This document shows positions 1-35,399 of a stretch of 35,399 bases of DNA, in pieces. Source of the DNA: Candidatus Omnitrophota bacterium (GTDB lineage: Bacteria > Omnitrophota > Gorgyraeia > Gygaellales > JAMWDD01); contig JAQUNK010000015.1 of the NCBI GenBank assembly GCA_028717645.1, positions 1-35,399 on the forward strand, read 5' to 3'. A model generated the notes under the pieces. The model searched no databases and was not told where the DNA came from. It saw nothing but the letters and a program-made list of their open reading frames with translations. The stretch's first letter is position 1. The number at the start of each line of letters is the position of its first letter. The position numbers were made by a program, and so were the translations under genes.

Positions 1-138
1 GGCCCGGTGAGCGCGCATAAACTCATTGAATACCGCCAGGCCAACGGCGGATTCACGGATTTAGCAGACTTAAAGCTCATTAAGGGCCTGCGTAATCAGA
101 CGCTGGAAAAAATAGAAGACCTTGTGGTTATTGAATAA
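1..138 (+). CDS. comEA: ComEA-like helix-hairpin-helix protein, C-terminal end (partial)
   Basis: Only the last 45 codons are in the window, read in frame 1 and ending with TAA. The visible part starts GPVSAHKLIEYR, continues with GGFTDLADL and KLIKGLRNQTLEKIE, and matches the second half of a ComEA-type helix-hairpin-helix domain (G-hairpin, then a helix ending in an IEYR-like motif). ComEA proteins bind incoming DNA at the cell surface during transformation. The gene runs directly into comEC with a 17-bp overlap, which is the usual competence pairing and supports the call. The N-terminus and any signal peptide lie outside the window. Confidence 0.8.
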   Translation, partial: GPVSAHKLIEYRQANGGFTDLADLKLIKGLRNQTLEKIEDLVVIE

Positions 139-1621
139 TAAGAAGATCCCTACCGGTTTCCTCGGTGTTTTCTGCGCCGCATTCTGTTCAGGCATTGTCC
201 TTGCTGCTTATACCAGGGTCTCCTTACCCGCATTTTATTTTTACGCTTTTCTCGCTTTTTCCTGTGCTGCGTTTTCACTAGATAAAAGTTTCAGATTCGG
301 TATTTTCATTTGTCTCCTTGCCGTATTTTTAGGAGGTACTTTTTTCAGGAATTCACAGTTTCTTTGCGCCGATCATATCGCCAAACTTACTCCTTACAAA
401 TCTAGAGAAGCTGTGCTGCGCGGAGTGATTATTTCCGACCCCGTCATAGGTAACCGGCGTACCACTTTTATTTTGGACACCCAAGAGGTAATTATCAACC
501 GGCGCACCAGGGCTAGCGGCAGGGTGCAGGTAATTTTTTTCGGGAAGAATGATTTTTTCTACGGCCAGGAGCTTACCTTAGAGGGAAAACTCTACCGGCC
601 GATGAATTTTTCCCTCGGTAAAAAGTTGCGTTATAGAGATTATCTGCAGCAGCAAGGCATATATTCGCTTTTTAGTACCAAGAGAGTGGAGCATCTAAGA
701 AAAAATCAGGCCAATCCCGTCCAGGCACTGGCCTTTTGGCTGAAACATAAAATACAGCAAATTTTACGGCGGCATATCCGCGGCGTGCCGCTGGCAGTGT
801 TAGAGGCAATGCTTCTGGGTGAGCGCCAGGGCATACCAGCCTATTTAAGTACTGCTATGATGCATACCGGCACTATCCATATACTGGTGGTCAGCGGATT
901 TAATGTGGGGATAGTGGCGTTCATCGCCCTGCTCGCCTTAAAAATAATGCGGCTGGCGCGCCGGCCCAGATACTTCGTAACGATCCTTATTATAATCCTT
1001 TATTGCCTGATCACCGGCGCCAGCCTCCCGGTGGTGCGCGCCACGATCATGGCTATAGCTATTTTAGCGGGCAAACTTTTAAAGCGCGAAGCGAACGTTT
1101 ACCAGTCACTCTCCTTGAGCGCTTTGCTTATCCTGTTCTTTAATCCCAGCCAGTTGTTCAATGTCGGGTTCCAGCTTTCCTTTGCCAGCGTCCTGGCGTT
1201 GATCGCGCTTTACCCGAAAATTTATGCCTTGTTCCCGGAAAAATTATGCCGGATAAATATGCTTCGTTTGCTGATCCAGGTATTTTCAGCTTCCTCCAGC
1301 GCCTGGCTGGGGACCGTGGGCCTGGTGGCCTATTATTTTAATATTTTCTCTGTGCTGGGGATACCCGCCAACATGCTTATTGCGCCCTACGCCTCTTTGA
1401 TCACTGCTGCGGCCCTCAGCCTCGTTTTCATCGGCGCCAGCCTCCCGGCGCTGGCCTTTTTGTTCGCCGCAAGCGCTGAACTCTTCGCCCTTATTTTGAT
1501 CGAAATAAACCTCTTTTTCAGCCACCTACCGCACGCATATTTTAATATCCCGCAGCTTAATTTTATTTATGTTTTCATCTACTATGCGGCCTTGATTTTG
1601 TTCGTTCTTCCGCAGAAATAA
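122..1621 (+). CDS. comEC: ComEC/Rec2-family competence channel protein
   Basis: This 499-residue polytopic inner-membrane protein belongs to the ComEC/Rec2 family, the channel that carries single-stranded DNA into the cytoplasm. An N-terminal membrane segment precedes a soluble OB-like (DUF4131-type) region at about residues 80-190. The Competence domain follows, with the family motif LLGERQGIP near residue 229 and HILVVSGFNVG near 252, then multiple membrane helices. The C-terminal metallo-beta-lactamase-like domain of longer ComEC proteins is absent, so this is the short form. The start is uncertain: TTG at 122 overlaps comEA, a second in-frame TTG lies at 131, and neither has a clear Shine-Dalgarno sequence. 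Its place right after comEA implies co-transcription. Confidence 0.88.
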   Translation: MWLLNNKKIPTGFLGVFCAAFCSGIVLAAYTRVSLPAFYFYAFLAFSCAAFSLDKSFRFGIFICLLAVFLGGTFFRNSQFLCADHIAKLTPYKSREAVLRGVIISDPVIGNRRTTFILDTQEVIINRRTRASGRVQVIFFGKNDFFYGQELTLEGKLYRPMNFSLGKKLRYRDYLQQQGIYSLFSTKRVEHLRKNQANPVQALAFWLKHKIQQILRRHIRGVPLAVLEAMLLGERQGIPAYLSTAMMHTGTIHILVVSGFNVGIVAFIALLALKIMRLARRPRYFVTILIIILYCLITGASLPVVRATIMAIAILAGKLLKREANVYQSLSLSALLILFFNPSQLFNVGFQLSFASVLALIALYPKIYALFPEKLCRINMLRLLIQVFSASSSAWLGTVGLVAYYFNIFSVLGIPANMLIAPYASLITAAALSLVFIGASLPALAFLFAASAELFALILIEINLFFSHLPHAYFNIPQLNFIYVFIYYAALILFVLPQK

Positions 1622-1683
1622 ACCGAAATCAGCCTCTTTATATTCGTTGACAATGGCCCCTGTCTATGTTAATTTATAACTCT

Positions 1684-3237
1684 ATGAGAAGGCTCATTTT
1701 TCCACTAATCCTTTTTCTTTTAATCACTTTCGCGCCTGTAGAAAAGGCTTTTTCCTACTGGATCTGGACCCCCTCGACCGGTAAATGGGTCAATCCTAAG
1801 TATGCCCCCAAGTCTACACCCAAAGAGCAGTTAGAATATTCCTTAAGTTTTTATAAAGAGAAGAAATACAGCGACGCGGAGCGGGAGCTGAAGAGCCTGC
1901 TGAAATATTATCCTAAAGCCGCAGAGGCCGCAGAGGCGCAGTATTACCTGGGTATTGTTTATGAAGCCGAGGATAAAGACTACGAGGCCTACCAGGCTTA
2001 CCAGAAGGTGGTCGACAAATACCCTTTTAGCGAGAGGATCCAGGAGATCAACGAACGCGAATTTAAGATCGCGGAGAAGTTTATGAGTGGCGAGAAACGT
2101 AAATTCGCCGGTATGCCTTTGCCCGTGGATAATCCGTCGATCGAGATCTTTAGCAAGATCGTTTCGAATTCCCAATACGGGCCTCTTGCGCCGGTGGCCC
2201 AATATAAACTTGGCCTGGTCCTGATGGGCCTGGCCAGGTATTCCGAGGCAGACGAAGCCTTCGAGAAGGTGATCTCGAATTACCCGACCAGCGAATGGGC
2301 TGAAGCGGCAAAATACCAGCTCGCGGCTACCCAGGCGAAACAATCCCAGGGCCCGGAGTATGACCAGGTTTCCATGCAGGAGGCAAAGAATAAATTTGAG
2401 CAGTTCGTCAAAGAGCATCCCGATGCCAGCCTTTCCAAAGAGGCCGAGAAGAATATCTCCGAACTGAAGAATAAAGAGGCCGAGGCAAATTATAATATTG
2501 CCGTATTCTACGAAAAACAAAAGGCCTATGCCGCGGCCAAGGATTATTGCCAGTTGGTAGTGGATAATTATTCCGAGACCCCCTGGGCGAAACAGGCCGA
2601 GGCCAAAATAAAAGAAATAGACGTGCGGCTGGAGGGCAATAAAAAGATAGATAAGAAGGTCCTGAAAGAGATAAAAAAAGAAAAGAATTTAAGCGCCAGG
2701 CAGGATAAGTTAACGGTAAAACAAAGCAAGCTCGAAGAGAAAAAGAGGCTGAAGGCCGAAAAGACAACGCAAAAACTCGCCGAGAAACAGGCCAAAAAAG
2801 ACGCCCGCGCCCAAAAGGCCGCTGAAAAGCTGGCTAAAAAAGAACAAGACAAGCAGGCCAAAATAGAAAAGATCAGATCAGCCAAAGAAACAAAGGCCAA
2901 GCAAAAAGAGGCAAAAACCCTGGCTACATTAGATAAAAAAACCCTGAAACAGGCCAAGATAGATGCGGCAAAGCAGACAAAACAGGCCAAGATCGAGGCT
3001 ACAAGGCAGGCGAAACAAGCGAAAGCTGAGGCGGCTAAACAGAAGAAGGCCGCGAAATTAGAAGAGAAGAAAATTGCCCGGGAAGAAAAGATCAGAAAGG
3101 CCAAAGAAGCAAGGGAAAGAAAATTACGCGAGGCCGCAGAGAAAAAACAGAAAAAAATAGAAGCAAAGCGCGCAAAAGAGGAAGCGCAGAGGCTGGAAAA
3201 AGAGCGCCGTCTTTTAGAAAAAGCCGCAGTCAAATAA
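1684..3237 (+). CDS. Secreted TPR protein (BamD/YfiO-like) with long Lys/Ala/Glu-rich tail
   Basis: A signal peptide (MRRLIFPLILFLLITFAP, cleavage near FSYW) is followed by TPR-like units of the BamD/YbgF kind: YSDAERELKSLLKYYP, YEAYQAYQKVVDKYP, YSEADEAFEKVISNYP and AAAKDYCQLVVDNY. This suggests an envelope protein that works with outer-membrane assembly factors. There is no lipobox Cys, so it is not a classical BamD lipoprotein. From about residue 325 to the end the protein changes to an uninterrupted Lys/Ala/Glu/Arg-rich stretch of roughly 190 residues, predicted to be a single long charged helix or coiled coil. I chose ATG 1684 because it gives a compact signal peptide. ATG 1666 is also in frame. 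Neither start has a clear Shine-Dalgarno. The lptE-like gene follows 11 bp downstream. Confidence 0.75.
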   Translation: MRRLIFPLILFLLITFAPVEKAFSYWIWTPSTGKWVNPKYAPKSTPKEQLEYSLSFYKEKKYSDAERELKSLLKYYPKAAEAAEAQYYLGIVYEAEDKDYEAYQAYQKVVDKYPFSERIQEINEREFKIAEKFMSGEKRKFAGMPLPVDNPSIEIFSKIVSNSQYGPLAPVAQYKLGLVLMGLARYSEADEAFEKVISNYPTSEWAEAAKYQLAATQAKQSQGPEYDQVSMQEAKNKFEQFVKEHPDASLSKEAEKNISELKNKEAEANYNIAVFYEKQKAYAAAKDYCQLVVDNYSETPWAKQAEAKIKEIDVRLEGNKKIDKKVLKEIKKEKNLSARQDKLTVKQSKLEEKKRLKAEKTTQKLAEKQAKKDARAQKAAEKLAKKEQDKQAKIEKIRSAKETKAKQKEAKTLATLDKKTLKQAKIDAAKQTKQAKIEATRQAKQAKAEAAKQKKAAKLEEKKIAREEKIRKAKEARERKLREAAEKKQKKIEAKRAKEEAQRLEKERRLLEKAAVK

Positions 3238-3248
3238 AAGAGGTCATT

Positions 3249-3791
3249 ATGCAGAAAAGAGGTCTTTTTAAAATTATCGCCTTGGTTTTTCTTGTCTCCG
3301 GATGCGGTTATACTACCCGTTCGCAAGTTATGGATAAATATAAGACCATTTATGTCCGCCAGTTCCAGAATAAAATAGATATTACCTCCGAGTCATCGGC
3401 CGCGCGTATGCTCAAAACCAATTTCCCGGCCATAGAAACCGAAATTACCAAGGCGGTCATCGACCGTTTTATCTGGGACGGAGACCTGCGCCCGTCAAGA
3501 GAAGAAGATGCCGACCTCATCCTGAAAGGCGAAGTTACCGAATTCAGGCGCGATGCCCTGCGCTATATCCAGGATACGGAAGACATAGAGGAATACCGGA
3601 TCACCCTGGTCGTGAACCTTAAACTTATCGATAAAAAAGACAATAAAGTACTCTGGCAGCAGGATAATCTTGCCGGCGATACCTCGTTCTTTACGCAGGG
3701 TAAGCTTGTTCAGTCGGAAGATTCCGCAGTGCAAAACGCGGTTGCGGATCTATCCCGCAGGATCGTAGAGCGAGTCGTAGAAAATTGGTAA
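3249..3791 (+). CDS. lptE: LptE-like LPS-assembly lipoprotein
   Basis: This 180-residue lipoprotein has a typical signal and lipobox (FLVSGC, lipidated Cys19), then a CGYTTRS start to the mature protein, as in the LptE/RlpB family. LptE plugs the LptD barrel in the outer membrane and helps insert lipopolysaccharide. The core has the family's alternating strand/helix pattern, including TIYVRQFQNKID, a central LILKGEVTEFRRDAL strand and LVVNLKLIDKKDNKVLW. Bacterial LptE sequences diverge widely, so the family call is good but the gene name is less certain. AGAGG just upstream of ATG 3249 is a plausible ribosome site. It sits between the TPR protein and holA; an lptE-holA pairing is common in Gram-negative genomes. 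Confidence 0.75.
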   Translation: MQKRGLFKIIALVFLVSGCGYTTRSQVMDKYKTIYVRQFQNKIDITSESSAARMLKTNFPAIETEITKAVIDRFIWDGDLRPSREEDADLILKGEVTEFRRDALRYIQDTEDIEEYRITLVVNLKLIDKKDNKVLWQQDNLAGDTSFFTQGKLVQSEDSAVQNAVADLSRRIVERVVENW

Positions 3792-3794
3792 CAC

Positions 3795-4433
3795 ATGGTT
3801 TATCTATTTATTGGCGAAGATGAAAGTGCCAAGAAAGAAAAGTTACAGCAGATAAAGAGCGAGTTTTTAAACCCCGCCTCTAGCGAATTTAATTACGACC
3901 TTTTATACGCCAAAGAAACAGACGTTTTGAGTTTACAGGAGATCCTCAGCCGCCTGCCGGTAAATTCCCCCAAGCGCCTGGTGGTGCTCAAAGAAGCACA
4001 AAAATCCTCACAAAAAATAAAAGATTTTTTGCTGGAATACGTAAAAGCCAAGCATAACGACGTTATTTTGGTCCTGGATATAGCGCGTCAGGACGCCCGG
4101 GATTCTTTCCTGAAAGGCCTGAGCGTTCACGCGAAAGTAATAAATTTGGGCACGGCTGTTTATACCAGTACCTTTAAATTATGTGATGATTTAGAAAGGA
4201 AGAGGATCAGCGCAGCCCTGGGGATCTTGCATCAATTGCTTTCAGAGGGAGAGAAACCGGAAAGGATCCTCGGAGGCCTACGGTATTGCTGGGAAAGAAA
4301 TTACGGGCTCAACCCGAGGGAAAAAGCCAGGCGGCTTAATCTTTTATTGAACTGCGATATAGATATCAAGCGTAGCCGTCTAAAGGCCGATTTTTCTTTG
4401 GAAAAACTGCTGATCAGCTTATGCTTTTTTTAA
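3795..4433 (+). CDS. holA: DNA polymerase III delta subunit (short form)
   Basis: The protein resembles the N-terminal part of HolA, the clamp-loader delta subunit that opens the sliding clamp: MVYLFIGEDESAKKEKLQQI, then a P-loop-like fold lacking a Walker A, then RLVVLKEAQK and DVILVLDI. At 212 residues it is well below the usual 320-350, and the linker and collar domains are shortened. The C-terminal part keeps helices reminiscent of the delta collar (ALGILHQLLSEGEKPERILGGLRY, then LLLNCDIDIKRSRL). The short form may be genuine in this lineage, since the reading frame is intact. The start is 3 bp after the lptE stop, and its 3' end overlaps rpsT on the other strand by 15 bp. Confidence 0.72.
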   Translation: MVYLFIGEDESAKKEKLQQIKSEFLNPASSEFNYDLLYAKETDVLSLQEILSRLPVNSPKRLVVLKEAQKSSQKIKDFLLEYVKAKHNDVILVLDIARQDARDSFLKGLSVHAKVINLGTAVYTSTFKLCDDLERKRISAALGILHQLLSEGEKPERILGGLRYCWERNYGLNPREKARRLNLLLNCDIDIKRSRLKADFSLEKLLISLCFF

Positions 4434-4685
4434 AAGCTGTTTGGCAAGGCGGGACTTCTTGCGGTCGGCATGCCTTTTGTGAATGATGCCTTTTTTCGCC
4501 GCTTTGTCTAGTTTAGAAAAGACCTGCTGGATCAGTGTCTTGGCCTCGGTGACGTTCTTTTCCGCGACCAATGCCTGGAACTTCTTGATTGCTTTCTTCA
4601 GTTCATTCCTTACTACGATATTATGCAGGTGTCTCTTTTTATCCTGGCGCCTTTTTTTGATCGAAGCTCTGCGTCTAATAGCCAT
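4419..4685 (-). CDS. rpsT: 30S ribosomal protein S20
   Basis: An 88-residue, very basic protein with the S20 layout: N-terminal RRRASIKKRRQDKKRHLHN, the central helix VVRNELKKAIKKF, and the C-terminal GIIHKRHADRKKSRLAKQL. S20 binds 16S rRNA early in small-subunit assembly. On the minus strand AAGGAG precedes ATG 4685 at good spacing. It has its own strong promoter (TTGACA-17-TATATT, 4712-4740), consistent with its being the only minus-strand housekeeping gene here. The stop codon lies inside the end of holA, so the two mRNAs have complementary 3' ends. Confidence 0.95.
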   Translation of the reverse strand: MAIRRRASIKKRRQDKKRHLHNIVVRNELKKAIKKFQALVAEKNVTEAKTLIQQVFSKLDKAAKKGIIHKRHADRKKSRLAKQLLKKA

Positions 4686-4711
4686 AAATTACTCCTTGTT
4701 TTAAGGTTCTA

Positions 4712-4740
4712 AATATAACATAAGAAAAATAAAATGTCAA
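4712..4740 (-). promoter_or_regulatory. rpsT promoter, overlapping the murJ start codon
   Basis: Reading the minus strand, TTGACA (4735-4740) and TATATT (4712-4717) are separated by exactly 17 nt. The predicted start near 4705 leaves a 20-nt leader carrying AAGGAG before the rpsT ATG. The -35 hexamer overlaps the ATG and second codon of the divergent murJ gene, so the two genes share regulatory DNA. Confidence 0.8.
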
Positions 4741-6296
4741 CAAATAAGGCAATCGCCAAATCAACCATCATCATCGCCTCGGCCACGGGCCTCTCGCGCC
4801 TTTTAGGGTTCGTCCGCGATGTGCTTTTTGCCAATTTTTTCGGCACGGGCTTTGCTGCAGAGGCGTTCGTCGTGGCCTTCAGGATCCCCAATCTTTTGCG
4901 CGACTTGGCCGGAGAAGGGGCGGCCAACGCCGCTTTTGTGCCGGTATTTTCCGAATACCTCTACAAAAAAGAGAGGCAAGAGTTCTGGCGGGCGGTCAAC
5001 GCGATGCTGGGGATGGTCCTTTTGGTTTTAAGTATTTTTACCGTTGCCGGCATATTGTTTGCAGAACCGGTCGTGCGGCTGATCGCTCCGGGCTTCTCCC
5101 ACGAAGCGGGAAAATTATTACTTACTACGCAGCTTACCCGGATCACCTTTCCTTACATTTTGCTCATCGGCCTTACCGCCTATCAGATGGGTGTCCTACA
5201 TACCTTCAAATCTTTTCTTACGCCGGCGTTAGGGCCATGCATGCTGAATATCGGCATGATCTTAACCATGATTTTCGCGGTGAAGTTCATGCAAGAGCCG
5301 ATTATCGGAGTGGCCTTGGGTGTGCTTTTGGGTGGATTAATGCAGCTGGCCATCCAGGTGCCTGCGATGTACCGGCAGGGTTACCGTTTTTCGCTGCTAG
5401 ACCTAAAATTAAATTTTAGCCATCCGGCGGTAAAACAGATCGGCAGGCTTCTTTCTCCGCGTATCCTCGGTTCGGCAGTTTACCAGCTGAATGTTTTTGC
5501 CGATACGGTCTTCGCTTCTTTGGCTAATATCGTCGGCGTGGGCGGTATCGCGGCAATATATTATGCCAATAGGATCGTTCAACTGCCTATGGCGATTTTC
5601 GGCATTGCCCTTTCTTCGGCGGTCCTGCCGACGCTGTCAGAGCACGCTGCCCAGAATGATATAACGGCACTCAAAAAAACGCTTAATTTTTCTTTAAAAG
5701 CGATATATCTGATGATCTTTCCGGCGGCAGCCGGTTTGATGGTTTTAGCCTACCCTATTATTAGGGTAATATTCCAGCGCGGTGAATTCGGAGCCTATTC
5801 CACAATGGTAACTTCCCAGGCACTGCTTTTTTATTCCGTGGGGCTCTTGGCATTTGCCTGTACAAAGATCCTCGTTTCCTGTTTTTATTCTTTGCAGGAT
5901 ACGACTACCCCGATCCGCTCTGCGGCCCTGGCCCTGGGCATAAATATAATTTTGGATGCGCTCTTGATGTTCCCCTTAAAAGTCGGGGGCCTGGCCCTGG
6001 CGAGTTCCATATCGGCAACCTTCAATTTCTTTAACCTGCTGCATTTATTGCATAAAAAGATCGGCCCGGTAATCGACGAGCATTCCTACCAGTCTTTTTT
6101 AAAGATCAGCCTGGCCGGCCTGATCATGGCCGTTGCAACGCATTTCATCTGGCAGTATGCCGAGCCGCATTTCCAGGTATATCTGGCCCTGGGCGGGACC
6201 ATCCTTTGCGCGGCGGTTATTTATTTTCTTACCTGCCTATTTTTAAAAGTAAATGAAGTCCACGGATTGATCAGATGGATCTTGAAAATAAAATAA
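4734..6296 (+). CDS. murJ: Lipid II flippase MurJ (MviN)
   Basis: A 520-residue membrane protein of the MOP superfamily, with the MurJ N-terminal signature GLSRLLGFVRDVLFANFFG, then FRIPNLLRDLAGEGA and NAAFVPVFSEY, and about 14 predicted transmembrane helices. MurJ flips lipid II across the inner membrane for peptidoglycan synthesis. Length is normal for the family. The start ATG at 4734 has an AT-rich leader with no clear Shine-Dalgarno, but no other start fits before the conserved N-terminus. The gene is divergent from rpsT and overlaps the following uvrC-like gene by 22 bp, suggesting one transcript. Confidence 0.94.
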   Translation: MSTNKAIAKSTIIIASATGLSRLLGFVRDVLFANFFGTGFAAEAFVVAFRIPNLLRDLAGEGAANAAFVPVFSEYLYKKERQEFWRAVNAMLGMVLLVLSIFTVAGILFAEPVVRLIAPGFSHEAGKLLLTTQLTRITFPYILLIGLTAYQMGVLHTFKSFLTPALGPCMLNIGMILTMIFAVKFMQEPIIGVALGVLLGGLMQLAIQVPAMYRQGYRFSLLDLKLNFSHPAVKQIGRLLSPRILGSAVYQLNVFADTVFASLANIVGVGGIAAIYYANRIVQLPMAIFGIALSSAVLPTLSEHAAQNDITALKKTLNFSLKAIYLMIFPAAAGLMVLAYPIIRVIFQRGEFGAYSTMVTSQALLFYSVGLLAFACTKILVSCFYSLQDTTTPIRSAALALGINIILDALLMFPLKVGGLALASSISATFNFFNLLHLLHKKIGPVIDEHSYQSFLKISLAGLIMAVATHFIWQYAEPHFQVYLALGGTILCAAVIYFLTCLFLKVNEVHGLIRWILKIK

Positions 6297-7516
6297 AGGC
6301 CCTGCCTGAGTCAAGCGGCGTATACATCTTTAAAGATAAAGCAGGGAAGATCTTGTATATCGGCAAGGCCGCGAACTTAAAAAAACGCGTCAGTTCCTAT
6401 TTTACGCGTTATCTTTCCGACAAGAACCAGCGCATGGTTTCTCAGGCCGCCGATATCGAATATATTTTAACGCCCAGCGAGGCCCAGGCAGAACTGAAAG
6501 AAGCGGCAATGATCAAAGACAACCTGCCGCGTTACAATGTGGCCCTGAAGGACGATAAAAGTTTTCCGTTGATCCGGATCAGCGATGAGGCGTATCCACA
6601 GATCGCCATATGCCGCAGGGCCAAGAAATCCGCGCTCGATAGAGCGCGCTATTTTGGGCCATATACCAACGCCAAATTATTGCGCCAGGCGCTAAAAACC
6701 ATCCGTCGCATTTTTGGTTTCCGTTCCTGTAAGCGGCTTCCCCGCGACCCCTGCCTTTATTATCGGCTCAACCTCTGCCCCGGGCCCTGCGCGGGCCATA
6801 TCAGCATTCCTGCTTATCGTGAAATCATTGCCAACGTCATACTTTTTCTGGAAGGCAAACAGGAAACACTTGTAAAAAAACTCGCGGAACAGATGAAAAA
6901 ACTTTCCGCTGAGAAAAAATACGAAGCAGCAGCCCTAATACGCGACCAGGTCAGCGCGCTCGCCTCCATAAAAAAAGAATTCAGCGAAAATGATTTTATT
7001 TCTGGCTTGGATGAGCTGATGCATAAATTGAAATTGCCCAAACTCCCCGAGAGGGTAGAGGCCTTCGATATTTCCAATATTTCCGGGCAGGAAGCAACGG
7101 GTTCCATGGTTTCTTTTTTAAAAGGTACGCCCGACAAGAATAATTACCGCCGTTTTAGGATAAAAACAGTAAAAGGAACGAACGATTATGCCATGCTGGC
7201 AGAAGTGGTCCGGCGTAGGTACGCCCGTTTGAAAGAAGGGGGTAAGGCATTGCCTGATCTCATACTGATCGACGGCGGCAGGCAGCACCTTTTGACCGCC
7301 GAGCGGCAGTTGCTGAGCCTGGGCCTGGAGATCCCCATGATCAGCCTGGCCAAGGAAAAAGAGCATATCTATGCCTTAAGTAGAAGAGAGCCGCTCAGCT
7401 TGCCCGCTGATTCCAAGGCTTTGCACCTGGTCCAGCATATCAGGGATGAGGCACATCGGTTCGCATTGAGCTATCACCATGTGTTGAGAAGAAAGAAATT
7501 AATAGAAAACAAATAA
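6275..7516 (+). CDS. uvrC: Compact UvrC-like excinuclease subunit
   Basis: An N-terminal GIY-YIG nuclease (GVYIF, then ILYIGKAANLKKRVSSYF) is followed by a Cys-containing linker (RSCKRLPRDPCLYYRLNLCPGPC), a UVR motif (KKYEAAALIRDQVSAL) and an RNase H-like endonuclease core with FDISNISG, LILIDGGRQHL and DEAHRFALSYHH. These are the 3' and 5' incision modules of UvrC in nucleotide excision repair. The protein is 413 residues against about 600 in typical UvrC. It stops right after the RNase H-like core, so the tandem helix-hairpin-helix DNA-binding domain is missing, and the region between UVR and RNase H parts is shortened. The next gene starts within its stop codon (TAATG) and also encodes a DNA-repair protein, which supports a repair role. 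Confidence 0.85.
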   Translation: MDLENKIKALPESSGVYIFKDKAGKILYIGKAANLKKRVSSYFTRYLSDKNQRMVSQAADIEYILTPSEAQAELKEAAMIKDNLPRYNVALKDDKSFPLIRISDEAYPQIAICRRAKKSALDRARYFGPYTNAKLLRQALKTIRRIFGFRSCKRLPRDPCLYYRLNLCPGPCAGHISIPAYREIIANVILFLEGKQETLVKKLAEQMKKLSAEKKYEAAALIRDQVSALASIKKEFSENDFISGLDELMHKLKLPKLPERVEAFDISNISGQEATGSMVSFLKGTPDKNNYRRFRIKTVKGTNDYAMLAEVVRRRYARLKEGGKALPDLILIDGGRQHLLTAERQLLSLGLEIPMISLAKEKEHIYALSRREPLSLPADSKALHLVQHIRDEAHRFALSYHHVLRRKKLIENK

Positions 7517-7791
7517 TGATGACGCCATTCGCTAAAAAAGTTTATAAAGCAGTATTGACCATCCCGCTGGGAGAAGTGCGCACCTATAAATGGGTGGCGA
7601 GAAAGATCGGTAAGCCTGCCGCAGTGAGAGCAGTGGGCCAGGCGTTAAAAAATAATCCTTACCCTTTGCTGATTCCCTGCCACCGCGTGGTAAGTTCTGG
7701 CGGTTCTTTGGGTGGCTATGCCTGGGGTGGGGAAAAAAGAAAAAGGGCGCTCTTAAATTTAGAGAGCAAAATAAGGCAAACGATGTTATAA
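7516..7791 (+). CDS. Methylated-DNA alkyltransferase domain protein (MGMT/Ogt family)
   Basis: A 91-residue protein consisting only of the DNA-binding and active-site domain of O6-alkylguanine-DNA alkyltransferases. It has the helix-turn-helix with a RAVGQALKNNP motif and the catalytic PCHRVV, with the reactive Cys intact. This distinguishes it from ATL proteins, in which that Cys is replaced. The N-terminal domain of full-length Ogt/Ada-C (about 160 residues) is missing. The start codon overlaps the upstream stop as TAATG, which implies translational coupling to the uvrC-like gene. ATL proteins are known to channel alkyl damage into nucleotide excision repair, so the pairing may be functional; that part is inference. 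Confidence 0.88.
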   Translation: MMTPFAKKVYKAVLTIPLGEVRTYKWVARKIGKPAAVRAVGQALKNNPYPLLIPCHRVVSSGGSLGGYAWGGEKRKRALLNLESKIRQTML

Positions 7792-7819
7792 TATACTCCT
7801 TAAAAATAAAGGGGGAACT

Positions 7820-8893
7820 ATGAATATCAAAGAAGCCTTGAAAATAATCGTAGAAAAAGATGGCTCGGACCTGTTTTACCACGCCGGCGGAAAACCGCGG
7901 GCCAGGATAGACGGTAAAGTAGAGGCGATCGGCGAAAAGGCCCTGACCATAGAAGACCTGAACCGCGCAGTGGATGAGCTGACCAACGCAGAGCAAAAGG
8001 CTGTGTTCAAAAAGAACCTTGATGTAGACTTCGCCATTTATCTGGAAGAATTCAAAAGGCGTTTCCGCGTAAGTATCTTTATGCAGTGTAATTTACCGGC
8101 CATGGTCATCCGCAATATCCGTAGCCAAGTCCAGACATTCGAAGAGCTGGGCCTGCCGGCACAGGTATTGAAAAAATTAAGCCTGGAAAAAAGAGGGCTG
8201 GTGTTACTTACGGGAAGTGCGGGTAGTGGTAAGTCCACGACCCTGGCCGCGATGATCGAACACATCAACAATAATGCGCAAAAGCACATCCTTACCGTAG
8301 AAGAACCCATCGAGTATACCTTTAAAGAAAACCTGAGCACGATCAACCAGAGAGAACTTGGCCTGGATGTGAGTACTTATGCCGTCGCACTCAAGGCATT
8401 CACCCTGCAGAGCCCCGACGTTATTTTTATCGGCAATATCCGCGATGCCGAGACCATGCAAGCGGCCTTCACCGCGGCGGAAACCGGCGTTCTGGTTTTA
8501 AGCACCTTGCATACTATCAATGCCTCGCAGACCATAGAGAGGATAATCAATTTCTTCCCGCCGCATCAGCATGCGGAAATGCGTACTCAATTATCCATGC
8601 TGCTAAAGGGAGTAATTTCTTTGAGGCTGGTGCCTAAAAAGAGTGGTTCAGGCAGAGTTCCCGCTTATGAGTCTATGCTGCTTACACCTACTGTCTCGCG
8701 CCTGATCCGGGAAGCCAAGACCAATGAGATACCGCGTTTTATCGAAGAGGGCGAGCTTTTTGGCATGCAATCTTTTACCCAGTCGCTGGTCAAACTGGTA
8801 AAGGACGGGATCGTCAGCGAAGAGGCCGCCGGAGAGTTCGCGGACAATGCGGATGAATTATCCTTGTCCTTAAAAGGGATCAGGCGTACTTAA
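7820..8893 (+). CDS. PilT-like secretion/retraction ATPase with atypical Walker B
   Basis: A 357-residue cytoplasmic hexameric-type ATPase of the PilT/PilB/GspE superfamily. Features visible: N-terminal PAS-like domain (DLFYHAGGKPRARIDG), Walker A GSAGSGKS at 132-139, Asp box EEPIEY at 161-166, and His box TLHT near 229. Where PilT proteins have GEMRD or GEIRD, this protein has GNIRD: the Walker B Glu is Asn206. Overall length and order match PilT, which retracts type IV pili. The gene is solitary rather than next to pilin genes. AGGGGGAAC gives a strong ribosome site before ATG 7820, and a TATAAT at 7787-7792 lies upstream without a convincing -35. Function as retraction motor, PilU-like partner or regulator is open. 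Confidence 0.82.
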   Translation: MNIKEALKIIVEKDGSDLFYHAGGKPRARIDGKVEAIGEKALTIEDLNRAVDELTNAEQKAVFKKNLDVDFAIYLEEFKRRFRVSIFMQCNLPAMVIRNIRSQVQTFEELGLPAQVLKKLSLEKRGLVLLTGSAGSGKSTTLAAMIEHINNNAQKHILTVEEPIEYTFKENLSTINQRELGLDVSTYAVALKAFTLQSPDVIFIGNIRDAETMQAAFTAAETGVLVLSTLHTINASQTIERIINFFPPHQHAEMRTQLSMLLKGVISLRLVPKKSGSGRVPAYESMLLTPTVSRLIREAKTNEIPRFIEEGELFGMQSFTQSLVKLVKDGIVSEEAAGEFADNADELSLSLKGIRRT

Positions 8894-8912
8894 TAATTTA
8901 TTAGGGGTGGAA

Positions 8913-10020
8913 ATGTTAGACGAAATAAATGCCAGGTTAAAAGAGATCGAGAAAAGGCTCATCGAGCTAAGGGGGTTTCTTTGATGTGGAGCGAAAAACG
9001 CGCCGCATCGAGGAATTGTCCCGGCAGATGTCAGAGGCGGGTTTCTGGGAAGACAACGAAGGTTCGACCAAGATCATCCAGGAACTGAAAAATTTAAAAA
9101 ACAGCGTTGAGCCGTTCGAAAAACTGGCGCAAAAACACAAAGAATCCGTCGAGCTTACCGCGATCTTAAAAGAAGAAGACAAAGATTTGGTCGCGCACAT
9201 CGATTCAGACTTGATCGCACTCCAGCAGGAATTAGAAAAATTAGAATTCAAATCTCTTTTAAGCGGAAAATTCGATATCAATAGCGCCATCTTAAGCATA
9301 AACGCCGGCGCTGGCGGGACAGAGTCCTGTGATTGGGTAGGTATGCTAAGCCGTATGTATAGCCGTTGGGCGGAAAACAAAAATTACCGCGTGAAGACCA
9401 TAGATCTATTGCCCGGCGAAGAAGCGGGGATAAAAAATATCACCTACCTGATCGAAGGAGAATACGCCTACGGCTATTTAAAGGCTGAACGCGGGGTGCA
9501 CCGGCTGGTGCGCATTTCTCCTTTTGACGCGAATAAACGCAGGCACACTTCTTTTGCTTCCGTAGACGTGATCCCGGAAATAGAAGAAGACGTGGGTTTG
9601 AATATCGAGGAAAAGGACCTGCGTATCGACGTCTACCGTTCAAAAGGCGCAGGCGGCCAGAGCGTAAATACCACGGACTCGGCAGTACGTATTACGCATA
9701 TTCCCTCTGGCATAGTCGTGCAGTGCCAGAACGAACGTTCCCAATATCAGAATAAACAGGTGGCGATGAATATCCTTAAGGCGCGGCTTTACGAAGAAAA
9801 ATTGCGCCAGCAGGAAGAGGCAATGCAGAAGCAATATGCCGGAGAAAAGAAAAAAATCGAATGGGGCAGCCAGATCCGTTCATATGTAATGCATCCGTAT
9901 AACATGGTCAAGGACCACCGCACCGAGCATGAGACCGGCAATGTCAATGCGGTCATGAACGGGGAAATCGATGAATTTATTGAAAAATATTTAAAGAGTG
10001 CCAAGGAGAATAAGATTTAG
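8913..10020 (+). CDS. prfB: Peptide chain release factor 2 (programmed +1 frameshift)
   Basis: RF2 recognises UGA and UAA stop codons and releases the peptide. It is encoded in two frames: codons 1-23 from ATG 8913 to 8981, then a +1 shift at CTT-TGA, continuing from 8983 to TAG at 10020, about 368 residues in all. The anticodon-like SPF tripeptide (RISPFDANKRRH) identifies RF2 rather than RF1, and the catalytic GGQ is in KGAGGQSVNTTD. Without the shift the first frame makes only a 23-residue peptide. The start has GGGGTGG upstream. The gene ends with TAG, read by RF1, and abuts secA directly. Confidence 0.96.
8970..8984 (+). promoter_or_regulatory. Programmed +1 frameshift site of prfB
   Basis: The sequence AGG GGG TTT CTT TGA places a Shine-Dalgarno-like AGGGGG next to a slippery CTT codon and an in-frame TGA stop. 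It differs from the well-known enterobacterial site by one base (TTT for TAT) and keeps identical spacing. Slow decoding of UGA when RF2 is scarce permits a shift from CTT to TTG, giving autoregulation. Confidence 0.95.
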
Positions 10021-12933
10021 ATGTTGGATTTTATCCGCAAAAATTTAGTCAAACAAAAACAGGCTTCGATCGCCAAGCATTACCCCAATGTGAGTATCTT
10101 TTTGCACAAGGAGCTGCCAGCGCCTTCCTTAAGTAAGGTGATGGAGCTTACGCGCAGGGTCAGCGAGGTCAACGCCCTTGAGCCGTCTATCCGGGCTTTA
10201 AGCGATGAACAACTGCGCGCTAAGACAGATGAATTCCGCGCGAAGATCCTGGAAAAAAATAAGGCCCTGGAAAATGAATTGCTCGAGCTGGAAGATACAT
10301 TGTTTGCAGTAGCCATCCCGGAGGAAAAAGAGCGGATCAAGGAAAAGATAAAGAATATCCGTAACCGCATATTCGCGGATGTATTGCCCGAGGCATTTGC
10401 CGTGGTCCGTGAGGCTTCCCGCCGGGCCATCGGCCTGCGCCATTTTGACGTACAGTTATTGGGAGGTATGGTGTTGCACGAGGGCCGTATTGCCGAGATG
10501 GCCACTGGTGAAGGAAAGACCCTGGTCGCGACACTTCCGGCATATCTGAATGCGTTATTAGGCAGGGGAGTGCATATCGTTACGGTCAACGACTACCTGG
10601 CGCGCCGCGACCGCGAATGGATGGGCCCGGTCTATGAATTCCTGGGGTTGTCCGTCGGCACTATTCAGCATGAAATGAGCGACGACCAGAGAAGGGTGGC
10701 CTATCGCGCAGATATTACCTACGGCACAAACAACGAATTTGGTTTCGATTACCTGCGCGACAACATGAAATATTCTTTAGAGGATATGGTCCAGCGGCCG
10801 TTCTTTTACGCGATAGTCGATGAGGTTGATTCGATCTTGATCGATGAGGCGCGTACTCCTTTGATCATTTCCGGTCCGGCAGAGGAATCCACGGACAAAT
10901 ATTACACCGCAAATAAATTGGCCGGGCAACTAAAAGGGCGGCGTATCACCGAGCGCCAGGAGATCGATGCCAAATATAAGGGAGAGGATATCTCCAAGGG
11001 CTATGACTATATCGCCGATGAAAAGGCCCAGACTATCGCGCTTACCGAAGAGGGCGAAGTGAAGGCCTCGCGCATCTGGGGTATCGAGAGCCTGCATGAC
11101 ATAGAGACCATGGAATACCGCCACCATACTATCCAGGCCCTGCGCGCAAAAGAATTTTTTGAAAGGGACGTGGATTACGTGGTCAAGGACGGCGAGGTGG
11201 TCATCGTCGATGAATTTACCGGCAGGATGATGCCCGGCCGGCGTTGGTCGGACGGCCTGCACCAGGCGGTCGAGGCAAAAGAGGGGATGAAGATCGAGCG
11301 CGAGAACCAGACCCTGGCCACGATCACCTTCCAGAATTATTTCCGCATGTACGAAAAATTGGCCGGCATGACCGGTACCGCCTATACCGAGGCCAATGAA
11401 TTTAAGGCGATATATAAACTTGATGTCGTAGTCCTTCCCACTAACCGCCAGCTTATCCGCACAAATTTCCATGATTGTATTTATAAATCGGAAAAAGAAA
11501 AATTCAAGGCAGTGGTGGAAGAAATAGCAGACCTGCACGCCAAGGGCCAGCCGGTGCTGGTTGGTACTATTTCCATCGATAGATCTGAGCGGCTCTCCGA
11601 GATGTTGAAGATGAAAGGGGTCCAGCACCAGGTATTAAACGCCAAATACCATGAAGTAGAAGCGCAGATCGTGGCCCAGGCTGGCCGTTATAAGGCAGTG
11701 ACCATTGCCACGAACATGGCTGGAAGAGGAACGGATATTCTTTTGGGAGGTAACCCGGAATTCATCGCCAAGAATGTGGCCAAGCAGAAACTTTCCGCCG
11801 AAGACCCGCACTATCAGGAGGAATACAAAGCACTCTTAGAAAGATTTAAAAAGGAAAGCCAGGCCGAACATGAAAAAGTGGTGCAAGCAGGAGGCCTGCA
11901 TGTTTTGGGTACCGAACGCCATGAAGCGCGGCGTATCGATAATCAGCTGCGCGGCCGTTCCGGGAGGCAGGGTGACCCGGGTTCTTCGCGTTTCTATGTT
12001 TCCCTGGAAGATGAATTAATGCGGCTTTTCGGCTCGGATAAATTGATCGGCATCATGGATAAACTGGGCCTGGAAGAGGGGCAGGTGATCGAACATCCCT
12101 GGGTAAGCCGTTCCATCGAGATCGCCCAGAAAAGAGTGGAGACGCATAATTTCGAGATCAGAAAACAACTTCTGGAATATGACAACGTGATGAACAAGCA
12201 AAGAGAAGTGATCTATGGCCAGCGCCACAGTATCCTGGAAGGCACGTTCTCCAAGGAAGATATTTATCAAATTCTCGAGGGTGTCTTGGATGAGACGCTG
12301 ACCCGCCATACGGCCGATTCGATGGTGAATATAGAACCCTTGGCCAGCGAATTGAAATTAAGGTTCGGCCTGGATACGCAAACAGTTTTTAAATCGAGCC
12401 ACAAGGACCAGGTGAGAGAGGCATTGCTGGATTTTGCGAAAGCGGCTTACGAAGAAAAGGAAAAAAGTATCGGGGCAGAACTTTTGCGGCACTTGGAAAA
12501 AATCGTATTTTTACAGATCATTGACGCCCGATGGAAAGACCACCTTTACGCCATGGATACGCTCAGGGAAGGCATTGGCCTGAGGGCCTATGGCCAGCGC
12601 GATCCGCTGGTAGAATATCAGCGTGAGGCATTTCATATGTTCCAAGAAATGAATTTTTCTATCCAGCAGGAAGCGGCAGAAACTATTTTTAAGATACGGC
12701 CACAGAAAGAAGAAGGCTTCCGGGGCATTTTTACTTCTACGCCCCAGGAACTGGTGCATCAGGAAATGTCCGGCTTTGAAGCAATGCCTACAGGAGAGGC
12801 ACAACCTTCTATGGGTTCCGCGGTTTCTCCTAAAGAGCCACCAATCCAGCAGGCCGTATCCCAAAAGGTCGGCCGCAATGACCCTTGTCCGTGCGGTAGC
12901 GGCAAAAAATATAAAAAATGCTGCGGCAAATAA
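10021..12933 (+). CDS. secA: Preprotein translocase ATPase SecA
   Basis: A 970-residue SecA, the ATPase that drives proteins through SecYEG. Visible motifs are Walker A (MATGEGKTL), [15 protein letters not shown], the DEAD-like [30 protein letters not shown], and [20 protein letters not shown] with [15 protein letters not shown]. The C-terminus carries the SEC-C zinc site [13 protein letters not shown], which in other bacteria contacts SecB and lipids. The N-terminus is about 30 residues longer than usual before the INALEP-like motif (here VNALEP). The gene starts immediately after the prfB stop and overlaps lnt by 16 bp, so prfB, secA and lnt are probably co-transcribed. Confidence 0.97.
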
Positions 12934-14399
12934 TATTCAGCACCTTATCCGCAATACTCCTTATTCTTTCTTTCCCCAGTTTTAACCTCTGGCCCTTGGC
13001 CTGGTTCGCGTTCCTTCCTTTATTTTCCGCTCTCCGGGATAAAAAAGCGCTCACTAGATTTTTATGGGCGTATCTGACCGGGGTAATATTTTTCTTCGGC
13101 ACGATGTATTGGCTTGTTCATGTGACGCTGGCGGGAATGATCGCGCTGGTTTTATATCTGGCGCTCTTTTTCGGGGTCTTCGGCTTGTTTTTTTCGCCGC
13201 GCCTGGCAACCGCCGGTACTTTATTTTTCCTTCCGGCGGCCTGGGTCTTGTTAGAGTATGTGCGCGGCCATTTATTGACCGGCCTGGGCTGGGTCTTATT
13301 AGGGCATTCGCAGTATACGGACCTGGCCATGGTCCAGATCAGCGATATTACCGGCGCTTACGGCGTGTCGTTTTTGATCATATTGGTCAATGTAAGTATC
13401 TGGCAGATCATAAACAGGGGTAAAGGGGTAAGGGGCAGAGAGTTATTGGTTGCCGCCGCTTGCTTGGCGCTGACTTTAGGCTACGGCGTATTCAGGTTGC
13501 ATCAAAAAATAGACGGTAAGAAACTACGCATATCGGTTATCCAGGGAAATATCCCGCAGGAATTAAAATGGGTCAGAAATGAGAAAGAAACCATTTTAGA
13601 GAAACACCTCGCCTTAAGCATGGAGGCGTCCGGTGAAAATCCGGATCTGATCCTTTGGTCCGAGACATCTCTGCCGGTGGTGTTGGAAGATGAAAAAGAG
13701 CTTTTGAGCGCGGTAAGCAGCGGTGTAAGAAAATTGCAAAGGCCCGTGCTTACCGGAACGGTGCGCCGGGAAAAAGAGGATTATTATAATAGTGCGGTCC
13801 TGTTTTCTCCCGACGGAAAGATCATCCGCCATTACGATAAGATACACCTCGTCCCTTTCGGCGAATACATACCCTTAAGAAAGCCTTTTGTTTTCCTGGA
13901 AAGGCTGGCGCCGATCGGCGATTTTACCGCCGGCAAAGATTACACGCTGTTTGAAGTCCGCAATTCTGCCGGCACGCAAAACAAATTCGCGGTCTTGATC
14001 TGTTTTGAAGACATCTTTCCCGAGCTCGCCCGCAGGTTCAGGCAAAAAGGCGCAGAATTTTTAGTGAACGTGACCAATGACGCCTGGTTCGGAAAAACCT
14101 CCGCACCTTTCCAACATCTGCAATCATCGGTTTTTAGGGCAATAGAAAACCGCGTACCCGTTGCCAGGAGTGCTAACACCGGAGTTTCCGGATTTATTTC
14201 TAACCAGGGCAGGATACTTTCTTTGGTTAAGAATAAGAGGGGCGAGAATACTTATATCAGCGGTTATGCCACGCAGGAAATTGAAATACCCGCGGACAAA
14301 AGATCAACTTTTTATACACGCTTCGGGGATATCTTCGTTTTGCTTTGTTTGCTGATTTTTATCTATGGTATAATAATCTTGAGGCCAAAACATGTTTAA
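12918..14399 (+). CDS. lnt: Apolipoprotein N-acyltransferase
   Basis: A 493-residue inner-membrane enzyme that adds the third acyl chain to lipoproteins, a Gram-negative trait. The N-terminal third has about six membrane helices with the family motif WLVHVTLAG. The C-terminal half is a carbon-nitrogen hydrolase domain with the catalytic triad Glu249 (WSETSLP), Lys308 ([13 protein letters not shown]) and Cys362 (LICFED), and a last membrane helix at the end. Length is normal. The start ATG 12918 lies inside the last codons of secA. Several lipoproteins in this window (LptE-like, parvulin) are plausible substrates. Confidence 0.94.
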
Positions 14400-15549
14400 C
14401 ATCATTATCTTAGGGATTACCAGTTTTCTCACGGATATATCCAGCGAGATGATCTATCCGTTATTACCTATATATCTGGTAAATCATCTGGGTGCCTCAC
14501 CGGCCATACTGGGTCTGATCGAGGGTATTGCCGAAAGTACGGCCAGCCTGGCCAAGGTCTTTATCGGCTTCTTTTCCGACCGGCTGAAACAACGCCGATC
14601 TTTTGCTATTTTAGGCTATGGTTTTTCTGCAATAGGAAAATTTTTCCTGTATATTTCCGGCACCTGGGGCATGGTCTTTGCGGCGAGATTCATCGACCGC
14701 CTGGGCAAAGGAATACGCACTGCGCCGCGTGACGCCCTGATCGCGGACAGCTCTGGCGAAAAGAGAAGAGGTTTTAGTTTTGGCCTGCACCGGACCATGG
14801 ATACCGTGGGTGCTGCGTTAGGCGTATTACTGGCGATATATTTTATCCAGCATTACCAGGGCGACTTTAAAAAAGTTTTCCTTTTTTCACTCATTCCGGC
14901 GGTCCTCGGAGTGATGGTGCTTTTTAAGGTAAGAGAAAAGCCGCCCGAAAATAAAAGCCCCGCGGTAAAACAAGGTTTTTCTCCGGCAGGCCTCATCCGG
15001 TCCTTCCGCGCGCTGGACAGAAGGCTCAAATTTTTCCTTTTGATCACCCTTATTTTTAACCTGGGTAATTCTTCGAACCAATTCCTGCTTTTGCGCGCTA
15101 AAAATCTGGGTTTTAGCCTGGTCAGCGTGGTTGTGATGTACCTGGTCTATAACATTACCTATGCGCTTACCTCGTATCCTGCAGGCAGGATCTCGGATAT
15201 TATCGGAAGAAAAAAGATTTTGGTCGCAGGCTACCTTTTTTACGGCCTGGTTTACTTTGGTTTTGCCCGGGCCATCCCTGCCGACAATTTCATCTGGTTC
15301 TTATTCGGCCTTTACGGGTTCTATATGGGTTTTACCGACGGAATAGAAAAGGCGTTTATCAGTGATATCGCGCCGCTCGATAGCCGTGCCACGCTGATCG
15401 GCCTGCACGCTACCTTGGCCGGGATAGCGCTTTTACCGGCATCGCTGGTGGCGGGTATCCTTTGGAAAACTTATGGCCCGGCCGTGCCTTTCTGGTTCGG
15501 CGGGGCGATGGGGATTTTGGCGAGCATCAGCTTGGCGATATTTATTTAG
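14392..15549 (+). CDS. Major facilitator superfamily transporter
   Basis: A 385-residue protein with about 12 membrane helices. The MFS motif A-type loop is seen as GFFSDRLKQRR after helix 2 and again in the second half as PAGRISDIIGRKK. RLGKGIRTAPRDALIADS resembles a subgroup of bacterial MFS proteins of unassigned substrate, and I cannot infer one. The gene overlaps lnt by 8 bp and is the last of the prfB-secA-lnt-MFS run. A long nested palindrome follows it. Confidence 0.85.
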   Translation: MFNIIILGITSFLTDISSEMIYPLLPIYLVNHLGASPAILGLIEGIAESTASLAKVFIGFFSDRLKQRRSFAILGYGFSAIGKFFLYISGTWGMVFAARFIDRLGKGIRTAPRDALIADSSGEKRRGFSFGLHRTMDTVGAALGVLLAIYFIQHYQGDFKKVFLFSLIPAVLGVMVLFKVREKPPENKSPAVKQGFSPAGLIRSFRALDRRLKFFLLITLIFNLGNSSNQFLLLRAKNLGFSLVSVVVMYLVYNITYALTSYPAGRISDIIGRKKILVAGYLFYGLVYFGFARAIPADNFIWFLFGLYGFYMGFTDGIEKAFISDIAPLDSRATLIGLHATLAGIALLPASLVAGILWKTYGPAVPFWFGGAMGILASISLAIFI

Positions 15550-15552
15550 TTT

Positions 15553-15653
15553 GTTTGCGGGTCCTGCCGGCCGAGCCACCTCGCCGTGCTCGCCCCGACG
15601 TAACGTCGGGGCTGCGCGCGGCAAGGGCTTCGTCTCGGCCGTCACCCGCAAAC
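15553..15653. repeat. 101-bp nested palindrome, GC-rich
   Basis: Three nested inverted repeats share one centre. The outer arms GTTTGCGGGT (15553-15562) and ACCCGCAAAC (15644-15653) match perfectly. The middle arms CGGCCGAG (15568-15575) and CTCGGCCG (15634-15641) match. The inner arms GCCCCGACG (15592-15600) and CGTCGGGGC (15604-15612) flank a 3-nt loop. The block is much more GC-rich than its surroundings and lies between the MFS gene and the kinase gene. It could be a REP/MITE-like mobile element or a structured RNA end. There is no T-tract after it, so it does not look like a simple terminator. Confidence 0.85.
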
Positions 15654-15709
15654 GGAGCGATATCATTTAATCGTAAGCCAAACCGATTCACGAGAATGGG
15701 AGGGGAGAG

Positions 15710-16201
15710 ATGGACGCTTTAGAATTTAAGATCGTAAAGATCGAGAAGCCGCAGGACGTAAATATTATTTTAGGACAATCCCATTTTATCAAGACCGTGG
15801 AGGATTTATACGAGGTATTGATGAATAATGTGCCGGGAATAAAATTCGGCCTGGCATTTAATGAGTCGTCGGGCGCATGCCTGGTGCGTTCAGAGGGCAA
15901 CGACCCTGAATTAAAAGACCTGGCCGTAAAAAACGCGCTGGCCATAGGCGCAGGGCACTGTTTTCTCATTCTTCTCAGGAACGCCTATCCGGTCAATGTG
16001 CTGAACGCCATTAAAAATATCCCTGAGGTCTGCAATATTTATTGCGCAACGGCAAATAACCTTGAAGTAGTCGTTGCCCAGACGCCTTCCGGCTGCGGCA
16101 TAATGGGCGTAATTGACGGAGCCATGCCTAAGGGCAGTGAAGCGGCAGCGGATATAAAATGGCGCAAGGAACTTCTGCGTAAAATTGGTTATAAGCTGTG
16201 A
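15710..16201 (+). CDS. Adenosine-specific kinase family protein (COG1839-like)
   Basis: A 163-residue soluble protein that matches, by its overall sequence, the small family annotated as adenosine-specific kinase: LGQSHFIKTVEDLYEVL near the start, a central GIKFGLAFNESSG, then NPLEV-type strand ANNLEVVVAQTPSGCGIMGVIDG. The family was described from archaeal structures, and its physiological role is poorly known. A strong GGAGGGGAG ribosome site precedes ATG 15710. It stands alone between the palindrome and an AT-rich gap, with no obvious metabolic neighbours. Confidence 0.8.
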   Translation: MDALEFKIVKIEKPQDVNIILGQSHFIKTVEDLYEVLMNNVPGIKFGLAFNESSGACLVRSEGNDPELKDLAVKNALAIGAGHCFLILLRNAYPVNVLNAIKNIPEVCNIYCATANNLEVVVAQTPSGCGIMGVIDGAMPKGSEAAADIKWRKELLRKIGYKL

Positions 16202-16236
16202 AATTTTAATGCGTTATAAAAAAATTTAAAATTTTC

Positions 16237-16264
16237 TTGCATTTTTTTCTATTTATGATATATC
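16237..16264 (+). promoter_or_regulatory. Putative promoter for the small membrane protein / parvulin / cpaB operon
   Basis: TTGCAT (16237-16242) and TATATC (16259-16264) are 16 nt apart in a very AT-rich gap. A weak AT-only inverted repeat (16200-16236) precedes them and may mark the end of the kinase transcript. The match is moderate and the region is AT-rich, so chance is possible. Confidence 0.4.
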
Positions 16265-16319
16265 TAAACATAAGTAGCAATATGCGTAATCGTTTTTCAT
16301 GAAGTGATTATGCATAAAA

Positions 16320-16616
16320 ATGGAGGCAAAGATAAAATTAATGCGTGAACATTTGGGTTTTTTAAAAGTATCCAGTGTCGTTGTGAAAATAGCGGCCTGG
16401 TTTTTTTTGGTTTTAGGGGTTTTCGGAGGCATCGCCATGCTCTCTGGAGTGGTTCCCAACTATCCGCGCTGGACAGGGATATTCATTTTAGGCGTCTATA
16501 TCTTCATCTTCTTTTTTCTTTTCCTGATCGCCAAGATCTCGGACTTATTGATCAAAATAATCCGCGAGATCAAGAAAGAAGAAGAATTGATCGAAGAAGA
16601 CATGAATAAAAAATAA
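16320..16616 (+). CDS. Small membrane protein, two predicted helices, unknown function
   Basis: A 98-residue protein I do not recognise. Residues about 20-45 (VVVKIAAWFFLVLGVFGGIAM) and 53-75 (GIFILGVYIFIFFFLFLIA) are membrane helices, and the C-terminal 25 residues are highly charged (Lys/Glu) and probably cytoplasmic. ATG 16320 lacks a good Shine-Dalgarno; an internal ATG at 16341 has GGAGG at long spacing. It lies 14 bp before the parvulin lipoprotein gene and could share its operon. Confidence 0.6.
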   Translation: MEAKIKLMREHLGFLKVSSVVVKIAAWFFLVLGVFGGIAMLSGVVPNYPRWTGIFILGVYIFIFFFLFLIAKISDLLIKIIREIKKEEELIEEDMNKK

Positions 16617-16630
16617 GTAAGGAGAAAAAG

Positions 16631-17569
16631 ATGCGTTACTTAAAAATATCGGCAATAGTTTTTTTAGGCACATTATTCTTTATCGCCGGATGCGAAAATC
16701 TTCCTTTCTTCGCCCCTAAAAAACCCGTTTATACTCCGCCCCAGCAGCAGGCGGCGGCTCCGGAAATGGAAGCCCCGGGCACCGTGATCGCCAGGGCAAA
16801 TAATATGGCCGTGACCCTGGAAGAATTGAATGAGCAGGTAGACAGCATCAATAAACTGGCTGACCAACAGAATCGCCCCCAGGACAAAATAGACACGCGC
16901 GAGAAAAAGATCGCTTTTTTAAGGAATGAACTGATCAAGCAGAAATTGTTATATCAGGAAGCGCTGAACAGGGGCATAGAGAAAAAGGAAGAGGTAAGAA
17001 GAGCGATAAATAACCTTAAGATGAGCGTCGTCGTCGCTGAATTGATCAAGGACGAGTTAACCGATGTGGATGTGACCTCTTCCGAAATACAGGAATATTA
17101 TAATACCAATAAAGAGCAGTTCCGCGAGGCGGAAGAGCGCCAGGTGCGGGAAGTCCTTTTGGCGAGCGAAGGAGAGGCCAAGCAGGTATTAAGCAGCTAT
17201 TATGGTGGAACAGATCTTTCTGACCTGGCCAAGCAATACTCCAAGGCGGCAACAGCCGCTGGCGGCGGAGACTTGGGTTATATAAAATACGACCCCAACA
17301 ACAAGACACATTGTAAAAAATTCTACGATACCGCGTTCTCTCCTTCGTTAGAGGTCGGAAGCGTAAGCGGAATTTTCAACTGTCCTGAAGGATGGTACAT
17401 CATAAAGTTGGAAGGCAAGAAAGAAGGAAAACTCAGGACAGCCAGCGAAATGTGGGACGACATCAAGAACTACCTGAGATTTGTTAAGCAACAGCAGAAA
17501 TTGGAAAGCCTGGTCAATAGGTTAACGTCTAACGCGAGAATCAGCGTAGACGAAAGCAAGATATACTAA
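16631..17569 (+). CDS. Parvulin-type peptidyl-prolyl isomerase lipoprotein (SurA/PpiC-like)
   Basis: A 312-residue lipoprotein with lipobox FIAGC (lipidated Cys near 21), a Pro-rich linker, a SurA-N-like helical region (VTLEELNEQVDSINKLADQQ), and a parvulin domain at about 165-270 with RQVREVLLAS, DLSDLAKQYSKAAT, GGGDLGYI and VGSVSGIFNCPEGWYIIKLE. It is likely a periplasmic or outer-membrane folding chaperone. AAGGAGAAAAAG gives a strong ribosome site. It lies 1 bp before cpaB, and its place at the head of the Tad secretion genes suggests it helps fold secretin or pilus components. That link is inference. Confidence 0.85.
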   Translation: MRYLKISAIVFLGTLFFIAGCENLPFFAPKKPVYTPPQQQAAAPEMEAPGTVIARANNMAVTLEELNEQVDSINKLADQQNRPQDKIDTREKKIAFLRNELIKQKLLYQEALNRGIEKKEEVRRAINNLKMSVVVAELIKDELTDVDVTSSEIQEYYNTNKEQFREAEERQVREVLLASEGEAKQVLSSYYGGTDLSDLAKQYSKAATAAGGGDLGYIKYDPNNKTHCKKFYDTAFSPSLEVGSVSGIFNCPEGWYIIKLEGKKEGKLRTASEMWDDIKNYLRFVKQQQKLESLVNRLTSNARISVDESKIY

Positions 17570-17570
17570 G

Positions 17571-18482
17571 ATGATGGATTTTAAACAGATATTAAAGAAC
17601 CGGCCATTAGTTATTTCTGCAGCGCTGGCCATCGCCGCAGTTTTCTTGGTTAATATGTATCTGACGTCCCAGAAACAGCAGATCGCCCAGCAGATACAGG
17701 AAGAGAGCAAACAGGTGGCCGCGGTTTTTGTGGCCAAAGATGCCATTGCCGCCGGAGATGCCATAAGAAGCGATATGGTAAAAAAAGTTCCTATCCCGGT
17801 GCGTTTTATGCAGCCGAAAGCGGCAAACTCTCTGGAGCAGATCGAAGGCAGGATCGCGCTTGTGCCCATAGAAAAAGGGGAATACATATTAACAACTAAA
17901 TTGATGTCGCGCGGAGAAGGGGCAAATTTAGCGCAGCTTACCCCGCCGGGAAAGCGCGCGGTTTCCATAGTCGTGGATAGCATTGCCGGCCTGGGCGGCA
18001 TGGTGCGGCCCGGGGACCACGTAGACGTGATATCGGTTATTCCGTCTCCCGTAGGCGTTGATGCCAAGGGACAACCGGTGATGCAGCCGGTAACCGTGAC
18101 TTTATTCCAGGATGTTTTAGTATTGGCCGTGGGCGGAAAAACCCAAACGGCGGAAATCTTGGCAGAAAACAGAAAAAAAGGCGAAGAGGCCAAGGCAGCC
18201 GCGCCGATAGTGAGCCCTGTGGTAACTTTGGCCCTTACTCCGGAAGAAGCTAATATCGCCACTTATTTACAGGCGCAGCAGGTAAGTTTACGTTTGGCCT
18301 TAAGGGCGCCTACGGATATGGTAACTTCGTCGCAGACTCCCACGACCTTAGAAACGATAATCAAGTATCTTAACCCTAACTATGTTCCTCCGTCTATGGA
18401 AAATCAACCAAAACCGCCTACCATAGAGATACAAAAAGGGACCAAGACGGAAGATGTTATTGTCGGCGGGACAAACCAGTAG
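17571..18482 (+). CDS. cpaB: Tad pilus assembly protein CpaB/RcpC
   Basis: A 303-residue protein with one N-terminal membrane helix (PLVISAALAIAAVFLVNMYL), then an SAF domain (VFVAKDAIAAGDAIRSDMVKK) and the CpaB core with GKRAVSIVVDSIAGLGGMV and RPGDHVDVISVIP. CpaB/RcpC is a periplasmic component that works with the Tad secretin. Two ATG codons in a row (17571 and 17574) could serve as start. It is followed 14 bp later by the secretin gene, the standard cpaB-cpaC order. Confidence 0.9.
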   Translation: MMDFKQILKNRPLVISAALAIAAVFLVNMYLTSQKQQIAQQIQEESKQVAAVFVAKDAIAAGDAIRSDMVKKVPIPVRFMQPKAANSLEQIEGRIALVPIEKGEYILTTKLMSRGEGANLAQLTPPGKRAVSIVVDSIAGLGGMVRPGDHVDVISVIPSPVGVDAKGQPVMQPVTVTLFQDVLVLAVGGKTQTAEILAENRKKGEEAKAAAPIVSPVVTLALTPEEANIATYLQAQQVSLRLALRAPTDMVTSSQTPTTLETIIKYLNPNYVPPSMENQPKPPTIEIQKGTKTEDVIVGGTNQ

Positions 18483-18496
18483 ATCGGCATAAAAAG

Positions 18497-20137
18497 ATGA
18501 AAAAAGCATTAAGCATATTTTTTATCAGCGCTTTGATTTTCTTCGCAGCTTCCGGCGCAAAATTATTCAGCCTGGAGTCCTTAAGCAATATGAGTGACGG
18601 CCAGGAGATCAGGATGGTCCTGGGCAATGTTGTGCGCTTCAAGATCGACGGTATCACTAAAATTGTGATCAGTAATCCTAAGATCGCAGACGTGGTTAAC
18701 GTTAATTTAAACGAACTGACCATTGAGCCCAAGGCAGTCGGCACGACAGAGTTCGTTTATATCGACGCAAAAGGAGAGCATAGACTTTTTATCCGTGTCT
18801 TACAGAGGGACCTTGAGGCGCTGAAGCGCGGAGTAGATGCCGTGATCCAGGCTACCGACGTCCAGGGCGTTTCTTCCCAGATCAATTATGAAGCGCAAAA
18901 AGTTTATCTTACCGGAGAAATTTTAAATGAAGTGGATAGGAAGCGTATCCTTACGGCGCTTGGGCCCCTATCGACGGATGTTGTGGATCTGATGGTTACC
19001 GAGGAACAAAAGATACCTATCGAAATAGATGTGGAAGCCGTGGAAATGGATAAGAATGATGTGGATGACATCGGCGTGAAATGGACACTGGAGCCGTTCG
19101 CCACTATCCAGGAAACACCATTTTCCGGAGCGCCGGTTAATATGAAGAGCCTGGGGACCAGGCTAGGCCAGGGTTTAAAAGTAGGGTATACCAATAGGAC
19201 CGCGGGCATAAAAGCGGATATCAATCTGCTTGTGCAGAGAGGTAAGGCAAAGATACTTTCGCGGCCCAAGCTGGTCTGTTTAAGTGGCAAAGAGGCGCAG
19301 TTCATGGTGGGTGGCGAAATACCCGTGGTTACCGTGACCGTAAACGGCGGAGGCGGGTCATCGGGCAGCACCACGCCTAACGTAGAATATAAAAAATATG
19401 GAGTTTCTTTGAATATAAAACCGCGGATCAGGGAGAGCGGAGAAATAGAACTTGTAGTCAATACCGAGGTCACGGATATCGATAAGACCCGTTCCATAAG
19501 CACGACCACGGTAGTAGCCCCCGCTTTTACTACGCGCACCGCGCAGACAGAACTCTATTTAAAAGATAATGAAACCGTATTTTTAGCCGGTTTGATCAGC
19601 AACAAAAAAGAAACTACTACCCAATACCCGCCGATCTTAGGGAAGATCCCCGGTGTGAGTTTATTTTTTAGAAACAAAGATGAAACCAATGATCAGATAG
19701 AATTATTGATCTCTCTTACGCCGCGCATAAAGAAATTATCTACCCAGGAAACTTTTTATCAATCCAATGAAATGACGCCGCCTGTGCGTCAGATCGTCAA
19801 AGCAGCCGATAACGCCATATCAGAACCTGTTTCTTTACCCGCGCAGTCGCTGGCTTTGCAGGAATATGGTGCGCTTATCCAGCGCGCGATCGTAGATACC
19901 ATTGTTGTGCCTAAAGAAGGCCTAGATGCCAAATTAGTTGTTGCCTTATCTATCGAACCCGATGGTTCAATCAAGAACATTGCTTTAAAAGAGGCCTCGG
20001 GGAACAAGGCAGTCGATGACGCGGTCATCGAGGCGGTAAAAAGGCAATCTCCGTTCCCGGCTTTCCCGCCGCAGCTAAAACAGGAAGAAATTTCATTAGA
20101 TATACCCATTGTTTTTGAAAAATCCCGCCAAGGATAA
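18497..20137 (+). CDS. cpaC: Tad secretin CpaC/RcpA fused to a TonB C-terminal domain
   Basis: A signal peptide and an N-terminal pilus-secretin region (RMVLGNVVRFKIDGITKIVI, NLNELTIEPKAVGTTEF) precede a BON/N1-like part and the secretin channel domain (ILSRPKLVCLSGKEAQFMVG, VEYKKYGVSLNIKPRI, ETVFLAGLISNKK, LLISLTPRIKK). It forms the outer-membrane pore for the Tad pilus. The final 85 or so residues (from about 455) are an added module with the TonB C-terminal pattern: AKLVVALSIEPDGSIKNIAL, ASGNKAVDDAVIEAV and SPFPAFPPQL. Secretins normally end soon after the channel domain, so this is a fusion at 546 residues. It lies 7 bp before the ATPase fusion gene. Confidence 0.88.
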   Translation: MKKALSIFFISALIFFAASGAKLFSLESLSNMSDGQEIRMVLGNVVRFKIDGITKIVISNPKIADVVNVNLNELTIEPKAVGTTEFVYIDAKGEHRLFIRVLQRDLEALKRGVDAVIQATDVQGVSSQINYEAQKVYLTGEILNEVDRKRILTALGPLSTDVVDLMVTEEQKIPIEIDVEAVEMDKNDVDDIGVKWTLEPFATIQETPFSGAPVNMKSLGTRLGQGLKVGYTNRTAGIKADINLLVQRGKAKILSRPKLVCLSGKEAQFMVGGEIPVVTVTVNGGGGSSGSTTPNVEYKKYGVSLNIKPRIRESGEIELVVNTEVTDIDKTRSISTTTVVAPAFTTRTAQTELYLKDNETVFLAGLISNKKETTTQYPPILGKIPGVSLFFRNKDETNDQIELLISLTPRIKKLSTQETFYQSNEMTPPVRQIVKAADNAISEPVSLPAQSLALQEYGALIQRAIVDTIVVPKEGLDAKLVVALSIEPDGSIKNIALKEASGNKAVDDAVIEAVKRQSPFPAFPPQLKQEEISLDIPIVFEKSRQG

Positions 20138-20144
20138 CTTAAAA

Positions 20145-22298
20145 ATGCCCGCAAAAACAATCACCATATTCAGCACTAAAGGCGGTGTTGGGAAAACGCT
20201 TTTAGCTGTTAACCTCGCAATCAGCCTGGCCGGCCTGAACAAAAAAGTCGCGCTTTTAGATGCTGACTTTACAGTAGTCGGCGATACGATTAATATGCTG
20301 AATATACCCAACCCAAAATCAGGGTTGGATTTTCATTCTTCACTCGCTAAACAGCCATCCACGCCTACACAAGACCTGATAAACCATCTGGATAATTACA
20401 AGATCGATTTCCTGCCTATAGTCTTAAGGCCACGGCAATCAAGCCTGGTTACTTCCGAAATGATAAATAATATTCTTTCTAAGCTGGAAGAGCAATACGA
20501 TTTTATCGTCATCGACGCGGGCGCATCTTTTTCGGATAACCTACTCAGTATTTTTAACCGCTCTAACCTGGTCCTCTTAATAGTTACTCCTGACGTTTTA
20601 GCGGTATACCAGACAAAATGGACCCTGGATATCCTGGAGTCGCTGCAGTTCCCGCTAAATATGATCAAAATAGTAGTGAACAGGGCTGAAAGCCTGGGGA
20701 GTGCGGATTTGCAGCAGATCAAGGCGAACATTCCCTGCGATATTATCAGCCGCATACCGTCCGAAGGAAGGGCGGCAGGTGTGGCTCTGGCCAAAGGTGT
20801 GCCTCTGGCGATAGATAACCCTCGTTCCCAGGTTGCCCGTTCGATCCGCGGCCTGGCTGAAGAGCTTTTGGATGAAAGAAAAAACTGGTTTGTTTCGCAC
20901 GTCGATATGCAGGCAGGGCACTTAAAGAAAGACGTACTGGAACAAAAACCCAGTTTCTACCAACTCTATAACCTCACAGAATTTTATCTGGATAAAAAAG
21001 AAGGAGCGCTGGACGAGGTCATTCAGTTGAAACAGCGCGTGCATCAAAAATTGATGGAGCAGCTTGACCTGAAGCGCCTGGAAGTCAATGCCATGACTGA
21101 TGAGCAGTCGGCGAAAGAGATCAGGGAAAAAGTAGGCCAGGCCATCACCAATATATTGGCCACGGAGACCAGGGCCTTTTTATCGAATTTTGAAGTAAGA
21201 AAACACCTGATCAAAGAATTGGTGGATGAATACCTCGGCCTAGGGCCATTAGAGGACCTGCTCAATGAAGCCGATGTGAGCGATATTATGGTGAACGGCA
21301 AGGACGCGATTTACGTCGAAAAACACGGAAAGATCGAATTGACCTCCAAAAGGTTTATCAGCGAAGAGCAGTTGAGGCACGTGATCGAAAGGATAGTCGC
21401 CCCTCTCGGCCGCAGAATCGATGAGTCCCAGCCTATGGTTGATGCCCGGCTTCCTGACGGCTCAAGAGTCAATGCCATAATCCCTCCGCTTGCTTTAGGC
21501 GGAGCGAAACTCACCATCAGGAAATTTGGCCGCGAGCGCCTGGAAATCAATGATATGATAAAAATAAATAGCCTCAGTCAAAACATGCGGGATTTTCTGG
21601 AGGCATGTGTCACGACACGGCGTAATCTCGTGGTTTCCGGCGGTACTGGTTCGGGTAAAACCACGGTATTAAACGTCCTTTCAGGGTTTATTCCCAATAA
21701 TGAGCGCATTATTACTATCGAAGATGCGGCGGAACTTAAATTAAGGCAGGAACATTGGGTACGCCTTGAGTCCAGGCCTCCGAACATTGAAGGAAAAGGC
21801 GCCATTACCATCAGGGACCTTTTTAGGAATACTCTTCGCATGCGCCCGGATAGAATTATCGTAGGCGAGTGCCGCGGCGCTGAATCTTTGGATATGCTTC
21901 AGGCAATGAATACCGGCCACGACGGTTCAATGACCACCATACACGCTAACTCTAGTAACGATGTCCTGACGCGCTTAGATTCGATGGTACTGATGTCGGG
22001 TTTTGAACTGCCGGTAAGGGCGATCATGGAAATGATCGCTTCGGCGATCCATGTCATCGTCCACACCGCCCGGCTTTCCGACGGTACAAGAAAGATAATC
22101 CAGATCACCGAACTCGTCGGTATGCTCGATGATATCCACATCGGCCTGAAAGATATCTTTCTCTTCAAACAAAAAGGTATCGATACTAACGGAAAGATCC
22201 TCGGCGACTTCCATCCTACGGGATATATTCCCACCAAGCTCCTTGAGGAATTCAAGGTAAGAGGGATCAAGCTTGATGAAAGCATGTTTAAGCTCTGA
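20145..22298 (+). CDS. TadZ/CpaE - TadA/CpaF fusion ATPase
   Basis: One 717-residue reading frame joins two Tad proteins that are usually separate. Residues about 1-250 are a ParA/MinD-type ATPase (deviant Walker A KGGVGKT at 12-18, VALLDADF, DFIVIDAGA), matching CpaE/TadZ, the polar localisation factor. Residues about 290-717 are the CpaF/TadA secretion ATPase: helical N-domain, VDEYLGLGPLEDLL, DISDIMVNG-type motif, Walker A GGTGSGKT near 499-506, Asp box ITIEDAAEL, Walker B IIVGECRG, and MTTIHAN. The MinD half lacks the N-terminal receiver domain of Caulobacter CpaE. I chose ATG 20145 because it begins right at the MinD fold and has AAGGA upstream; the earlier in-frame TTG 20109 would overlap cpaC. 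Confidence 0.93.
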   Translation: MPAKTITIFSTKGGVGKTLLAVNLAISLAGLNKKVALLDADFTVVGDTINMLNIPNPKSGLDFHSSLAKQPSTPTQDLINHLDNYKIDFLPIVLRPRQSSLVTSEMINNILSKLEEQYDFIVIDAGASFSDNLLSIFNRSNLVLLIVTPDVLAVYQTKWTLDILESLQFPLNMIKIVVNRAESLGSADLQQIKANIPCDIISRIPSEGRAAGVALAKGVPLAIDNPRSQVARSIRGLAEELLDERKNWFVSHVDMQAGHLKKDVLEQKPSFYQLYNLTEFYLDKKEGALDEVIQLKQRVHQKLMEQLDLKRLEVNAMTDEQSAKEIREKVGQAITNILATETRAFLSNFEVRKHLIKELVDEYLGLGPLEDLLNEADVSDIMVNGKDAIYVEKHGKIELTSKRFISEEQLRHVIERIVAPLGRRIDESQPMVDARLPDGSRVNAIIPPLALGGAKLTIRKFGRERLEINDMIKINSLSQNMRDFLEACVTTRRNLVVSGGTGSGKTTVLNVLSGFIPNNERIITIEDAAELKLRQEHWVRLESRPPNIEGKGAITIRDLFRNTLRMRPDRIIVGECRGAESLDMLQAMNTGHDGSMTTIHANSSNDVLTRLDSMVLMSGFELPVRAIMEMIASAIHVIVHTARLSDGTRKIIQITELVGMLDDIHIGLKDIFLFKQKGIDTNGKILGDFHPTGYIPTKLLEEFKVRGIKLDESMFKL

Positions 22299-22325
22299 TT
22301 CCTGCGACCAGCCCATTCTTTTAAA

Positions 22326-22664
22326 ATGCAAATAATCAACCTAACCAAAAATACCCTTTTAGCAGATAAGGCTTATGTGGCAGCCTCTTTTAAAGAGCGC
22401 CTCATCGGCCTATTAGGCAGGAGTAGCCTAGAAAAAAGCGAGGCACTGATACTGGAAAGTACTTCCAGTATCCACACTTTCGGAATGAAATTCGATATAG
22501 ATGTTTTATTCGTGAATCGCGGCAATATTGTAACGGGAGTTTACGAGAACCTTAAACCAGGAAGAGTAAGCGGAATACATCCTTTTTCTGCTGCAATAGA
22601 ATTACCCTCCGGAACTGTATCTGCGACACAGACCCATAAGGGCGACCTTCTTCAGATAAAATAA
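22326..22664 (+). CDS. DUF192 family protein
   Basis: A 112-residue protein with the DUF192 pattern: ASFKERLIGLLGRSSLEKSEALIL, then SSIHTFGMKFDIDVLFVNRGN, and a closing IELPSGTV. The molecular role of DUF192 is not established; many members have a signal peptide, but this one has none and is likely cytoplasmic. DUF192 genes are often found beside Tad pilus genes, as here, 27 bp after the ATPase fusion. No clear ribosome site precedes ATG 22326. Its stop is 4 bp from the stop of the convergent minus-strand gene. Confidence 0.85.
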   Translation: MQIINLTKNTLLADKAYVAASFKERLIGLLGRSSLEKSEALILESTSSIHTFGMKFDIDVLFVNRGNIVTGVYENLKPGRVSGIHPFSAAIELPSGTVSATQTHKGDLLQIK

Positions 22665-22668
22665 TTTT

Positions 22669-24444
22669 TTAAGCGAGGGCGAACCATAAGCGCCGGTTAT
22701 TTAAGTCGAAGAGGCACTTTTGGTTCATTCTTTTGATGAGGTATTCCAGTTCTTTTCTGAAGGCATATTTTTCAGGCAGGATAAGGCGTACGAGAGAATA
22801 TTTTTCCGTGCTTTCGATTTCCGCTTTAAGGTCGTAAAACTTCTCTTTCAGCACATCAAGCGAACGCAGCCCTTCTTCGGGTATGGTGAAATGCCTTAAA
22901 CAGTAAATGTTCAGGGCGTTGTTCCAGAATGCCAGGATATCTTCCCAGTTTAAAGAAGGACGGTCCGGATAAATCGGGAATCTTCTTTCCAGCGCGTAAG
23001 TGAACAATTCATTTTTCTTATCCAGATCATTAAAAGCAAATAAGGGGTCAGGCCAGGCCTCGAGGAATCTTAGAACTACGGTTTGAGCATCCGCTTCTTC
23101 GCTGGTAAAGTTGGTGTAAAGGCAAATAAAAGGTTTCGCCTGCCCAGGTCTCTTTAGAGCGAACATGCGTATTTTAGTCTCTGTCCTGGATATGCTGGCA
23201 CTTAATTCAATTTCTGATTCGATGACCTGGAATTCTTCCCTAGAACGTTGTATAACCAGGTTTAATTCTTCTTTGCTTGAGCGTATTTTTAAACTACGCT
23301 CTAATTGTTGGGGGAGTGCAGCAAAAATAAAATTCCTTTTATCAAGTATCGTATCTTCCATGGCTGATATGACCCGTGTTCCTTCTGCCATAATCTCTAT
23401 TTTTTCCGCCGGAACCTTCATCCAGGTAAAAAGGTTGTCTAATTGTTTCAGGTCAAGCGGCGCACTAAGCAAGAGTATGCCTTTATTTTTCAGCCGGTCT
23501 ACTAGATTAGCCTTGGCCCAGCCGATGTTTGCACAAAATTCACGCGCGATATTATTTGTCGGCCAGAGCGAATTAAATTCCGCGTCGATATAAAAATTCC
23601 GGCCGTCATCCAAGGTTATTTTAAAAGAACGGATCTCATCCAGTTTTCGGGGCAGTTGTTGGCAAATTTGATTCAGGCTCTGCGAAATGTCGCCGGAGAG
23701 CCGGGGTTCGGGATATTTTTTTAAAGCAGTGATATCTTTGGTAAACACGCCCTTCGCCAGTTCTGCATAAATTTCTGAAATTTGTTTTTCATCTTGTCCG
23801 GGCAAACGGCACAATTGTAAAATATAGTCTAATCCTCCTAAAGCCAGGTCTGCGGCCTGAAAGATATAGAATCCGGCTTCAGCAAATACTTTTACGGGTT
23901 TTATTTCTACGGGTTCAGGAATCGGCTCTGGTTTTACAGGTAATTCTGGTTGGGGATTTACCTCGGGCTCGGGTATTGGTTCAGGCTTTGGTTCTGGTTT
24001 TTGTTCGGGTAGTGGCTCGGGTATTGGTTTGGACTCTGGTTCAGATTTTTGTTCAGCTATTGGTTCGGGTATTGGTTCTGGCTCTGGCTTTGGCAACGGT
24101 TCAGGTTCTTTAATTGGCTCGGAAGATGGCGTTGGTTCGGGTTCCGGTAGGAAGGCTTTAGTTTTTGGTTCAGGCAGTGCCTGAATAGGCGCACTTTGAG
24201 CTTTTGATTTTGTTTCTGGCGCAGTCTTAGTTAGCGCTGGCTTTGCCTTGAGGGATTTCCTGCCGATCCGATCGCTTAGGCCAGCTTCTTTGATAATGGC
24301 ATTTATACTGGATTTAGAGATCTTAACCTGGAATTTGTCTTGTGCTACTGAAGCAAGTTTACGGCAGCTTATTTGAGGGTACGCTTTTTTATGCTCAAGG
24401 ATAAAATTTTTTATTTCCGGCAATAATTTATATTCACCACTCAT
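22669..24444 (-). CDS. HTH protein with degenerate transposase-like body and Pro/Glu linker
   Basis: A 591-residue protein with three parts. Residues 1-60 look like a transposase-type helix-turn-helix: EIKNFILEHKKAYPQISCRK, then KISKSSINAIIKEAGL and IGRK. Residues about 85-195 are a low-complexity linker of repeating PEP/EPIPEP units. The rest (from AGFYIFQAADLALGGLDYIL) resembles the DDE-transposase-like family I associate with Omnitrophota, including DAEFNSLWP and a LYTNFTSEEA followed by FLEAWPDPLFAFNDL, which aligns with the LTN and Y-x-x-RW-x-x-E signature but with the catalytic-type residues changed. I infer a domesticated, probably catalytically dead, DNA-binding protein. ATG 24444 has AGGAG at good spacing. 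Its promoter is surrounded by TTGGACA motifs. Confidence 0.65.
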   Translation of the reverse strand: MSGEYKLLPEIKNFILEHKKAYPQISCRKLASVAQDKFQVKISKSSINAIIKEAGLSDRIGRKSLKAKPALTKTAPETKSKAQSAPIQALPEPKTKAFLPEPEPTPSSEPIKEPEPLPKPEPEPIPEPIAEQKSEPESKPIPEPLPEQKPEPKPEPIPEPEVNPQPELPVKPEPIPEPVEIKPVKVFAEAGFYIFQAADLALGGLDYILQLCRLPGQDEKQISEIYAELAKGVFTKDITALKKYPEPRLSGDISQSLNQICQQLPRKLDEIRSFKITLDDGRNFYIDAEFNSLWPTNNIAREFCANIGWAKANLVDRLKNKGILLLSAPLDLKQLDNLFTWMKVPAEKIEIMAEGTRVISAMEDTILDKRNFIFAALPQQLERSLKIRSSKEELNLVIQRSREEFQVIESEIELSASISRTETKIRMFALKRPGQAKPFICLYTNFTSEEADAQTVVLRFLEAWPDPLFAFNDLDKKNELFTYALERRFPIYPDRPSLNWEDILAFWNNALNIYCLRHFTIPEEGLRSLDVLKEKFYDLKAEIESTEKYSLVRLILPEKYAFRKELEYLIKRMNQKCLFDLNNRRLWFALA

Positions 24445-24457
24445 TTTTTCTCCTATG

Positions 24458-24535
24458 AATTGGACATTTATTACAAAATAGATTATAGGATAAATTTTGT
24501 CCAAAAGCAAGTATTATTTTAATTGGACAATTTAA
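24458..24535. repeat. TTGGACA motif cluster A (three copies)
   Basis: AATTGGACATTTA (24458-24470) and AATTGGACAATTTAA (24521-24535) are direct copies with TTGGACA starts 63 bp apart. An inverted copy TGTCCAA (24498-24504) lies between them. AATTGGACAATT is palindromic except for its central two bases. Relative to the minus-strand promoter the three copies fall upstream of -35, inside the -10/-35 spacer and just past the transcription start, a layout typical of operator sites. Confidence 0.75.
24482..24510 (-). promoter_or_regulatory. Promoter of the minus-strand HTH gene
   Basis: On the minus strand TTGCTT (24505-24510) and a perfect TATAAT (24482-24487) are 17 nt apart. The predicted start near 24475 gives a 30-nt leader that contains AGGAG before ATG 24444. 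The spacer includes an inverted TTGGACA motif, suggesting repression by whatever binds it. Confidence 0.8.
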
Positions 24536-24646
24536 TTAAGGTTATTTCTAGAAATCGTTAATAAAAATGCGTGAAAAACCGTTTAAACAGTTTTTTTCAG
24601 CGGATAATTATAAGGCAATAGGCAAATATATTGTATCTTATTGAAA

Positions 24647-24660
24647 TGAAAACGCTTTCT
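24647..24660 (+). promoter_or_regulatory. Upstream box, module A (TGAAANCGCTTTCT)
   Basis: TGAAAACGCTTTCT, a near-palindrome of the form GAAA-NCGN-TTTC, ends exactly 18 nt before the -35 hexamer. The same box at the same distance occurs before two other promoters (32778 and 35284). Its centre is at about -60 from the predicted start, the classic position for an activator contacting the RNA polymerase alpha subunit. The sequence looks like a LacI-family or cre-type operator. The protein that binds it is not identified. Confidence 0.75.
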
Positions 24661-24678
24661 AAAATAGCCTAAATCATA

Positions 24679-24707
24679 TTGACTGTATAATATATATATG
24701 CTATATT
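24679..24707 (+). promoter_or_regulatory. Pilin-array promoter, module A
   Basis: TTGACT (24679-24684) and TATATT (24702-24707) are 17 nt apart, with an AT-repeat spacer. The predicted start at about 24714 coincides with the 5' edge of the riboswitch fold, which supports both calls. Confidence 0.85.
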
Positions 24708-24715
24708 TAAATTGC

Positions 24716-24851
24716 GTAAGCGGCACGAAAGGGCAATTCCGCCAGAGCGGGGGATGAGCAAAGCCACGGGACAAAAGGACGGGAAAAACAGGCATTATAG
24801 ATCAAGGCCGTTCTGTCATTTTTTGTTAACCGGGCTACCGAAAGCCGTTAC
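24716..24851 (+). promoter_or_regulatory. Cyclic-di-GMP-I (GEMM-I) type riboswitch before the pilin array
   Basis: The leader has the GEMM-I layout. P1 is GTAA(G)CGGC (24716-24724) paired with GCCGTTAC (24844-24851). ACGAAAGGGCAA leads into P2 (TTCCGC with GCGGGGGA). Next comes the hallmark GAGCAAAGCCACGGG, and the closing strand CCGGGCTACCGAA. GCC(A)CGG (24763-24769) pairs with CCGGGC (24830-24835), leaving the bulged A seen in this class. P3 carries an insert of about 60 nt (24770-24829) that can extend the helix: ACAAAA with TTTTGT, ACGG with CCGT. The family was assigned by eye from these conserved blocks; ligand specificity (c-di-GMP or a related dinucleotide) is not proven. Confidence 0.82.
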
Positions 24852-24870
24852 CGAAGCTTTCGGTTTTTTG
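24837..24870 (+). terminator. Riboswitch-coupled intrinsic terminator A
   Basis: ACCGAAAGC (24837-24845) can pair with GCTTTCGGT (24856-24864), followed by a run of T (24864-24869). The left arm is also the end of the aptamer core and P1, so the long hairpin and the ligand-bound fold exclude each other, suggesting that ligand turns transcription on. A shorter hairpin (ACCGAA-GCT-TTCGGT, 24850-24864) does not compete as strongly, so the sign of regulation needs testing. Confidence 0.75.
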
Positions 24871-24884
24871 TTGGGAGTTTAGTG

Positions 24885-25547
24885 ATGAGTTTAAAAAAGT
24901 GTTTAAGAAGTAAGAGGGGCTGGAGTTTTATAGAATATGCGTTGATTTTTGTGGCGGTCGTTGCCGGCGTGGTTGTGTTACTTCAGCAAACACTTTCAGG
25001 TACCGGCACCATACACAAAGCGTTCCAGCAAAAGGCCACCAGCTATATAGCAGCGATAACAAATAATACGCCCATAAACGATGGTAACGGGGGGGATACA
25101 GGTTCTGGTTGTGACCGGGCGGCTCTACAGACGCAGATAGACATGCTTAACCAGCAAATAGCTGCGTTAGAGCGGCAAATAGTGACGATTAATGAAGAGA
25201 TAGAAACACTGGAAGGGACAAAGCACCTTTTTCGACCGGCGTGTGAACGATGCCATAATTATTGCGAAACAAGTTGCACTGATAGTTGTAATTTAAGTTG
25301 TGAGGCGAATTGTACATATAGTTTAGACGTGCGCTGTTTCCCGGATTGCCTGCCGCCGTGTATTTCGGACTGCCGCGTGCCCTGCGATGAGAATTGCGAT
25401 AGCAACAATAGCGGCTGTGTGCAGTTAAAAAAAATCGAGAATCTGCAAGCAGATCTCCGGGGACAGATAGGAAAGATCAACCAGCAGATACAGGATAGCA
25501 GGAAACAAAAACAGGCGCTGCAGGCCGAGCTTGAAGCCTGCGTTTAA
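24885..25547 (+). CDS. Flp-type prepilin with coiled-coil arms and CX3 cysteine ladder
   Basis: A 220-residue protein. The N-terminus SKRG/WSFIEYALIFVAVVAG fits a Flp/Tad prepilin: cleavage after Gly12, Glu at +5, Tyr at +6, then a hydrophobic helix. Residues about 77-112 (repeating IAALERQIVTINEEIETL) and 180-218 (ENLQADLRGQIGKINQQI) are probable coiled-coil strands that could form an antiparallel hairpin. Between them Cys falls at every fourth position from 123 to 171, with one gap at Leu147: 12 of 13 positions. Extra Cys are at 76, 120, 178 and 219. A single CERCH (120-124) matches a haem-c motif, perhaps by chance. It is far larger than a normal Flp pilin and is the first gene behind the riboswitch, so it may be a tip or adhesin subunit. 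GGGAG precedes ATG 24885. Confidence 0.8.
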   Translation: MSLKKCLRSKRGWSFIEYALIFVAVVAGVVVLLQQTLSGTGTIHKAFQQKATSYIAAITNNTPINDGNGGDTGSGCDRAALQTQIDMLNQQIAALERQIVTINEEIETLEGTKHLFRPACERCHNYCETSCTDSCNLSCEANCTYSLDVRCFPDCLPPCISDCRVPCDENCDSNNSGCVQLKKIENLQADLRGQIGKINQQIQDSRKQKQALQAELEACV

Positions 25548-25551
25548 AAAA

Positions 25552-25830
25552 ATGAAGATAAATAGAAGCGGACAAGTAGTATTAGAGTGGGTGGTAATTG
25601 TTCTGATATGCGCTACGGTGGCTCTTTCAGTGGTAAAAAAATACGCCAAGACGCATATGCAGGATATGTACCGTAAGAACGTAAACCAGTTCTCCCAGGA
25701 CCTCTATGACCGGGATGGAACCTGGAGCCAGAATGTCACCCGCGGTGATGTGGGGACAAGCACAGGCTTAAAGGTCGACGGTAATTTATTTGATAGCCAC
25801 TATGACCATGATGACGGTTATTATGACTAA
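25552..25830 (+). CDS. Flp/TadE-like minor prepilin
   Basis: A 92-residue protein beginning MKINRSG/QVVLEWVVIVLICATVALSV, a prepilin N-terminus with Gly at -1 and Glu at +5 followed by a membrane helix. The remainder is hydrophilic and ends in an Asp/His/Tyr-rich tail (SHYDHDDGYYD) that could bind metal, though this is speculative. ATG 25552 is only 4 nt after the previous stop, suggesting translational coupling; an in-frame TTG at 25531 would start inside the previous gene and spoil the leader. Confidence 0.75.
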   Translation: MKINRSGQVVLEWVVIVLICATVALSVVKKYAKTHMQDMYRKNVNQFSQDLYDRDGTWSQNVTRGDVGTSTGLKVDGNLFDSHYDHDDGYYD

Positions 25831-25844
25831 GAGCGAGGGTGAAA

Positions 25845-26015
25845 ATGTTCATAAGAAATAGGAGAAACCGGGCGCAGTCAATGATAGAATATAGTGTGTT
25901 GATCGCGATAGTATCGGCGGCGATAGTGGCAATGACCGTCTATGTAAATCGTTCGATCAAGGGTAAAATGAAACATATAGAATCACAGTTAAACGAACCG
26001 ACAGTCTTAAAGTAA
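25845..26015 (+). CDS. Flp-type pilin (56 residues)
   Basis: A short gene, ATG 25845 to TAA 26015, with GAGGGTG as ribosome site. The product starts MFIRNRRNRA/QSMIEYSVLIAIVSAAIVAM: basic leader, Ala at -1 instead of Gly, Glu at +5 and Tyr at +6, then one membrane helix and a 20-residue basic end. Size and layout fit a classical Flp major pilin (about 50-60 residues). It is one of ten consecutive prepilin-like genes. Confidence 0.8.
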   Translation: MFIRNRRNRAQSMIEYSVLIAIVSAAIVAMTVYVNRSIKGKMKHIESQLNEPTVLK

Positions 26016-26034
26016 ATAAAAGGGAGGTGCAAAA

Positions 26035-26256
26035 ATGTTTTTAAGAACCAGAAAAGGCCAAAGTACGCTGGAATACGTTGTAATTCTTGTAGGCGTAATT
26101 ATCGCGATCGTAGCGGCAAAGACACTACTTGCGCCTAAGGTCAAAAAGGCCATTGGTGAAGATGCGGCGAGTGCCATTAGCCAGTCGACGGATAAATTTG
26201 TAAATACCTTGGACGGTTATGGTACGTCTGGAGGGGGAACGCAAAATGCTAAATAA
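26035..26256 (+). CDS. Flp-type pilin (73 residues)
   Basis: MFLRTRKG/QSTLEYVVILVGVIIAIVAA shows the canonical Flp processing site (Gly at -1, Glu +5, Tyr +6) and hydrophobic helix. The mature part ends in a Gly/Thr/Ser tail (GYGTSGGGTQNAK). It is preceded by a strong GGGAGGTG ribosome site, one of the best in the array, so it may be abundantly made. Its last codons overlap the next gene by 11 bp. Confidence 0.85.
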   Translation: MFLRTRKGQSTLEYVVILVGVIIAIVAAKTLLAPKVKKAIGEDAASAISQSTDKFVNTLDGYGTSGGGTQNAK

Positions 26257-26407
26257 AAAGGGTTGGAGCGCTTTAGAATACTTGATCATGACCGTGGCCG
26301 TAGTAGCGGCCTTGGTGGCTGGTGCCGTGACTTTTAAAGACCACGTAAAAGGTTACGTGGATAAGGTCGGCACACAGCTTGAGGAAAGCGTAAATACCAG
26401 TGATTAA
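26246..26407 (+). CDS. Flp-type pilin (53 residues)
   Basis: MLNKKG/WSALEYLIMTVAVVAALVAG has a very short leader, Gly at -1, Glu +5 and Tyr +6, a hydrophobic helix, then an amphipathic tail. At 53 residues it is the most typical Flp pilin here. I chose ATG 26246, which has GAGGGGGAAC upstream and gives the proper leader; the earlier GTG in frame would lie deep in the previous gene. The Trp at +1 is shared only with the first gene of the array. Confidence 0.83.
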   Translation: MLNKKGWSALEYLIMTVAVVAALVAGAVTFKDHVKGYVDKVGTQLEESVNTSD

Positions 26408-26429
26408 TAACTAAAAGGGGGTGAAGAAA

Positions 26430-26777
26430 ATGTTAATACGTACGAGGAAAGGACAGGCATTTTCAGAATACGCCATATTTTTGGGGATCATTTTAGCCGC
26501 TTTCATGGCCATGCAGCATTATATGAGAAATTCCGTATCCGGTAAGTTAAAGGCCGGCGCGGATTATATGCTTAAGGGCGGTGCGGCTGAGGGTGATATC
26601 CTTTCGGCGAATCTTTATGACCCGTTATCAGGTAAGGAGATGACGAGTGAAAGCACGACTGCTGGCGGAACGCATGCCATGACTAAAGAAGGCGGGGTTA
26701 CCGAAGGGTTCACCAGCGAAAGTTCAAGCCAGGCAGGAAACCAGACTTGGAAGAACACTGAAAGTCCTACTGAATAA
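26430..26777 (+). CDS. Flp-like prepilin with Ser/Thr/Gly-rich tail (115 residues)
   Basis: MLIRTRKG/QAFSEYAIFLGIILAAFMAM is a Flp processing site and helix. From about residue 40 the protein extends into a Ser/Thr/Gly/Glu-rich hydrophilic tail, about twice the length of a usual Flp pilin. ATG 26430 has GGGGGTG at good spacing; an in-frame GTG at 26421 is part of that ribosome site and unlikely to be used. Confidence 0.82.
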   Translation: MLIRTRKGQAFSEYAIFLGIILAAFMAMQHYMRNSVSGKLKAGADYMLKGGAAEGDILSANLYDPLSGKEMTSESTTAGGTHAMTKEGGVTEGFTSESSSQAGNQTWKNTESPTE

Positions 26778-26809
26778 TAACAAATATAATCATTTAGGAG
26801 GTGAACAAA

Positions 26810-27106
26810 ATGTTAAGGTTAAGAAGCAGGGGGCAAAGTACACTGGAATACGCAGCGTTGGTAGCCTGTATCGTAGCGGCCATAATTATCATGCAGCGTT
26901 ATTTTAACCGCGCCGCGCAGGGAAAGATCAGGGGTGCTGCGGATCAGGTCGGCGAGCAGTTTGATTATGGTAAGACCGACCAGAGTTACCAGTATACTTC
27001 GCACAGCAAAAACACAGAAAAACTGGAAGCCGGTACATATGGTACGAACCTGGAAGATTCTTCTTTTAACAAGACAGCGGGTACCTATACCGTGAACCAG
27101 CAATAA
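26810..27106 (+). CDS. Flp-like prepilin with polar tail (98 residues)
   Basis: MLRLRSRG/QSTLEYAALVACIVAAIIIMQRYF contains the Flp site and helix, followed by NRAAQGKIRGAADQVGEQF, a segment closely echoed in the next gene. The tail is rich in Thr, Tyr, Ser and Asn. GGAGGTG precedes ATG 26810. The similarity of the first 50 residues to its neighbours indicates recent tandem duplication, with the tails diverging. Confidence 0.83.
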   Translation: MLRLRSRGQSTLEYAALVACIVAAIIIMQRYFNRAAQGKIRGAADQVGEQFDYGKTDQSYQYTSHSKNTEKLEAGTYGTNLEDSSFNKTAGTYTVNQQ

Positions 27107-27134
27107 TAAAGCGGTTTTTCCGCGGAGCGAGACG

Positions 27135-27437
27135 ATGTTTTTACGCAAAAGCAAAGCTCAGACAGTAGCAGAATATGCTGCTCTGATCGCCATCCTCGCC
27201 GCTGCCATTATGACCATGCGGATCTATATGCAAAGGGCAGTGCAGGGCAAGGCGAAGGCGTTGGTAGACCAGATAAACCCGTATCAATACAACCCTACGG
27301 ATACCTCCAGTGTCACTACCACAAATACGACTGGAGAAGGCAGTTATAATATGACGGGTATAAATTCATATACCAGCGGTTCAGAAACCAGCGAGCGGGA
27401 TTGGTCGGAGAGTTCTAGAGGAGACGTAGTAGAATGA
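27135..27437 (+). CDS. Flp-like prepilin with Thr/Ser-rich tail (100 residues)
   Basis: MFLRKSKA/QTVAEYAALIAILAAAIMTM shows Ala at -1, Glu +5 and Tyr +6. MRIYMQRAVQGKAKALVDQI parallels the equivalent part of the preceding gene, supporting duplication. The C-terminal half is Thr/Ser/Asn/Gly-rich (SSVTTTNTTGEGSYN). GGAGCGAG lies before ATG 27135. It overlaps the next gene by 4 bp (ATGA), consistent with coupled translation. Confidence 0.82.
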   Translation: MFLRKSKAQTVAEYAALIAILAAAIMTMRIYMQRAVQGKAKALVDQINPYQYNPTDTSSVTTTNTTGEGSYNMTGINSYTSGSETSERDWSESSRGDVVE

Positions 27438-28321
27438 TAGGGTTATACATCAGAAGAGCGAAGAAAAACAAGCGCGGCCAGGCATTAGTTGAATTATCGG
27501 TATTGGGCGCTGTAGTGATAATGCTGCTTGTCTGGATGCTCGGCCTAGGCCAGAGTATAAGCTATAACCAGGCCCTGGGTATGCATTCTTTTAGGATGGC
27601 AGAGAAATTGGCCAGGCAGAGGAGCCAAGATGGCAACATGGGCAGTGTTTCCTTTAATACCATCTCCGGCGTAAATCCGGTAAACCCGATGAATACCAAG
27701 GCAGGTTCGAACGACGCCAGTGGCAGCGGTTCGGTGATGTGGGAAAATCAGATGTTCGCTTTCCAGCCAGCGACGGAATCATATGATGCTACCGAAGAGG
27801 ATTCTCCTATCACGTACTATCAGATGGGCGAGACAATGATAAAGAAGAACCAGGCCATTAAATGGCCCACGATGCTGGTTAAGCGTAAGCCCGATCCGGA
27901 TACCGGCATGCATACCGGCGACTGGTATTTTGATATTTTTGGCGACGTGATCAATACGCTTAATCAAATACAATCTGGCAGTTATGCGGAAGACAATGAA
28001 TATTATTCTATCGAATCCCAGCCAACCTGGGATAGCTATAAAGTAACGGGAGAGAAGTATAAGGTTGACCAGCGGATCGCCCAGGCCGGCAGAAACATTA
28101 ATTTTTCCGAGAAATCCAAAAATAAGGTAGAGACGGCTACTATTTTTAAGATCGTACCTGAACACTATATCGAAGATGAGTGGGACAAAGATGATCTGGT
28201 GGAGAAAGTCGAAAAGGCGGTTCCTCTTTCGGATATAGATGGAGACGGATACAAGGAGGCCGTAGTCACCCAGACCCAGGAATTAACCGGGGAAAAGACA
28301 TGGCAAGGTTCGGCGAATTAA
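27434..28321 (+). CDS. TadE-like pseudopilin (295 residues)
   Basis: The leader KKNKRG/QALVELSVLGAVVIMLLVWMLGL is of the TadE/TadF type: Gly at -1, Glu at +5 without Tyr, and a long hydrophobic helix. The remaining 240 residues are hydrophilic with aromatic and acidic stretches, and include YYSIESQPTWDSYKVTG and DIDGDGYKEAV, the latter a Ca-binding-like Asp-rich loop (DIDGDGYKE). TadE-type proteins are minor pseudopilins needed for assembly. The start overlaps the preceding stop (ATGA) and GGAG is upstream. Confidence 0.72.
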   Translation: MIGLYIRRAKKNKRGQALVELSVLGAVVIMLLVWMLGLGQSISYNQALGMHSFRMAEKLARQRSQDGNMGSVSFNTISGVNPVNPMNTKAGSNDASGSGSVMWENQMFAFQPATESYDATEEDSPITYYQMGETMIKKNQAIKWPTMLVKRKPDPDTGMHTGDWYFDIFGDVINTLNQIQSGSYAEDNEYYSIESQPTWDSYKVTGEKYKVDQRIAQAGRNINFSEKSKNKVETATIFKIVPEHYIEDEWDKDDLVEKVEKAVPLSDIDGDGYKEAVVTQTQELTGEKTWQGSAN

Positions 28322-28533
28322 GCAAAAGAAAGGCTCAATCAAGCCTGGAAGTAGCTTTGGTGTTGATCGGGATAGCTGTCCTGGTTACTGCTGTTGCCCG
28401 CTCCTGGAGCTGGGTAAACAGAGGCATGGTCGACAGGCTTTCCTCTTATAAAAATAGCCGCGTGGTTGCAGGTAGTGACAACCCGGGCGTAGCCATAGAT
28501 TACCAAGGGAAAAAACTCACAATAGTTAAATAA
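28300..28533 (+). CDS. TadE/Flp-like small prepilin (77 residues)
   Basis: MARFGELSKRKA/QSSLEVALVLIGIAVLVTAVARSW has Ala at -1 and Glu at +5 with Val rather than Tyr at +6, then a membrane helix. The mature part is short and basic. GGGGAAAAG precedes ATG 28300, which lies 22 bp inside the previous gene. It closes the pilin array; a terminator follows at 28560. Confidence 0.75.
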   Translation: MARFGELSKRKAQSSLEVALVLIGIAVLVTAVARSWSWVNRGMVDRLSSYKNSRVVAGSDNPGVAIDYQGKKLTIVK

Positions 28534-28559
28534 TAGTGGTTTCGTCCTAAGAACAAATT

Positions 28560-28593
28560 AAGCACAATGCATCGGGCAAAGTGCTTTTTATTT
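28560..28593 (+). terminator. Intrinsic terminator after the pilin array
   Basis: AAGCAC (28560-28565) pairs with GTGCTT (28581-28586) and is followed by a T-rich run (TTTATTT). The stem is short with a 15-nt loop, so it may be leaky. Confidence 0.6.
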
Positions 28594-28605
28594 GTAGGAT
28601 TTGTA

Positions 28606-28634
28606 TTTACAATAATAATAAATAAATGTATAAT
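28606..28634 (+). promoter_or_regulatory. Promoter of the tadG-like/tadB/tadC operon
   Basis: TTTACA (28606-28611) and a perfect TATAAT (28629-28634) are 17 nt apart. The predicted start (about 28641) is 3 nt before the ATG of the next gene, so the mRNA would be essentially leaderless. There is no TGAAANCGCTTTCT box or riboswitch here. Confidence 0.82.
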
Positions 28635-28643
28635 TAAACCGCA

Positions 28644-29900
28644 ATGCAGAAGAAGAGCATTTTTATATATTTTTATAGCGCAAGAAACGGGCAGCGAGGG
28701 CAAATCGCTGCCTTTTTGATTCTGGTGATGGTGATCATCCTGGTCGCGGCGATCGCGCTGATCCAGGTAGGCAGGGTGAGCCAGGATAAATTGAACACTG
28801 CCAATGCCGCAGATGCTGCGGCCTTAGCCGGTGCATCGATGATCGCCAGTTCTGCCAATATGCTCTGTGATATGAATAGGATCTTGGAGCAGAGTTACTT
28901 TATACAATTAGCTATCCTGGCCTGGCCGATCAACCTTGAAACCCACGCGGATATGGTCCCGACTCGTTTTTATATGTGGTTGTCCGCAGCGACGCTGGCC
29001 ATGCTTGTCTTCGCCGGAGAATTGATCTCTTCGGTGCAGGCTATGTCCCAGGCCCAGGGAAGCGCACACCAATATGCATTTAATAATGTGGGAATAGACG
29101 AAGCACCAAGAAAATCCAAGGGTACGCCTATGCCGATAAAACAGCCGTTTTCCGAATGGATGGAAGATCAGAAAATGAGCGAGCGGCAGAATGCGGGGAG
29201 CCTGGAAAAAACTTTTACTTATTCCGGATACCCTGAGGGTTCTTGGCATGAATATACTTTTAACCCGGCCACGGCCAAACAGGAGCCCGCAGGCTTAAAC
29301 TCTGTGTCTTCAACGACAGAATTAGGTGACTGTGGCATTGCGCTTAAACCCGCTGCATTCAATCCCTTGGTGGCGAATTACTATTTTGAGCTACCCCCTT
29401 GTGATCCGGTAGAGGGTTGTGGTGCCTGCATGCTGGTTTATGCTGTAGTGGTTTATGGTGCGTTGATGGAAATGTTCGCGGAAATGGCCATATCTTATGC
29501 GGCTTTTGCTGGTTTTTCGCTACCGATGATACCCTTGGTAGGAGATCCAAAGCTTTGTCCTGCTATCCGGCAGAGCGTGAGCTTATTTATGATCAATGTC
29601 GCCCTGCCGCATGTTTGGATGATCCCTTCGCCTCCCATTTGCGGCTTAGGCGCGGACATTGCTTTCTTTTATAATGCCCCGTTCGTCTATATGGAAAAGA
29701 TACTTAACGAGAATAAACTTTGGATAAAAACAGAAGTAACACGGAATTCTCCGGAAAGAAAAGTAGGTGGGCTTTGGAATATGCAGCCGATAAGTGTAAC
29801 AAGCAGTGCAAAAGGAAGAGTGAAAAATACCTGCGGCACCTGGAATCCTTTTGATTACGACGCGGTTTGCTACGACTTGGGCCTGGAAAGCGCACAATAA
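28644..29900 (+). CDS. TadG-like pilus-assembly protein
   Basis: A 418-residue protein whose N-terminus matches the TadG N-terminal domain: RGQIAAFLILVMVIILVAAIALIQVGRV, then KLNTANAADAAALAGAS, the hallmark of that family. Further hydrophobic segments occur at about 85-100, 110-130 and 255-300 (VYAVVVYGALMEMFAEMAIS), unusual for TadG, which usually has a von Willebrand-type exported domain; none is evident. Four or more Cys in the second half (PPCDPVEGCGACM) suggest disulfides. There is no Shine-Dalgarno before ATG 28644, matching a leaderless transcript. Confidence 0.72.
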   Translation: MQKKSIFIYFYSARNGQRGQIAAFLILVMVIILVAAIALIQVGRVSQDKLNTANAADAAALAGASMIASSANMLCDMNRILEQSYFIQLAILAWPINLETHADMVPTRFYMWLSAATLAMLVFAGELISSVQAMSQAQGSAHQYAFNNVGIDEAPRKSKGTPMPIKQPFSEWMEDQKMSERQNAGSLEKTFTYSGYPEGSWHEYTFNPATAKQEPAGLNSVSSTTELGDCGIALKPAAFNPLVANYYFELPPCDPVEGCGACMLVYAVVVYGALMEMFAEMAISYAAFAGFSLPMIPLVGDPKLCPAIRQSVSLFMINVALPHVWMIPSPPICGLGADIAFFYNAPFVYMEKILNENKLWIKTEVTRNSPERKVGGLWNMQPISVTSSAKGRVKNTCGTWNPFDYDAVCYDLGLESAQ

Positions 29901-29905
29901 AAAAG

Positions 29906-30778
29906 ATGATCAGAAGAATATATAAAAAATTCGCCACTATCCTGCTGCTGGCTGCTTTTTTTGTACCACAATATCCCAATGCGCAGAAGATAGATGAAAA
30001 GAATACCAATATCAATGGTGTGAGGCTGGTGACGCTCTTTTTTACGACACCAGATGCCATCGAGCAGGTCATAGATTATTATAAGGAGGCACTGAAAAAC
30101 GAATTCGAACTTATCGTAAATGGTCCGCCATCCCAGGGCGCATCGCAGGCCGGGCTGGGGGGCGCATTCAATGAATGGTACCAGGGACTTGCTGCCAAAG
30201 CGCCGGAATTCAATATGTTATATTTTGTCAAAAAAGATGATCAAACAATAGGTCTGAACCTGGTTTGTTCCAAGAATTCCCTTTATAATCAAACTATGAT
30301 ACAGATATCGTTTAACCTGGATCCCTACCAGCCGCGGATCCCCTCAGGGAGCCTTGAAGGCGGCGATGTTGCCGGAAAAGACCCATATTGGCTGCGCCGT
30401 TATCCGGATTCTAAAAGGGTCTCGTATATAGAATATACCGGAGGCGGCTTTGCGGCAACTTATGAAGTAAAGACCGATTGCCTTAAATGCGTAGTGGATT
30501 ATTACCGTCAAGAAATATCCGGCTGGGGATGGACCCTGCTTAAGGAGCAGAAACAAAATCCCGATTGGGCGAATAAAAATTTCCAAGGGCTGAGCGACGA
30601 TTTAGCCAACAAACTAAAGGGGTACGCCCAGCAAGTGGCTAAGACAAAAGAATTGAATCCGGAAACCTATTTTCTTGAGTTTAAAAAAGAAGATGAGGGC
30701 CGCTGTATGGTGGTCATAACCTTCATGGATAACCGCGCGCGTACACTTATCCGCTATCTGCCGCGCGCCAATTATTAA
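29906..30778 (+). CDS. Secreted protein with two similar segments, Tad-associated, unknown function
   Basis: A 290-residue protein with a signal peptide (MIRRIYKKFATILLLAAFFV, cleavage after NAQ). I do not recognise the family by name. Two segments look alike: residues about 25-60 (VRLVTLFFTTPDAIEQVIDY, then YKEALKNEFELI) and about 185-220 (AATYEVKTDCLKCVVDYYRQ, then EISGWGWTLLKE). Both have a beta-strand, then a helix with a DYY motif, then a strand. This suggests a duplicated alpha/beta domain. Located between the TadG-like gene and tadB, it is probably a periplasmic pilus accessory. ATG 29906 is chosen for the signal peptide. Confidence 0.6.
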   Translation: MIRRIYKKFATILLLAAFFVPQYPNAQKIDEKNTNINGVRLVTLFFTTPDAIEQVIDYYKEALKNEFELIVNGPPSQGASQAGLGGAFNEWYQGLAAKAPEFNMLYFVKKDDQTIGLNLVCSKNSLYNQTMIQISFNLDPYQPRIPSGSLEGGDVAGKDPYWLRRYPDSKRVSYIEYTGGGFAATYEVKTDCLKCVVDYYRQEISGWGWTLLKEQKQNPDWANKNFQGLSDDLANKLKGYAQQVAKTKELNPETYFLEFKKEDEGRCMVVITFMDNRARTLIRYLPRANY

Positions 30779-30787
30779 GGGAAAAAT

Positions 30788-31633
30788 ATGCTCATAGCCA
30801 TTTTTATCGTTGTTTTCGTCTTGAGTTTCCTTATCGCCAACCGCTATTATGCCGTTGCCGAAAAAAGGCTTACCGTGGCCCATGAAAAAAAGGTCGAAAG
30901 GGCCGCGAAAGACCTGAATAACTTATTTGTTTCTGTACAAAGAAAAAAGATCCTGTTTTATTTTTTCGCCACACCCGTGGTTCTGGGGGTCACCGGTTTT
31001 ATCGTAACGGGTAATCCCGCTATCGCCGCAATATTTGCCTTTATCGGGCTTTCCATACCGCAATTTGTGATAAAAAGTTATGATATACAAAGAAGAAAAA
31101 AATTCAGCCTCCAGCTTATTGACGCGCTGATGCTTTTATCCGCGTCGCTAAAAGCGGGCCTGAGTTTGAACCAGGCGTTTGAAGAACTTGTAGAGGAAAT
31201 GCCTGCGCCAATATCCCAGGAATTCGACCTTCTGATCAAAGAGATCAATATGGGCGTTTCTTTCGATGAAGCGCTGTTGCATTTAAAAAAACGCATGCGT
31301 TCGGAAGACCTGGACCTGATTGTGACCGCCATTGCCATAGCCAGAGAGACCGGTGGACAACTGCCCACGGTATTTTCAAAACTGGTTTTTACCATCAAAG
31401 AAAGACAGACATTACGCGGCAAGGTGGGTGCGCTTACCGTGCAGGCAAAACTTCAGGGTATAATTATGAGCATCTTACCGGTTATCTTCGTGGTCGTGGT
31501 TTATAAATTCAACCCGGAGCATTTCCAGATGTTCTTAAAAGAGAATATCGGCAGGATGCTGTTGATATACGCGGTAATTTCCCAGATCATCGGGACATTC
31601 CTGATCATAAAATTCAGCCAGGTGGAGATATAA
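30788..31633 (+). CDS. tadB: Tad inner-membrane platform protein TadB (T2SS F family)
   Basis: A 281-residue protein with N-terminal membrane helices (IFIVVFVLSFLIA, FFATPVVLGVTGFIV), the T2SSF core (LQLIDALMLLSASLKAGLSL, FDLLIKEINMGVSFDEALLH, RETGGQLPTVFSKL) and two C-terminal helices. TadB and TadC form the membrane platform contacted by the TadA ATPase, here encoded 8 kb upstream in the fusion gene. AAGGGAAAAAT precedes ATG 30788. It is followed directly by tadC. Confidence 0.92.
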   Translation: MLIAIFIVVFVLSFLIANRYYAVAEKRLTVAHEKKVERAAKDLNNLFVSVQRKKILFYFFATPVVLGVTGFIVTGNPAIAAIFAFIGLSIPQFVIKSYDIQRRKKFSLQLIDALMLLSASLKAGLSLNQAFEELVEEMPAPISQEFDLLIKEINMGVSFDEALLHLKKRMRSEDLDLIVTAIAIARETGGQLPTVFSKLVFTIKERQTLRGKVGALTVQAKLQGIIMSILPVIFVVVVYKFNPEHFQMFLKENIGRMLLIYAVISQIIGTFLIIKFSQVEI

Positions 31634-31634
31634 T

Positions 31635-32537
31635 ATGGAATTATTTGTTTTTGCCGCAGTTTTTTTCGTAATTTTTTTCTCTGTTTATACCCTATTAAAG
31701 CGTAGGCAGGCAAAATATTCAGGGCTGGAAATGCGGCAGCTGATGCCGCAGGCTAAGCCCTCAGAACTGAGTGTAAAAAGCGAAAGAAAAGAAGGGTTCA
31801 AGGGGATTCTGGCTTTTCTCAGCCCCCTGGCGCAAAAGGTTGCCGCCAAGAAGCCCCGCGAAGGCCTGGTCAGGGACCTGGTTACCGCGGGTAAGCCCTT
31901 GACCATAGTGGAATTCTACGCATTGGTTTTACTTTGTACGATAATCGGGCTGGTGGCTGGGGTAATATTTATGAATGTTACTTCAGGCAAAAATCCGAAC
32001 TTGGCCATTCCCCTTTTCGGCGCGTTCTTTGGTTTTGCCATGCCGCGCATGTGGCTGAACCAAAAAAAGAAAAAACGCCAGCAAAGCATTGCCAAAGAGT
32101 TGCCCAGCGTAATCGACCTTTTGAATTTGTGTGTAGGCTCAGGCATAGACTTTATGCTGGCAGTCAACCGCGTGATCAAGGATTATAAGCCTTGTCCTTT
32201 GACCGATGAACTGACCCAACTTTGGCAGGAAAATAATATGGGCACCCCGCGTAAGGACGCCTTAAGAAACTTATCCTGGCGGGTGAATCTGCCGGAGATG
32301 TCCAGCTTTGTTTCTACGCTTATTCAGGCTGATAAAATGGGTACACCCATTTCCGATGCTCTGGAAATCCAGGCAGAGCAGATCAGAATAAAGCGTTTCC
32401 AAAGAGGCGAAGAACAGGCCTTGCAGGCGCCGATAAAATTATTGATCCCGCTGATATTCTTTATCCTGCCAGTAGTGGCGATCATTGTAGCTGCGCCTAT
32501 ATTAATCCAATTTTTGCAAGGTGGAATAAACTTCTAA
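31635..32537 (+). CDS. tadC: Tad inner-membrane platform protein TadC (T2SS F family)
   Basis: A 300-residue partner of TadB: N-terminal helix (FVFAAVFFVIFFSVYTLL), then FYALVLLCTIIGLVAGVIF, the T2SSF core (LPSVIDLLNLCVGSGIDFML, MPEMSSFVSTLIQ-like LPEMSSFVSTLIQADKMG) and a closing pair of helices (LLIPLIFFILPVVAIIVAAP). GGTGGAG supplies a ribosome site inside the end of tadB. Its stop codon overlaps the first AATTGGACAATT motif of cluster B. Confidence 0.92.
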   Translation: MELFVFAAVFFVIFFSVYTLLKRRQAKYSGLEMRQLMPQAKPSELSVKSERKEGFKGILAFLSPLAQKVAAKKPREGLVRDLVTAGKPLTIVEFYALVLLCTIIGLVAGVIFMNVTSGKNPNLAIPLFGAFFGFAMPRMWLNQKKKKRQQSIAKELPSVIDLLNLCVGSGIDFMLAVNRVIKDYKPCPLTDELTQLWQENNMGTPRKDALRNLSWRVNLPEMSSFVSTLIQADKMGTPISDALEIQAEQIRIKRFQRGEEQALQAPIKLLIPLIFFILPVVAIIVAAPILIQFLQGGINF

Positions 32538-32577
32538 TTGGACAATTTTTACAGAAGTTTATCAAAATTGGACAATT
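32536..32577. repeat. TTGGACA motif cluster B (two copies)
   Basis: Two perfect AATTGGACAATT copies at 32536-32547 and 32566-32577, 30 bp apart (about three DNA turns), the first beginning at the tadC stop. They match the motif in clusters A and C. Confidence 0.75.
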
Positions 32578-32588
32578 TAAATGAGCAG

Positions 32589-32772
32589 ATGAGTTACGGA
32601 GTTGTGAAGCAACGACGTAACTCATAGCTCGTTTACCCACCGGTTGATGCGCCTGTGAATTTACCCCTCACTCAGCCTTTTTTTAAAATTTTTTGAAGAT
32701 AGCTGAGTGAGGGGTCAAATTCGGCCAGCAGACTTACGTTTACTCGCTACGCTCGTTCCGTAAGTCTGGGCC
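32589..32772. repeat. Three tandem long inverted repeats
   Basis: This 184-bp block holds three hairpins side by side. (1) ATGAGTTACG (32589-32598) pairs with CGTAACTCAT (32616-32625), with an inner GTTG/CAAC. (2) GAATTT plus CCCCTCACTCAGC (32657-32676) pairs with GCTGAGTGAGGGG plus AAATTC (32702-32722), a stem of about 19 bp with one imperfection and an AT-rich loop. (3) GGCC plus CAGACTTACG (32723-32738) pairs with CGTAAGTCTG plus GGCC (32759-32772). No gene is seen in it. It sits exactly between TTGGACA cluster B and the upstream box of module B. It may be remnants of small mobile palindromic elements. Confidence 0.8.
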
Positions 32773-32777
32773 TCATT

Positions 32778-32791
32778 TGAAACCGCTTTCT
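32778..32791 (+). promoter_or_regulatory. Upstream box, module B (TGAAANCGCTTTCT)
   Basis: TGAAACCGCTTTCT ends 18 nt before the -35 of the next promoter, the same spacing as at the other two copies. Only the fifth A-run neighbour (N) differs among the three. Confidence 0.75.
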
Positions 32792-32809
32792 AAATATTTT
32801 AAAAAGACA

Positions 32810-32837
32810 TTGACTTGCAGGGGCTTTATAGTATACT
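32810..32837 (+). promoter_or_regulatory. Promoter of the 695-residue surface protein, module B
   Basis: TTGACT (32810-32815) and TATACT (32832-32837) are 16 nt apart. The predicted start near 32844 is the first base of the riboswitch P1 region. Confidence 0.82.
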
Positions 32838-32843
32838 TAGGGT

Positions 32844-32916
32844 GTGGCAACGAAAAGGCAAACCTCGAACAAAGAGGCGCGCAAAGCCTAAGAAAAGTTA
32901 GGCTACCGAATGCCGA
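32844..32916 (+). promoter_or_regulatory. Cyclic-di-GMP-I (GEMM-I) riboswitch before the 695-residue protein
   Basis: A compact and clear example. P1 is GGCA (32846-32849) with TGCC (32911-32914). ACGAAAAGGCAAACC leads to P2, CCTC (32863-32866) with GAGG (32874-32877). The signature GCGCAAAGCC follows, then P3, GCCTAA (32886-32891) with TTAGGC (32898-32903), closed by a 6-nt loop, and CTACCGAA. The order and spacing match the known GEMM-I fold, including the GGCAAACC and GCAAAGCC blocks. Confidence 0.9.
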
Positions 32917-32944
32917 AAGAAATCAATCTTTCGGCCTTTTATTT
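32912..32944 (+). terminator. Riboswitch-coupled intrinsic terminator B
   Basis: GCCGAAAGA (32912-32920) pairs with TCTTTCGGC (32927-32935), followed by CTTTTATTT. The first three bases of the left arm belong to P1 of the aptamer, so forming P1 removes the strongest GC pairs of the terminator. This points to ligand-induced read-through (an ON switch). Confidence 0.85.
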
Positions 32945-32956
32945 AAGGAATTAATA

Positions 32957-35044
32957 ATGAATTTAAAAAAGTTTTTAAAAACAGGGGAGGGGACAAAGAT
33001 GAGTAGGCCAAGAGTTGGTGCGTGGATGCGCATTGCGGCTTTATTGGTTTTATTAACATTTATACCTAGTGTGACAAATGTACAGATCGCCTTAGCGGCA
33101 AAGAGCAATTATAAGGATAATGCTATAACCGCGGGTATCGGTACATTAATGTTTACCGCTGCGTCTTATACCGGATTGCAGGGGCAGGGATTTTCCTACT
33201 GGAAGGCGCTCACTCAGCCGTTTGTCCAGGGTGGGGTTTATTATGGTTTAAGAAAGGCAGGGGCTAATGATGACCTGGCGGCCATAGGCTCAGCCGGGCT
33301 CACTGCTTTTGGTTATACTGCTTTTAGTAAGCAGAGTTTGCCATTAGCGATCAAAGACGCTAAAGGTAATATAACCGGTTTTGATATATTGCCAGACACC
33401 AGGCCGATAAGTCTTTTAGGCGGCGGCAGGGCTGATAGCAGCCTGAATTATCTTGGCCTTAAGGTTATCGGCAGCCAAGTGCTGCAGGCGACCGCTGTTA
33501 CAGGTATACAGCAGTTAGGAAAGGCCTACATAGCCCAGCATAAAGATGGTGATACATCTGGCAACAGAGATGAATTTTCTGATTTCGTAGAACCGAAGAT
33601 ATGGGCATGGACGGATATGGCTGCAGTAGGAGTAGGCGCAGCTATAGGCGGTGCGTATAATTATTCTGTGGGCTTACCTGTCCAGGCAAAGGTTAATAAG
33701 GAAACAGGTAAACTCGAATACGTCGCTTTTAAAGATAAGACAAATATATTAACTGCTGTAGGCCAAGGCATAAAGACGCCCGGAGCCGGATTTTACGTTC
33801 AGCAGGCCACGATCGGTTTGATGTACAACGTGCTTGACAGAGAAATATTAAAAGACGACTTTATGGGCCCGACGCTGGTTTATGGTAGCGCCGCGATCTC
33901 AGGTATGCTTGCCGACGCCAAATGGGGCGGCGATAAGCTTACTTTGAAAAGTGCGGCGACCAAGTTAGGCGGGATCGTTCTTGCCGGTGCTGTTTCAGCC
34001 GAATTGGCGAGGGCGAACAAAGATTCAAAGATCAATCCGTTCTATTTTAATTCTATGGCTTGGACCGCGTCCGCACTGCTTGATGGCGTTGCCCGCTATA
34101 CAACGGATAAGATAAATGAAGCAAGAGGCCAGAAGCCGTTGAATCGTGGGTTCTTCATGACAGCAAAAGATGCTTATGTGGAAAGAGCGCATAACTTAAT
34201 GGAAGATATCGTTACTGTGGGTAGCGGCTATGAACTGGCTAAGGCAGGTCCTGTTGCTTATGGTACTCCTGTGTATTATGCCCAGGCAGGCCATATTGCT
34301 ACGGACATTAATGATCAAGGCATGGGTTATGCTTTGAATAACTATGCTTCAAGCAAACTACATTATCACACCACAATGAACTTAGTGAACCTGGTGACTT
34401 ATATACATCTTCCTCCACCCAAGGTTAAGCCGGTGGATACAGCACCAGTGCCGCCTCCTGCGCCAGCGCCAGAAGTGAAAAAACCCGACCCAGTTCCGGA
34501 AGCAGCGCCAGTACCAAAGACGCCGCCTGCGGTGGACGCTCAGATGGGTGTAAATAAAAGGAATCAGACGCCGGGCATAAAAGTAGTGGGCGCTGGTTCA
34601 CCCGCAGAAGCGTTGGTGGAAAGAGGCTTGGCTGCGAATAATGCCGAGGCACAGAGAAAAATTAACAAAGGTGAATACAAGTTTGTGACTATAGAAAGAG
34701 TAGTTGATCCTGTGACTGGAGAAGTTTCTTATAAGATGAGGGAGCTGACCCCTAATAATGCAAGAAAAATAACGGTTAATGCAGGATACTTTCTGGTTCC
34801 GGATGGAGTATCTCCACAAGACTATATGCAAACGAAAAAGGCGGAACTTGAACAATTCTCAGGTCAAGAGCTCGATAACTATTACCACTTTATACCTGAA
34901 GGTTTTGGGCCTAATCAGAATGTGAATAACCCGGATAACAACTTTAGGTATGATTCACCTGCGAACGTAGTTACTGTTACTCCTAAGGTTGAGGTTCCTG
35001 CAGCGCAACCTCCAGTAACAGCACCAACAGCGACTACACCGTAA
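32957..35044 (+). CDS. Large secreted protein of unknown function, c-di-GMP-riboswitch controlled
   Basis: A 695-residue protein I do not recognise. It has a signal sequence (MRIAALLVLLTFIPSVTNVQ, cleavage near ALA), then about 490 residues with many Gly/Ala-rich amphipathic or hydrophobic stretches (AITAGIGTLMFTAASYTGLQ, GVGAAIGGAYNYSVG, LGGIVLAGAVSAELA). A Pro-rich linker follows (about 535-595), then a hydrophilic C-terminal domain starting near GVNKRNQTPGIKVVGAG and a Pro/Ala/Thr tail. It could be an outer-membrane or surface protein. Two starts compete: ATG 32957 (AAGGA upstream), and ATG 32999 with a stronger GGGGAGGGG. I prefer 32957 because the first 25 bases match the start of the array's first pilin gene at 22 positions. 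A longer frame running back through the riboswitch is not used. Confidence 0.7.
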   Translation: MNLKKFLKTGEGTKMSRPRVGAWMRIAALLVLLTFIPSVTNVQIALAAKSNYKDNAITAGIGTLMFTAASYTGLQGQGFSYWKALTQPFVQGGVYYGLRKAGANDDLAAIGSAGLTAFGYTAFSKQSLPLAIKDAKGNITGFDILPDTRPISLLGGGRADSSLNYLGLKVIGSQVLQATAVTGIQQLGKAYIAQHKDGDTSGNRDEFSDFVEPKIWAWTDMAAVGVGAAIGGAYNYSVGLPVQAKVNKETGKLEYVAFKDKTNILTAVGQGIKTPGAGFYVQQATIGLMYNVLDREILKDDFMGPTLVYGSAAISGMLADAKWGGDKLTLKSAATKLGGIVLAGAVSAELARANKDSKINPFYFNSMAWTASALLDGVARYTTDKINEARGQKPLNRGFFMTAKDAYVERAHNLMEDIVTVGSGYELAKAGPVAYGTPVYYAQAGHIATDINDQGMGYALNNYASSKLHYHTTMNLVNLVTYIHLPPPKVKPVDTAPVPPPAPAPEVKKPDPVPEAAPVPKTPPAVDAQMGVNKRNQTPGIKVVGAGSPAEALVERGLAANNAEAQRKINKGEYKFVTIERVVDPVTGEVSYKMRELTPNNARKITVNAGYFLVPDGVSPQDYMQTKKAELEQFSGQELDNYYHFIPEGFGPNQNVNNPDNNFRYDSPANVVTVTPKVEVPAAQPPVTAPTATTP

Positions 35045-35066
35045 GAGAAATAAAAGCTAATCTCTA

Positions 35067-35098
35067 AGGGCTTGCAGAAATGCAAGCCCTTTTTGTTT
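35067..35098 (+). terminator. Strong intrinsic terminator
   Basis: AGGGCTTGCA (35067-35076), a GAAA tetraloop and TGCAAGCCCT (35081-35090) form a perfect 10-bp stem followed by TTTTGTTTT. It ends the transcript of the 695-residue protein. Confidence 0.93.
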
Positions 35099-35112
35099 TC
35101 CTGATTTAAATT

Positions 35113-35155
35113 TTGGACATTTATTAAGGCACAAATTATAAAATTGGACAATTTA
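35113..35155. repeat. TTGGACA motif cluster C (two copies)
   Basis: TTGGACATTTA (35113-35123) and AATTGGACAATTTA (35142-35155) have TTGGACA starts 31 bp apart, nearly the spacing of cluster B. The left copy has the -ATTTA ending also seen in the left copy of cluster A. Between 35156 and 35283 I see only AT-rich sequence and no gene. Confidence 0.72.
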
Positions 35156-35283
35156 TATGAACAAAAAATGGGAACAATCCTCGTTTTTTTTAGAGTCTTT
35201 TCTAGGAAAAAGCCTTTCCAAACAGAAAAAACAAAAATTTTCTCGGGAATGTATCTTCATCTACGTAACCCATTGCCCTCGTT

Positions 35284-35297
35284 TGAAATCGCTTTCT
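35284..35297 (+). promoter_or_regulatory. Upstream box, module C (TGAAANCGCTTTCT)
   Basis: TGAAATCGCTTTCT, third copy, again ending exactly 18 nt before a -35 hexamer. Confidence 0.75.
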
Positions 35298-35315
35298 TTT
35301 TAAGGCAAAAATTCA

Positions 35316-35344
35316 TTGACATTAATATATATATATGTTATATT
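35316..35344 (+). promoter_or_regulatory. Promoter, module C
   Basis: A consensus TTGACA (35316-35321) and TATATT (35339-35344) are 17 nt apart. The AT-repeat spacer is almost the same as in module A. It drives a gene beyond the right edge. Confidence 0.88.
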
Positions 35345-35356
35345 TTGTATACGATT

Positions 35357-35399
35357 GAAGTACGGAACGAAAAGCCTCCGGAACAAGGGAGGAAAGCCA
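35357..35399 (+). promoter_or_regulatory. Putative cyclic-di-GMP-I riboswitch, 5' part (cut by window end)
   Basis: The leader contains GGAACGAAAAG, matching the GGCAACGAAAAGG of module B. A P2-like hairpin follows, CCTCC (35375-35379) with GGAGG (35388-35392), then AAAGCC, as in the GCAAAGCC signature. The GGCAA block before P2 is shortened, so it is a less perfect match. The P3 and closing strands lie outside the window. Confidence 0.6.

Follow-up and report, generated by a model that had tools for sequence, protein, structure and literature searches.

The gene at positions 24885..25547 (+) of the window (the whole stretch of 35,399 nucleotides analyzed here) raises the question of what a pilin would do with a long ladder of evenly spaced cysteines. 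From its translation, a weak Flp_Fap match and an orthologue from a second genus of the family ('Candidatus Omnitrophota bacterium', MAG contig JAMWDD010000030.1, L006:6001-6594), the 220-aa product (P0001) can be described as a putative extended Flp-type prepilin. Residues 1-12 (24885..24920, +) form a prepilin leader with a predicted cut between G12 and W13 (RG↓WSFIEY), followed in residues 13-60 (24921..25064, +) by a hydrophobic pilin helix and its amphipathic continuation. The G/A↓XXXXE[Y/F] leader, present as RG↓WSFIEYALIFVAVVAGVVVLL, and the helix behind it are kept in the orthologue, which is 50% identical to the window protein over residues 1-60 (z 20). A Shine-Dalgarno-like GGGAG precedes the ATG at 24885, and the orthologue, which begins MSLKKCLKSKAGWSFIEYA, has the same start. 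A wrong start codon is consequently ruled out, and the Flp-type leader and start proposed in the original prediction hold. The score against Pfam Flp_Fap (PF04964) is 20.3 bits, below the cut-off of 32.2, and apart from this weak match the Pfam, NCBIfam and PDB sequence searches returned only coiled-coil noise; the window protein is matched by a profile that was made for this analysis from short first-gene Tad pilins, of which it is one. By its sequence, we file the protein as Flp-type and not as a curated Flp_Fap member. The genome contains an A24 prepilin peptidase gene, and processing by this peptidase and assembly into pili are predicted. Type IVc pilins usually have 50-80 aa (PMC10934763), a size exceeded by both the 220-aa precursor and the mature pilin of 208 aa. 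In general, the protein is a Tad pilin by its leader and locus, and it lies outside the standard family by its length and curated Pfam score.

The surroundings of the gene are those of a Tad locus. Upstream, two genes at 18497..22298 (+) encode a secretin (RcpA/CpaC-like) and a fused TadZ-TadA-like ATPase (Pfam PF00263, PF13614 and PF00437). The window gene is the first in a series of about ten genes for Flp-like pilins, and the further short Flp-like pilins, together with one longer TadE-like protein, occupy 25531..28533 (+); these are ORFs with G/A-XXXX-E-Y/W/L leaders and stand in the same order in genome G001. Downstream lie a TadE/G-like protein (28644..29900, +; PF13400) and two genes for TadB- and TadC-like platform proteins (30788..32537, +; PF00482 in both), and the gene order is identical in the orthologue's contig. 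A putative c-di-GMP-I type riboswitch aptamer (24724..24843, +; Rfam RF03167 match) precedes the first pilin. The c-di-GMP-I-GGC match of the window copy (E 2.9e-5) reaches only 30.4 bits against a curated cut-off of 59; it was accepted because c-di-GMP-I/GGC matches above the cut-off precede the first pilin at the orthologous position in L006, L071, L073 and L074, and these matches support the proposal that the gene is the first behind a riboswitch. A terminator-like hairpin with a T run follows at 24838..24869 (+), as seen by folding (-12.6 kcal/mol, z -3.6) and by a terminator scan (match at 24850-24864), and the same arrangement of aptamer and terminator is visible in the orthologue. Because the last bases of the aptamer, in the 3' strand of P1, overlap the 5' arm of the terminator, this arrangement suggests that ligand binding may permit read-through. 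The genome has nine GGDEF matches. In addition, a gene divergent to the riboswitch (22669-24510, -) encodes a protein of 613 aa in which a weak Tc3-like helix-turn-helix is recognized. The protein is kept there in G001, with 41% identity, and less well in G074, with 22%.

The cysteines of the window protein lie at residues 6, 76, 120, 123, 127, 131, 135, 139, 143, 151, 155, 159, 163, 167, 171, 178 and 219. Translation of 24885-25547 reproduces the pattern on which the original prediction was built: in the register 123 + 4n (residues 123-171), 12 of the 13 positions are Cys, and the sole exception is Leu147. When the 60-residue block was shuffled with its own 14 Cys, twelve in one register occurred in 0 of 200,000 shuffles; the ladder is far beyond chance. 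The Cys codons are a mixture of TGT and TGC, and no DNA tandem repeat was found; an origin of the ladder by tandem repeat or simple slippage is therefore ruled out. The Cys-rich tip, residues 120-178 (25242..25418, +), was delimited by Cys positions, the predicted structure, and codon and mirror analysis, and it holds the ladder as residues 123-143, Leu147 and residues 151-171. Heptad-like arms with a hydrophobic period of 3.4-3.5 flank it, namely, arm 1 at residues 77-119 (25113..25241, +; period 3.5) and arm 2 at residues 179-219 (25419..25541, +), which ends in Cys219. Cys76 (25110..25112, +) precedes arm 1 and would mark the hairpin base by sequence and orthologue comparison. About residue 147, twelve Cys are mirrored exactly and fourteen within one residue. 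The twelve exact ones are as expected for rungs across a hairpin; the outer mirrored pair alone has a chance of about 13%, so the mirror argument rests on the ladder. Moreover, the number of Cys in the mature part is even in both proteins (16 in the window protein, 6 in the orthologue), which suits full pairing.

AlphaFold2, run with a two-sequence alignment only, predicts helices at residues 78-144, 151-174 and 176-219 of the window protein and a six-residue turn at 145-150. The pLDDT block means are approximately 80-93 over residues 81-210, and the leader and linker have low confidence. Similarly, the orthologue is predicted to form helices at residues 78-129 and 140-189, with its Cys near the turn. 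In both models, an antiparallel coiled-coil hairpin has Cys at its tip and a further Cys close to either end of its base (76/219 in the window protein, 75/190 in the orthologue). Foldseek returned only generic coiled coils for both models, none with E <= 0.001. The hydrophobic period and this model agree with the coiled-coil arms and helical Cys block that had been proposed. On the other hand, the two flanking strands are not separate strands around a rod but the two sides of one predicted hairpin, with the ladder at its tip. The idea that all Cys lie on one slowly twisting helix face is only partly right, since a spacing of 4 residues drifts by 40 degrees with every turn of a straight alpha helix, and the second half of the ladder (CFPDCLPPCISDCRVPCDENC, residues 151-171) contains four prolines. 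Because of these prolines, the AlphaFold2 helix over residues 151-171 is doubtful, and they argue against a regular 12-Cys double helix. In a rough parametric model of the rung geometry, which is approximate and ignores side-chain strain, 2 of the 6 rungs close on straight helices, five close at a right-handed pitch of 100 Å, and six close at a pitch of 80 Å or less. A tip built as a continuous six-rung ladder on a right-handed helical hairpin, made of disulfides or stacked metal-thiolate sites and displayed on a pilus switched by c-di-GMP, in a nanobacterium that may be predatory or attached to a host, is put forward only as a rather doubtful extension, and we know of no described example of such a fold.

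The 40-degree drift also has implications for a different use of the ladder. In a straight hairpin, the majority of Cys would not be directed at the partner helix, and those unable to reach it might instead bond neighboring pilins, giving a covalently chained filament. We consider such inter-subunit cross-linking very unlikely; the gene is single copy among many Cys-poor pilins (in the fetched loci, 193 of 231 frames with a leader-like sequence lack Cys, by a crude count that includes some non-pilins), the orthologue has few Cys, and no Cys-rich neighbor pilin was found in the array. Rungs across one hairpin remain the preferred reading of the ladder.

The orthologue, which also opens a Tad pilin array and likewise follows a c-di-GMP-I riboswitch, shows how far this reading extends. 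Its tip carries four Cys (127, 130, 133 and 141) in the form CX2CX2CX7C with no strict ladder. The tip is not alignable between the two proteins, and the similarity of the arms by sequence alone is weak (z 2.3 and 3.2). The original prediction had named a Cys register not conserved in orthologues as a result that would speak against it, and in the only orthologue CX2CX2CX7C indeed takes the place of the register; the description as a Cys-tipped hairpin pilin stands, although the register is not conserved. A homologue scan of one genome per species found this one orthologue, and a scan of viral contigs found none. The profile of first-gene pilins has matches at this position elsewhere in the order and class; the pilins read out there, outside the family, are short and have no ladder, and the long extension was seen only in the two family members. 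Of 384 Omnitrophota genomes, 61 have the ladder pattern TGY(N9)x6. No other ladder stands behind an Flp leader in the loci that were read, which represent part of these 61 genomes; the matches there belong to frames of low complexity, to DUF2207-like tails or to Cys-rich proteins that are secreted. Only the window's genome is known to have the strict ladder, and the Cys-tipped extension looks like a real but lineage-restricted elaboration. The occurrence of the ladder in one genome and the unalignable tip would also fit a transitory expansion under low constraint, in which the ladder elaborates a simple Cys-tipped hairpin without any register-dependent function. This alternative is unlikely, however, given that 12 of 13 register positions are Cys while their codons and the residues between them vary; because of this variation, the sequence suggests selection on Cys spacing and not DNA-level repeat growth.

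Other Omnitrophota proteins are also rich in Cys. DUF2207-like membrane proteins from several genera (L058:2816-4486, L059, L060 and L062:2613-4367) carry a tail of the form CHDA(CHSA)nCHGAC, a Cys-His ladder of period four common to several families, with a weak PF09972 match below the cut-off. Two genomes of one family encode small, apparently secreted proteins (L052:4243-4668 and L053:3714-3977) with a CX3-spaced, CCKAC..CC..CDxDCGGxCCSxC-like tail, and the L053 protein has no Pfam match. A short Flp-like pilin at L086:1384-1626 (-) has the Cys-rich end RCGDGICSAFEGCEKCPPDCGICL. Finally, a genome of the same order encodes an apparently secreted protein, not a pilin, with a CX3 ladder and many other Cys (L056:1886-2989) and no Pfam match.

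The tip cysteines include one CXXCH motif (CERCH, residues 120-124), which hints at a heme-binding, electron-carrying pilin, and conductive pilins have been predicted in some Omnitrophota (PMC10066038). Nevertheless, no Cytochrom_C_asm (PF01578) protein was matched in this genome or in three relatives, and CXXCH is absent from the orthologue; a c-type cytochrome was rejected on these two points, and we regard a heme pilin as extremely improbable.

With regard to the chemistry of the rungs, DsbA, DsbB, VKOR and Thioredoxin_4 had no match in the genome (94.5% complete; positive controls worked). Catalyzed disulfide formation is therefore left with no identified enzyme, and for this reason we hold the chances of disulfide rungs to be about even and give a metal-binding head a smaller, though appreciable, share. 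In the latter, as in reduced twin-CX3C proteins, CX3C pairs from both sides would contribute reduced Cys to tetrathiolate sites that bind Zn or another soft metal, and the pilus head could be stabilized by metal or could sense or scavenge it. In addition to the lack of matches to Dsb/VKOR-type oxidation enzymes, such a head is favored by the finding that reduced Tim9 and Tim10 bind Zn 1:1 through all four twin CX3C Cys (PMC3759932). The four tip Cys of the orthologue would likewise be enough for one site. However, the motif matches no metal-protein family by sequence in Pfam, NCBIfam or the PDB, and two to three nested metal sites on a pilin have, to our knowledge, no precedent, which also counts against this alternative.

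Overall, we favor a Cys-locked pilus head, with a probability of roughly 0.5 for the reading as a whole. The window protein would come first in a Tad (type IVc) pilin array controlled by a c-di-GMP riboswitch, and in one Omnitrophota family this normally short pilin would have gained a C-terminal antiparallel coiled-coil hairpin, a topology predicted by computation, with a Cys-rich tip. Once the leader is cleaved, the hydrophobic helix would pack in the pilus or cap it, and the hairpin would project outward. The Cys on one side of the tip may then lie opposite those on the other in antiparallel pairs (143-151, 139-155 ... 123-171). Leu147 would sit in the turn and a Cys76-Cys219 pair close to the base, and these rungs, most likely disulfides, would lock the hairpin. 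The result would be a stiff, protease-resistant head that contacts surfaces or other cells; a role of Omnitrophota Tad systems in predation or attachment has been discussed (PMC10066038). A minor or tip subunit is more likely than a shaft subunit because a mature pilin of 208 residues, encoded in single copy and carrying a projecting stiff hairpin, stands against the normal 50-80 residues.

Tad pilins are regarded as very small, simple proteins, and searches of Pfam, NCBIfam, the PDB, predicted folds and the open-access literature turned up no description of such a pilin. If a Tad pilin does bear a large Cys-locked coiled-coil head, it would show a shaft protein turned into one for the tip or for adhesion, in a phylum suspected of using its Tad pili for predation, and the apparent absence of known disulfide-forming enzymes makes the redox state of such a head a testable question. 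Compared to Flp/Tad (type IVc) pilins of PF04964, the window protein has the same G↓XXXXEY leader, hydrophobic helix, Tad locus and A24 peptidase in the genome; it differs in its mature length (208 versus 50-80 aa), its added Cys-rich coiled-coil hairpin and its Pfam score below the cut-off. The Rad50 zinc hook has long antiparallel coiled-coil hairpin arms with Cys at the turn and may resemble especially the CX2CX2CX7C tip of the orthologue, but the window protein is by its leader a putative exported pilin and not an SMC-like ATPase, and Foldseek gave only generic coiled coils. The twin-CX3C small Tim proteins, which are disulfide-bonded when oxidized and Zn-binding when reduced (PMC3759932), are similarly helix-loop-helix proteins tied by i,i+4 Cys pairs, whereas they are mitochondrial, have four Cys and have no sequence relation to the window protein. 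The alpha-hairpinins, plant antimicrobial peptides with the motif CX3C-X4-20-CX3C or, in the six-Cys form, CX3CX3C-X4-20-CX3CX3C (PMC11591084), also carry CX3C(X3C) on both arms of a helical hairpin with a short turn. Their core CX3C(X3C)-X4-20-C(X3C)X3C is contained in the (CX3)5C-X7-C(X3C)5 of the window protein, whose turn C143-X7-C151 fits X4-20. In contrast to these short peptides with two or three disulfides, the window protein is a 220-aa bacterial pilin with 12 ladder Cys, six per side instead of two or three, and four prolines on one side. The tip may thus resemble an extended alpha-hairpinin in design only, with no homology claimed, and it would test how far the CX3C helical-hairpin design, known with 2-3 rungs, can be extended.
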